Shown here: piece after piece, positions 1 to 49,420 of the stretch | How the letters are laid out: each line of letters starts with the position of its first letter | Numbering within the stretch: the first letter of the stretch is position 1 | Assembly (NCBI GenBank): GCA_903926205.1 | Contig: CAIYID010000002.1 | Location: 1-49,420 of the forward strand | Length of the DNA: 49,420 bases | Source of the DNA: an uncultured Bdellovibrionales bacterium | Lineage (GTDB): Bacteria > Bdellovibrionota > Bdellovibrionia > Bdellovibrionales > Bdellovibrionaceae | Direction: 5' to 3' | The notes under the pieces: model-generated | Database searches by the model: none | Seen by the model: the letters and a program-made list of their open reading frames with translations, nothing else | What the model was told of the DNA's origin: nothing | Position numbers and translations under genes: made by a program

Positions 1-456
1 AGTTTATTTGAAGTGATTAAAATAGCACCGAAAGCGCTTCTGATCATTGGTTTTTTTCTTGTTGAAAATTTTAATGAAGCAAAGGCCTTTGTGATGGGTG
101 TTTTTAGTGATTCAATTGTAGAGTATGCAGTAGGAGGTTCTTTGAGCGATCCAAAGCTGCGCAGCTTTCCTTATAATTATATTTTGATCTGGAAATTAAT
201 TGAAGAAGCCAAGGCAAGAGGTGCATTAATTCTTGATATGGGTGGCATCACAGATGAATCGGAGTCAGATCCTCTTGCTGGAATTTCGAGATTTAAAAGA
301 TATTTTCCTGGCTTTGAAACAAGAATTGGCTGCGAGGGGCTCATAAGAATAAAAACTTTACACTATTTTTTATTTTTTTTCCTGCAAAAATGCAGAATTT
401 TTTTTGGCGTTAAGCATTTGATTGTTAATTTAAAAGTAATTCTGAGACTTGGGTAA
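1..456 (+). CDS. FemAB-like / GNAT-fold acyltransferase, C-terminal fragment
   Basis: The frame is open to the left edge of the window, so this is the 3' part of a gene and the GTG at 13 is probably an internal codon. The signature is the C-terminal half of the second GNAT domain of FemA/FemB-type transferases: a run of Tyr/Leu/Trp followed by 'EEAKARGA', then 'LDMGGITD' and 'GISRFKRYFPGF'. Family members transfer amino acids from aminoacyl-tRNA to peptidoglycan precursors, or act in exopolysaccharide clusters. The neighbouring polysaccharide genes favour the second role (inference). The tail after the conserved core is basic and Phe-rich and overlaps the convergent glycosyltransferase by 94 bases, so the last 30 or so residues may not be conserved. 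Confidence 0.75.
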   Translation, partial: SLFEVIKIAPKALLIIGFFLVENFNEAKAFVMGVFSDSIVEYAVGGSLSDPKLRSFPYNYILIWKLIEEAKARGALILDMGGITDESESDPLAGISRFKRYFPGFETRIGCEGLIRIKTLHYFLFFFLQKCRIFFGVKHLIVNLKVILRLG

Positions 457-1403
457 ATAAAAAAACTTTTTATTGTGTGCTGAATAGCCTGAAAGTTTTT
501 CCCTTTTTGCAATAGTTGCTCTGCCACCCACAAGTGGGCCTCTGAAAGTCCCTTGCGAATAAGTTTTCGAGGAAGTTGAATTTTATGAGAATGATTCTGA
601 AAATTACTCTCAATTGTAGAAAGAAAATTTTGGGAGATTTCCAATAGGTTTTCAGGTGACGTTAAGGCATCTTCAGAGCCAATTCGATAAAGAATTAATG
701 GGGCATCGATAAACACGGCGGGCCCAAGTGAACTCATTTTGAGGTGGAAGGGGTAATCTTCCCCGGTGCGATAAAGTTCATTAAAAAAGCCCACCTCTTT
801 TTGGGCCTGAGCTCGAATCAAAACGGTGGACGTATGCACCAAGTTTCCTAAAGACATACCTGAGAAAATATTTCCCACCCAGAAAGTGATAAATGGAGAG
901 AGGTTTGGAAATATTGTTGGATTTAAATTTTTTAAAAAGCGAGAAGAAGAAAATAAGGCCTCAGGTTGAGAAAAAAAACGATAAGTTTGATACATTTTTC
1001 TTAGATATTTTTCATGAAGAATATTCCCTTGAACATCGATGGCCGACATTTCGGTCCAAACCATCTTCGCATCGGGAAAAGCTTGTAAGGCGAGAAGTTC
1101 TAATTCCAACTTTTCCGGATACCATCTGTCATCTGAGTCAAGAAAGGCGATGAATTCACCCTGGGCCACACGAAAGCCATGGTTTCTTGCAGAGGCAACG
1201 CCGGCGTTAAATTGAAAATAGTATTTAAGTCTGTAATCACTCAGCTGTTTGATTTTTTCTTTGGTGTCATCATTAGAACCGTCATCAATGATCAGCACCT
1301 CGACTTGTTGATAGGTCTGGTTAAGTGCACTTTCGATGGCTGCAATAACCAAAGAAGAACGATTGAAAGTAGGAATAATAACGGAGACAAGACCTTTTTG
1401 CAT
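363..1403 (-). CDS. Family 2 glycosyltransferase (GT-A fold)
   Basis: 346 residues. The N-terminus is a classic GT2 domain: 'VSVIIPTFNR' at residues 6-15, 'IDDGS' at 39-43 for nucleotide binding, and the metal-binding 'LDSDD' at 88-92. A later 'GEDYPFH' probably supplies the catalytic acid region. No transmembrane helix is evident, so it is likely a cytoplasmic or membrane-associated enzyme adding a sugar from a nucleotide-sugar donor to a surface glycan. It is transcribed against the upstream FemAB-like gene with overlapping 3' ends, and divergently from the deacetylase-flippase-GT4 set at 1536. The sugar cannot be predicted. The C-terminus is very Lys-rich. Confidence 0.9.
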   Translation of the reverse strand: MQKGLVSVIIPTFNRSSLVIAAIESALNQTYQQVEVLIIDDGSNDDTKEKIKQLSDYRLKYYFQFNAGVASARNHGFRVAQGEFIAFLDSDDRWYPEKLELELLALQAFPDAKMVWTEMSAIDVQGNILHEKYLRKMYQTYRFFSQPEALFSSSRFLKNLNPTIFPNLSPFITFWVGNIFSGMSLGNLVHTSTVLIRAQAQKEVGFFNELYRTGEDYPFHLKMSSLGPAVFIDAPLILYRIGSEDALTSPENLLEISQNFLSTIESNFQNHSHKIQLPRKLIRKGLSEAHLWVAEQLLQKGKNFQAIQHTIKSFFIYPSLRITFKLTIKCLTPKKILHFCRKKNKK

Positions 1404-1473
1404 AGAGAAATTCTAGATTAGCTAGCTCTCCGGTGCAAACTAGTTTTTCAATGCTTTGCGAATAAAAAAAAAC

Positions 1474-1479
1474 TATAAT
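1474..1479 (+). promoter_or_regulatory. Candidate -10 box for the polysaccharide gene set
   Basis: An exact TATAAT lies about 55 bases upstream of the deacetylase start, in the divergent gap with the GT2 gene. No convincing -35 hexamer sits 16-18 bases upstream, so this is only a tentative promoter. Confidence 0.3.
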
Positions 1480-1535
1480 GTACAGGCCTGTATTTTTGTT
1501 TTCCCGCAGGACTGACTTAATTTGAGTGTCAGAGA

Positions 1536-2549
1536 ATGAATGAGAATATGAAAAAAGTATTGAAAAGCTTAATCTTGAAGTCGCGAGTTTTGAAGCTGGC
1601 GAAACATTCAAGAAAAGGGCGTTTGTTTGTTTTTAATTATCACCGAATTCGCGAGTCAAACAAAAATATTTTGTTTGACCGGGGAGTGTATGGCCCCAAT
1701 ATAAATCGCTTTAAACAAGAGATGAGGTGGATAAAAAAAGAGACTCGAGTGTTGAGTGAGCCTGAATTGATAGAAATCTTATCTCACAACCGCCCCCTCA
1801 CAGAAAATTGTTCTTTAGTGACTTTCGATGATGGTTATCGTGATAGTTTTGAATTGGCTTTTCCGATCTTGCATTCTTTAAAAATGCCGGCCTCGTTTTT
1901 TATTCCTACTTGGCATTTGACTGAGAGGAAATTGGGTTGGTGGGATATTGTTGCTTATCTTATTAAACAATCCAAGAAAGATTCTTTTACTTTTAGAGAA
2001 GAAGAGATCTGCTTAAGCAAAGGTTTATTTCTAATTAACAAGTTGATTGGTCAAATTAAAGAGATGGAAACCACGCGAATAAATGGTTTTATTACCTCTT
2101 TGTCAGAGGCCACGGGCGTGCCTATGCCAAGTGCAGAAGTTCAAAGCAAAGAGTTAATGACTTGGGATCAGATCAGAGAACTCAAAAAAAATGGTATGTC
2201 AATTGGTTCGCACTCTCACAATCACATCATTCTATCCAAAGAAAATATTTTTGATTTGAGAACAGAATTAAAAACTTCCAAAGAAATATTGGAAAAGGAG
2301 CTCCAGTGTGAAGTGAACTCAATTGCCTATCCTGTTGGTGGTTACTCCCATTTTGATATTGAGACTAAAAATATCACAAAAGAACTTGGTTTTAAAATCG
2401 GATATAGTTATCTCACTGGTATTAATTATTTTGGAAAGATCGATCCATTTGATGTGAAGAGGATTGGCATTCAGCCGCAATGGCCGAATTTAGATTATCT
2501 ATTGGCCTTTCCGGAGCGAGCCTTTCCTTCTCCAAGGACACCGGGATGA
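1536..2549 (+). CDS. Polysaccharide deacetylase (NodB homology, CE4)
   Basis: 337 residues. Motif 1 of the NodB domain is 'TFDDGY' at residues 96-101, with the catalytic-base Asp followed by the metal Asp. Motif 2 is 'SHSHNH' at 225-230, supplying the two metal-binding His. The later 'AYPVGG' corresponds to motif 3. The family removes N-acetyl groups from polysaccharides such as poly-GlcNAc, chitin oligomers or peptidoglycan. There is no clear signal peptide, so it may act on a lipid-linked intermediate at the cytoplasmic face. It overlaps the flippase gene by ATGA, which indicates coupled translation. A second Met four codons downstream is an alternative start. Substrate unknown. Confidence 0.88.
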   Translation: MNENMKKVLKSLILKSRVLKLAKHSRKGRLFVFNYHRIRESNKNILFDRGVYGPNINRFKQEMRWIKKETRVLSEPELIEILSHNRPLTENCSLVTFDDGYRDSFELAFPILHSLKMPASFFIPTWHLTERKLGWWDIVAYLIKQSKKDSFTFREEEICLSKGLFLINKLIGQIKEMETTRINGFITSLSEATGVPMPSAEVQSKELMTWDQIRELKKNGMSIGSHSHNHIILSKENIFDLRTELKTSKEILEKELQCEVNSIAYPVGGYSHFDIETKNITKELGFKIGYSYLTGINYFGKIDPFDVKRIGIQPQWPNLDYLLAFPERAFPSPRTPG

Positions 2550-4021
2550 AGCGCGAAGCAGGAACTCATTGGCCCATTTCAATACTTAACGGTCTTTCGG
2601 CAATGGTCGCTTTGTTTTTACCAATGCTAATGAGTCGATATCTCGTTGCCGATGATATTGGAAGATACAAAATTCTATTTTTATATTTAATGACCGTTCC
2701 GGCTTTGTCGCTGACCGGTGGTATTGAAAATGGTCTGTATTTTTGGGCCGGCTTGGGCGAAGAAGGTAAATCAAAAGTTCGAAGCGGCTGGAGTTTAACA
2801 TTCGCTCACTCTTTGATTTTCTTTATCATAGTGATAGTCACCTTTCCCTGGTTACCTCAATGGTTTGGCTGGACAATGCGAGAATCATTGGCCTTCGCTG
2901 TGGCCAGTTTTTCTGTGGCACTGAGCACTTTTTATGAAGCATTATTGATAGCAAGAAATCAAATTTGGAAAGGTGCCATTTTTTCTTCTTCATTTGATAC
3001 TGTCAAAACAATGTCAATCCTTGCGGCTGTTCTCTGTTTTAAAACCGCAGAGTCCGCAGTATGGGCTTTTGCTGCGACATCTTTTTTGAAGATCGGAGTG
3101 ACTCTTTTTTTTGGCGCTAAAGATGGGTGGATACCGCGTTGGCCTGATTTTTCCTCTGCTCGTGATGTGATGAAATACTCTTTGCCGGTTTCTTTTTCAG
3201 GAATTTTTGATTTGCTTATGAATTATTCTGATCGGTTTTTGCTCTCAGTTATTATTACGCCTGCGCAATTTGCCATTTACACTTTTGGGTGTTTATCTCT
3301 ACCTCCCCTGCAAATCATTGAAAGATCGGTAAACAAAGTACTGATACCTAAATTGACTTTGGCTATTAAAAACAAAGATAGCGAAGAAGCCTGTCATCTT
3401 TATCGTGAGGCTTTAGAACAAATCATGATGATCTATATTCCAGCAGTGATCGGATTGTTTATTTTTGCAGAGCCGATCATTCATCTTTTGTTCACTGAAA
3501 AATACATAGGCGCGGCAAGCTTTTTGCGTATTTATTCGATCTGGTATTTATTTTCGGCCATTCCTTATGATGTAGCCGCTCGAGCCAGCGGTGATGGAAA
3601 ATGGATTCTTCGCACAAATATAATCATGGGAATATTCTCATTCTTATTATGCGGCTTATTGACTTGGCTTTGGGGAGCTTATGGTGCGTTGGCGTCTCTT
3701 ATTCTCTCTGTCGCGATTTTACGTATAAGAGGACTAGCGATGATGTTATTTCAGCTTTCGTGGACCTTTAAAAAAATGATCCCTTTCCGGTCCTTGTATT
3801 TTTTTCTTGTATTATCTTTGTCATTAGGGATTTTCAGTATTGCCGCCAAGGGAATGTTTAAAAACGATCTTTGGTGGTTTTTTATTTGCGGTGGAATTTT
3901 TGCGATTATTTACTTCATGGCCTTATTTTTCATTAAGAAGGAACTTTTCGGTTTAAATAAAAAAACAAAAAATAAAAATAATAACAACTTCGACGATAAT
4001 AATCAGGGGCTTGGGCGATGA
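2546..4021 (+). CDS. MOP-superfamily polysaccharide flippase (Wzx-like)
   Basis: 491 residues, almost wholly hydrophobic, with about 12-14 predicted membrane segments, ending in a Lys/Asn-rich cytoplasmic tail. This fits a polysaccharide (lipid-linked repeat unit) exporter of the MATE/Wzx superfamily. The start at 2546 is chosen over an in-frame ATG at 2480 because it forms an ATGA overlap with the deacetylase stop and has AGGA seven bases upstream, and because residues upstream of it are not hydrophobic. The gene is in turn ATGA-coupled to the GT4 gene. It would move an undecaprenyl-linked glycan across the inner membrane. A matching Wzy polymerase is not seen in the window. Confidence 0.85.
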   Translation: MKREAGTHWPISILNGLSAMVALFLPMLMSRYLVADDIGRYKILFLYLMTVPALSLTGGIENGLYFWAGLGEEGKSKVRSGWSLTFAHSLIFFIIVIVTFPWLPQWFGWTMRESLAFAVASFSVALSTFYEALLIARNQIWKGAIFSSSFDTVKTMSILAAVLCFKTAESAVWAFAATSFLKIGVTLFFGAKDGWIPRWPDFSSARDVMKYSLPVSFSGIFDLLMNYSDRFLLSVIITPAQFAIYTFGCLSLPPLQIIERSVNKVLIPKLTLAIKNKDSEEACHLYREALEQIMMIYIPAVIGLFIFAEPIIHLLFTEKYIGAASFLRIYSIWYLFSAIPYDVAARASGDGKWILRTNIIMGIFSFLLCGLLTWLWGAYGALASLILSVAILRIRGLAMMLFQLSWTFKKMIPFRSLYFFLVLSLSLGIFSIAAKGMFKNDLWWFFICGGIFAIIYFMALFFIKKELFGLNKKTKNKNNNNFDDNNQGLGR

Positions 4022-5184
4022 AGAATAAAAAAGTACTTATCGTTCTTCAATATCTTGAGCCTGGTGGCATTGAATGGATGGTGGCGCGATTCTCAGAATC
4101 ATTATTGAAGGGAACTAGCAAGTGGCGCCCTTTTGTGATGGTTTATGATCAAGGCTTGGCAGAGCCGATCGATTCATTTTTTCACTCGAGAAATATTCCT
4201 TTATTTCGAATCCAAAAAAACGAGGGCTTCTCTTTAAAGGTGGTTTTTTCGATATTAAATCTAATATGGAAAGAGCGGATAGAGGTCATTCATGTGCACC
4301 ATTTAGGAGCCCTGATTTATGCCGTCATCGCGAAGGTGCTTTGTTTTTTTCAAATAAAAATTATTTATACACAGCACAGTTTTATTCACTTAAAAAAAAT
4401 TCCAAGATATCAAAAGTTAGAAAAAATATTTTGTCATTTCGCCGATAGGATCACCGCCGTTTCTGAACAAGTTCAAAGAGAGTTCAAAGAATATAAGATT
4501 CATCAAGGTGCCGTTGACCTTATTCCAAACGGAAGCTTATTTCCAAATCGCGTGCTTTGTGATAAAGATAAGCGGCAAAGGGAACGAACAGTTTTAATCA
4601 CAAAAGAAGGTTTGCAAGAACGCTTGTCGGCTCAAGTTAATAAAAATTGGATACTGTATTTAGCGCGAATTCATTCAGGAAAAGGTCAGGATACAGCGAT
4701 AGAGCTTTGGAATCAATGTTCTGAGCATCAACGTGAAAACTCGCTTTTGATATTTGTGGGACCAATTCTTGATAAAGATTTTTTCCAAACGTTAAAAAAG
4801 CTAATAGAAAAAGCTCAGTCTTCAAGCCAGATTTATATTTTACCAGCCTCGATGAACTCGATAGACTGGATGCGAGTTTCTGATGTCTTTTTATCTTGTT
4901 CAGAGTCTGAGGGCTGGCCGATCGCTCCTCTCGAGGCCTTGGGAGCTGGTGTACCGGTATTACTCAGTCAAATTGAAGGTCATGAAATGTATAAAAAATA
5001 TTGCCATCTATTTGACTTAAAGAATTTGAAGGAAGCCGCCACAGCTATCGAAAAGATTCTCGATCAAAATTTCGACGCCATGAGAAATCAACAATGGCTC
5101 AAGACAGAGGAACTCCGTCAAAAGTATTCTGTGGAGACTATGGCTTTGAGGTACTCGAAAATTTACGATCAAATGTTCAGCTAG
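4018..5184 (+). CDS. Glycosyltransferase, GT-B fold, family 4-like
   Basis: 388 residues. The N-terminal half has 'LEPGGIEWM' near residue 15, the glycine loop of GT4 enzymes. The C-terminal half has 'SCSESEGWPIAPLEALGAG', the E-x7-E nucleotide-sugar motif. 'FADRITAVSEQVQ' near residue 145 is the usual domain linker. It is a cytoplasmic enzyme joining a sugar to the lipid-linked glycan and is the last gene of the coupled deacetylase-flippase-GT set. It shares an ATGA overlap with the flippase. Donor and acceptor cannot be told from sequence. Confidence 0.9.
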   Translation: MKNKKVLIVLQYLEPGGIEWMVARFSESLLKGTSKWRPFVMVYDQGLAEPIDSFFHSRNIPLFRIQKNEGFSLKVVFSILNLIWKERIEVIHVHHLGALIYAVIAKVLCFFQIKIIYTQHSFIHLKKIPRYQKLEKIFCHFADRITAVSEQVQREFKEYKIHQGAVDLIPNGSLFPNRVLCDKDKRQRERTVLITKEGLQERLSAQVNKNWILYLARIHSGKGQDTAIELWNQCSEHQRENSLLIFVGPILDKDFFQTLKKLIEKAQSSSQIYILPASMNSIDWMRVSDVFLSCSESEGWPIAPLEALGAGVPVLLSQIEGHEMYKKYCHLFDLKNLKEAATAIEKILDQNFDAMRNQQWLKTEELRQKYSVETMALRYSKIYDQMFS

Positions 5185-5324
5185 CTCCTGTTTGAGATGA
5201 ATTGGCCGAGATCATCTGACGACGCGTCTGTCTGCGCAAACAGTTTGTATTTTAGCAGAGCTGGAGACGATTCAAAAATAAGTTTTTCCTTGATTTTTTT
5301 TCCCATCGGAAATCGAATGTATCT

Positions 5325-6524
5325 ATGAAAAAATACCAATCTGATTTACGGCAAAGAATTCGTGATTTACAACATTTCGGTGAAGAGGGCGGTGTCGTTC
5401 CGGTTATTGATGTGGCCGCGACCTCTACTTTTTTAAATCCCGACGATATGGTCAAAACATTTAACGGAGAAAAAAAAGGCTGTTATCTCTACAGTCGCCA
5501 GTCCAATCCATCGGTAAAAATGTTTTCAGAAAAAATGGCTGCTTTTGAAGATATGCCTGCGGCTTTAGGTGTTGCGAGCGGAATGGCTGCGATTTCTGCC
5601 AGTGTTGAACAGTTGATGCCCGAGGGAGGAGAACTGATTTCTGCCCTTGGTGTTTACGGTGGAACCTATGCCTTGTTTAAAAATGTTTTTCCAAAACAAG
5701 GAATCGAAACTCATTTTGTGGATATGGACGATTTGGAAAAAGTAGAGAGTTTGATCAACCCTCGAACGAAAGTTCTCTATGTTGAGACTTTGAGCAATCC
5801 TTTGCTGAAAGTTGCGAATTTGGTGGGTCTGGGAAAGCTCTCAAAAAAATATGGATTGAAATTAGTGGTGGACAACACCTTTGCTCCGGCTTTGGTTCAT
5901 CCCGCGCATTTTGGTGCTGATGTTGTTGTTCATTCCTGCACTAAATTTATTTCTGGTTCTTCTGATCTTCTTGCTGGAGTCATTATCGGCTCGGAAGAAT
6001 TTATCGCTAGTTTGGTGGATGTGAATACCGGTATAGTGATGTTAAAGGGCGCTGTGATGGATTCTCGGGTCGCTCACGAACTTTACGTGAGGTTGGACCA
6101 TCTTCCTATCCGCATGCAAGCGCATTCAAAAGCCGCTTTATTCTTAGCAGAACACTTGGAGCAAGCGGGTCTTAAAGTGACTTACCCTGGTTTTAAGAAG
6201 CATCCGCATTATCAGCGAATGATAGAGCTGATGAATTCTGATTTTGGTTTTGGTGGAATGCTGGTTGTCGATCTTGGCTCAGCAGAGCGTGCTCAGAAAT
6301 TAGCAAAGAGCTTGCAAGATGAAAAATTTGGACTGTATGCCGTTTCCTTGGGTTTTTCTCGCACGCTATTAAGTTGTCCTGCCGTGAGTACTTCCAGCGA
6401 ACTTTCAGAAGAGGATCAAGAGGAGCTTCATCTGACTCCAGGACTTTTGCGTGTGAGTGTTGGGTACACAGGAGTGGATTCAATCATGTTTGAGCGCTTT
6501 ATGAATTGCTATAAGAAACTTTAG
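5325..6524 (+). CDS. Cys/Met metabolism PLP-dependent enzyme (methionine gamma-lyase / cystathionine gamma-synthase type)
   Basis: 399 residues, the usual length. The PLP lysine is K207 in 'HSCTKFISG', the Asp that pairs with the pyridine nitrogen is D183 in 'VVDNTF', and 'YSRQSNP' at 56-62 is the phosphate-binding Tyr/Arg region. 'SGMAAI' at 85-90 stacks on the cofactor. The C-terminal 'LLRVSVGYTGVDSI' is typical of the family. It would catalyse gamma-elimination or gamma-replacement on Met, homocysteine or O-acyl-homoserine. Sequence alone does not separate MGL, CGS or O-acetylhomoserine sulfhydrylase. The 3' end overlaps the convergent phosphoesterase by 26 bases. No good ribosome site was seen at this ATG. 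Confidence 0.85.
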   Translation: MKKYQSDLRQRIRDLQHFGEEGGVVPVIDVAATSTFLNPDDMVKTFNGEKKGCYLYSRQSNPSVKMFSEKMAAFEDMPAALGVASGMAAISASVEQLMPEGGELISALGVYGGTYALFKNVFPKQGIETHFVDMDDLEKVESLINPRTKVLYVETLSNPLLKVANLVGLGKLSKKYGLKLVVDNTFAPALVHPAHFGADVVVHSCTKFISGSSDLLAGVIIGSEEFIASLVDVNTGIVMLKGAVMDSRVAHELYVRLDHLPIRMQAHSKAALFLAEHLEQAGLKVTYPGFKKHPHYQRMIELMNSDFGFGGMLVVDLGSAERAQKLAKSLQDEKFGLYAVSLGFSRTLLSCPAVSTSSELSEEDQEELHLTPGLLRVSVGYTGVDSIMFERFMNCYKKL

Positions 6525-7740
6525 TTTCTGGTTGTAATTCAATAACCGCTATTTCCTTAGGGATGGCAAAGCGGAGAGGCGGGCCCCAGAAGCCAGTACC
6601 TGTGCTCGTGTAGATCAGCAAATTTTCATGTTGATTGAGTCCGCGGTAATAGGGCTGGACGACGGCGACAAACAGACTCCAAGGGAAAAATTGTCCGCCA
6701 TGTGTGTGTCCTGATAGTTGTAAATCAAACTTCGCTGAATTTGCCGCTTTATAACTTTTAGGTTGATGTGCTAAGAGAATTTTTTTAGCGTCGTTTGGCG
6801 CGCCGATCAAGGCTTTTGCAGGATCGCTGGCTTGGCTCAAGTCATGGCGACTGGCATCGAAATCTGTAACACCGGCGAGAACAATTTCAGCGGAGTCTTT
6901 TTTAAGTACAACATGTTGATTGAGAAGGATCTTAAAACCGAATTTTTCGAATTGTTGAAGCCAAAGTTCCGTGCCCCAGTAGTATTCATGATTGCCGGTG
7001 ATAAAAAAGACACCTTCTTTTGCCTTGAGGTTTTTAAGAGGAAGAACTTCATCAAGGATTGAAGTGAGAGGACCATCGATGATATCTCCAGTGAGAGCGA
7101 TGAGATCGACATTGAGCGTGTTGGTGAGTTCAACCACTCTTTGGACATAATTTTTTCCGATCATAGGTCCAATATGAAGGTCAGAGATCTGCGCAATTTT
7201 AAATCCTGAAAATTCTTTAGGAAGATCTTTCAGTTTCACGACAAAATGATTGATCTGCGGGTCTTGATGCGCTTGATAATTTCCAACGGCAACGGAACCA
7301 AGTGAAAGCGAGCTCAAAGAAAGAAAACGGCGACGATCTTGGTTGATCTCTTTTGAACTTAAATTCGATTTGGAAAAAAGATTTTTTTTAAGGAGATAAT
7401 ATTTTGTTAGACTGTTTTTCTGAGTAATAAGTTTTAAAAACTTTTGTATAAAAAGAACCATGTCAGCTATAAAAGTATAAAAAATAAGACTCACCAACAG
7501 TCCCATTATTAAAAAAACAAGATTGTAATAGTTAATCCATTCGCGCATATGCTCTGGGAACTGACGAAGATAAAGCATCCCAAAAATAACGCTCGCGAAA
7601 GAGAGCACGAGACCACTCATAAGGAGAAAAAGTTTTTTACCCTGCCAGTGGGACCATTGTTTAAGTCGAAAAATCAAATAAATAAAACTAAGCCCGAAGC
7701 CACAAAGTAAAAAGGCCATGAAAAAATAAATGGGTTTCAA
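6499..7740 (-). CDS. Membrane-anchored metallophosphoesterase (YaeI/YkoQ-like)
   Basis: About 413 residues. Four hydrophobic segments lie in the first 110 residues, then a calcineurin-like phosphoesterase domain. Counting from an upstream TTG at 7773, the metal motifs are 'SDLH' at 197-200, 'GD' at 229-230, 'GNHE' at 260-263 and 'GHTHGG' at 355-360. I prefer the TTG at 7740, which has GGAGA six bases upstream. The TTG at 7773 is preceded only by a run of C. Between the membrane part and the enzyme is 'DRRRFLSLSSLSLGS', which looks like an internal twin-arginine segment. Relatives with this layout hydrolyse lipid-linked phosphates such as UDP-sugars or lipid A precursors. The substrate here is unknown. 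Confidence 0.88.
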   Translation of the reverse strand: MKPIYFFMAFLLCGFGLSFIYLIFRLKQWSHWQGKKLFLLMSGLVLSFASVIFGMLYLRQFPEHMREWINYYNLVFLIMGLLVSLIFYTFIADMVLFIQKFLKLITQKNSLTKYYLLKKNLFSKSNLSSKEINQDRRRFLSLSSLSLGSVAVGNYQAHQDPQINHFVVKLKDLPKEFSGFKIAQISDLHIGPMIGKNYVQRVVELTNTLNVDLIALTGDIIDGPLTSILDEVLPLKNLKAKEGVFFITGNHEYYWGTELWLQQFEKFGFKILLNQHVVLKKDSAEIVLAGVTDFDASRHDLSQASDPAKALIGAPNDAKKILLAHQPKSYKAANSAKFDLQLSGHTHGGQFFPWSLFVAVVQPYYRGLNQHENLLIYTSTGTGFWGPPLRFAIPKEIAVIELQPETKVSYSNS

Positions 7741-7924
7741 AAAAAATCTCCGAAATTCTAAAGTTGATTGCAAGGGGGGCTAATTGTATTGAAGCATTTG
7801 CTCTGAAGAAAAAACAGCAGATGATTTATTTCTTGCAAGGGATCACTCGCCCTTAGTCTTGCGATCAGTTCTGGATGCGGGGGGGACTTGTGTAATAGGA
7901 ACCCCGAAGGCAGGATGGCTGAGT

Positions 7925-8140
7925 ATGGATTTGAGTTTTTCTGGTTTATTTGCAAATTTACTTTTTTCTCTCATTGGGCTTATTTTTTTTAGAAGAGGAA
8001 AAAAGGAAGCTGAGTACAACTTGATTTTTCTTGGGCTGGCTTTAATGATCTTTCCCTATTTTGTGGAAAATCATTTTTTACTCTGGGGGATTGGCCTTGG
8101 ACTTACAGGTTGGGGCTATTATAAGATCAAGGGATATTAG
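7925..8140 (+). CDS. Small two-helix inner-membrane protein
   Basis: 71 residues with two hydrophobic helices separated by 'RRGKKEAEYN', ending 'GWGYYKIKGY'. Small proteins of this shape are common in deltaproteobacteria and Bdellovibrio and are often labelled 'amino acid transport protein' without proof. The ATG at 7925 is preferred over a TTG at 7859: residues before it are not hydrophobic, and a GGA lies upstream. It is divergent from the phosphoesterase gene. Function unknown. Confidence 0.6.
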   Translation: MDLSFSGLFANLLFSLIGLIFFRRGKKEAEYNLIFLGLALMIFPYFVENHFLLWGIGLGLTGWGYYKIKGY

Positions 8141-8336
8141 TCCTTGAAAAATTTTGCTGCTGTCAAAAAGTTAGACAGAGCTTGCCGTTTTGGGTCTTTT
8201 TTCTCCTGCGAAAACTAAGTTGTAACTATCTGTCATATATCGATTTTCAAGACCATTTTTCATGGCATGCCTTGCACTTAATCTATGAGTGAAGTTTTAC
8301 GTTTTATTTATGAGTTGTCATCCTGAGGAGGAGCCC

Positions 8337-9680
8337 ATGCATCCAAACAGAAGTTTAAAACCGCTACTGCCAGCAGTGATTTTTATTGCCTTAGCGATTG
8401 CATTAAGCATGACTGCGTGTCAGCAGCCAGGTGGTGATGGTGCTCATCTTTCTTCGGCGAATAAAACGGGGAAACCGAATGCTCCAAGCCCTCAGACTCC
8501 ACAGAATCCATCGAATCCGCAGGAACGAACGGCGACACCACCGGCTTCATTGAATATTGAGAAATTGGTCCCGAGCGGTAATGAAAAACTGATTTCAACT
8601 CCCAAAGACCTCCATCAGCCAATAATTTCAGCCATACAGCAAGCCCAGAAAAGTCTAGATATTGTCAATTTTCATTTGTCCGATCCAGATGTGGTGACGG
8701 CGCTGAAAGAGGCCGCAGGACGTGGCGTGACTGTACGACTTCTACTTGATCAAAGCATCTTGAGCAAAAGCACAACTGGAACAGCGATTTTTGATGAGCT
8801 AAAAAAGAGTGGTGTTTTGGCGAAAAAAAGTACTTCTCAATTTTCAATCACACACCAAAAAAGTTTGGTGATTGATAGAGAGTTGGAAGAAAAACGAACA
8901 GCCTTTATTACAACCATGAATTTAATAACAGTTCCAGGGATTACCCGCGATTATGGTTTAATCACACAAGATAAAGAAATCATCAATGAAATGACAATCG
9001 TCTTTGAGGTAGACTGGACTAATGCCGACAAAAATACAAAGGAGACTCCTATTCTTGCGGAGGAGCGTCTGCTTTGGAGCCCAGTGAACTCGAAGCCAAA
9101 AATTCTTGGCTTGATCAATTTGGCTCAAAAAAATATTGATATTGAAGTTGAAAATTTTGGTGATGATGAAGTCATTGCCGCACTAGGCGCAAGAATCAGT
9201 CAAGTCCCAGGCCTAAAAATTCGCACCATCACTCCTGGGTGTAGTGCCGGAGGAGACCCTCTATATAGTCGCCCCTTTTTGGAACGATTGAAAAAATTGG
9301 GCGTAGAAAATCGAGTGATGGCGGCAGAGCCAGACGAAAATCATCCCTTTATGCATGCAAAAATGATGGTCGTCGATAATCAGATTTTCTATTTAGGCTC
9401 TGAAAATCTCTCGTTTAATTCCCTGACTAAGGCCCGCGAACTGGGGATTTTGACTAATAATGCAGAGCTGGCGCAGCAATTAGAAAGTAACTTCTCTCTA
9501 GATTGGACCAGTGCCTTCGCTCCTGAAAGTGTCACCAAAGCAATGTGTGCAGCGGCAACGGGCCCTTATTCCGGTAAACCTCAAAAACCAATATCTCCGG
9601 CGCCAAAGACTCCTACTGCCGGAGCCAACACGCCTGCTGCTGATAACAGCGCAGCAGCGGCAGAAATCAGCGAGCTATAG
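8337..9680 (+). CDS. Phospholipase D-family lipoprotein
   Basis: 447 residues. GAGGAGG sits six or so bases before the ATG at 8337, so this start is preferred over a GTG at 8289. The signal peptide ends in the lipobox 'LSMTAC' (acylated Cys28). A Pro/Thr-rich linker follows, then two PLD repeats with HKD motifs 'HQKSLVID' and 'HAKMMVVD', and 'LGSENLSFNS' after the second. The C-terminus is an Ala/Pro-rich low-complexity tail. It is likely anchored in the envelope, facing the periplasm or outside. The family cleaves phosphodiester bonds in phospholipids or nucleic acids, or acts as a cardiolipin synthase. In a predatory-type cell an attack on prey lipids or nucleic acid is conceivable (inference). 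Confidence 0.88.
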   Translation: MHPNRSLKPLLPAVIFIALAIALSMTACQQPGGDGAHLSSANKTGKPNAPSPQTPQNPSNPQERTATPPASLNIEKLVPSGNEKLISTPKDLHQPIISAIQQAQKSLDIVNFHLSDPDVVTALKEAAGRGVTVRLLLDQSILSKSTTGTAIFDELKKSGVLAKKSTSQFSITHQKSLVIDRELEEKRTAFITTMNLITVPGITRDYGLITQDKEIINEMTIVFEVDWTNADKNTKETPILAEERLLWSPVNSKPKILGLINLAQKNIDIEVENFGDDEVIAALGARISQVPGLKIRTITPGCSAGGDPLYSRPFLERLKKLGVENRVMAAEPDENHPFMHAKMMVVDNQIFYLGSENLSFNSLTKARELGILTNNAELAQQLESNFSLDWTSAFAPESVTKAMCAAATGPYSGKPQKPISPAPKTPTAGANTPAADNSAAAAEISEL

Positions 9681-9689
9681 GCGCGTCTT

Positions 9690-9725
9690 TTGTGCAAAAA
9701 AACCTGCTCTTTTCAGAGCAGGTTT
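9690..9725 (-). terminator. Rho-independent terminator of the DEAD-box helicase gene
   Basis: A perfect 11-bp stem (AAACCTGCTCT at 9700-9710 with AGAGCAGGTTT at 9715-9725) encloses a TTTC loop. Read on the minus strand the stem is followed by a run of seven T, so it terminates the helicase transcript ending at 9754. The stem may also act on the plus-strand phospholipase gene, but without a good T tract. Confidence 0.85.
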
Positions 9726-9753
9726 CGTCGAAAATACTTTTTAAAGAGAAAAA

Positions 9754-11634
9754 TTAATCTTCTGATTTACGAAAAGTTTTTCGAGGACTTTTGCCCTTGA
9801 ATGGGCCTGTGGAGGTGGTCTTTTTCTTAAAGCTAGATTTTTTGGCTCCCCAGCTTCCACCCTCATCGTCAGTTTTTCGTTTTGAGAAAAAGCCCTCAGA
9901 TTTAGGCTTTGCACGATATTCTTCTCTCGCAGGTTTTTCTCTGCGTGGAGCGTGAGAAGCTTCGCCTCTGGTTGAATGAGAAGCTTCGCCTCTGGTTGAA
10001 TGGGAGGGTGAATAAGTTTTTTCTCTGCGAGGAGCAGGGGAATCTTCTCTTCGAGCAAAGCTTTTCTTCTCGGCAAAATCTCCTGCTGGCTTTGGTCGCG
10101 GAGTGTATTCTCTTCGTGGCTGAGTTGGAGTTTCGCTTTGGCTCTCCGAGCGATCTCGACGGAACGCGGGACGTTCGCTGCGATATTCGGTTCGTTCGCC
10201 TCCGCCACCAAATTCAGCGCGTTCACCACGAGGTTTGTAGCCTCCGCGATCTTGACGGAATTCTTGTCGATCGGGACGACGATCTCGACGGAAGTCAGAA
10301 CCACCGCTGCGTTCGCGGCGTCCTTCAGAAAACTCACGAGGGCCTCGAGTGTTTGGTTGGTTGTCTTTAGAAATATATTTTCGTTCAATCAAACGCCAGA
10401 GACCCCGATCTTCCCCAGAAACCAGAGAAACCGCGATTCCGGTGCGACCTGCGCGACCAGTTCGACCAATTCGGTGAACATAGTCTTCCAAAACTTGAGG
10501 AAGATCGTAATTAATAACAAGAGCTACGTGATCGATGTCTAGGCCTCGAGCGGCAACATCTGTGGCCACCAACACTCGAACTTGCTCACTTCGAAAAGCT
10601 TCAAGAGCGCGTTTGCGTTGACCTTGATTTAATCCTCCGTGGATAGGAGCTGTTACAACACCGAAGTCTTCAAGGGCTTTTGCAACTCTTTCAGTCTTGA
10701 TTTGTGTTTTAACAAAAATCAAAGCAGTTCCCGTATTTTCTTTCAAGAGTTCAAGAACGGCCTCGTTCTTTTTCGAGGTTTCAAGTTGAATGACTTTTTG
10801 AGTGATGTTTTCGTGAGCACGATCAGTTTCTCCCACTTTTAAGTGAGCAGGATTGACTAGGTACTTCACTGACAATGATTTTACGCCAGCAGATAAAGTG
10901 GCAGTGAACATCATTGTTTGTCGTTCTTTCGGAAGATACTGAAGAATCTCGAGTAACTGTGGTTTAAATCCCACATCGAGCATGCGATCAGCTTCATCAA
11001 GAACCAAGCTTTGAACGGCAGAAAGATTAACGGTTTGCTGCCCCAAGTGATCGATCAAACGACCTGGAGTCGCCACAATGATACGATGAGGTTCATCAAG
11101 ACTGCGAAATTGATTGTGGTAGGAAACTCCACCAATCAAAATCACTGGTAGGCCTAAATTAATCTTTTTTGAAAGAGGCTTAATCACTTCTTCGATTTGC
11201 AAAGCCAATTCACGAGTAGGTGCTAAAATCAAAGCCTTAGAATCAGGTTTTTGCAAAAGCTGATTCAAGAGTGGGATTACGAAGGCCAAAGTTTTTCCCG
11301 TTCCGGTTTGAGCACAGCCAAGAATATCTCGGCCTAAAAGGCCCAACGGAATGGCTTCACTTTGAATCGGAGTCGGGTTTTCAAAAGTTTCGCTTTTTAA
11401 GGCACCTAAGAGTAAGGACTCCATTGGTAACTTAGAAAAACCGGTTTCTGCCGTGACGGACTCTTGGGCTAATTGCATCAAATTATCAATTTGGCCTTGA
11501 GTGGGTGGACGATAGGGTTGATGCCCCCGGAAAGGTCCTCGGCCACGAGGTCTGAAATTCGAACCTCTTCCTGCTCGATCACTGTTGCGTTCGTTTGAAA
11601 AAGAAGACCTATTTGAATTGAAACCTTGGCGCAT
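9754..11634 (-). CDS. DEAD-box ATP-dependent RNA helicase (RhlE-like)
   Basis: 626 residues from the ATG at 11634, which has AGGA seven bases upstream. An in-frame ATG at 11700 lacks one. In order: an Arg/Gly-rich N-terminus, the Q motif region ('FENPTPIQSEAI'), Walker A 'AQTGTGKT', 'PTRELA', 'DEAD', motif III 'TAT', and in domain 2 'ARGLDID' and 'HRIGRTGRAG'. The last 200 or so residues are a long basic Arg/Gly/Ser-rich disordered tail typical of RNA-chaperone helicases used in ribosome assembly, mRNA decay and cold adaptation. The tail carries a perfect 24-base duplication (residues 'HSTRGEAS' twice). It ends in a strong terminator. Confidence 0.92.
   Translation of the reverse strand: MRQGFNSNRSSFSNERNSDRAGRGSNFRPRGRGPFRGHQPYRPPTQGQIDNLMQLAQESVTAETGFSKLPMESLLLGALKSETFENPTPIQSEAIPLGLLGRDILGCAQTGTGKTLAFVIPLLNQLLQKPDSKALILAPTRELALQIEEVIKPLSKKINLGLPVILIGGVSYHNQFRSLDEPHRIIVATPGRLIDHLGQQTVNLSAVQSLVLDEADRMLDVGFKPQLLEILQYLPKERQTMMFTATLSAGVKSLSVKYLVNPAHLKVGETDRAHENITQKVIQLETSKKNEAVLELLKENTGTALIFVKTQIKTERVAKALEDFGVVTAPIHGGLNQGQRKRALEAFRSEQVRVLVATDVAARGLDIDHVALVINYDLPQVLEDYVHRIGRTGRAGRTGIAVSLVSGEDRGLWRLIERKYISKDNQPNTRGPREFSEGRRERSGGSDFRRDRRPDRQEFRQDRGGYKPRGERAEFGGGGERTEYRSERPAFRRDRSESQSETPTQPRREYTPRPKPAGDFAEKKSFARREDSPAPRREKTYSPSHSTRGEASHSTRGEASHAPRREKPAREEYRAKPKSEGFFSKRKTDDEGGSWGAKKSSFKKKTTSTGPFKGKSPRKTFRKSED
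9953..10000. repeat. Perfect 2 x 24-base in-frame tandem repeat in helicase tail
   Basis: Two identical 24-base units encode the octapeptide 'HSTRGEAS' twice in the disordered C-terminal tail of the helicase. A third, diverged copy ('HAPRREKP') follows on the coding strand. The identity suggests a recent slippage event. Confidence 0.85.
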
Positions 11635-11776
11635 TTGACGTCCTATTGTGAAGAGTTGCCGACTGTAGTCGCACTTATCGGTATTTCCCATCGAATTCAC
11701 GGCAAAGGTAAAGATTTCACAAATTTAATGTGGTGTGGCTCTAGTTTTGCCAACAAAGTCAAGAGTTGCGGGCTAA

Positions 11777-11792
11777 ACTGTCAATTGATAGT
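11777..11792. promoter_or_regulatory. Palindrome abutting the MFS transporter start
   Basis: A 16-base dyad, ACTGTCAATTGATAGT, with a perfect TCAATTGA core ends two bases before the ATG at 11795. It occupies the place where a ribosome site would be and is a plausible repressor operator. No regulator gene is adjacent. Confidence 0.4.
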
Positions 11793-11794
11793 CT

Positions 11795-13015
11795 ATGCCA
11801 ATGAAATATCAATTCAGCACCTATCAAAAAATTGTTCTCGCCATCCTTGCTTTTCTGCAGTTCACCGTTATTTCTAGTTTTATGATTTTTACCCCCCTAG
11901 GGACCCTGCTAGAGAAACAACTCAGCATCATGCCTGCGGAGTTTGCCAATCTAGTTTCAGTTTATGCTTTTTGTGCTGCAGGGTCTGGAATTTTAATGGC
12001 AGGATTTGCGGATCGATTTGATCGAAAAAAAATGCTTTTGTTTTTTTATCCAGGTTTTCTTATGGGAACTGCTTTGTGTGGCTTTGCGGATGGATATGAG
12101 TTTTTACTGAGCGCGAGAATACTCACAGGAGTCTTTGGCGGAGTCGTTGGTTCTATAGTTTATGCGATCATGATCGATCTTTTTCCAATGGAAGTTCGAG
12201 GTCGAGTGATGGGCTTTGTGCAAATGGCTATAGGTGCTAGCCAAGCTTTAGCAATTCCTGCTGGTATTTATATAGCCTATTATTGGGGATGGCGTTTCCC
12301 TTTTTTTATTATCGCTGGGCTTGGGTTAATTGTAGGCGTGATGCTTTGGTATTTTGTGAAGCCTATTGATGCTCACACGAGGTTGGCTGTGGAAAAAAAT
12401 CCTTTGCACCATCTTCTGAGGACCTTGTTTCAACGTCCACATCTGCAAGTTTTTTTAGCCGTTACTTTATTAAGTCTAAGTAGTTTTATTTTTGTCCCAT
12501 TTGGGAGGGAGTTTTTCACTCACAATTTAGGCATTGATGCTAAATTTTTACCAACCGTGTTTATTGTGAACGGAATTTTTTCTTTATTTATGAGTCCACT
12601 TATTGGTAGTGCCAGTGACTATTTTGGAAAGAATCGGGTTTTCTTTTTGGCGACTTTAGTCAGTGTCATTACAGTTCTCATCTACACAAATCTTGGAACG
12701 ACATCTTTGGTCACCGCACTTTTTATCAATATTTTGATGTTTGTAGCTGTTTCTTCTCGAATTATTCCATTCCAAGCTCTGATCTCCGAAATTCCCTCCC
12801 AATCGGCCCGCGGAGCTTTTATGTCGATTAGCTTTTCAATTCAACAGCTTTCTATGAGTTTTGTTTCAGTTTTGGCGGGTTATATCGTTACCACGAAAGC
12901 GGATGGTTCTCTTGAAAACTTCGAATATTTGGGCTATGTGGCTGTCGGAATGTTTTTAGTTGTCTTATTGTTGTTTTACCGAATTCATCGACGAACTCTT
13001 GAAAAAACGAAGTGA
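11795..13015 (+). CDS. Major facilitator superfamily transporter
   Basis: 406 residues with about 12 hydrophobic helices. The signature between helices 2 and 3 is 'GFADRFDRKKMLLF', the conserved MFS loop, and a related 'GSASDYFGKNRVFF' sits between helices 8 and 9. Members of this AraJ/EmrD-like group export drugs or sugars. Substrate unknown. It is divergent from the helicase gene and shares a 160-base intergenic region. No Shine-Dalgarno is visible; instead a palindrome abuts the start. A second ATG two codons on (11801) is an alternative start. Confidence 0.88.
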   Translation: MPMKYQFSTYQKIVLAILAFLQFTVISSFMIFTPLGTLLEKQLSIMPAEFANLVSVYAFCAAGSGILMAGFADRFDRKKMLLFFYPGFLMGTALCGFADGYEFLLSARILTGVFGGVVGSIVYAIMIDLFPMEVRGRVMGFVQMAIGASQALAIPAGIYIAYYWGWRFPFFIIAGLGLIVGVMLWYFVKPIDAHTRLAVEKNPLHHLLRTLFQRPHLQVFLAVTLLSLSSFIFVPFGREFFTHNLGIDAKFLPTVFIVNGIFSLFMSPLIGSASDYFGKNRVFFLATLVSVITVLIYTNLGTTSLVTALFINILMFVAVSSRIIPFQALISEIPSQSARGAFMSISFSIQQLSMSFVSVLAGYIVTTKADGSLENFEYLGYVAVGMFLVVLLLFYRIHRRTLEKTK

Positions 13016-13066
13016 TTGATTTTTTGGTTAGGTTCACTTTCTAGTGCAATCTGGGTGGAAGAAATC

Positions 13067-13714
13067 TTAAATTTTCATTTTTTTTATTTCGTCCGATTCA
13101 TAAATAAAAAAGCCGGGCTTTTCCTTAATTGCAGCGAGCAAAAGGGCCTCCGCCACTCGGGAACTTTCAATGGCTTGGAATTTTTCAAAGTTTCCTTTAA
13201 GTAAAACATTGAAAGGGGATAAAAGTTTCTGAGCCACAAATTCTGCGGGACGGAAGGAATCTCGTTTTCCAAGCAAAAGAGAGGGCCGAAAGATTTGAAC
13301 TTGTGGAATATCCAGAACGCGCAAGGATTCTTCCATTTCTCCTTTGATTCGATTGTAAAATATTGAGGATTTTGGATTGGCTCCGCCGGCAGAAATCACC
13401 AAAAATTTTTTGGCTTTATTCTTGGCTGCAATTTTTGCAAATCGTATGACATAGTCAAAATCTACTTTTCTAAAAGCTTCTTGGGAACCGGCCTCTTTGA
13501 TTGTTGAGCCCAGGCAGCAAATAAAAGTGTCCTGTATTAATTGATCCGAAAAGTCTTCAAGACGATCCCAGTCGATAACCAAGCTTTTTCCATTGCCGGG
13601 GAGTGAAATATTTTTCCGAGTCAAGGTGAGGAAAGATAACTCCGGATGTTGACCTAAGAGGCGAACGAGCTCTGAACCCACCAAACCTGTCGCGCCAGCA
13701 AGACAAATAGACAT
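13067..13714 (-). CDS. NAD(P)-binding atypical SDR, HTATIP2/TIP30-like
   Basis: 215 residues. The N-terminal Rossmann loop is 'GATGLVGSELV' (GxxGxxG) and the SDR pair is in 'YNRIKGE' (Tyr-x3-Lys). 'VISAGGANPKS' before it matches the conserved Ser region of the TIP30-like group. A good ribosome site (GGAGG) precedes the ATG. These proteins bind NADP(H). In bacteria they are often annotated as oxidoreductase or NAD-dependent epimerase, with unknown substrates. It is divergent from the beta-CASP nuclease gene. Confidence 0.85.
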   Translation of the reverse strand: MSICLAGATGLVGSELVRLLGQHPELSFLTLTRKNISLPGNGKSLVIDWDRLEDFSDQLIQDTFICCLGSTIKEAGSQEAFRKVDFDYVIRFAKIAAKNKAKKFLVISAGGANPKSSIFYNRIKGEMEESLRVLDIPQVQIFRPSLLLGKRDSFRPAEFVAQKLLSPFNVLLKGNFEKFQAIESSRVAEALLLAAIKEKPGFFIYESDEIKKMKI

Positions 13715-13950
13715 AACAAACCTCCATCAAGGCATTGTAACGGAGACTTTGAACTTCTGCGAATTGAAAATTATTGATAAAAAATTATTGATGCACAAGA
13801 TGTACAATAGTTACTTGGTGACTTGCTGTTATGCGGAGCGTTTGTTACGTAATGATTAAAGTTTAATGGTAGGCACCTTAATTAGAGATTCATTAAATAC
13901 ATAAATAGCTCAGATTGGATTAGACTTCTCTATGGCAGTGAGGAGGTCAG

Positions 13951-15369
13951 ATGGTAGAAATTAAATTCATAGGTGCGGCCCAAACAGTGACGGGCTCCAA
14001 ACATTTGCTTCAAACCTCGCGAGCCTCTGTTTTGATGGATTGCGGTTTATTTCAAGGCCATCGACAAGAGTCCTATGAAAAAAATAGGAATCTGAAAATT
14101 GAGACTGGTAACATGAGCTTGAAACTAGATGCGGTTGTTTTGTCTCACGCTCATATCGATCACTCAGGGGCGCTACCATGTCTTTACAAAATTGGTTTTC
14201 GTGGGCCGATTTACGCGACACCAGCGACACGGGATCTTTGCACTCCTATGCTGCTGGATACGGCAAACATCATGAGGAGTGATGCTGAACACATTCAAAA
14301 ATTGATTTCTCGAGGTGTTCAGCATCTTGAGCCTGTCGAGCCGCTTTATAATGAGCTAGAAGTCTTAGCAACCATGGCCATCTTCAAAGAAGTTCCCTAT
14401 CATAAGAAGCAGGAAATTGCTCCTGGCATCTCTTTGACTTTCTTTGATGCAGGTCATGTACTAGGTAGCGCTATTTCTGTTTTTGATATTGAAGATGAAG
14501 GACGAAAACTTCGATTAGCTTTCACCGGCGATTTGGGACGCCGACATTTGCCTATTCTGTGTGATCCCGAAATTCCAACAGAAATTTCATGTCTGCTCAC
14601 CGAAAGTACTTATGGAAATCATCTGCATGAGCCGATTGAATTATCAACAGAGATTTTTGCAGAAGTGATTAATCGGACGGTTCAGCGAGGCGGAAAAATA
14701 GTGATTCCCTCCTTTGCCTTGGAACGAGCACAAGAAGTTATTTTTGCGCTAAAAAAATTGCATGATCAAAAGCGAATTCCCTCACTTCCTGTCTATGTGG
14801 ATTCCCCACTCACGGTCAAGCTCACCGAAGTTTTTAAAAAGCATTCTGAATGTTATAATTCAGAGGCTTTTAAGCTTCTTGAAAGTGAACATTCGCCTTT
14901 TGAGTTTCCTCTGCTAAAATATATTTCGAGTGTCGAAGATTCAAAAATGATTTCGACGACTCAAGAATCGTGCATTATTATTTCAGCCAGTGGGATGTGT
15001 GAAGGTGGGCGAATTTTACACCACCTGATAGCCACTGTCGAAGATCCAAAAAACACGGTGATTATTGTGGGTTTTCAGGCGGAAAATACTCTGGGGAGAA
15101 GAATCGTTGAAAAACGCCCAGAAATAAAAATATTTGGAATTATGCACAAGCTACAGGCAGAGGTTTGTGTTCTTAACGGGTTCTCAGCTCATGCCGATCA
15201 AAATGGAATACTTTCCTTCGTGGAAGCTGTGAAAAAGCAAGGATCATTGGAAAAAATATTTTTGGTTCATGGTGAGCCCGCTCCCCAGCTGGCATTGAAA
15301 ACAAAGCTTCAGGAACAAGGTTTTTCTAGTGTGGAGATTCCGGCGACTGGGGATGTGATTAAGTTGTAA
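13951..15369 (+). CDS. MBL-fold beta-CASP RNA-specific ribonuclease
   Basis: 472 residues, the full length of the CPSF-like bacterial group. Zinc ligands are seen in 'SHAHIDHSG' (HxHxDH at residues 66-71), in 'DAGHVLGSA' and in 'TGDLGR'. The beta-CASP cap follows: 'ESTYGN', 'PSFALERAQ' and 'SGMCEGGR', then 'FSAHAD' and a final 'VHGEP'. It is likely a cytoplasmic endo- or exoribonuclease acting on single-stranded RNA, related to archaeal aCPSF and bacterial YSH1-like proteins rather than to RNase J, which is longer. GAGGAGG precedes the ATG. It runs convergently into the fibre gene with a gap of 14 bases. Confidence 0.9.
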   Translation: MVEIKFIGAAQTVTGSKHLLQTSRASVLMDCGLFQGHRQESYEKNRNLKIETGNMSLKLDAVVLSHAHIDHSGALPCLYKIGFRGPIYATPATRDLCTPMLLDTANIMRSDAEHIQKLISRGVQHLEPVEPLYNELEVLATMAIFKEVPYHKKQEIAPGISLTFFDAGHVLGSAISVFDIEDEGRKLRLAFTGDLGRRHLPILCDPEIPTEISCLLTESTYGNHLHEPIELSTEIFAEVINRTVQRGGKIVIPSFALERAQEVIFALKKLHDQKRIPSLPVYVDSPLTVKLTEVFKKHSECYNSEAFKLLESEHSPFEFPLLKYISSVEDSKMISTTQESCIIISASGMCEGGRILHHLIATVEDPKNTVIIVGFQAENTLGRRIVEKRPEIKIFGIMHKLQAEVCVLNGFSAHADQNGILSFVEAVKKQGSLEKIFLVHGEPAPQLALKTKLQEQGFSSVEIPATGDVIKL

Positions 15370-15383
15370 TTACACAGGAAGCT

Positions 15384-18080
15384 TTAGAGTCCGTTGGTCA
15401 TTTCGGCATAAACATTTCCGCCAATTGCCTTGAAAGTAAATAAAGTGTGCTTTGAAGCGATGCTAGTACCAAAGCCTGTTGTGGTTCTAAGAGGGAGCAA
15501 TGTTGCTCCTGCATCGCTATAGGCATTGAATAAGCAGGTCGTGGCTGAGGATCCTTGCACAACAAAAGTGTAAGTTCCGCCATCTTTTATGTTCCATAAA
15601 TAAAAAGTAGCACAATAGCTACTAGTGTATTGCAAGTTGCCTTTTGCGAAGTCAATTGTTGAAGTGCTATTTGAGATTGAAGCAGCATTTGAAATAGCAC
15701 CATTCACAGAAAGAGTGGTATTGGGGGAAACAGTTCCAATACCCACATTTCCAATTGTCGAAATGATCATCCTCGTTGCACCGGCCGAATTATCCCAAAT
15801 TTGAAGGGCTCCGCCTCCTCCGATGTTGCTAACGGTATTGCTGATGATAGACCAGGAGTGGTTTGCGACTGAATAGGGCGTTGAATCAAGTGTGATGGAA
15901 GCTCCGGCGGTACCACCCTGGCTTGATTGAACCACGAGTTGATTGCTCCAACTTCCAGAGTTAGCTGAAGTGGCATAAATGCTAAGAATTCCAGGGAGCG
16001 CTGTCGTTCCTATGCCAACTTTTCCCGCAAAATAATTTATATCTGAAGGACCTGCTTGGTAAAAAGCGTAAGCTTGAGGTGCTGCTGGAGCCTGCGGTTC
16101 AACGTAAACACCATAAATTTGAGTGAAATTGGCCCCAGAGGGGGATTTGATGAGAGCGCCATAACCATTTGTAATCGTGCCGCTGCTAGATGTGGACAAG
16201 CTTCCTTCCAGGCCGACGGCCGTTGTTATATTTGAACCATTTTGAACTGAGGCCATTCCTCGTACACCAATTCCCAACGAAATTGAGTTTGAATTCGAGG
16301 TGGAAGTTCCAATCTCTCCGGAGACTCCAATCGCTTGAGAGATGGCTTGATTCGTTATTTGAGTAAAGACGCCTCGGTTGGCAATAATGGTATTTGCCGA
16401 AGTCGTGCCTGCACCATAAGTCAGGTTTGAAATAAAACCGTCGTACTCAGCGCCATTGGCAGTGCTGATTGAACCAACTAGGGACATTGGAAATGGTAAG
16501 TCTTTTGAGACTATAGTTCTGAATGTGCCGACTCCTGCACTACTATCTGGCGCCGCGAAGAAGGTGTTTGCGGCTCTTGTAAGTGTTGCTGTGACTTGAG
16601 AATCTGTGATCGCAATATCTTGGCAACTCATTAGATCGCCCACAGAATTATAAGTGAGAGTCTGATTGCTCGTACAAGAATTGGCAAGCTGATTTGAACC
16701 GGTAATTGATGATCGCAAATCTGTAATAGCTATAAAGTTTGGGGCCCAAGCGGAGCCATTGTATCTCAAAACCTGACCGCTGGCAGTAGGAATAGTCGTA
16801 CTAACTGCCGTTCCTTGAATTTTTGCAACAGTCGGACTTGGGTAAGTGGCTGATAAGTCGCCTCCGGCGGCACCTGTCGGAACAGGATTTGCCCAAGAGA
16901 GCACCCCAAATCCATCAGTGTATAAAAATTGTCCAGAGGAGCCTGCAGTTGTTGGAAAAGTTAGCGTATAGCCAGCTCCAGTGTTGGTAGGACTTTGCAT
17001 CGCCACAAAGCCTGGCCCCGAACCCGCATGATCATAGAGATAAGTTTTCGTTCCTGAGAAGCTACCACTTGTTTGAATGTTTCCCGAAGTCAGAATCGCT
17101 GTGCCGCCGCCGATGGTGCCACTAGTAATGGCGCTACCATTTAAATAGGTGAGTTGTGAGCCATTTACTGCGGGTAATTTTGCGGCGCTATCCAATTGTA
17201 CGATTTGATTTACGCCGGTTCCTACATTGATATTCAAGGTTCCGCTATTAGTGATGGTGCCACCAGGCCCCGCTCCCACATTGAGTCCAGTGCCTGCAAA
17301 TACCGAAGTCACACCAGCTCCTGCAATTCCCAATGTCTGAGTTGCTGTTCCATTGTAATATTTAATCAAACCCGAATCGTACCAAATCTCACCAGCGGTT
17401 GGTGAAGTTGGATTGGTTGTCATGGGTAAGGGTGTGGTGCCATTGGCGGCATCTTTTTTATAGAGCGAACTTGTGCCTGCAAGTAAATTGGTGAGGATCG
17501 GATAATTGGTGGTAGAGAAAATATTTTCTACATTGAATTGAGATAAACTCGCGGGTGAATTTGTATTTACTTGTAAAAAATTATTGGCAGTCAGGCCCTG
17601 TAGATTTTCAGCATTAGCCGCTGTTGAAGCAAAAGGCACTGAACTGATAGTAACAGCTCCCATCGAAGTGCCGTTCACAATCACATTGACGAACCAACTA
17701 GCACTGGAGGAGGTTCCATTAAAAGACAGACCAGGACAAGTCGTTGCCATTCCAGCGACCGAACCAGAAGCCCCGATAATGGCTGAATTATTCGTATTGA
17801 AGAGATCTTTTAGTGTGTAACTTGAGTGAACGAAATTGCCAATGTTTGCGCCAAGCTGCACTGAAAAATCACCGGGAGTGTTAAAGGTGATGGTGTCAGC
17901 TTCTGAGTATAATTTACAAGTGTTTGATCCGTCAGAGCCATAGATTTCAAAAGTCATTGAAGTCGGAGTCGTCACAGGGCCATTAGAATTAGTGAGATAG
18001 CCATTAAAATTTAAATAACTTGGAGCCGCCAAGCTTATTTTCGAAATAAATAAAATAAAAATTAGAAATAAATAATTTAT
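15384..18080 (-). CDS. Secreted phage-tail-fibre-like surface adhesin, apparent AUA start
   Basis: About 898 residues, rich in Ser, Thr, Gly and Ala with almost no charge. In order: a signal peptide, a beta-rich head opening 'APSYLNFNGYLTN', glycine-rich repeats ('GTGLNVGAG', 'GGDLSATYPSPTV'), a collar with 'GKVGIGT' and 'GNVGIGT', and a C-terminal tip domain with two Cys and 'IKDGGTYTFVVQG'. This layout matches trimeric phage fibres and the mosaic host-recognition fibres described in Bdellovibrio (family knowledge). The only canonical start, TTG at 18032, falls inside the signal peptide. Reading upstream in frame restores a complete one beginning at an ATA at 18080, with AGGAG seven bases before it and an ATAA overlap with the lipoprotein stop. 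No S74 intramolecular chaperone motif was seen. Confidence 0.8.
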   Translation of the reverse strand: MNYLFLIFILFISKISLAAPSYLNFNGYLTNSNGPVTTPTSMTFEIYGSDGSNTCKLYSEADTITFNTPGDFSVQLGANIGNFVHSSYTLKDLFNTNNSAIIGASGSVAGMATTCPGLSFNGTSSSASWFVNVIVNGTSMGAVTISSVPFASTAANAENLQGLTANNFLQVNTNSPASLSQFNVENIFSTTNYPILTNLLAGTSSLYKKDAANGTTPLPMTTNPTSPTAGEIWYDSGLIKYYNGTATQTLGIAGAGVTSVFAGTGLNVGAGPGGTITNSGTLNINVGTGVNQIVQLDSAAKLPAVNGSQLTYLNGSAITSGTIGGGTAILTSGNIQTSGSFSGTKTYLYDHAGSGPGFVAMQSPTNTGAGYTLTFPTTAGSSGQFLYTDGFGVLSWANPVPTGAAGGDLSATYPSPTVAKIQGTAVSTTIPTASGQVLRYNGSAWAPNFIAITDLRSSITGSNQLANSCTSNQTLTYNSVGDLMSCQDIAITDSQVTATLTRAANTFFAAPDSSAGVGTFRTIVSKDLPFPMSLVGSISTANGAEYDGFISNLTYGAGTTSANTIIANRGVFTQITNQAISQAIGVSGEIGTSTSNSNSISLGIGVRGMASVQNGSNITTAVGLEGSLSTSSSGTITNGYGALIKSPSGANFTQIYGVYVEPQAPAAPQAYAFYQAGPSDINYFAGKVGIGTTALPGILSIYATSANSGSWSNQLVVQSSQGGTAGASITLDSTPYSVANHSWSIISNTVSNIGGGGALQIWDNSAGATRMIISTIGNVGIGTVSPNTTLSVNGAISNAASISNSTSTIDFAKGNLQYTSSYCATFYLWNIKDGGTYTFVVQGSSATTCLFNAYSDAGATLLPLRTTTGFGTSIASKHTLFTFKAIGGNVYAEMTNGL

Positions 18081-18352
18081 TTTACAACTCCTGCCATTAA
18101 AGAATAATTATTTGGATTATTACTTGTCGGATTGTAAATAACAGTTTGAAGAGGTTTTATTTGCGCCCGCAAAGAGTAATTGTTAGGATTATTTGTCGAT
18201 GGATTGAGAATGGCATTTCCTGATGATAATTGAAAGTTAGTCGGTGCCGATTTAGCATGAAAAAATGATTTTAAACCTGTCACCGTGACATTCGCATTCT
18301 GACAGGCGGTCGTAAAAAGAAGAAAATTAACCACAAGCAAAAGAGTTTTCAT
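18077..18352 (-). CDS. Small repeat-bearing lipoprotein upstream of the fibre gene
   Basis: 91 residues. The signal peptide ends in the lipobox 'LFTTAC' (Cys17). The mature part carries two near-identical segments, 'NPSTNNPNNYSLRAQ' and 'NPTSNNPNNYSLMAG', about 24 residues apart, the second being nearly the C-terminus. Its stop codon overlaps the proposed AUA start of the fibre gene by four bases, so the two are co-transcribed and probably translationally coupled. I infer it may help anchor or export the fibre at the cell surface, but the family is not one I recognise. Confidence 0.7.
   Translation of the reverse strand: MKTLLLVVNFLLFTTACQNANVTVTGLKSFFHAKSAPTNFQLSSGNAILNPSTNNPNNYSLRAQIKPLQTVIYNPTSNNPNNYSLMAGVVK
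18088..18092 (-). promoter_or_regulatory. Ribosome binding site placing the fibre start at ATA
   Basis: On the minus strand AGGAG is followed by seven bases and then ATA, the first codon of an otherwise perfect signal peptide. The site lies within the last codons of the lipoprotein gene. Confidence 0.65.
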
Positions 18353-18445
18353 CAGTTTACATATCGGTTTGTTCTGTTTAACTCTTGAGGTGTAGTCTCT
18401 GTAGCATAAGAAGTATATCTCTTAGCAGAATATAAAATTGGAGCT

Positions 18446-18474
18446 GATTCAGTTTGAATGTCTCAAATTGAATC
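18446..18474. promoter_or_regulatory. 29-base dyad in the lipoprotein/GH1 divergent gap
   Basis: GATTCAGTTTGA (18446-18457) and TCAAATTGAATC (18463-18474) pair over 12 positions with one G-T wobble around a five-base loop. There is no T tract, so it is not a terminator. It lies between divergent genes and could be an operator for either. Confidence 0.45.
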
Positions 18475-18566
18475 GGAAGACATTTATTGTTTGAGAAATT
18501 TGAAAGACTTCTAGAGAATTCCCTGGTACGAATTAAATATTTATTTTTGGCTATGAGGGCATCTTT

Positions 18567-19880
18567 ATGAAAAAAACATTTTCCTTTCCGAAGAATTTCA
18601 AGTGGGGAGTGGCAACGGCTGCTCACCAGATAGAAGGAAACAATATTCACAGTGATTGGTGGCACTGGGAGCAAACTCCAGGTCGTGTTAAAAACAATGA
18701 GCGTTCGGGTCTAGCCTGCGATCACTGGGCACGAGTTAATGAAGATATTCAACTGATGAAAAACTTGCATATCAAACAATATCGATTTTCTGTTGAGTGG
18801 GCGCGAATTGAAACAGCCCAGGGCGTTTGGAATGAAGAGGCGCTCAAACATTACAAAGAAGAACTTGCGCTACTACGAGCCGCTGGAATTGAACCCATGG
18901 TGACCTTACATCACTTCACCTTGCCCTTCTGGGTGGCCGAACTCGGTGGTTTTGAGTGGCATGGTTTTGCGGAAGCCTTCGCGAAATACACAGAAGTTGT
19001 ATACGAAGCCATTGGCACTCAGGTCATAGATTGGATCACTTTCAATGAACCCATGGTGCTTTTTGCAGCCTCTTACATTGCTGGAGTTTTCCCTCCGCAG
19101 AAGAAAGGAAGTTTGCAGAGTCTTCAAGTTCCCATGGTGAATTTGTTGAAGGCTCATGCAAAAGCTTATCAGATTCTTCATGCTCGAGCGAAGCAGGCGT
19201 CGGTGCAAGCGCGCGTTGGTGTCGCTCATCACCTTCGAATTTTTGATCCAGCTTGTGCCTATCATCCTTTGGACTTATTGATGGCAAAAATTTCGGAAGA
19301 CTTTTTTAATTGGACAATTCCCCAGGCGCTTCGCACAGGGCAACTTCAATTTTATGTGCCTTTTCTATTGTCAATGAATGTGTCGATTCCTGACTTGGCA
19401 GGAACTCAGGATTATTTTGGTTTTAACTATTATAGCCGGGATTTTGTGAAGTTTTCTTTTCGTCCACCGTTTTTTAAAATTAAAGTTCCAGCGACCGCGC
19501 CTAAAAACGATCTTGATTGGGAAATTTATCCAGAGGGCCTGAACCGTTTATTACTAGAAATTCATGATCGATACCCAGATCTTTCGATTTCAATCACTGA
19601 AAATGGAATTGCGGACGCTAAAGATTCGCAAAGAATAAAATTTCTTAATGATCACCTTTGGCAAATGGCCGAGGCAATGAAAGCCGGCGTTCCGGTCGAA
19701 GGCTACAGTCATTGGTCGCTACTAGATAACTTTGAATGGAACAGTGGGTTTTCACCAAGATTTGGTCTTTATGAATTGGATTATGTCACTATGAAGCGAA
19801 TCGCGCGGCCAAGTGCGCTCGTTTACGCAAAAATTGTGGTTGAAAATCAATTGCTTACTGGGCAAGAAACAAGATCATAA
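18567..19880 (+). CDS. Glycoside hydrolase family 1 beta-glucosidase
   Basis: 437 residues, the standard GH1 length. The acid/base is E161 in 'TFNEP' and the nucleophile is E345 in 'ITENG'. 'KWGVATAAHQIEG' at residues 12-24 supplies the Gln and His of subsite -1. 'YSHWSLLDNFEW' near residue 385-396 is the C-terminal sugar-binding motif. No signal peptide, so cytoplasmic hydrolysis of imported beta-glucosides, beta-galactosides or their phosphates. A Glu-Trp pair follows 'NF', more like the non-phosphorylated beta-glucosidases than the 6-phospho type. No PTS gene is nearby. GAGGG lies upstream of the ATG. The 3' end overlaps the next, convergent gene by 34 bases. Confidence 0.93.
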   Translation: MKKTFSFPKNFKWGVATAAHQIEGNNIHSDWWHWEQTPGRVKNNERSGLACDHWARVNEDIQLMKNLHIKQYRFSVEWARIETAQGVWNEEALKHYKEELALLRAAGIEPMVTLHHFTLPFWVAELGGFEWHGFAEAFAKYTEVVYEAIGTQVIDWITFNEPMVLFAASYIAGVFPPQKKGSLQSLQVPMVNLLKAHAKAYQILHARAKQASVQARVGVAHHLRIFDPACAYHPLDLLMAKISEDFFNWTIPQALRTGQLQFYVPFLLSMNVSIPDLAGTQDYFGFNYYSRDFVKFSFRPPFFKIKVPATAPKNDLDWEIYPEGLNRLLLEIHDRYPDLSISITENGIADAKDSQRIKFLNDHLWQMAEAMKAGVPVEGYSHWSLLDNFEWNSGFSPRFGLYELDYVTMKRIARPSALVYAKIVVENQLLTGQETRS

Positions 19881-20236
19881 ACTTCCACGATTTTATCGTT
19901 TTCTAAGATTCTAATTTTTTGTGAATCAATGCTAATCAGTGCAGGGATTTGGATAAAATCTTCATCATCGCCAATAAGGCTTGAATCCAAAAAAGCTTTA
20001 ACGGTGATAAGTCCATTTCCTTCGGAATAAGAGCGAAGTTCCCCTTTTGTTATATTTAAATCTTTTTCTGTGGTCAGTTCACCATTGAATTTAATGGCTT
20101 TTGAGCCTATCAATTCTGAATTAATAGTCAACTTTCCGATGGATTTTTCTGTTTTGTAGCAGAAAACAGCGGCCTCAGAATAACTTGAGATGAAAAAGAA
20201 AGAAAGTAAACCAAGCATCGTCACAGTTTTTTTCAT
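19847..20236 (-). CDS. Small secreted protein of unknown function
   Basis: 129 residues. Residues 1-22 form a clear signal peptide ending 'SEAA'. The mature chain has two Cys, one near each end ('VFCYKTE' and 'LVSCPVSN'), and alternates short charged and hydrophobic stretches suggestive of an all-beta fold with a disulfide. No family recognised. It is a single gene, convergent with GH1. Confidence 0.65.
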   Translation of the reverse strand: MKKTVTMLGLLSFFFISSYSEAAVFCYKTEKSIGKLTINSELIGSKAIKFNGELTTEKDLNITKGELRSYSEGNGLITVKAFLDSSLIGDDEDFIQIPALISIDSQKIRILENDKIVEVYDLVSCPVSN

Positions 20237-20586
20237 ACATTATCCAATCATTCGAAACATTGGGGTCAATTTTTAGTCCGTCTTTAGAGTTCTTCTAAGA
20301 ATTAGCTAGCTAGAATCAGGCCAATTGTGGGTGACCTTAGAATTGATTTCATCGAAAGACCCTGTTTAGACTCTAGACAGAGTGACGTCTCTTGTCTTTA
20401 AAGTCGCATTTTCCCGTGATATTTTATTGTATTTTTTTGAAGAATTCTCTTTGCAGAATCTAAGTTATTGGGTACCTATTAGCCGAAAATGAGGGATTCC
20501 GATGGGAATTTTATTTTTTTCATTTCCGAGTTTAAATATGATTCTTTAACTCTTAATCTTATTAATTTTAATAAGAGGAGCTATTC
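20237..20586. other. Non-coding divergent region before the M13 peptidase gene
   Basis: No ORF of note. It contains a short palindromic stretch (TAGCTAGCTA near 20304) and strongly T-rich segments. The last bases carry AAGAGGAG, a good ribosome site for the peptidase. No confident -35/-10 pair was found. Confidence 0.5.
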
Positions 20587-22680
20587 ATGAAAATCAGTTT
20601 GCACCTATATTTTTTAGTTGTGATGAGCTTGGTTGCTTTTTTTCAGCCAACTCTGGCGGCAAATGCGATATTGCCACTTGGAACTCAAACGACTGCGCCT
20701 TTTCCAGAGATCATTGATCAGTCGGCATTGAAAGAGAGTGTTAATCCCTGCGAGGATTTTTATCAATTCGCGTGTGGTTCCTGGATTGAGCAAACCCCGA
20801 TTCCTCCTGAAAAAACGGGCATTAATCGGCAGACGACGGCAATGACCGATTCTGTTGATCTCCGATTGAATCAAATTTTAGAGGCATATGTCCGTGGAGA
20901 TTTTCAGACCCCTGCGACGGAGGCGGTTCGACTTGCTAATTTTTACACGAGTTGTATGACCCTTGAGCGACAACCTGATGAGTCGATAAAATTGATCAAA
21001 TCAGAAATTACAAAAATTCAAGAAACTCATTCAGCGGAAGATGTGGCTTCATTGTTGGCGCAATTTCAATTGAACGGAATCAGTGGTTTTTTTGGCGTTT
21101 ATTCGATGCCCGATTACAATGATTCTTCTCGAATTATTCTTGATGTTTCACAAGGTGGAATGGGCTTGAATAATCCTGCCTATTATTTAAATCAAGATGT
21201 GAAGTCGGTAGAAATCAGACAAAAATACACTGAATACATTGCGAGTCTTTTTCAGTTAATTGGCATGGAAATCGTTTCTTCTCATCAAACTGCAAGCAGA
21301 ATTTTACAGATTGAGACATCATTAGCCCAAAAAGCTTATTCTATGACAGACCAAAGTGATCCCGACAAAGTTAAACATTTGATGGGTCTCCAAGATTTGA
21401 AAACCTTAATGCCTCATTTTCGCTGGGACAGTTATTTTCAAAGCCTAGGGTTAAATCCTATTGATTTAAATGTGGACGAACCAGAGTTTTTTGCCAATTT
21501 GGACACAGTCTTGGCTCGCCTCAGTAAAAAGGATCGTGATAATTATTTGATTTGGAGTCTTCTCAATAAAACCTCGAGTAAAATGGGTGGAAACTTTGAA
21601 ACAACAAGTTTTTCTTTTTGGAGCACCTACATGAACGGAGCTGCGGTCATGGCGCCACGGTGGAAAGTTTGTACCCAAGCCACAGAAAAATTTTTGGGGT
21701 ATGCTTTAGCAGAAGCCTATGTTCGAACTCTTGATGGAGAGGCCATTAAAGTAAAAACGAACGATATGATTGATCAGATCAAGGAAACTTTTCTTACAGA
21801 TTTGACCTTGTTGAGCACTGGGTTGGGAGCTTGGATTGACGGTAGCACGATGACGGAAGCTATTAACAAAACCAAGGCGATTGCGCGTAAAGTAGGCGGG
21901 CCTGAAAAGCTGAGAGATTATAGTTCACTTCAAATTTCTTCAACGAGCTACTTAGAAAATTGGTTTCGAATTAGTTCTTTTGAAAGCCATCGTGATCTGG
22001 CCAAAATTGGCCAACCCGTTGATCAATCTGAATGGGACATGATGCCTTGGGAAGTGAATGCTTACTATGATCGTTCAAAAAATGAGTTTATTTTTCCTTT
22101 TGGAATATTACAACCCCCTTCTTTGGATCTTACCGCAAGCGATGGGGCTAATTACGGAGCTTTTGGCGGAGGAACTATTGGTCATGAATTGACCCATGGT
22201 TTTGACAACAACGGCAGTAAATTTGATAGTCATGGCAATCTAAAAAATTGGTGGTCACCAAAGACACAGGATAATTTTAATAAAAAGGCTCAATGCTTTA
22301 TCGATCAGGCCAATGCCTACAAAATTACTTCTGTGGGTTTAAATGTGAATGGCGAGCAAACTTTGGAAGAGAATTTAGCAGATCAAGGCGGGGTGAGGTT
22401 AGGCTACCTGGCTCTAACGAAAATTTTATCCACTCGTCCTGAAGGGCCAAAATGGCTTGGAAAATATTCTGAGCGCCAACAGTATTGGGTTGCCTATGCG
22501 CAAAGTTGGTGCAGCAAATATACAGACGCCTCACTCCGTTCTCAGATGACTAACGATGAACATCCGCCGGCTGAATTTAGAGTCAATGCCGTGTTATTAA
22601 ACCAGCCAGAATTTGCAGTTGATTTCAGCTGTGCCAGTCAGTCGCGAATGTCACCTGTTAACCGCTGTTCGATTTGGTGA
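20587..22680 (+). CDS. M13 (neprilysin/PepO) family zinc metallopeptidase
   Basis: 697 residues. A signal peptide ends at about residue 25 ('TLAANA'). The mature N-terminus has 'CEDFYQFACGSW', the M13 signature region. Zinc ligands are the two His of 'HELTH' at 533-537 and E595 in 'ENLAD'. The substrate-fixing 'NAYYD' is near 490, and the protein ends 'NRCSIW', the family's Cys-x-x-Trp. It would be exported to the periplasm or outside and cleave short peptides on the amino side of hydrophobic residues. AAGAGGAG lies before the ATG. It runs convergently into the SpoIIE gene. Confidence 0.93.
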   Translation: MKISLHLYFLVVMSLVAFFQPTLAANAILPLGTQTTAPFPEIIDQSALKESVNPCEDFYQFACGSWIEQTPIPPEKTGINRQTTAMTDSVDLRLNQILEAYVRGDFQTPATEAVRLANFYTSCMTLERQPDESIKLIKSEITKIQETHSAEDVASLLAQFQLNGISGFFGVYSMPDYNDSSRIILDVSQGGMGLNNPAYYLNQDVKSVEIRQKYTEYIASLFQLIGMEIVSSHQTASRILQIETSLAQKAYSMTDQSDPDKVKHLMGLQDLKTLMPHFRWDSYFQSLGLNPIDLNVDEPEFFANLDTVLARLSKKDRDNYLIWSLLNKTSSKMGGNFETTSFSFWSTYMNGAAVMAPRWKVCTQATEKFLGYALAEAYVRTLDGEAIKVKTNDMIDQIKETFLTDLTLLSTGLGAWIDGSTMTEAINKTKAIARKVGGPEKLRDYSSLQISSTSYLENWFRISSFESHRDLAKIGQPVDQSEWDMMPWEVNAYYDRSKNEFIFPFGILQPPSLDLTASDGANYGAFGGGTIGHELTHGFDNNGSKFDSHGNLKNWWSPKTQDNFNKKAQCFIDQANAYKITSVGLNVNGEQTLEENLADQGGVRLGYLALTKILSTRPEGPKWLGKYSERQQYWVAYAQSWCSKYTDASLRSQMTNDEHPPAEFRVNAVLLNQPEFAVDFSCASQSRMSPVNRCSIW

Positions 22681-22713
22681 GTTATTGGTAAGGTTTGAAG
22701 AATTGACTTTTTT

Positions 22714-24561
22714 CTAAGTCGGGCTTGGCTCAATCGACGGACTTGTTAATTTTCCTGAGTCATTTTCCAAATGAGTTTCTCTTGCTGTTCCTTTTCGTCG
22801 GACGGTGAGAAGTGTCACATCGTCAGGGAGGGGTAACTCTTTGCGATGTTCTTCAAATTTCTTAAGAACTAATCCCGTAATGGATTCTGCGCTAGTATAG
22901 AATTCGAGTTTCTCCGCGATGGCTTTTCCCAAGCGGCGCTCACTGAGTTTTTTTCCTTCAGAATTTTCTACGGAGAAAAGTCCATCTGTATAAAGGACTA
23001 AACTCGAATTTTGATTGAGTTGAAAATGCTGTTCTTCGAGGTCACATTGACTTAAATCCTCGCCAAGCACTGGATGAATATCCAGGTCTAAAAATTCACT
23101 CGTGTAGACATCGTCTGTAGAATTAAAAAGGAAAGGAGACTCATGACCAGCAGAAAGGTAGCTCCCGGCGCCTGTTTTTGAATTGATTTTCATTAAGAGA
23201 CCCGTCATGAAAACTCGTCCTTTTGAGCAACTAGAAACGGCAAAATCCCAAGCGCGCATCATTTCTGATAAGGACATTTTTTCCATTTCTAACCGTGAAA
23301 AAATGGATCTCGCTGAGGCCGTAATCAAAGCGGCAGGTGTTCCGTGACCAGTGGCATCGGCAATCGCAATATAGACATCATCACCTTGTGTGAAATAATA
23401 CCACCAATCACCGCCACACTCAGTGGACGAAACGATCATGCCATTGATTTCAATTTCATTGATGGAAATGCTGGCGTCCGTTGGAAATAAAGATTCTTGC
23501 ACCAATTTAGCTGTTTTTAATTCTGACTCCATCCGGGCTTTATCTCGAGTCTCTTCGAGTAATCGAATAATTTCTTTCGACATTTTAATAATAGCTTTTG
23601 CTAACACGCCCATTTCATCATTTGTTTTGATCGCGGGAGTCTGGTTAAAATTACCTTGACCGATTTCAGTGGCAGTTAAGGTCAAGATTTCAAGATTCGA
23701 AGTCAGTTTTTTTGCTAAAAGTAAGGAAATAATAATTAAGCCAAAAGCCGAAAAAACTAAAAAAATTAATGAGCGATAGAAAAGAGTTTTCAATGCGCCT
23801 AAGGCTTCTTGTTCCGGAGTGAAAGCGATCACTTTCAAATGTCCCAAAACAAGAGTCGCAGAAGAAACTAAAAAACTTTGAGTCTTGTATTTCCAAAGGG
23901 AAGTGTGCTCGATCTCGTTGTCATTTTTTAAGGCTTGAACTAATTCTTGCACGACATCACTTCTGAAATTAGCGGTGGAGACGGAAGAAATAATTTCTCC
24001 ATCTTTGGAGAGGACTAAGGGCTGATTCACTGAGTTTGGAGGTAAAAAATCATGACCATCCATTAAAACTCGTGCCAAAAGGAGGGTGCCTTTCTCTTCA
24101 TTAAGATGATAGAACAAAAGAAAATTTTGATTTTTTAAGGGTAATAATTTGACTTCACCAATACCAATTTTTTCTGGAGGGCCGTCCTCTGAAGACAAAA
24201 GACCAGTTGATTTTTCTGCCTTGAACAGGGACTGATTTGTAGCTTCATTACGAAGTTCAATGGCAAGAATTGAGCGATCCTCATTGAAGAGATCCATCGC
24301 CGCCGCAGACATTTTTCCTAAGCCATCAACGGTCGTGAGTAGGGCTTTTGAACTCACGAGTGTTTGCTCAAAACGGTGATCCATTTCTCGTTTTAACGAA
24401 TTTAAGCGAGAATTCTGCGCCTCAAATACATAAGAGATTTTGTCGGACTCGAAAACTTTTTTTGCGATAACCACATAAATAACGACAAGGCTTAGTCCTG
24501 TTGCGATCAGAGCTAAACTTAATTTCCACTTGATTGAAAAATTGACAGGAGTAGACTTCAT
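22714..24561 (-). CDS. Membrane SpoIIE-type PP2C serine phosphatase with HAMP domain
   Basis: 615 residues. One helix lies at about 11-33, then a periplasmic sensor region of about 220 residues and a second helix at about 260-285. A HAMP linker follows ('NEDMG'-type: 'KTNDEMGVLAKAI'), then a PP2C/SpoIIE domain with 'GGDWW' and 'DATGHGTPAAL' supplying metal-binding Asp. 'LYTDGL' is near the C-terminal part. Such RsbU-like enzymes dephosphorylate anti-anti-sigma factors or other Ser/Thr-phosphorylated partners. It is the last of three minus-strand genes, 13 bases after the small lipoprotein, so it is probably co-transcribed with the FecR protein. No STAS or anti-sigma gene is in the window. Confidence 0.9.
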   Translation of the reverse strand: MKSTPVNFSIKWKLSLALIATGLSLVVIYVVIAKKVFESDKISYVFEAQNSRLNSLKREMDHRFEQTLVSSKALLTTVDGLGKMSAAAMDLFNEDRSILAIELRNEATNQSLFKAEKSTGLLSSEDGPPEKIGIGEVKLLPLKNQNFLLFYHLNEEKGTLLLARVLMDGHDFLPPNSVNQPLVLSKDGEIISSVSTANFRSDVVQELVQALKNDNEIEHTSLWKYKTQSFLVSSATLVLGHLKVIAFTPEQEALGALKTLFYRSLIFLVFSAFGLIIISLLLAKKLTSNLEILTLTATEIGQGNFNQTPAIKTNDEMGVLAKAIIKMSKEIIRLLEETRDKARMESELKTAKLVQESLFPTDASISINEIEINGMIVSSTECGGDWWYYFTQGDDVYIAIADATGHGTPAALITASARSIFSRLEMEKMSLSEMMRAWDFAVSSCSKGRVFMTGLLMKINSKTGAGSYLSAGHESPFLFNSTDDVYTSEFLDLDIHPVLGEDLSQCDLEEQHFQLNQNSSLVLYTDGLFSVENSEGKKLSERRLGKAIAEKLEFYTSAESITGLVLKKFEEHRKELPLPDDVTLLTVRRKGTARETHLENDSGKLTSPSIEPSPT

Positions 24562-24574
24562 TGATTCATAGGCT

Positions 24575-24907
24575 TTATGGGGTTGACGGGCCAGCGCCAG
24601 TTCGCCAGCGACTGATGGAAATATTAGCGCTAATGTTAGAGGTCGTTGAGGTTAAAACTTGATGAGTGGGTGTGACATTAGCATTAATGCTCATAGGTCC
24701 TGATGTTCCAGTAGCAAGAATATGCCCCGGCGAAACTTTAAGCATCGTCGGTCCGTTCGACTCCAACACAGTTCTTGTATGAGTCGACGGGATTGCGCTT
24801 TGAACAAAGGTGGCTATTTGGGAATCACATCCAGTGAGTAGAGCCGTTGCTAAGGTTAATATTCCAATGAATCCCTTTGAATTAAGTGTATCTAAATGTT
24901 GTTTCAT
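24575..24907 (-). CDS. Small lipoprotein between FecR and SpoIIE genes
   Basis: 110 residues from the ATG at 24907, which is preceded by GGAGAGG. An earlier ATG at 24919 would swallow that ribosome site. A lipobox 'ALLTGC' follows a hydrophobic stretch. The mature part is Ser/Thr/Asn-rich and uncharged, ending 'RTGAGPSTP'. No family recognised. Its position, 13 bases before the phosphatase start, suggests a shared transcript and perhaps a role in presenting a signal to the phosphatase's periplasmic domain (inference). Confidence 0.65.
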   Translation of the reverse strand: MKQHLDTLNSKGFIGILTLATALLTGCDSQIATFVQSAIPSTHTRTVLESNGPTMLKVSPGHILATGTSGPMSINANVTPTHQVLTSTTSNISANISISRWRTGAGPSTP

Positions 24908-24979
24908 AGTCCTCTCCATATTAAATAAAAAAACTTCAGAAATCAGCCTTTATTTTTTAAGCGTCTCTATTGCTTGATA

Positions 24980-24998
24980 AGGTCTCATGTTGAGACCT
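24980..24998 (-). promoter_or_regulatory. Perfect hairpin between the FecR and lipoprotein genes
   Basis: AGGTCTCA, a three-base loop, then TGAGACCT: an 8-bp perfect stem in the gap after the FecR stop. Flanking TCTCT and AGAGA may extend it. There is no T tract on either strand, so it is more likely an RNA-processing or stability element than a full terminator. Confidence 0.5.
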
Positions 24999-25006
24999 AA
25001 CAGAGA

Positions 25007-27223
25007 TTAGAAATGATAATTCAGTACTGAATAGCCCTCCGTATAGCCTTCGCGATAAGGCAGTATTCCTTGTGGCGCAGAATCAGCACTTCCTGCTTGA
25101 ATAAAATTAAGTCGGTAGCCTGCTCCAAGGGACCAAATTCTGGAAAAGAAGTAATTGAAGTTTCCAGAAATCTCTTTTTTTGTGGTGTTGTCAGAGCCCA
25201 GACCATAAACAAATTCACCACCGGCGCTCCATTTGTTGGAAACCGGAAACTCAAGCGCTGTTCCAAATTTGATCATTTGATATTGATTCATATAAACAGT
25301 TCCAGTGTTTTGATAAACCTCATATCCTGAAAAAAGTGTCGCTTGCAATTCACGGAAAAAGCCAAGTGGAAAGCCTGTGATTAATCGATAGTGGAGGCGA
25401 GCTTCTAGATCTTTCATCGAAGTCTGACCACCAGCTTGGTTGAGCGCAAAGACCCCGGTTTTGGCAATGCCTTCTGCTCCCCATTTGTTCCACCAAGCAA
25501 CCGCATCAACGGCAATTCCGGTAGATATTGGCACGGACTGATTTTGCAGATGTTGTTGGCTCGATTGTAATGTCCATAAAAAACCTTGTGTTGAGAGATG
25601 GCTACTTTTGTATTTTTCATTCGGGAAATCTTCAATTTTTGGAGGATCTACTTTCATCGTGTTGCTTGATTCCACGGCGGCGGGAGTTCTTTTTTTCTGG
25701 TCAGAGCTCTGTTTGGCTAAGGCCACAGGAGGTAGAACTTTTAGAATTTCAGTTTTTGAGGAGGGACTCGCTTGGCCATATTTATTGATGGCATAGGATT
25801 TGACTTTATATATTCCAGGCAAGTTGGCAGACCAGACAAGTTGAGTGCCTGAGAGTACGCCAATTTTATTATTATTTTGATCAAAGAATTCTGTGATCGT
25901 TTTTTCTCCGGGCGAACGCCAGGAAATTTGAAAATTTGAACCCAAAGGGCCTTCATGATGGTTGAGTCGACTTAAAATTGGAGCGAGCGGACGATCTGGA
26001 GAGAAAACATTCAATTTCAGAGTCTCTGACCAGTCAGAGAGCTCCTGGCTTTGGCTGACGGATCTGAATCGATAATAATAAGTTCCTGGTTTATAAAATG
26101 AAAGCTTTGGATGAATATCTGGTGACCAAAAAAGTCTGGTATTTTGTGGTTTAAAATCAGTGGAAAGAGAGGCTTCCGCTACATAACCTTGTGTCTCACC
26201 GGTATTTTGAAGTGCAAGTTCAATCGAGGTGGAATCTCCAACTAATGGTATGACAATAGAAGGTGTTACCAATTTCGGCTCAGCCTTTGGTTTAAACTGT
26301 GACAAGACCATAAAATTTTGTGGCAATGACCAATTGGCACCATCGTCGGTTGATACGCGCCAGTAATTCAGTCCTGGATGCACGAATTCGAGAGCCAACT
26401 TTCCTGAGACTGCTAGGAATTCCTGTTTTTCAATAAAATCTGGGAGGCCTGATGTCTGCACGAAGGCATTTTTGGAAGAAGCTTGTACCCATTTAAGATT
26501 GATTGGGTGTCGAATTTCTTTTGGTAGCTCGCTCCGATTGACGATACCGAGCTCACCTTGTTCGTACAGATCGTAAAGATGCCAGATATAAACTTCTGAT
26601 TGAGATTCAAATTGTGTCGCAGGCTCGGCAGATAGACCGCCGATATGAACTGATTTCTTTGAATCCTCTTTAACTAGTTTTTCATTTTTATTCTTTACGA
26701 TGACATCTCCTTTAAGAGTTTTGATTGTGGCGTTATTGTTCTTGTCGATGAACATTTGAATTTCAGAGTTGTTGCCTTGAAGGGTAATGATTTCACCATT
26801 GATGGTAATTTTGAGAAGTCCATTGACGTTCAATCGGAAGTTGCCGCCCATAAAATTGGCCAAATATTCGTTGTCCAAGTCATAGAAGGAAATAAGAGAG
26901 TTTTCTCCTACATCGATTTCATTACCTGCTTTCATCTCAAGGCGAATTTGTGAGTTGTTTCCAGAATAAACAGAGTCCCCGAGTCGAACACTTTCCTGCT
27001 CTTTGGTTTTTAACCAAGTCAAATTGTTACCAGATTTATGTCGCGCATCGTTTTCTACGAAAGTGATTATGCCAATTTGAGGTTTATCAGAGTTGGCGCC
27101 ATTGTTATTCCAAAGAAGGCCGTCACCAAAAAACAATAAGAACAAGCAAATGACCATAGCAACCAAGCTGCTGGTAATAAGTCTTCGCTCTGTTTTTGAT
27201 AACGACGTTATTTCATTCATCAA
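25007..27223 (-). CDS. FecR-domain protein with C-terminal outer-membrane barrel
   Basis: 738 residues. An N-terminal helix (about 16-36) is a membrane anchor or uncleaved signal. A FecR domain follows (about 45-200: 'LGDSVYSGNNSQIRL', repeated short beta strands, 'KSVHIGG'). Two or three Ig/fibronectin-like segments span about 240-500 ('YWRVSTDDGANWS', 'YYYRFRSVSQSQELSDWS'). After a charged linker, the last 180 or so residues look like transmembrane beta strands and the chain ends 'SVLNYHF', with the terminal Phe of barrel proteins. It may span the periplasm, with the barrel in the outer membrane. It is the first gene of the FecR-lipoprotein-SpoIIE cluster. The FecR fold usually relays outer-membrane signals. 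Confidence 0.82.
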   Translation of the reverse strand: MMNEITSLSKTERRLITSSLVAMVICLFLLFFGDGLLWNNNGANSDKPQIGIITFVENDARHKSGNNLTWLKTKEQESVRLGDSVYSGNNSQIRLEMKAGNEIDVGENSLISFYDLDNEYLANFMGGNFRLNVNGLLKITINGEIITLQGNNSEIQMFIDKNNNATIKTLKGDVIVKNKNEKLVKEDSKKSVHIGGLSAEPATQFESQSEVYIWHLYDLYEQGELGIVNRSELPKEIRHPINLKWVQASSKNAFVQTSGLPDFIEKQEFLAVSGKLALEFVHPGLNYWRVSTDDGANWSLPQNFMVLSQFKPKAEPKLVTPSIVIPLVGDSTSIELALQNTGETQGYVAEASLSTDFKPQNTRLFWSPDIHPKLSFYKPGTYYYRFRSVSQSQELSDWSETLKLNVFSPDRPLAPILSRLNHHEGPLGSNFQISWRSPGEKTITEFFDQNNNKIGVLSGTQLVWSANLPGIYKVKSYAINKYGQASPSSKTEILKVLPPVALAKQSSDQKKRTPAAVESSNTMKVDPPKIEDFPNEKYKSSHLSTQGFLWTLQSSQQHLQNQSVPISTGIAVDAVAWWNKWGAEGIAKTGVFALNQAGGQTSMKDLEARLHYRLITGFPLGFFRELQATLFSGYEVYQNTGTVYMNQYQMIKFGTALEFPVSNKWSAGGEFVYGLGSDNTTKKEISGNFNYFFSRIWSLGAGYRLNFIQAGSADSAPQGILPYREGYTEGYSVLNYHF

Positions 27224-27528
27224 TATTTAATATCTACAAAATAGATTCCTCTCTAGGCGATTTCGGCATAATTCTTCAAAAAGCTGAGTTGTTTCGAGTA
27301 GATTGCTGAAAAACTCGACGAATATGTTGGTTCCGTTTAGCCTTAAGGAGAGGGAATTCTTAGACTAGCTGCACTTCTGTCTAGGGTTTGAGGACTATAG
27401 TGAATGGTCAATGGTGAGGTGCGAAGAACTGACCGAGAGCGTAATGAATAAATAAGAGATTCCTTTTTTCGATGGATGCGCAGAATATATCTGCATTGCA
27501 AATCGATACTAGGTAGGAGAAGGAAGAT
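27224..27528. other. Divergent control region between the FecR and hox operons
   Basis: Non-coding. It holds a 15-base palindrome (GCAGA-ATATA-TCTGC at 27480-27494) 34 bases before the hoxF start and a strong ribosome site (AGGAG) near 27515. I see no sigma-54 (GG/GC) promoter of the type known upstream of hox operons in Ralstonia, and no clear -35/-10 pair. Confidence 0.45.
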
Positions 27529-29358
27529 ATGGAACAAAACCCTTCACTTGACTCGCAAGTTCGGCAAAAAGTGGTTCAGCTAACGAAGTTTTATCAGCAG
27601 GACAAAACGCAGCTTTTAGCCATGCTCCGAGAAATTCAATCTGAATTTAGAATGATTCCAGGTCCGGCCATTGATTATTTAGCAGAAGAACTTGATATCC
27701 CTCGAATACAGGTTGAGGGAACGGCCTCTTTTTATCATTTTTTTTCATCGAAAAATCGGGGCCGCTACACGGTTTATATGAATACCAGTGCGACGTCAGA
27801 AATGGCGGGAGCGGCAGCGGTAATGCTGGCCTTTGAAAAAGCTGCAGGAATTAAATTTGGTCAGACGTCAGAGAATCAGCAGATTGGCCTTTTCACAACT
27901 TCTTGCATTGGCATGTGTGATCAAGAGCCCGCAGCTCTGATCAATGATTTTGTTTTTACTCACCTGACTCCCGCGCGCGTGGAAGAAATCGTTAAGGTGA
28001 TAAAAGAAAATGGGTCATTGCAGAGTTTAATTAAATCCGGTGAGGGAAAGAATTCTTCCGCCTTAGTTAGCGCTGAAGTGAAAAATAATATTCGTTTTAA
28101 AGGCCCCGTCTTTTTTACAGATTATGCACCAGGTGAAGCTCTCAAAGTGGCGATGGAAAGTGGTAGCTTGGAGGTTATCGAAGCGATCAGGAAATCAGGT
28201 CTGCGCGGTCGCGGAGGAGCGGGTTTTCCAACGGGACAAAAATGGGGATCTTGTCGTGCCACTGATGCGGAATCTCGTTATGTAATTTGCAATGTGGATG
28301 AGGGCGAGCCTGGAACTTTCAAAGATCGAGTGCTTTTAACGGAGAGGCCCGAGCTTATTTTTGAAGGGATGATCATTGCAGGTTATGCGATTGAAGCCAA
28401 ACAAGGGATTGTTTATTTAAGAAGTGAATACAGCTATTTGAAAAAATATCTTGAGCAAGTACTTGAAGGCTTGAGAAGTCAAAATTTACTTGGTCGTCGA
28501 ATTTTAAAAAGCAGATTTAGTTTTGATATTCAAATTAAGTTAGGAGCAGGGGCTTACATTTGCGGAGAGGAAAGTGCTCTCATAGAATCTGCAGAAGGAA
28601 AGCGCGGACAGCCGCGAAATCGGCCGCCCTTTCCAGTTGTATCGGGTTATTTACATCAACCGACGATTGTAAATAATCCAGAAACTTTTGGCTGTGCTGC
28701 AAAGATTATTTTGAAGGGCTCTGATTGGTTTAAAAAAATGGGAACCTCCGCCTCCAGTGGGGTTAAACTATTAAGCATTTCCGGAGATTGTGAAAAGCCT
28801 GGAATTTACGAAGTGCAATGGGGTCATACGGTCAGGGAAATTTTGGGATTTTGCGGAGCCACAGAAGTCTTGGCTGTTCAAGTGGGCGGTCCTTCGGGAA
28901 ATTTCCTTTCAGAAAAAGAGTTTGATCGAAAAATTTGCTATTCAGATTTGAGTACGGGTGGCGCTTTTACCATTTTTAGTAAAAAGCGTGATCTGTTTTC
29001 AATTATTCACAATCACATGGAGTTTTTCACCAAGGAAACCTGTGGATTTTGTGTTCCCTGCCGAGCCGGTAATACCTTGCTCTTGAAACAACTCGAAAAA
29101 GTGATGATTGGCAATGGAACCGCGTTGGATCTCAAGAAAATTGAGGAATTAGGTCTTCTTGTGAAAAAGGCGTCCCGTTGCGGATTGGGGCAATCCTCCC
29201 CGAATCCATTATTAACGAGCTTAAAAAATTTTCCGGAAATATATCAAAGAGTTGTTCGGCAGGATGTTGATTATATGTCGCAGTTTAATATGGAGTTTGC
29301 AACTTCGGACTCTGCGAAAGTGGCAAATCGAAAACCGAATCTCGAAATTGGGGATTAG
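27529..29358 (+). CDS. hoxF: HoxF, diaphorase large subunit of NAD(P)-linked [NiFe]-hydrogenase
   Basis: 609 residues, the length of Ralstonia-type HoxF, in which a NuoE-like domain is fused to a NuoF-like domain. The N-terminal domain (1-165) keeps only one of the two usual Cys pairs, 'CIGMC' at 126-130; the position of the first pair reads 'MNTSATSE' (84-91). The NuoF part has 'GRGGAGFPTG' for NAD(H), 'GAGAYICGEESAL' for FMN and the [4Fe-4S] ligands 'CGFCVPC' plus 'SRCGLG'. It is a cytoplasmic flavoprotein exchanging electrons with NAD(P)H. It heads a five-gene operon and has a good AGGAG site. Confidence 0.95.
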   Translation: MEQNPSLDSQVRQKVVQLTKFYQQDKTQLLAMLREIQSEFRMIPGPAIDYLAEELDIPRIQVEGTASFYHFFSSKNRGRYTVYMNTSATSEMAGAAAVMLAFEKAAGIKFGQTSENQQIGLFTTSCIGMCDQEPAALINDFVFTHLTPARVEEIVKVIKENGSLQSLIKSGEGKNSSALVSAEVKNNIRFKGPVFFTDYAPGEALKVAMESGSLEVIEAIRKSGLRGRGGAGFPTGQKWGSCRATDAESRYVICNVDEGEPGTFKDRVLLTERPELIFEGMIIAGYAIEAKQGIVYLRSEYSYLKKYLEQVLEGLRSQNLLGRRILKSRFSFDIQIKLGAGAYICGEESALIESAEGKRGQPRNRPPFPVVSGYLHQPTIVNNPETFGCAAKIILKGSDWFKKMGTSASSGVKLLSISGDCEKPGIYEVQWGHTVREILGFCGATEVLAVQVGGPSGNFLSEKEFDRKICYSDLSTGGAFTIFSKKRDLFSIIHNHMEFFTKETCGFCVPCRAGNTLLLKQLEKVMIGNGTALDLKKIEELGLLVKKASRCGLGQSSPNPLLTSLKNFPEIYQRVVRQDVDYMSQFNMEFATSDSAKVANRKPNLEIGD

Positions 29359-29375
29359 AAAAAAAGGTTATTGCT

Positions 29376-30089
29376 ATGGAACAAGGTCATATAAAAATAA
29401 ATATCGATGGACGGGAAATTATCGCCAAAGAAGGTCAGAGCATTGTTCAGGCGGCACGTGACAATGGAATTTTTATTCCGACCTTGTGCGATTTTAAAAG
29501 TTTACAGCCAGCAGGCACTTGTCGGATGTGTTTAGTGAAAGTGGGAGAACGATATGTTTCCGCTTGCACAACCATTGTTTCCCAAGGAATGTCTGTTGAA
29601 AATGAATCTGTAGAACTTAAAGAAAACAGAAAAAGTCTTATAGAAATGCTTTTTGTCGAGGGCAATCATATGTGTCCAAGCTGTGAAAAAAGCGGAAATT
29701 GTCAGCTGCAAGCCTTGGCCTATCGTTACCAAATGACAGCTCCGCGATATCCATTCTCTTTCACGCAGCGAAAAATAGACGCCAGCCTTCCTTATTTAGT
29801 TGTTGAACATAATCGTTGTATCCAGTGTTTGCGTTGCGTTCGGGGTGTAAAGGCGAAGGATGGTCACGACATTTTTGGATTTATTGATCGCGGAGGGGCG
29901 ATTCATATTAGCGTGGACACAACGGATACTGAAGCAGCCACGGAAGTGATCGCTCAAAAAGCCATGGATATTTGCCCCGTGGGAGCGCTAATAAAAAAAG
30001 GCGGGGCTTACCGAGTGCCGATCGGAGAACGTAAATACGATAATGAGGTTATCGGCTCTGATGTTGAAAAAGAAAGAGACAAAGTATGA
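29376..30089 (+). CDS. hoxU: HoxU, diaphorase small iron-sulfur subunit
   Basis: 237 residues. [2Fe-2S] ligands C38, C49, C52 and C64 have the C-x10-C-x2-C spacing of the NuoG N-terminus. Next comes the His/Cys cluster in 'GNHMCPSCEKSGNC', and last two CxxCxxC-type clusters ('CIQCLRC' and 'DICPVGAL'). It carries electrons between HoxF and the hydrogenase pair HoxYH. It starts 17 bases after hoxF and overlaps hoxY by ATGA (30086-30089), so it is translationally coupled. Confidence 0.95.
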   Translation: MEQGHIKINIDGREIIAKEGQSIVQAARDNGIFIPTLCDFKSLQPAGTCRMCLVKVGERYVSACTTIVSQGMSVENESVELKENRKSLIEMLFVEGNHMCPSCEKSGNCQLQALAYRYQMTAPRYPFSFTQRKIDASLPYLVVEHNRCIQCLRCVRGVKAKDGHDIFGFIDRGGAIHISVDTTDTEAATEVIAQKAMDICPVGALIKKGGAYRVPIGERKYDNEVIGSDVEKERDKV

Positions 30090-30634
30090 GTAAGACAAAA
30101 TTAATCGTAGCTACGACCTCTCTTGCTGGCTGTTTCGGATGTCATATGTCTCTTTTAGATATTGATGAGCGAATTTTAGAGCTCGTTGAAGTGGTGGAGT
30201 TTAATCGTTCACCGATTGATGATTTTAAGGAATTTACTAAAGAGTGTGACCTTGGTTTGGTTGAGGGTGGTTGTTGTAACGCAGAGAATGTTCGAGTTCT
30301 TCGTGAGTTTCGAGAACACTGCAAAATTTTGGTAGCGGTTGGACAATGTGCAATCACCGGCGGACTTCCCGCCATGCGCAATGGAATTTCCATGAAGGAA
30401 TTATTAGAAGAAGCTTATTTTAACGGAGTGACAGTCGGAAATAAAATGATTCCGAATGACGAGGAAATTCCTGCAATTCTTGATCGAGTTTATCCTTGCC
30501 ACGAAATTGTTAAAATTGATGCCTTTCTTCCTGGCTGTGCCCCGCGAGCGGATTTAATTTGGGAAGTCTTAAATCGAATCATCGAAGGAAAAAGTTTAGA
30601 CAATTTGACTTATAAAAATTTTAAATACGACTGA
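30086..30634 (+). CDS. hoxY: HoxY, [NiFe]-hydrogenase small subunit
   Basis: 182 residues, the short form typical of group 3d enzymes with one proximal [4Fe-4S] cluster. Cluster ligands are in 'CFGCH' (C16, C19), 'GGCC', and 'LPGCAPRAD' near the C-terminus. There is no twin-arginine signal, so the enzyme is cytoplasmic. It pairs with HoxH to form the catalytic heterodimer and passes electrons to HoxU. Confidence 0.95.
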   Translation: MSKTKLIVATTSLAGCFGCHMSLLDIDERILELVEVVEFNRSPIDDFKEFTKECDLGLVEGGCCNAENVRVLREFREHCKILVAVGQCAITGGLPAMRNGISMKELLEEAYFNGVTVGNKMIPNDEEIPAILDRVYPCHEIVKIDAFLPGCAPRADLIWEVLNRIIEGKSLDNLTYKNFKYD

Positions 30635-30642
30635 AGGCGAAA

Positions 30643-32100
30643 ATGTCTCGAAAAATCACAATAGAACCGATCACACGAGTCGAAGGTCATGGAAAAGTGA
30701 CCATTAAATTAGATGATCAAAATAAAGTTTCTGAGGCTCGACTTCATGTGGTCGAATTCCGTGGCTTTGAACGTTTTGTACAAGGTCGGCCTTATTGGGA
30801 AGCCTCAGTGCTCGTGCAGCGCTTGTGCGGAATTTGCCCAGTGAGTCACCATCTTTGTGCCTCAAAAGCCTTGGATCGAATTGTCGGTGTATCTTCGGAT
30901 GAGTTAACTCCGACCGCAGATAAGATGCGAAGGCTTATGCACTATGGACAGTTTTTTCAGTCTCATGTTTTGCATTTTTTTTATTTAGCTTCACCGGACC
31001 TTTTATTTGGAGTGAATTCCGATCCAGCACAAAGAAATATTGTTGGTGTGATCAAAGCTTTTCCTGAGCTTGCTAAAAAAGCGGTGCTGATGAGGAAATT
31101 TGGACAAGAAATTATTCAAGCCACTGCTGGAAAAAAAATTCATGGTACGGGCGCTATTCCCGGAGGAATTAATCGACATTTGACCGTTAAAGAAAAAGAT
31201 CATTTTATCTCAGGCGCAGCTGATTATAATGCCAATTTAATGGTTGATTGGGCCCTTGAAGGTTTGGAGCTTTTTAAGAGTTATCATAAAAAGAATCAAA
31301 CTTGGGTCGATGGCTTTGCCAGCTTTGAGTCGAATTACATGAGCCTGGTTCGGAAAGATGGTGCTTTGGATCTTTATCATGGGGGTTTGCGGGCCATTGA
31401 CAGTGAGGGAAATAAAATATTCGATCACGTCGATTATCAGGAATACCACAAGTATATTACAGAAGAAGTGCGAAGTTGGAGTTATATGAAATTTCCTTTT
31501 TTCACTTCCCTCGGGCCGAGCAAAGGCTGGTATCGAGTGGGACCTTTGGCACGATTAAATACCTGTGATTTTATTCCCTCCCCCCTCGCACAAAAAGAAT
31601 TTGAAAATTACAAAGCTTATACGAGTGGTAAGCCTAACGGAAATTCCATGCACATGCATTGGGCGAGGCTTATTGAAACTCTCCATGCCGCAGAAATGAT
31701 CCGAGACCTTTTGATTGATCCAGATTTGTATTCTGGAGAATTAGAAAAAAAAGGCTCGCGTCGAAGTGAAGGCGTCGGGGTGCTAGAAGCTCCAAGGGGT
31801 ACACTCTTTCATCATTACAAAGTGGATGAAAATGATTTGATAACAATGTGTAATCTCATTGTTTCCACCACAAGTAATAATGAGGCCATGAATCGGTCCG
31901 TGAAATGGGTGGCCGACCATGTGCTTGATGGTCAAAGTGAAATTCCTGAAGGAATGTTAAATCAAGTCGAAGTGGCCATTCGGGCTTATGATCCCTGTTT
32001 AAGTTGTGCCACTCATGCCGTTGGACAAATGCCTTTGATCGTCAATCTAGAAGATGAAACTGGAAAAATTTTGGATCAAAAAGTGAGAGATGGAGTTTAA
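30643..32100 (+). CDS. hoxH: HoxH, [NiFe]-hydrogenase large (catalytic) subunit
   Basis: 485 residues. The N-terminal L1 motif 'RLCGICPVSHH' has C62 and C65. The C-terminal L2 motif 'DPCLSCATH' has C452 and C455. Together they hold the Ni-Fe centre. After His458 there are 27 extra residues, the extension that a specific endopeptidase removes after nickel insertion. 'RVEGHGK' at 12-18 carries the conserved Glu used in proton transfer. Eight bases after hoxY. It reversibly oxidises H2. Confidence 0.96.
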   Translation: MSRKITIEPITRVEGHGKVTIKLDDQNKVSEARLHVVEFRGFERFVQGRPYWEASVLVQRLCGICPVSHHLCASKALDRIVGVSSDELTPTADKMRRLMHYGQFFQSHVLHFFYLASPDLLFGVNSDPAQRNIVGVIKAFPELAKKAVLMRKFGQEIIQATAGKKIHGTGAIPGGINRHLTVKEKDHFISGAADYNANLMVDWALEGLELFKSYHKKNQTWVDGFASFESNYMSLVRKDGALDLYHGGLRAIDSEGNKIFDHVDYQEYHKYITEEVRSWSYMKFPFFTSLGPSKGWYRVGPLARLNTCDFIPSPLAQKEFENYKAYTSGKPNGNSMHMHWARLIETLHAAEMIRDLLIDPDLYSGELEKKGSRRSEGVGVLEAPRGTLFHHYKVDENDLITMCNLIVSTTSNNEAMNRSVKWVADHVLDGQSEIPEGMLNQVEVAIRAYDPCLSCATHAVGQMPLIVNLEDETGKILDQKVRDGV

Positions 32101-32593
32101 TTCTGTGGAATCTCCTTTTGAAGTTCTAGCGATCAAGACTGGTGAAAGTATTTTAATTTATGGAATTGGTAATGTCGGACGTCAGGATGATGGTTTAGGA
32201 CATCGAATGATCGAAAATCTTGAACAAAAATCATTGCCAAAAAATTGGCAACTCGATGCAAATTACCAACTGAATGCTGAAGTTTCGCTACAAATTTCTG
32301 GATTCGATGTGATTCTTTTTGTTGATGCGGATAAAAGTTCTGAATCGAAGGGGCCTTTTTGGATTCAGCCAATAGTGGCTCGTGCCGGGCAGGTGGAGTT
32401 TTCTAGTCATGCGATGTCCGCAGCTTCTGTTGTTGCTCTTTGTGAGGAATTGTATCACAAAAAACCCCGCTGTTACTACCTTGGGATTCCTGGCTCTGAG
32501 TGGGAAATTGGGGAAGGCCTTGGCGAATTGGCGGAAGAGAACTTACGAAACACTCAGGTCGCTTTTGAGAAGTTCTTGGAAACGTTGGTTTGA
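32090..32593 (+). CDS. hoxW: HoxW, hydrogenase maturation endopeptidase
   Basis: 167 residues. 'GIGNVGRQDDGLG' near residues 25-37 is the family's N-terminal signature, with the first nickel-binding Asp. 'VDADKSS' supplies the second Asp and 'SSHAMS' the His. It cleaves the C-terminal extension of HoxH. The start overlaps the hoxH 3' end by 11 bases. It closes the operon, just before a stem-loop at 32611. Confidence 0.92.
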   Translation: MEFNSVESPFEVLAIKTGESILIYGIGNVGRQDDGLGHRMIENLEQKSLPKNWQLDANYQLNAEVSLQISGFDVILFVDADKSSESKGPFWIQPIVARAGQVEFSSHAMSAASVVALCEELYHKKPRCYYLGIPGSEWEIGEGLGELAEENLRNTQVAFEKFLETLV

Positions 32594-32610
32594 TATTTTT
32601 TTAATTACTC

Positions 32611-32643
32611 AGCCAACCTCTCAACCGAAGTCAGAGGTTGGCT
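32611..32643 (+). terminator. Stem-loop after the hox operon
   Basis: AGCCAACCTCT (32611-32621) pairs perfectly with AGAGGTTGGCT (32633-32643) across an 11-base loop. The T tract after it is weak (ATTTGTG). A run of T precedes the stem instead. It lies between convergent genes and may terminate or stabilise either transcript. Confidence 0.6.
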
Positions 32644-32656
32644 ATTTGTGAGAAGA

Positions 32657-33307
32657 TTAGTTACGACAGCTTGATGAGTTGACTGCATAGTATTCGCAGT
32701 TTTGAGCCATTTCACCATGCGCTTCACATTCTGAAATTGCATGCATGCGGTTCACGCCTGTGTAGAATGCATTATTTCCTGTGACTGAGAAACCTGCTGG
32801 AACAACAAAAGAGCAAGAAACTGGAATTGGTGCAGGCAATGGATAAGTCGGATAAGTAGGGTAAGTTGGATAGCTAGGATAAGTCGGATAGCTAGGGTAA
32901 GTCGGATAGCTAGGGTAAGTCGGATAGCTAGGGTAAGTCGGGCGACCAAAGCGTCCATCGTCTCTGTCTCCACCATGACCACGATTATCGCCGCCGCGGC
33001 CAAAACGGCCATCGTCTCTGCCGCGATCACCGCCACGATCACCGCCACGATCACCGCCGCGATCACCGCCACGATCACCGCCACGATCACCGCCACGATC
33101 ACCGCCACGATCACCGCCACGATCACCGCCACGATCACCGCCACGATCACCGCCACGATCACCGCCACGATCACCACCACGATCACCACCGCGATCACCA
33201 CCGCGATCACCACCACGATCACCGCCATCGGCAAAGCTCATCGTAGAAACTAAAGTTGTTGCCGCAAAAACAGCTAGAATTGATTTTGAGAGGCTAGATA
33301 ATTTCAT
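32657..33307 (-). CDS. Secreted Gly-Asp-Arg repeat protein
   Basis: 216 residues. A signal peptide ends 'STMSFADG'. Seventeen tandem 'GGDR' tetrapeptides follow, then a spacer rich in Gly/Arg/Asp, then 'PSYPTY' hexapeptide repeats, and a C-terminal domain of about 60 residues with four Cys ('VSCSFVV', 'ISECEA', 'QNCEYY', 'SSCRN'). The charge-alternating, Gly-rich repeat is likely disordered. The Pro/Tyr part looks like a stalk. The C-terminal Cys-rich domain is likely the functional end. I do not recognise the family. GGAG lies before the ATG. Its frames are all open because the repeat unit holds no stop. Confidence 0.72.
   Translation of the reverse strand: MKLSSLSKSILAVFAATTLVSTMSFADGGDRGGDRGGDRGGDRGGDRGGDRGGDRGGDRGGDRGGDRGGDRGGDRGGDRGGDRGGDRGGDRGGDRGRDDGRFGRGGDNRGHGGDRDDGRFGRPTYPSYPTYPSYPTYPSYPTYPSYPTYPTYPTYPLPAPIPVSCSFVVPAGFSVTGNNAFYTGVNRMHAISECEAHGEMAQNCEYYAVNSSSCRN
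32861..32932. repeat. Four 18-base tandem units (PSYPTY-coding)
   Basis: Units of the pattern GTAAGTCGGATAGCTAGG run four times with one or two changes and continue as partial copies. On the minus strand they encode Tyr-Pro-Ser-Tyr-Pro-Thr repeats of the GDR-repeat protein. Confidence 0.85.
33021..33224. repeat. Seventeen 12-base tandem units (GGDR-coding)
   Basis: The core CGATCAC recurs every 12 bases from 33023 to 33215, 17 times, with the last few copies using ACC or GCG variants. It encodes Gly-Gly-Asp-Arg on the minus strand. The copy number is likely variable between strains. Confidence 0.92.
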
Positions 33308-33455
33308 ATTTTTTCTCCAGTGTGATGGTTATGGAACTCAAGCCATCTCCATAGCAAACTTGAGGCCAGGCTTTAACTATTTGAAATAACTTCAAAAATT
33401 AATTTGGACAAAAATATTTATTGTAAATTTGATAAACCGGTTACCTTTTGCACCA

Positions 33456-33482
33456 GTTCTCAATGTTCTCAATGTTCTCAAT
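33456..33482. repeat. Three 9-base tandem copies
   Basis: GTTCTCAAT repeats three times without change, just downstream of the aminotransferase stop. No function inferred. Confidence 0.8.
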
Positions 33483-33490
33483 GATTTTAA

Positions 33491-34594
33491 TTAAAGACTT
33501 TGCAAGCTTCTCATCCAGCCAAATTGATCGGGAAGTGTTCCCATTTGAATGCCCGTGAGGGTATCAAGAATTTCTTGGCTCAGCTGATGTTGCTCTCCGA
33601 GGATCATACGCTCGGTTTTCCATTGGAGTTCGCCGATTCGAGAAATCGTCGCCGCAGTGCCAGTTCCGAACGCTTCGACCAACTCACCTTTGAGGTGTCG
33701 TTCATGAACTTCGCTGATGGTGATTCGTCGTTCCATCACAGGCTTATTCCAATGGCGAAGAAGGTGTAGGACAGAGTCTCGCACTCCTCCAGGCAAAATG
33801 CTGCCATTTAAAGCCGGTGTCACAATTTCATTTTTAAAAACAAAAAATACATTCATCGTTCCGACTTCTTCAATGCCTTGGTGATCCACATTGAGCCAAA
33901 GCACTTGGGCATAGCCTTGTTTTTTTGCATGAAGAGCCGCTTGTAAACTTGCTGCGTAATTGGCTCCAGCTTTGATGGCGCCTAAACCGCCGGTCGCCGC
34001 ACGAATTGCATTGTGTTCGACCCAAATTTTAACAGGAGCAGACCCCTCTGAATAGTAAGACCCAACGGGTGACAAAATCACAAAGAAAAGTTGTTCATGC
34101 GAAGGACGGACACCCAAAAAGGCTTCGGTACCCACCAAAGTTGGACGAATGTAAAGAGCGCAGCCAGATTCTTTCGGCACCCAACGAGCATCAGCCTCTA
34201 CGACGGATTTTATACCTTTCAAAAAGAGTTCTTCCGGTACGGATTGCATACAGAGTCGTGAGGCTCCATCATTAAACCGATGACTATTAAACTCTGGTCG
34301 AAATAACCAAATACTTCCATCGGCGCGACGGAAGGCTTTCATCCCTTCAAACAAGGCCTGACCGTAATGAAAAACCGCAGCAGCGGGGTCAAGGCTCATG
34401 TTTTGATAAGGTTCAACCTTTGCTGAGGCCCAGCCTTTTGTTTCAGTGAATTGAGCACTAAACCAATGGTCTGAAAAGTATTTTCCAAATCCCAGTTGTT
34501 GATAAGGAGGTAATGTTTTCCATTGGGATTGATCTTTAAGCTGAACCTTAATTGAAGGAATTTCCATGCCCAGTAGTTTTTGAGGATGGGGCAT
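33491..34594 (-). CDS. ilvE: Branched-chain amino acid aminotransferase
   Basis: 367 residues, the long (eukaryote/Actinobacteria-like) form of the class IV PLP aminotransferases. 'YGQALFEGMKAFR' lies in the N-terminal part. 'TGGLGAIKAGANYA' carries the PLP-binding region, and 'EVGTMNVFFV' with 'ILPGGVRDSVL' are the conserved C-terminal motifs. It interconverts branched-chain amino acids and their 2-oxo acids, using glutamate/2-oxoglutarate. It is a single gene between the repeat protein and the S46 peptidase on the same strand, each with its own gap. Confidence 0.92.
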   Translation of the reverse strand: MPHPQKLLGMEIPSIKVQLKDQSQWKTLPPYQQLGFGKYFSDHWFSAQFTETKGWASAKVEPYQNMSLDPAAAVFHYGQALFEGMKAFRRADGSIWLFRPEFNSHRFNDGASRLCMQSVPEELFLKGIKSVVEADARWVPKESGCALYIRPTLVGTEAFLGVRPSHEQLFFVILSPVGSYYSEGSAPVKIWVEHNAIRAATGGLGAIKAGANYAASLQAALHAKKQGYAQVLWLNVDHQGIEEVGTMNVFFVFKNEIVTPALNGSILPGGVRDSVLHLLRHWNKPVMERRITISEVHERHLKGELVEAFGTGTAATISRIGELQWKTERMILGEQHQLSQEILDTLTGIQMGTLPDQFGWMRSLQSL

Positions 34595-34656
34595 GGAAAG
34601 TCAAGTTTGATTTACTGAATCGGTGATTCGTTACCTAACGTGCTCAAAGTCTTTTT

Positions 34657-36714
34657 TCATTTGTCTGCGAGATCTTTAACAATGCGATCGGCGTGGTAAA
34701 CATGGGATAATAATTCCAGTATTCCAGCTGAGTGAACGGCGACCGCACGATTGACTTTCTCGTCATAGCCAAAATTTCCGCCCAGAGATTGAATATTTCC
34801 ATCAAAGATCAAACCCACGACTTCGCCAGCCTGATTGATGACCGGTGATCCTGAATTTCCACCAATGATGTCGTTGGTGGTGCAAAAATTAAGGGGCGTG
34901 TTTCCGTTAATTGATTTTTCACTTTTGAGCCAGGTTTCGGGTAGCGCAAAGGGCTCTTTGCCGGTGTGTCGAGTGAAAGCTCCCGCGATTTCGGTCTGTG
35001 GTTTTACAAATTGTCCGTTCTCTTCATAGCCCTTCATTTGACCGTAGGAAAGACGGAGCGTGAAGGTGGCATCAGGATAATTTTTATCACCATGAACAGC
35101 AAAATCCGCCTGAGCTACTTTTTCATCGGCTTGTTTGATTTTAGATTCAATCTCATCCTCATATTTTTGGCGGACAGTTCGGGCTTCTGGGTCAAAAAGC
35201 CGGAAGAACTGAATCATGGGATCTTGAGATTTTTCAATGGCCGCGACGCCGCCTTCAAAAAGTGCTTGGCGGACTTTAACGTCAGCCAATTGGGTTCCTT
35301 TGATCAATGAAGTGGCTAGGTCGCGTGGTGAATTTTTCCCAAAAACCTGCTGAACAAAGGAATCGTCGGCTGTGAGTTTTTCTCTAAATTTAGTGAGGTA
35401 AAAAGTCATCATTTCAATTTCAAGCTCTTCATGAATTGGAGCTTTGCTCTGCACAAGCATTTTAACTTGTGGTCGATTTGAATCACTAAATTCACGTAAA
35501 CGTTTTTCGTTTGGTTTTAGATATTCCGCTGAAGCGCGAGTTAAGGTCTTAGCATAAGTGAATAACCGTGAGCCAAAATTATTCCATTCAATCTCTGAAG
35601 TTCGGGTGAAAGATTTTCTCCACTCATTGTGGGTTTTTTCTAGATCAGTCCACGCTGAAGAGTATTCTTTTTTCCATTGAGGATTTGAATCAATTTTTTG
35701 ACGAAAAGCTTTTTCTGCTTTCATTTTATTTTCCATAAACCCTTTTTCTTTAAGGGCCGCTAAATGACCCTTCAGGGCCTTCAAGCCGTTTTCGGTGGAA
35801 AAAAGCGGAGCATTCGCTGTTCGTCGTTGTTCTGGGCCGCGCTCGCTAAATTCCGTGAGCATGCCGCGAAGTTCTGACATCGTGAGCAAACGTTCGATCA
35901 CTTGCACATCTCGATAAAATTCAAGTTCCGCCACGGTCAATAGACGGGAAGTTTTCCCTGGGTGACCTGCAACAAAGGTTAAATCATTTTCTTTAGCTCC
36001 CAGGCGGGAAAATCGAAAATAATCGTTGGTCGCAAGGGGCTTGTTGTTTTCATAAACCCGCAGAAAAGAAATATCAAAATCATAGCGAGGAAATCTGAAA
36101 TTATCTGGATCTCCTCCAAAAAATGCCGTGGCAAATTCAGGAGCAAAGGCTAAACGGACATCTTGGAACCGACGGTATTTATAAAGATGATATTTTCCAC
36201 CGTGATACAAAGTCACAACATCGCAGCGAAGCTTGTCTTTTTTTTCGCTGCACTCAGTTTCTAATTTCGACATGGTCGCCTTTAGTTTTTCATTGAAGGC
36301 TTTGTCTTTAAGGTCTTTTGTCGCGGCTTTGATCTGAACGGTCACATCTGTGATTTGGGTGAGTTGATTCACTTCAATTTCCGGACATTTGACTTCATCT
36401 TCGAGTGTTTGAGCATAAAAACCAGATGCAACATAATCCTTTTTTGCATTTGAAAGTTGCTCGATGCAAGTGTGAGCACAGTGGTGATTTGTCATCACTA
36501 GACCATTTGGCGAAACGAAGCTTGCCGAGCAACCACCAGCCAGTCTCACAGCGGAAAGGCGCACATGGTCCAGCCATTCTTGTGTTGGTTTGAAGGAATA
36601 TTTTTTTTCTATTTGCACAGAAGGAAAATGATTTAAGAGCCACATTCCTTCGTCGGCTTTGGCGAGTTGTGAAAGGAGAAACAAACCCATAAAAAATTTT
36701 AAAAAAAGACTCAT
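34657..36714 (-). CDS. S46 family dipeptidyl-peptidase (DPP7/DPP11-like)
   Basis: 685 residues from the ATG at 36714, which has GGAGG five bases upstream and begins a clean signal peptide ('FLLSQLAKA'). An in-frame upstream ATG at 36768 does not. The chymotrypsin-fold catalytic His is in 'TNHHCAH' near residue 77, and the catalytic Ser in 'GGNSGSP' near 630. It is likely periplasmic or surface and removes N-terminal dipeptides, a common way of feeding on peptides in asaccharolytic and predatory bacteria. Whether it prefers acidic or hydrophobic P1 residues is not shown. Confidence 0.92.
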   Translation of the reverse strand: MSLFLKFFMGLFLLSQLAKADEGMWLLNHFPSVQIEKKYSFKPTQEWLDHVRLSAVRLAGGCSASFVSPNGLVMTNHHCAHTCIEQLSNAKKDYVASGFYAQTLEDEVKCPEIEVNQLTQITDVTVQIKAATKDLKDKAFNEKLKATMSKLETECSEKKDKLRCDVVTLYHGGKYHLYKYRRFQDVRLAFAPEFATAFFGGDPDNFRFPRYDFDISFLRVYENNKPLATNDYFRFSRLGAKENDLTFVAGHPGKTSRLLTVAELEFYRDVQVIERLLTMSELRGMLTEFSERGPEQRRTANAPLFSTENGLKALKGHLAALKEKGFMENKMKAEKAFRQKIDSNPQWKKEYSSAWTDLEKTHNEWRKSFTRTSEIEWNNFGSRLFTYAKTLTRASAEYLKPNEKRLREFSDSNRPQVKMLVQSKAPIHEELEIEMMTFYLTKFREKLTADDSFVQQVFGKNSPRDLATSLIKGTQLADVKVRQALFEGGVAAIEKSQDPMIQFFRLFDPEARTVRQKYEDEIESKIKQADEKVAQADFAVHGDKNYPDATFTLRLSYGQMKGYEENGQFVKPQTEIAGAFTRHTGKEPFALPETWLKSEKSINGNTPLNFCTTNDIIGGNSGSPVINQAGEVVGLIFDGNIQSLGGNFGYDEKVNRAVAVHSAGILELLSHVYHADRIVKDLADK

Positions 36715-36896
36715 GTGACCTCCGGAAGAAAAGGAACTAAAACGGGAATTGTCCTTGAAATCAATCAATTCTCTGTGAAGAGAGGAATATTAACACAGAG
36801 TGCCTCCGCTTTTTGGTTGAAAAAGGCTTTTCAGAAGAACGATTTTAGCCCAAAATCAATGAACTTGGTGAATAAGCTTGAGGGAAACAGATTAAA

Positions 36897-37694
36897 ATGA
36901 AGCGACAAAAAAAATCGCAAAAAAAAATCACCCAACGTTGGGTGATCAAAGCAGGGAGCAGCATGGTGATCAATGGCGGTGTGCTATTGATTCGCTCCTG
37001 GATGCAACAAGTTTATGATTTAAAAAACAATCATGGCATCGAAGTCATTTGGGTGACCTCGGGCGCGATTGCCAGTGCGACTCGACGAACGAAATTTGAG
37101 CGAAACCAACGAACTCTTCCTGAAAAGCAAGCGTTAAGTGCCATTGGACAACCGATGGTGATGGAACAGTATAATCTTTCATTGCAGACGTTAGGTTTAC
37201 TTGGAGCCCAGGTTTTATTAACGGCGGGAGATATGAATGATCGAATTCGGCGTACAAATTTACAGAACACTTTGAATGAACTTTTAAAATGGAAGATTGT
37301 GCCTGTTCTCAATGAAAATGATGCGGTCGCCACTGCGGAAATTAAATTTGGCGATAACGATCATTTAGCCGCTCAAGTTTCGGTGATGATGAATGCTGAA
37401 AAACTGATACTACTGACAGATGTGGACGGCTTGTATGAGTCTGATCCAAAAAATATTCCTGACGCAAAATTAGTCAGCTATTTGCCAAGCATCAAGGCTC
37501 GTGATTTAAAATTGGCAGGAGCGGGACAAAGTGCGGGAGTGGGAACTGGTGGTATGCGATCAAAACTTTTAGCAGCACAAAAAGCCGGCCAAAAACAAAT
37601 TGTTACTCACTTGGTTCGCGGTGATATTCCTCACAATCTATTGTCGATTGCTCAAGGAAATTCTTTAGGAACACAAATTGGTGGCCGAGAATGA
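36897..37694 (+). CDS. proB: Glutamate 5-kinase
   Basis: 265 residues, so the amino-acid kinase domain only. The C-terminal PUA domain of the longer E. coli type is absent. 'VIKAGSS' is the phosphate loop, 'WVTSGAIASA' the glutamate site, and 'NENDAVATAEIKFGDNDHLAA' region (near 135-155) the conserved core with Asp for ATP-Mg. 'GTGGMRSKL' is the late nucleotide loop. First step of proline synthesis: glutamate to glutamyl-5-phosphate. ATGA overlap with proA. Confidence 0.93.
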   Translation: MKRQKKSQKKITQRWVIKAGSSMVINGGVLLIRSWMQQVYDLKNNHGIEVIWVTSGAIASATRRTKFERNQRTLPEKQALSAIGQPMVMEQYNLSLQTLGLLGAQVLLTAGDMNDRIRRTNLQNTLNELLKWKIVPVLNENDAVATAEIKFGDNDHLAAQVSVMMNAEKLILLTDVDGLYESDPKNIPDAKLVSYLPSIKARDLKLAGAGQSAGVGTGGMRSKLLAAQKAGQKQIVTHLVRGDIPHNLLSIAQGNSLGTQIGGRE

Positions 37695-38965
37695 GTTTTG
37701 AGGCCTTGCCCTTAGATCTTCAGAATCAATTAGCAGCTTTAAAAAAAGCGACAAGACTTCATGGCACGAGTTCCGACAAGGCAAAAAATGAAGTATTAAA
37801 AAAACTAGCTCTAGAATTGAATTTACACTCTTCCGAGTTATTGAAAAACAATAAATTGGACATTGAAGCGTCTTTTTCCAGTGGTGCTCCTTCCGCTTTT
37901 TTGGATCGTCTGACTTTAACTCCTGACCGAATCAATAACATGGCTTTGAGTCTTGAAACAGTGGCTGGGCTTTCTGATCCCGTGAACGAACTTATAGAGA
38001 AAAAGATTCTTGAAAATGGGTTAATTCTTCAAAAGATTCGAGCCCCTCTGGGTTTGATTTTGATGATTTTTGAGTCTCGTCCTAATGTTATTCTTGAGGC
38101 TTTTTCACTGGCCTTTAAGTCCGGCAATGGGATTTTATTGCGTGGAGGGTCTGAATCAAAAAACACGGCGAGTTTTCTTTATCGATTGATCGATGAGGTT
38201 TTAGAACAAATGGGTTTTAAGCAAAAACCTTTTTTGGGCTTGCAGAATTATGATCGCAAAATAGTTGAAAATTTGCTTCATTGCAAAGGACAGATTGATG
38301 TGGTTGTCCCTCGGGGGGGCGAAGCCTTGATCGATTTTGTACAAAAAACCTCTTTGATCCCCATCATAAAAAATGATCGAGGGCTCTGCCATGCGTATGT
38401 CGATGCGGATTGCGATCTTGAGATGGCAATCAATATTGTCAAGAATGGAAAAACGCAACGACCGGGCGTTTGCAACTCTCTGGAAACAGTTTTGGTTCAT
38501 CGCAATGTGGCTCAGGATTTTTTACCCAAGTTGTATTTGGCGACAGAAGAAAGTCAACTTCAATGGAAAGTGGATGCAGATTCAAAAAAAATTCTTCTTG
38601 GAAAAGTCAGAGTGGAATTAGCTGAAAGAATTAACTGGGACACGGAGTATTTGGATCAGATTCTTAATTGTAAAATTGTGGAGTCCCTCGATGAAGCCAT
38701 CGACCATATCGCGCGGCATGGCTCTCAACATTCAGAGGTGATTATTACTCGTAATGAAGCCTCTGCAAAAAAATTCATGGCAGAGGTGGATGCGGCCGCC
38801 GTTTATTGGAATGCCTCCACTCGATTCACTGACGGTTTTGAATTTGGTTTGGGTGGGGAACTTGGAATTAGTACGCAAAAGTTACACGTGAGAGGACCTG
38901 TGGGTTTAAAAGAACTCACGTCTTCTCGTTGGTTGATCTTTGGACAAGGACAAATAAGAAAGTGA
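37691..38965 (+). CDS. proA: Gamma-glutamyl phosphate reductase
   Basis: 424 residues, the normal length. The catalytic Cys is in 'QRPGVCNSLET'. 'LGLILMIFESRPNV' near residue 117-130 and 'GNGILLRGGSESKNT' are the conserved NADPH/substrate motifs, and 'TDGFEFGLGGELGIST' marks the end. It reduces glutamyl phosphate to glutamate semialdehyde. It is translationally coupled to proB and followed seven bases later by a cysteine synthase gene. Confidence 0.95.
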   Translation: MSFEALPLDLQNQLAALKKATRLHGTSSDKAKNEVLKKLALELNLHSSELLKNNKLDIEASFSSGAPSAFLDRLTLTPDRINNMALSLETVAGLSDPVNELIEKKILENGLILQKIRAPLGLILMIFESRPNVILEAFSLAFKSGNGILLRGGSESKNTASFLYRLIDEVLEQMGFKQKPFLGLQNYDRKIVENLLHCKGQIDVVVPRGGEALIDFVQKTSLIPIIKNDRGLCHAYVDADCDLEMAINIVKNGKTQRPGVCNSLETVLVHRNVAQDFLPKLYLATEESQLQWKVDADSKKILLGKVRVELAERINWDTEYLDQILNCKIVESLDEAIDHIARHGSQHSEVIITRNEASAKKFMAEVDAAAVYWNASTRFTDGFEFGLGGELGISTQKLHVRGPVGLKELTSSRWLIFGQGQIRK

Positions 38966-38972
38966 GGCTTTA

Positions 38973-39971
38973 ATGAAGACGTATTCTGATATCACAAAAA
39001 CAGTGGGAAAAACTCCTTTGGTTGCCATGCAGCGAATTGGAAAAGCTCTTCCAGGAAAAATATTTTTGAAATTGGAATTTTTTAATCCCTTAAGCTCGGT
39101 GAAAGATCGAATTGCAAATCATATGATTGAACAGGCAGAACTTAAGGGTGTTTTAAAAAAAGGAATGACCGTGTTGGAGCCCACGAGCGGTAATACAGGC
39201 ATCGGCTTGGCCTTTGTTTGTGCAGCAAAAGGTTATCCGCTCACTCTCGTGATGCCAGAAACAATGTCGATGGAGCGTCGGACGATTTTACTTTTACTAG
39301 GGGCGCAAGTGATTTTGACTTCAGGCCCTTTGGGAATGCGGGGTGCAATCGCTAAGTCGATGGAGCTTGCCGAAAAAGACACTAAATATTTTATTCCACG
39401 ACAATTTGATAATTTGGATAATCCCGCGATTCACCGGGAAACCACAGCACTTGAAATTTGGCAGGATACTGACGGCGCCGTTGATTATGTTGTGAGCGGA
39501 GTTGGGACTGGTGGCACTATCACCGGTGTTGGACAAGTTTTAAAAGCCAAAAAACCGAGCGTGAAAATGGTGGCGGTAGAACCAGTCGAATCTTCAGTCT
39601 TGAGTGGTGAAAAACCAGGTCCTCATAAAATTCAAGGAATTGGCGCTGGATTTATTCCGACTTTATTGGATCGTCAAGTGATTGATAGCATTGAACGGGT
39701 TTCCAGTGAGGAGGCGCTTAAGACGGCCAGAGAAGTGATTAAGTCTGAAGGGATTCCTGTGGGTATTAGTTCTGGCGCTGCCATTGCGGCGGGTTTGCGA
39801 GTCGCGGCACGGCCAGAAACTAAGGATAAAATTATTGTGGTAATAGTTCCCTCTTCTTCAGAGAGATATCTCTCGACTTTGTTAGCGGAGCAAGAGCGAA
39901 CCTTGGCTCAGAATTTACCAGTTGAGACTGTGGCCGAGGACTTTTTGAAAAAAGTCCCGACTCAACTTTAA
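38973..39971 (+). CDS. cysK: Cysteine synthase (O-acetylserine sulfhydrylase, CysK type)
   Basis: 332 residues. The PLP lysine is K44 in 'SSVKDRIA'. The substrate loop is 'PTSGNTGIG' at about 70-78, and the phosphate loop 'GVGTGGTITGVG' is in the second half. It makes cysteine from O-acetylserine and sulfide. Seven bases after proA, in an amino acid set that also needs proC (not in the window). The C-terminus is slightly longer than in E. coli. It ends three bases before the convergent protease stop. Confidence 0.92.
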   Translation: MKTYSDITKTVGKTPLVAMQRIGKALPGKIFLKLEFFNPLSSVKDRIANHMIEQAELKGVLKKGMTVLEPTSGNTGIGLAFVCAAKGYPLTLVMPETMSMERRTILLLLGAQVILTSGPLGMRGAIAKSMELAEKDTKYFIPRQFDNLDNPAIHRETTALEIWQDTDGAVDYVVSGVGTGGTITGVGQVLKAKKPSVKMVAVEPVESSVLSGEKPGPHKIQGIGAGFIPTLLDRQVIDSIERVSSEEALKTAREVIKSEGIPVGISSGAAIAAGLRVAARPETKDKIIVVIVPSSSERYLSTLLAEQERTLAQNLPVETVAEDFLKKVPTQL

Positions 39972-39973
39972 TT

Positions 39974-40894
39974 TTAAAGACTTTGAGAGGTGCTTTGGAT
40001 CCAGTCCGCGAGGGCTGGAACTGAGGTGTAGGCACCAATGTGTTTACAGGTCTTATCGCCCCAGCTAGTGACGCCGATAACTCCCAAATCACCATTTGAA
40101 AGTTTGACGTAAGCGGGACCTCCAGAATCTCCTGAGCAAGAACTTTTTCCTTTAACGACTTTGAAAGTGAATTGGGTTTTAGTGATGGAAGGATTGTCCA
40201 CTTGCACGTTCACTTTCATCATTTTAGTTGTTTCCACCATTGGTTGAGCACTCAACAGTCCGAAGCCGGCGAGAGTTAGCTTTAAGCCAGCTTTTAAAAT
40301 GCTTGCATCTGTGATTAATTGAACTGGTTTTGCAGAGCCCGGAGCAGACTGGTCTAAACGAACCAGTGTCATATCATACATTGCTTCTGTGGTTGCGTGG
40401 GCAATGGATCCGACCACGTAATTTGGATTTACTTGGAAGTTTGCAACGTGACGGAAAACAACTTCAGGGTCAGAGGAATCTTTCGCATCTTTTAAGCCAA
40501 AACCGATCAAAACATTCTCTTGTAAAATTTTAGGAGAAACTTTGATCTCTTTTGCAAAATCAGCAAAACAGTGACCAGCAGTTAAAACCAAGTCTTCGCT
40601 AATTAAAACACCTGTACAGAAACTTGAAATAGCATTGCCATTTGCTGATCTAGGAAAATAAAGAGCAACTGTTGCTAAAGCTTCGGGGGAGTCTTGTTGT
40701 ACTTCGACACCATTGACAATCGATGAATCGTTTGGTGAACCATTGAATTGCAACTGCATGCCCGAATTGTGACAAGCACTAAGAGTCATTGCAGCTAAAG
40801 AGATTAAGAGTCCCTTTTTGAACTGTACTAATTGAGAGCAGCTAGTTTTTACATTATTAACAGTGCTATTTTTTTTCTCTACTGAAATTTTCAT
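39974..40894 (-). CDS. Trypsin-like (S1) serine protease lipoprotein
   Basis: 306 residues. A long n-region, then 'AAMTLSAC', a lipobox (Cys about 41). 'SIVNGVEV' is where zymogen cleavage would free the new N-terminus, although the expected Ile-Val-x-Gly is degenerate. Triad: His in 'TAGHCF', Asp in 'YDMTLVRL', Ser in 'GDSGGPA'. Cys pairs typical of the family are present. It is likely anchored on the outer membrane and acts outside. AGGTGG lies before the ATG. Confidence 0.9.
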   Translation of the reverse strand: MKISVEKKNSTVNNVKTSCSQLVQFKKGLLISLAAMTLSACHNSGMQLQFNGSPNDSSIVNGVEVQQDSPEALATVALYFPRSANGNAISSFCTGVLISEDLVLTAGHCFADFAKEIKVSPKILQENVLIGFGLKDAKDSSDPEVVFRHVANFQVNPNYVVGSIAHATTEAMYDMTLVRLDQSAPGSAKPVQLITDASILKAGLKLTLAGFGLLSAQPMVETTKMMKVNVQVDNPSITKTQFTFKVVKGKSSCSGDSGGPAYVKLSNGDLGVIGVTSWGDKTCKHIGAYTSVPALADWIQSTSQSL

Positions 40895-40947
40895 TACCCC
40901 ACCTTGTCGCTTTAACTAGTGCCACCGAATTTGTGTCACTATAAACT

Positions 40948-41051
40948 TTATCAAAACTGTCAAATCCCCGAACAGCTTCATATCGCGGTAAGGCTAAATT
41001 AAACAATTCGAAAATTATTGTTGGATCCATAATGATTTCTTATCAAAACTG
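40948..41051. repeat. 12-base direct repeat in a divergent promoter region
   Basis: TTATCAAAACTG occurs at 40948-40959 and again at 41040-41051, between the divergent S1 protease and the barrel gene. Possible regulator sites. Only two copies. Confidence 0.35.
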
Positions 41052-41095
41052 CGCTAACTATTTGTTTCGTGGTTGAATGACTCCTCGGGAGAATT

Positions 41096-41902
41096 GTGAA
41101 ATCGAATAAATCGCTCATGAAACTTAAATGGTCTGTAATTTTTACAGCTTTGATTGTTCAAGTATTTATCAGTTGGAGTGAAAAAACTTTAGCTGAGGAT
41201 CATTCTGCGGGTTGGAAAAATCCAAGTACCTCTCCTCAGGGAATATCCGACTTTAGAAAGAAAGCCGAGGAAAAATCCAATTCCCGCTGGACCTTGGCTG
41301 ATTGGTTAGCGCAGAAGGAGCGCAATCGAATGATGGATCTATGGCTTGGAATGTACTCCCCAAGTCCTTATGAATTGATCTTCGGTGGCCGCTATCAGAA
41401 CGACGCGCTCTCTGTAGACAATCCGGTCTCACAATCGAATCAATATTCGATGTCGGGGACCTTGGCTTTTTTTGCAATGGCCTTCGGCGTAGAGGGTTAT
41501 TATGAAAACAATTGGAATGAAGGATTTGTGGACTCCGGAGAGATGCTGGCGCTACGAGTGGCCGGAAAACATGTACAGAACACGCACTTGATTTTGGATT
41601 ATGGAACTCGGACAAAAAAAACTTCCAGTTATAACTTACAGCAGCAGTTTGCGGCGGCTGATCTGGATCTTTATGTTGAAAATCATTCGGGTCTTCATGG
41701 AAATTATCGCTACTTTTTGCCGACGACAGATTCTTTTTTGGGTGCTGTGACCGGCTGGAAATGGGAAGCTGGGCTTTTTTGGGATATTGGTTTTGTGAAG
41801 GTTTTTGGAGGCTGGTTCAATGAGTCCCAAAGTAGTCAAACACCAATTATTGTTAATCAAAGTCGACAAGGATTATATTCAGGAATTAAGTTTTTCTTTT
41901 AA
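41096..41902 (+). CDS. Outer-membrane beta-barrel-like protein of unknown function
   Basis: 268 residues from a GTG with GGGAG five to nine bases upstream. A signal peptide ends near 'KTLAEDHS'. A short charged segment follows, then alternating hydrophobic/polar strands ('YELIFGGRYQND', 'FFAMAFGVEGYYEN', 'ALRVAGKHV'), with the C-terminus 'YSGIKFFF', the Phe end of barrel proteins. It is the first of three close genes leading to the CpaF-like ATPase (25 bases before the next). Function unknown. Confidence 0.7.
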   Translation: MKSNKSLMKLKWSVIFTALIVQVFISWSEKTLAEDHSAGWKNPSTSPQGISDFRKKAEEKSNSRWTLADWLAQKERNRMMDLWLGMYSPSPYELIFGGRYQNDALSVDNPVSQSNQYSMSGTLAFFAMAFGVEGYYENNWNEGFVDSGEMLALRVAGKHVQNTHLILDYGTRTKKTSSYNLQQQFAAADLDLYVENHSGLHGNYRYFLPTTDSFLGAVTGWKWEAGLFWDIGFVKVFGGWFNESQSSQTPIIVNQSRQGLYSGIKFFF

Positions 41903-41927
41903 ATTTTGTGAGTGGAGGAATTTACAG

Positions 41928-42305
41928 ATGAAAGTGAACTTGTGGTTATTAATTATATTGATTCCTGTCTTTGGGGTGAGCCAGTCTTCGGTTCAAAAAA
42001 ACTTGGCATTTAAAGCGGAACTAAAAAAAACAAAACCCATTGCTATTGAGTTTTTCCCGCCCGGGGCTCATCATTTTAATCAAGAAGCTCCTTCAAAAGT
42101 AGAAATGAAGAATGGCGTCGAGGTCATTGTAGGTCATTTGACTAAAACTTTGCAAAAAATCACTTCTGACTTTCCAGAAAAAATTCAAATGGAAAAGAAT
42201 TGTCAACTTTCGGTTCAGATGTATTTGTGCAATGAAAAAAACACTTACTGCGTTCCGGTGAAACAGAAGTATCAATGTCAGGATCTTTCAAAATATGAAA
42301 ATTGA
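41928..42305 (+). CDS. Small secreted Cys-containing protein
   Basis: 125 residues from the ATG at 41928, which follows GGAGG and opens a signal peptide ('LIILIPVFGVSQS'). The mature chain has four Cys: 'KNCQLSV', 'YLCNEK', 'TYCVPV', 'KYQCQD'. 'SVQMYLCNEKNTYC' recalls the N-terminal domain of thiol-disulfide reductase DsbD, so a disulfide role or a binding partner is possible but weak. It overlaps the ATPase gene by 11 bases, implying coupling. Confidence 0.6.
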   Translation: MKVNLWLLIILIPVFGVSQSSVQKNLAFKAELKKTKPIAIEFFPPGAHHFNQEAPSKVEMKNGVEVIVGHLTKTLQKITSDFPEKIQMEKNCQLSVQMYLCNEKNTYCVPVKQKYQCQDLSKYEN

Positions 42306-43311
42306 TTACGGCCCACTTAAAGGATTAATCGCTGATATTAATATCACTGAAGTGATGGTCAACGCCTGGGACCGTGTCTTTGTTGAATCAGCGGGCATTA
42401 TTACGGAAGTGCAGAATCGTTTTGTCGATGAACGACAATGGAATGAATTTATTCAACAAATCCTTCATCATTGTGGACGTCGGCAGGCTTCGGAAGCTTT
42501 ATTTTTCGATGGAATTTTGCCCGAAGGTCATCGTTTTAATATTACCTTACCTCCTTCATCTATGACCCCAACGCTAACTATTAGAAAGTTTCGCAATAAA
42601 CACATGACCTTGGATGATTTAGTCAAAGCTGGCAGCTTGAGCGATAAAGCGGCTCGCTTTTTAGATGCTGCGGTAAAAGCCAGGCTTTCTATTGTTGTTT
42701 CAGGCGGCACGGGGACAGGTAAAACGACAATTCTTAATTCTTTAGCCGCTTGTATTCCCGGGAACGAGCGAGTGATTAGCATTCAAGATGTACCGGAATT
42801 AAAATTGCCATTGAGGAATTGGGTTTCCATTGTAACGGTGGATCAACCGAAGACTTTGTCCGCGAGGGATTGCCTTGTGAATTCGCTCCGGATGCGTCCT
42901 GATCGTATTATTATTGGCGAATGTCGGAAAGACGAAACCTTTGAAATGTTGCAGGCCATGAATACTGGTCATGAAGGTTCAATGACAACTATTCACGCCA
43001 GCACAGCGCAAGATGCCTTGATTCGAATAGAATCCCTGATGATGTATGCCAGTTTTGAGATGCCAATTAAAGTTTTACGATTTCAAATTTCCCAAAGCAT
43101 TGATTTGATCGTGCAGGTGCATCGTACGGCCTCGGGAAAAAGGGAAATTTCAGAAATCATGGAACTCACTGGGATGGAGAATGACACCATTACACGCGCG
43201 CCAATTTTTCAGCGAGATAAAAAAGGAATTTTGGCACCCATGGGCTATGTCCCAGAGTGCCTTAAGAAAATTCACGAAGCGAAGATTGAACTCCCAAGTC
43301 AATTTTTCTAA
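42295..43311 (+). CDS. CpaF/VirB11-type secretion ATPase
   Basis: 338 residues, shorter than usual CpaF because the N-terminal extra domain is missing. Walker A is 'GGTGTGKTT' (near residue 142). The Asp-box is 'VPELKLP', and Walker B plus the catalytic Glu region is 'DRIIIGECRKDET', where the usual Gly-Gly is Lys-Asp. 'NTGHEGSMTTIHAS' is the conserved His box. It would power a pilus or type II/IV-like secretion machine from the cytoplasmic face. No other pilus gene is near, so it is an orphan. It is coupled to the two small exported-protein genes before it. Confidence 0.9.
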   Translation: MKIDYGPLKGLIADINITEVMVNAWDRVFVESAGIITEVQNRFVDERQWNEFIQQILHHCGRRQASEALFFDGILPEGHRFNITLPPSSMTPTLTIRKFRNKHMTLDDLVKAGSLSDKAARFLDAAVKARLSIVVSGGTGTGKTTILNSLAACIPGNERVISIQDVPELKLPLRNWVSIVTVDQPKTLSARDCLVNSLRMRPDRIIIGECRKDETFEMLQAMNTGHEGSMTTIHASTAQDALIRIESLMMYASFEMPIKVLRFQISQSIDLIVQVHRTASGKREISEIMELTGMENDTITRAPIFQRDKKGILAPMGYVPECLKKIHEAKIELPSQFF

Positions 43312-43314
43312 CTA

Positions 43315-44193
43315 TTAAGGACAAGCGTGTCCCGGAATAACGTCGCTGATATTGATACCACTTGCGGGGTTATTCACGTTTGCAAATTGTCCTCCTCCGA
43401 AACTTGCCATTCCTGAGAGCATGTTAAGCGCTGCTGATGAAGACGATGATGTTTGACTGCCATAGAAAATTGTACTGAGGTTCACTTCCGTTGGTGCGGC
43501 GCCAAGCAAACTTGTCAGGAGGGGTTTTGCATTTGTCGGAGAAGAAAAATCGGAAGGATAACCGTCAGTGATTAACACGACAAAATACTGAGGATTTGCG
43601 GCTGTATTTCTATCTTTATCACTGTGAATCGCATTGGTCGCAGCCGTGAGGGCTCGGCCGTAGGGAGTGTCTCCGTCGTCAATTGATTGCGCGAATGAAT
43701 TTAAAGCGCCTTGCATGACTCTAGGGTCAGCGGTGAAAGAAGCTCCGCCGTGAGGTGCAATATAATTTCGAGTTCCACCGTTCGCAAAAGTGATAAAGCC
43801 CCACTGGAAATTTGATTTTGATTCATATTGGTTTAAGAAATTTTGAATCGAACCAAGTCGGAAGTTTTTTGTTGGATCGGTTGGTGGCGCATCAATCCAC
43901 TCAACGTTTGAATTCGAAGTGTCCACTAAGAAAAGAATCTTTGTTAAACGTGTGATGTCTGCGACTGGCACGCAGCTAGGAGCAGGAGTCGGTGTTGGGT
44001 TTGGAGTTGGTGCAGGTGTTGGTCCTGGAGTCGGACTCGGACTTACAATCACGGGTCCAATATCCTGAGCCGCAGTGGTCGTTGTTTGTGGTTTGAAATT
44101 GGTCGCTGAGCAGCCACTGAGTTGGAAGGCCGCGAATGGGAGCACCACTCCAATTAATAAAGTTCTCATTGAGTGTAATTTAAAATTCGACAT
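43315..44193 (-). CDS. von Willebrand factor A-domain lipoprotein
   Basis: 292 residues. A lipobox 'FQLSGC' (Cys about 28) is followed by a Pro-Thr-Pro linker of about 30 residues, then a VWA domain. The MIDAS metal motif is 'DTSNS' (D-x-S-x-S), and 'DGDTPYGRAL' and 'LITDGYPSDF' supply the Thr and Asp. It likely sits on the cell surface and binds a protein or metal. Convergent with the ATPase gene (gap three bases). Family members often serve in adhesion. Confidence 0.85.
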   Translation of the reverse strand: MSNFKLHSMRTLLIGVVLPFAAFQLSGCSATNFKPQTTTTAAQDIGPVIVSPSPTPGPTPAPTPNPTPTPAPSCVPVADITRLTKILFLVDTSNSNVEWIDAPPTDPTKNFRLGSIQNFLNQYESKSNFQWGFITFANGGTRNYIAPHGGASFTADPRVMQGALNSFAQSIDDGDTPYGRALTAATNAIHSDKDRNTAANPQYFVVLITDGYPSDFSSPTNAKPLLTSLLGAAPTEVNLSTIFYGSQTSSSSSAALNMLSGMASFGGGQFANVNNPASGINISDVIPGHACP

Positions 44194-44568
44194 ACAAACC
44201 TCCCAGTCTAAAGTCTTTGTCGGTAGCTCCGCTCAAGACTTGAGTCGAGATTTTATATATTTTATGATTTTGACACTCTGTAGTTTCTTGTTTGATCGAC
44301 TCAAGAATAATCGTAATAGAGTTATAATTTATGTCGAAATTTTTCGCAAATTTAAGAACTTTTTGAAAAATGAAATGTTCAATTGTTCGCCGAAAATCTC
44401 AATAAATTGTGAGGAGCAAAGTTTTCGATCAGACTTGATGGGCAGTGAATTGTAGTAGCAACAGCCAAACTTCAGCTTATTATTCATAAATAGAATAATA
44501 ATAATCATAATATTCATTGGAAAAAATGCTGCGATGGGTGCATAAAGGCTTCATAGCAAGGAGTTTTT
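44194..44568. other. Non-coding AT-rich stretch between divergent genes
   Basis: No ORF I would support. It holds an exact TATAAT at 44323-44328 without a good -35, a long ATA/ATT-rich run near 44480-44515 and, at the end, AAGGAG serving the next gene. Confidence 0.45.
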
Positions 44569-45081
44569 ATGGCGAAAAATCTTGGGTTCAGCATTGTATT
44601 CGTGGTGTTTTTTTCAATGAGTGTCCTTGGGGCGGTTTCGTTTCCTTCTGAGCAAATCAAGGCCTTGTGTGGGGTTGATACACAATTAGTCAATTGCTCC
44701 TCAGTCACATTGTCAGAAATTTCAGGTTTTTCTGCTGAGCAGTTTAAACGAATTTATAAGCATATAGATAACTCCATGGATATTTGGGGAGACACTATTT
44801 TAGAAGGTGATTACACTACGGACTATAAAGATGTAAAAATTGAGTCTTTTCAAACAATGAGGACTCCATCAGGAACGGTATTGGGTTACCGAGTCAGCTT
44901 TTCAGTGAGCGGTTGGGAAACTTCAACTTGTACCAATGAGAATTACGATTCAAGCAAGCCAGAAACTATGGAAAATTGCACTCAAGGACGAATAAAACAA
45001 GTCATCTACCTAACTCCGGATCTTAAAGAATACGAAACTAGCGAAGAAAATTTCGAAAATCCTTTCTTTTTGAAAAACTAA
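44569..45081 (+). CDS. Secreted protein of unknown function
   Basis: 170 residues. A signal peptide ends near 'SVLGAVSF'. The mature chain has four Cys ('ALCGVD', 'VNCSSV', 'STCTNE', 'ENCTQG') and is rich in Glu, Ser and Thr, with 'VLGYRVSFSVSGWET' suggesting beta structure. No family recognised. AAGGAG sits seven or so bases before the ATG. Confidence 0.68.
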   Translation: MAKNLGFSIVFVVFFSMSVLGAVSFPSEQIKALCGVDTQLVNCSSVTLSEISGFSAEQFKRIYKHIDNSMDIWGDTILEGDYTTDYKDVKIESFQTMRTPSGTVLGYRVSFSVSGWETSTCTNENYDSSKPETMENCTQGRIKQVIYLTPDLKEYETSEENFENPFFLKN

Positions 45082-45216
45082 TCGACAGGACCTTGAACTG
45101 ATCGGACCCTAGATTAGCTTCAAAACTTGTCAAGTGTGACTCACAGACATCCGAAAAGATCTTGGATGAGCCAATGATGATGGATTCATTCTTGGTTGTT
45201 CAGATCGGGAGGTTTT

Positions 45217-45921
45217 GTGAGTCGAATTATTTTGGTAGATGATAATCCTACCACTTTGAAACGCTGGGAGTTTTTGTTGTTGCCCTTTGGGCACGAAGTG
45301 ATCAGTTTTAGTGGAGCAGAGCCGGCGCTGCAAGTATTGAAAATTCATCCAAGTCATTTAGTGGTTTTAGATCTCGCGATGCCGATTCACTCGGGCTATG
45401 ATCTCATGCAAACTCTGAAGACTGAAGCCATCACTTCTCCCGTTCTTGTGGTTTCCGGGAAAAATAATCAAGCAGATATTTCCAAAGCCCTATCTATGGG
45501 CGCCGTTGATTATGTTCTCAAGCCTTTTGATGACGATATATTTTTAGCAAAAGTCGAAAATATTCTTAAATCACAAACGCTCAAAAATCGCAATCCGATT
45601 CAATTTGCGGAGGCTATTGATAGTCAAGGGTCTTCATTTTCCGTGAGTGTTCCTGATATCGTGGTCAGTGAGATGGGATTTAAATTTCAGACGCAATTTT
45701 CCGTGCCCCGAGGTTTTTTTCTCAATTTTAATTCTCCTTGCTTTACGGAAATGGGGATCAAGGACACTCGCTTCAGGGTGACCTCTGTTTTTGAAAATCC
45801 TCCCGGGCAAGAAGCTAAGTACACCGTGTTTGTGAGTTTTGTGGGGTTGAGTCTTGCTCAGTTGAAAGATGTAAGACTCTGGGTACGTCAAAACCAAATG
45901 CGAGCCAGAAAAGCAATCTAG
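45217..45921 (+). CDS. Response regulator with C-terminal PilZ-like domain
   Basis: 234 residues from a GTG with GGGAGG upstream. A TTG at 45196 gives seven extra residues of no clear value. The receiver domain (1-120) has the acidic pair 'VDDN', the phospho-accepting Asp in 'VVLDLAMP', the Ser in 'VVSGK' and the Lys in 'LKPF'. The C-terminal 100 or so residues are beta-rich and resemble a PilZ-like fold but lack a clear RxxxR, so c-di-GMP binding is doubtful. It is eight bases before the hybrid kinase and probably its partner. Confidence 0.85.
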   Translation: MSRIILVDDNPTTLKRWEFLLLPFGHEVISFSGAEPALQVLKIHPSHLVVLDLAMPIHSGYDLMQTLKTEAITSPVLVVSGKNNQADISKALSMGAVDYVLKPFDDDIFLAKVENILKSQTLKNRNPIQFAEAIDSQGSSFSVSVPDIVVSEMGFKFQTQFSVPRGFFLNFNSPCFTEMGIKDTRFRVTSVFENPPGQEAKYTVFVSFVGLSLAQLKDVRLWVRQNQMRARKAI

Positions 45922-45928
45922 GAGTGGA

Positions 45929-48268
45929 ATGAGTCAATCAAAACAAAATTCCATTGATGGCGAGGGCTTGTTAAGGATTCAAAAAGGTCTGATGAGGATA
46001 TCAGGTGATAAGCCGCGTTTTCAGTTAGTGTTTGAATTAGGAATTATCATTTTGATCGCCGTTTGTTACCTTTCTTATCGTCAAATATCTAACTATATGA
46101 GTTTTGTCGCAAAAATTTCTCAAGTCGATGAAATGCGCAGCAATCTTTTGCAGGCGCGACTGAGCCTCAAAGAGGCAGAAGCGGAACACCGGGAATTTGT
46201 TCTGGCGGGAACTCGGAATTCAGTTTTACGTTATAACGAGGCTCAAACTAAAATTCTAGAACAGTGGAATAGTTTGGAAAAATTAGCAAAAAAATCCACA
46301 CTCAATTTCAATCAACAAAATGAAATTCGTCGTGGAATTTCTGAGAAATTTGTCTATATGACTGAAACCATGAAATTCGCCTCTGCCGGTCAGCTTCCTT
46401 TGGCAAAATCGCGATTCATGGCCTCTGACGGAAATGATATTTTGCTCGATATTAATTCACAATTTGATAAAATTGATAAAGAGCTTTATCAGGCGGTCAA
46501 AGAGCAGCGAGAATTGCTGGCGAGTGCGGGCTCGCAAGTGAATTGGGTGATTTTTTTAGGCACAGGTTTGGCCATTTTACTTTTGTTTATGTGGCGGAAT
46601 TTATCTTCAAAGGAAAAAGCTAAATTTGAAGGGCTTTCGATTCTACTTGGTTCAAAGCAGAATGAGCTCGTTGAAGCTCAAAATAAGGCCGAAGAAGCCG
46701 ATCAAATCAAAACAGATTTTTTAAATAATATGTCCCATGAAATTCGAACTCCCTTGAACGCGATTTTTGGTTTGGGGCAACTGATGAAAAAAACCAACCT
46801 TAACTCGGAACAAGATCATTATCTCGATGGAATTCAAGGCTCTGCTCGTTCGCTTTTGGATTTGGTGAATGGCGTTTTAGATTTTGCTCGCATTGAAAAT
46901 CATGGCCTTGATCTTCATATGAAATCTTGGCGGTTGCCAAGTTTGTTGAAAGAGGTCAGGGATATTCTATTGGGGCAGGCGGAGTTGAAAGGTCTTGAAC
47001 TTCGAATCGTTAATCAAGTTGAGCATGAAAATTATATTTCAGATCCTGTGCGTTTGCGCCAAGTGCTGCTTAATCTTGCCGGGAATGCGCTCAAATTCAC
47101 CCAGCAAGGCTATGTCGAAATTCGAGTGAGCGCCTCCTTGTCGAATTATGGATCTCGTCAGGGTATTCGCTTTGAGGTGATGGACACAGGAATTGGAATT
47201 TCAAAAGAAGCAAAGAATAAGCTCTTTCAAAATTTTTATCAGACGGATTCTAGCATTAGTCGAAAATTTGGTGGAACCGGCTTGGGGTTAGCGATTTCGA
47301 AAGCCATCGTTGTTAAAATGGAAGGACAGATTGGTTTTGAAAGTGAGCCTCAAAAAGGCTCTACCTTTTGGTTTGAAATTCCGATGGAAGTGGTTTCTCC
47401 CGAAATTGTGCTTGATGAAAATTTGAAAGAATCTATTTTGAAGGATACTGATTTTTCATTTCCTGGCTTACGAGTTATGATTATTGAGGATAATCGTCTC
47501 AATCAAGTGGTTTTAAGTGGATTTTTGAAACAGCTGGGTTGCGAAGTTTCTATCTATGAATCAGGGGCGCTGGGGCTTCAGGCGCTGACGGAAATGATGA
47601 AGAAAAATGTTTTTCCCGTGGTTTTTGTTGATTGTCAAATGCCCGAGATGGATGGATTTCAGGTCACTCGCGCGATTCGAGAATTAGACATGGCAAATAA
47701 AATTTGGGTGGTCGCAACTACTGCGCACACGGCAAGTGGTTATAGAGAAAAATGTTTACAAGCAGGGATGAATGATTTTCTGTCAAAACCGATTTTACAA
47801 GAAGAACTTGGAATTATCTTGAAACGCACAGGCGCGCTATCTTCGAAGTTAGACGTTTCGCAAGCTCCAGTTTCAAGAAAAGAAAAACTGGATAAACGCC
47901 GTTGGGAAAAATGGCAAAGTGTACCTTCCGAAACAGGAAGCTTTTTGCAAGAGATCGTTAAAATATTTATGGAAAGCTTTCCTGTCAAATCACAAGAATT
48001 GAAATTGGCTAGCGATCATAATAATTTTCCAGAAATTCGGGACTTGGCCCATTTTTTAAAATCCAGTTGTGCGGATATTGGTGCAATGGAAATGAGTGAC
48101 AGATGTTCGAGAATTGAATCCTGGGTAGAGTCTCAGAAAAATCTGGATCAAATCCCGATCGAAGTGGATATGCTTTTACAGGAATTTACTGAAATTTCAG
48201 CAGAACTTCAGCAAGTCATTACTTGCGGGTATCTTGAAAAGAAAAATAATAAAGTACGAGTGGCATAA
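45929..48268 (+). CDS. Hybrid sensor histidine kinase with receiver and Hpt domains
   Basis: 779 residues. TM1 is about 33-52, a helical periplasmic sensor (CHASE3-like four-helix bundle) about 55-200, and TM2 about 203-222. A coiled-coil linker leads to HisKA with phospho-His H270 in 'NNMSHEIRTPLN', then a HATPase domain ('DTGIGI', 'GTGLGLAI'). The receiver has its Asp at D568 in 'VDCQMPEMDG', and the final Hpt has H708 in 'LAHFLKSS'. It can run the complete His-Asp-His relay, handing phosphate to the response regulator in front of it. Signal unknown. Confidence 0.94.
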   Translation: MSQSKQNSIDGEGLLRIQKGLMRISGDKPRFQLVFELGIIILIAVCYLSYRQISNYMSFVAKISQVDEMRSNLLQARLSLKEAEAEHREFVLAGTRNSVLRYNEAQTKILEQWNSLEKLAKKSTLNFNQQNEIRRGISEKFVYMTETMKFASAGQLPLAKSRFMASDGNDILLDINSQFDKIDKELYQAVKEQRELLASAGSQVNWVIFLGTGLAILLLFMWRNLSSKEKAKFEGLSILLGSKQNELVEAQNKAEEADQIKTDFLNNMSHEIRTPLNAIFGLGQLMKKTNLNSEQDHYLDGIQGSARSLLDLVNGVLDFARIENHGLDLHMKSWRLPSLLKEVRDILLGQAELKGLELRIVNQVEHENYISDPVRLRQVLLNLAGNALKFTQQGYVEIRVSASLSNYGSRQGIRFEVMDTGIGISKEAKNKLFQNFYQTDSSISRKFGGTGLGLAISKAIVVKMEGQIGFESEPQKGSTFWFEIPMEVVSPEIVLDENLKESILKDTDFSFPGLRVMIIEDNRLNQVVLSGFLKQLGCEVSIYESGALGLQALTEMMKKNVFPVVFVDCQMPEMDGFQVTRAIRELDMANKIWVVATTAHTASGYREKCLQAGMNDFLSKPILQEELGIILKRTGALSSKLDVSQAPVSRKEKLDKRRWEKWQSVPSETGSFLQEIVKIFMESFPVKSQELKLASDHNNFPEIRDLAHFLKSSCADIGAMEMSDRCSRIESWVESQKNLDQIPIEVDMLLQEFTEISAELQQVITCGYLEKKNNKVRVA

Positions 48269-48319
48269 AGAAAAACTCTCATTGACTCTGAACCCGAAGG
48301 TTTGGAGTATCGTCTAATC

Positions 48320-48880
48320 ATGACTGAAGAGTGGAAAAAGAAATTACCAACGCGAATTACCTGGTTTCGAATTTGGATGGTGCCCGTGATTACGGCTTTT
48401 TTGTGGCCCAATCAACTCACCTGGAATTTGGTGGCGGCAGGTCTTTTTATGATCACCTCGATCTCTGATTATTATGATGGATATTTTGCTCGCAAGTACA
48501 ATGCGAGCACAAATATGGGAAAATTTTTAGATCCTATTGCAGATAAGATTTTGGTTACCAGTATTTTAGTCATGCTGATCCCTACTGATAAAATCGATCC
48601 TTTGATGGTGATTGTTATTTTGGCTCGGGATACTTTCATTGGAGGAATTCGATCGGTGGCGGCGGCGGATGGGATCATAATTGACGCGAAACCCACAGGA
48701 AAGTGGAAGACGGCGCTGCAAATGGTGGCGATTCCTGCGGTCATGATTGATGACCGGGTCGGGGGGATTCCCTTTGATAAGATTGGCTACTGGGTGCTTT
48801 GGGTTAGTGTGGTGCTTTCGGTGACGTCAGGGGTTCAGTATTATGTTGGTTATATGAAGGGTCGGAAGAATCGGCCATAG
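48320..48880 (+). CDS. pgsA: CDP-diacylglycerol-glycerol-3-phosphate 3-phosphatidyltransferase
   Basis: 186 residues from the ATG at 48320. A TTG at 48302 gives six more residues. The CDP-alcohol phosphotransferase motif is complete: 'DYYDGYFARKYN' then 'GKFLDPIADK' (D-G-x2-A-R-x8-G-x3-D-x3-D). Several membrane helices follow. It makes phosphatidylglycerol phosphate, the precursor of PG and cardiolipin. It starts 51 bases after the kinase gene, in the same direction. Confidence 0.93.
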   Translation: MTEEWKKKLPTRITWFRIWMVPVITAFLWPNQLTWNLVAAGLFMITSISDYYDGYFARKYNASTNMGKFLDPIADKILVTSILVMLIPTDKIDPLMVIVILARDTFIGGIRSVAAADGIIIDAKPTGKWKTALQMVAIPAVMIDDRVGGIPFDKIGYWVLWVSVVLSVTSGVQYYVGYMKGRKNRP

Positions 48881-49043
48881 TTAGATTCGCTTGATAATTT
48901 CGATAACCTAAACTGATGCCAAGGGCGAAGCAAAAAACATCGAGCAAAATAATAAGTGCCCATTTTAACAGCATTTTCTGGGCTTTTCTAACAGGATTTC
49001 TTTTTTCACGGAACAAGATTTTCATTGAGATCGATTGAATCAT
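48804..49043 (-). CDS. Possible small membrane protein overlapping pgsA
   Basis: 80 residues from the ATG at 49043, or 74 from 49025. A basic start ('REKRNPVRKAQK') leads to one hydrophobic helix ('WALIILLDVFCFALGISLGY'), then a polar tail. The reading frame runs on upstream through the antisense of the tRNA, which cannot be protein. The 3' end overlaps pgsA by 77 bases. No clear ribosome site. Protein-like but unproven. Confidence 0.35.
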   Translation of the reverse strand: MIQSISMKILFREKRNPVRKAQKMLLKWALIILLDVFCFALGISLGYRNYQANLTMADSSDPSYNQHNTEPLTSPKAPH

Positions 49044-49100
49044 GAAAGAGTTGACATGGGTAGTGAGTTCATGGTCTTTTGTTGGCTCTTTTAAACGTGC

Positions 49101-49176
49101 GCGGGTGTAGCTCAGTTGATAGAGCGTCGCCTTGCCAAGGCGAAGGCCGCCGGTTTGAGCCCGGTCACCCGCTCCA
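49101..49176 (+). tRNA. tRNA-Gly (anticodon GCC)
   Basis: All four arms fold. Acceptor stem: 49101-49107 with 49166-49172. D arm GCTC/GAGC. Anticodon stem: 49127-49131 with 49139-49143 around TTGCCAA. T stem: 49149-49153 with 49161-49165, with one G-T pair. The discriminator T and CCA are encoded (49173-49176). The D loop reads AGTTGATA and the T loop TTTGAGC, so positions 19 and 56 are A and U in place of the nearly universal G and C. The compensating change keeps the D-loop/T-loop tertiary pair. Confidence 0.95.
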
Positions 49177-49192
49177 ATCTTTCTTGATTGGA
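49173..49192 (+). other. Hairpin at the tRNA 3' end
   Basis: TCCAATC and GATTGGA (7 bp) enclose TTTCTT and include the encoded CCA. It may influence 3' processing or be a weak terminator without a T tract. Confidence 0.4.
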
Positions 49193-49218
49193 TAACCGCG
49201 CACGACACAAAGAGGGTT

Positions 49219-49289
49219 GGTTCTTCTCACTTCATCGTTTATCACTCAGCGCGGTTCTTCTCACTTCATCGTTTATCACGGTTCTTCAC
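49219..49289. repeat. 27-base direct repeats downstream of the tRNA
   Basis: Two identical 27-base copies (49219-49245 and 49253-49279), starting GGTTCTTCTCACTTCATCG, are followed at once by a 10-base partial third copy (49280-49289). The start-to-start distances are 34 and 27 bases. The surrounding 49177-49420 has no ORF I would support. Confidence 0.85.
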
Positions 49290-49420
49290 CAAAGGTAGGG
49301 GCAGTCACGGTTTCTGTTAGCTACAATATGCTTTCACTCTGATTCTATAATTTCCAAAGTTATGCATTCCATAGGCTCTATTCTGTATCTCATCCATTCT
49401 TCGATGTAAACCCTCGGTTA

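Follow-up and report, generated by a model that had tools for sequence, protein, structure and literature searches.

An ATA codon at the start position of a putative MAT-type fibre gene that overlaps a lipoprotein gene in an uncultured Bdellovibrionales bacterium

The lipoprotein-fibre locus

We analysed a stretch of 49,420 nucleotides (the window) from an uncultured Bdellovibrionales bacterium, in which a long gene for a predicted fibre follows a small lipoprotein gene. Both genes lie on the reverse strand, as do the features of their junction described here. The fibre gene (15384..18080) comprises 898 codons when read from an ATA triplet at 18078..18080. The lipoprotein gene (18077..18352) encodes 91 amino acids with the lipobox TTAC and ends in a TAA at 18077..18079, which forms with the ATA a four-nucleotide stop/start overlap, ATAA. 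An AGGAG Shine-Dalgarno sequence (18088..18092) lies within the final codons of the lipoprotein gene, separated from the ATA by a seven-base spacer. The original prediction had proposed this arrangement, and both the coordinates and the spacer were confirmed.

The fibre frame is limited upstream by an in-frame TAA at 18108..18110, ten codons before the ATA, and contains no ATG, GTG or TTG between this stop and a TTG at 18030..18032. This TTG, which lies within the signal peptide as had been noted, is the first canonical start in the frame. Translation from the ATA would provide the complete hydrophobic signal peptide of 18 residues that had also been predicted, (M)NYLFLIFILFISKISLA (18027..18080). 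Initiation at the TTG, which would leave 882 codons, deserves next to no credence even though the codon is canonical, as its Shine-Dalgarno pairing is +0.1 kcal/mol (that is, none) against -6.9 kcal/mol for the ATA and the whole signal peptide would be lost, though the compared homologs have one. The Shine-Dalgarno sequence of the ATA is ordinary, with stronger ones in 10 of the 31 window genes. The first eight residues of the signal peptide include no Lys or Arg; three homologs have a charged n-region.

The NCBIfam model Bdello_MAT_N (NF053851) matched residues 8-172 of the fibre (17565..18059) over the full domain, with an E-value of 2.2e-14 and 53.5 bits, below the curated cut-off of 60; a paralog from the same genome scored 28.5 against this model. 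On the basis of this match, below the cut-off as it is, we provisionally assign the fibre to the MAT (mosaic adhesive trimer) type, which the original prediction had not named. The signal peptide would stand directly before the MAT N-terminal domain if the ATA is the start. A Pfam search of the fibre gave no confident match, a search against PDB sequences gave no match and no S74 SDxxxK motif was seen at the fibre end.

The genome shows no enrichment of AGGAG-N6..8-ATAA, with 65 sites compared with 112 for the reversed pattern, so the pattern carries no meaning by itself. We examined AUA usage in the genome at the sites of this pattern, and among about 60 inspected, only the window ATA overlaps a gene stop and opens a long frame without a nearby canonical start. 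Regarding the ATGA couplings that had been listed elsewhere in the window, those at 4018, 30086 and 37691 are four-nucleotide overlaps in the table of open reading frames, but at 2546 the overlap hinges on which start is chosen, as the ATGA exists and the ORF caller places the start of that gene at 2480.

Homologous pairs and the ancestral start

The same genome has a second lipoprotein-fibre pair on contig C3, and two more pairs occur in the congener G001, on C4 and C64. The fibre N-terminal domains of these pairs and of the window align from the signal peptide onward with 33-42 % identity, and their lipoproteins are homologous with 28-38 % identity. The junctions read GTTGTAAAATAAAT in the window, GTGGTAAAATGAGG in the C3 paralog, GTGGTGCGATGAGT in G001 C4 and GCGGTAAAATGAGA in G001 C64. 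The three other pairs have the ATG of an ATGA overlap exactly where the window has ATA, and the spacer between Shine-Dalgarno sequence and start is seven bases in all four. Because the paralog and the congener have ATG there with the same spacing, the alignments strongly support a fibre start at the ATA position, within what was once an ATGA overlap, and ATG is likely the ancestral state. The comparison of this codon in relatives, suggested with the original prediction, showed a homologous start position, but ATA itself was absent from them, and no close ortholog turned up.

A further pair in the same genome, on C48, also has ATG in ATGA. The genome contains four matches to the MAT N-terminal domain. 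Its fourth fibre (L061 741-820, G000:C76) has an ATG just past the lipoprotein stop, without overlap (TGAGGAGTTATG).

Searched with the fibre N-terminal domain, 83 of the 141 genomes of the order gave matches, and the DNA upstream of 78 MAT fibre genes was read by scanning and by eye. The exact four-nucleotide overlap with a lipoprotein gene was present in 16 of them, 12 with ATG, three with GTG (one, L132, doubtful) and one, that of the window, with ATA. No relatives were found by fibre and lipoprotein alignment scans of genome contigs, and a junction scan of viral contigs gave no match. The neighbouring metallo-hydrolase gene had no match in G001, the one congener compared, which is about 54 % complete.

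The survey also bears on a possible -1 frameshift at the A AAA TAA that closes the lipoprotein gene. Since an A stands before the AAA (Lys) codon, re-pairing could occur one base back, with reading then continuing in the fibre frame to give a lipoprotein-fibre fusion. We consider this very improbable. An A precedes AAA in only three of the 16 pairs, the last lipoprotein codon being mostly CGA, CAA, AGA, CAG or ATG, and a fusion would bury the signal peptide within the lipoprotein. Shine-Dalgarno sequences that stimulate -1 shifting usually sit farther from the slip site than the one found here. We therefore set aside both the frameshift, for its unconserved slip site, and the TTG start, for its lack of a Shine-Dalgarno sequence.

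Partner lipoproteins

A small lipoprotein gene was read directly before 27 of the 78 MAT fibre genes by scan and by eye; a stricter automatic lipobox scan alone found one before 19 of the 78, compared with 3 of 43 long frames in the window. In genus g7, the fibres read mostly have no such gene ahead of them. BLASTP (E<0.01) joined 25 of the 27 partner lipoproteins in one group, leaving L136 and L140 outside, and no NCBIfam family covers the four that were tested. With pairs similar at E<1e-5 taken out, the C-terminal 45 residues of the 27 lipoproteins still had a mean score of 25.1, compared with 21.0 (sd 0.27) for shuffled sequences, which points to a common C-terminal two-strand motif, a matter of resemblance and not of function. 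The putative motif is seen in the window lipoprotein (18077-18352), L054, L064, L093, L069, L090, L139 and others. The window lipoprotein also has two near-copies, PSTNNPNNYSL and PTSNNPNNYSL, 24 residues apart (18098-18202), and the L139 partner (up to 236 aa) seems, by eye, to have an Ig-like domain before the C-terminal motif.

The surface element that binds the MAT N-terminal domain awaits identification (PMC10769870). The products of coupled genes frequently belong to a single complex (PMC10666635), which makes the small lipoprotein a plausible candidate surface anchor of MAT fibres.

Origin and possible use of the ATA codon

The original prediction had left a choice between genuine AUA initiation and a G-to-A change, real or erroneous, that weakened the start. 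The paralogs and relatives uphold the start position, and G-to-A is the simplest history, but an AUA start that is conserved was not found. We give somewhat better than even credence to a coupled pair in which a real and recent G-to-A change weakened the ATG, with AUA used at a reduced rate and the fibre scarce. A single G-to-A transition would have turned the ATG of the ATGA overlap into ATA; the same change would be silent for the lipoprotein gene, converting TGA to TAA and leaving the lipoprotein intact. Should the ATA be genuine, ribosomes arriving at the end of the lipoprotein gene or binding at the AGGAG would use initiator tRNA to start on AUA, though less often than on AUG; by analogy with Staphylococcus aureus, the rate may lie between a tenth and a third of that of AUG. 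Because of this reduced rate the fibre would be made in low amount, and the AUA would be a recent down-mutation and not an old regulatory device. The ordinary Shine-Dalgarno sequence, the uncharged n-region of the signal peptide and the lack of reported AUG-to-AUA switches elsewhere (see below) speak against this reading.

The main rival is an error of sequencing or consensus, under which the true sequence would be a normal ATGA overlap opening an unremarkable fibre gene. An error would fit the ATG or GTG at every homologous overlap, the apparently intact remainder of the fibre gene and the draft state of the assembly, which comprises 94 contigs. However, wrong substitutions in the consensus are rare where a draft assembly has good depth. 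We regard an error as possible but clearly the less probable account, and the recent weakening change as most likely real.

A real change could also have abolished the start and left a silent fibre, a fresh pseudogene. AUA is weak as a start (PMC13009471), and with four MAT N-terminal domain matches in the genome one copy could be dispensable. Such a loss is nevertheless unlikely, as no stop interrupts the 898 codons and both the Shine-Dalgarno sequence and the overlap are kept. The share of substitutions that create a stop is 3.4 %, so that the first stop is expected only after about 29 random substitutions, or about 1 % divergence, and given the intact frame, any loss of expression would have to be recent.

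The sequence gives no sign that AUA was selected to tune down the adhesin, as the Shine-Dalgarno sequence is not stronger than usual and the ATA is not kept in relatives. A long-standing AUA is further disfavoured by the lack of reported AUG-to-AUA switches: none was reported among 61,358 ancestral AUG starts in 36 genome triplets, a zero that is biased because annotation rarely allows AUA (PMC5622118). We consider unlikely the combined reading in which the lipoprotein anchors the fibre N-terminal domain in the membrane, the overlap fixes the ratio of the two, and AUA was selected as a reinitiation codon to keep the fibre scarce relative to its anchor.

Near-cognate initiation may not be foreign to this cell. 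In infC (L153 1132-1872, G000:C78) no ATG, GTG or TTG precedes the conserved core, and an ATT stands six bases after AGGAGG, which makes ATT, the classical near-cognate start of infC, its apparent start codon. Near-cognate initiation under the control of IF3 therefore probably exists here. The same reading of infC suggests that this IF3 discriminates against near-cognate codons, in which case the fibre would be weakly translated, perhaps helped by ribosomes coming from the lipoprotein gene.

Gene callers that bar ATA would start the fibre within its signal peptide, so that an exported adhesin would be misread as cytoplasmic. If the ATA is real, the junction offers a natural test of restart at AUA by a ribosome that has just terminated. 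The fibre gene itself belongs to a known kind. More useful is its pairing with a lipoprotein gene, which yields a testable candidate for the surface element by which predatory bacteria hold their MAT fibres.

Comparison with known systems

The pair has the geometry of ATGA termination-reinitiation pairs, with the same four-nucleotide overlap and an internal Shine-Dalgarno sequence, but ATAA in place of ATGA (PMC6728339). The available text of PMC6728339 does not deal with reinitiation at AUA, and AUA does not occur in that of the review PMC12548453.

AUA initiation is rare in bacteria, as the original prediction stated, yet already documented. According to the available text of PMC13009471, infC, ccpN and citZ of S. 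aureus have natural AUA starts, and in poor medium the AUA reporters of both ccpN and citZ reached about 10 % of the AUG output, while that of ccpN attained up to 30 % in rich medium. The window resembles these genes in having AUA after a Shine-Dalgarno sequence as a putative weak natural start, and it may, like citZ, whose AUA is confined to one lineage, be a local case. In S. aureus, however, initiation was measured, whereas in the window it is deduced from the sequence; that text stresses extended Shine-Dalgarno sequences, whereas the one here is ordinary; and it describes no stop/start overlap, whereas the window has one.

The closest known counterparts of the fibre are the MAT fibres of Bdellovibrio bacteriovorus (PMC10769870). 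The window fibre differs from these in its NF053851 score below the curated cut-off and in the presumably coupled lipoprotein gene that precedes it, the word 'lipoprotein' being absent from the main text of that paper, but it shares with them the predicted build of a signal peptide, a MAT N-terminal domain and a long repetitive fibre.
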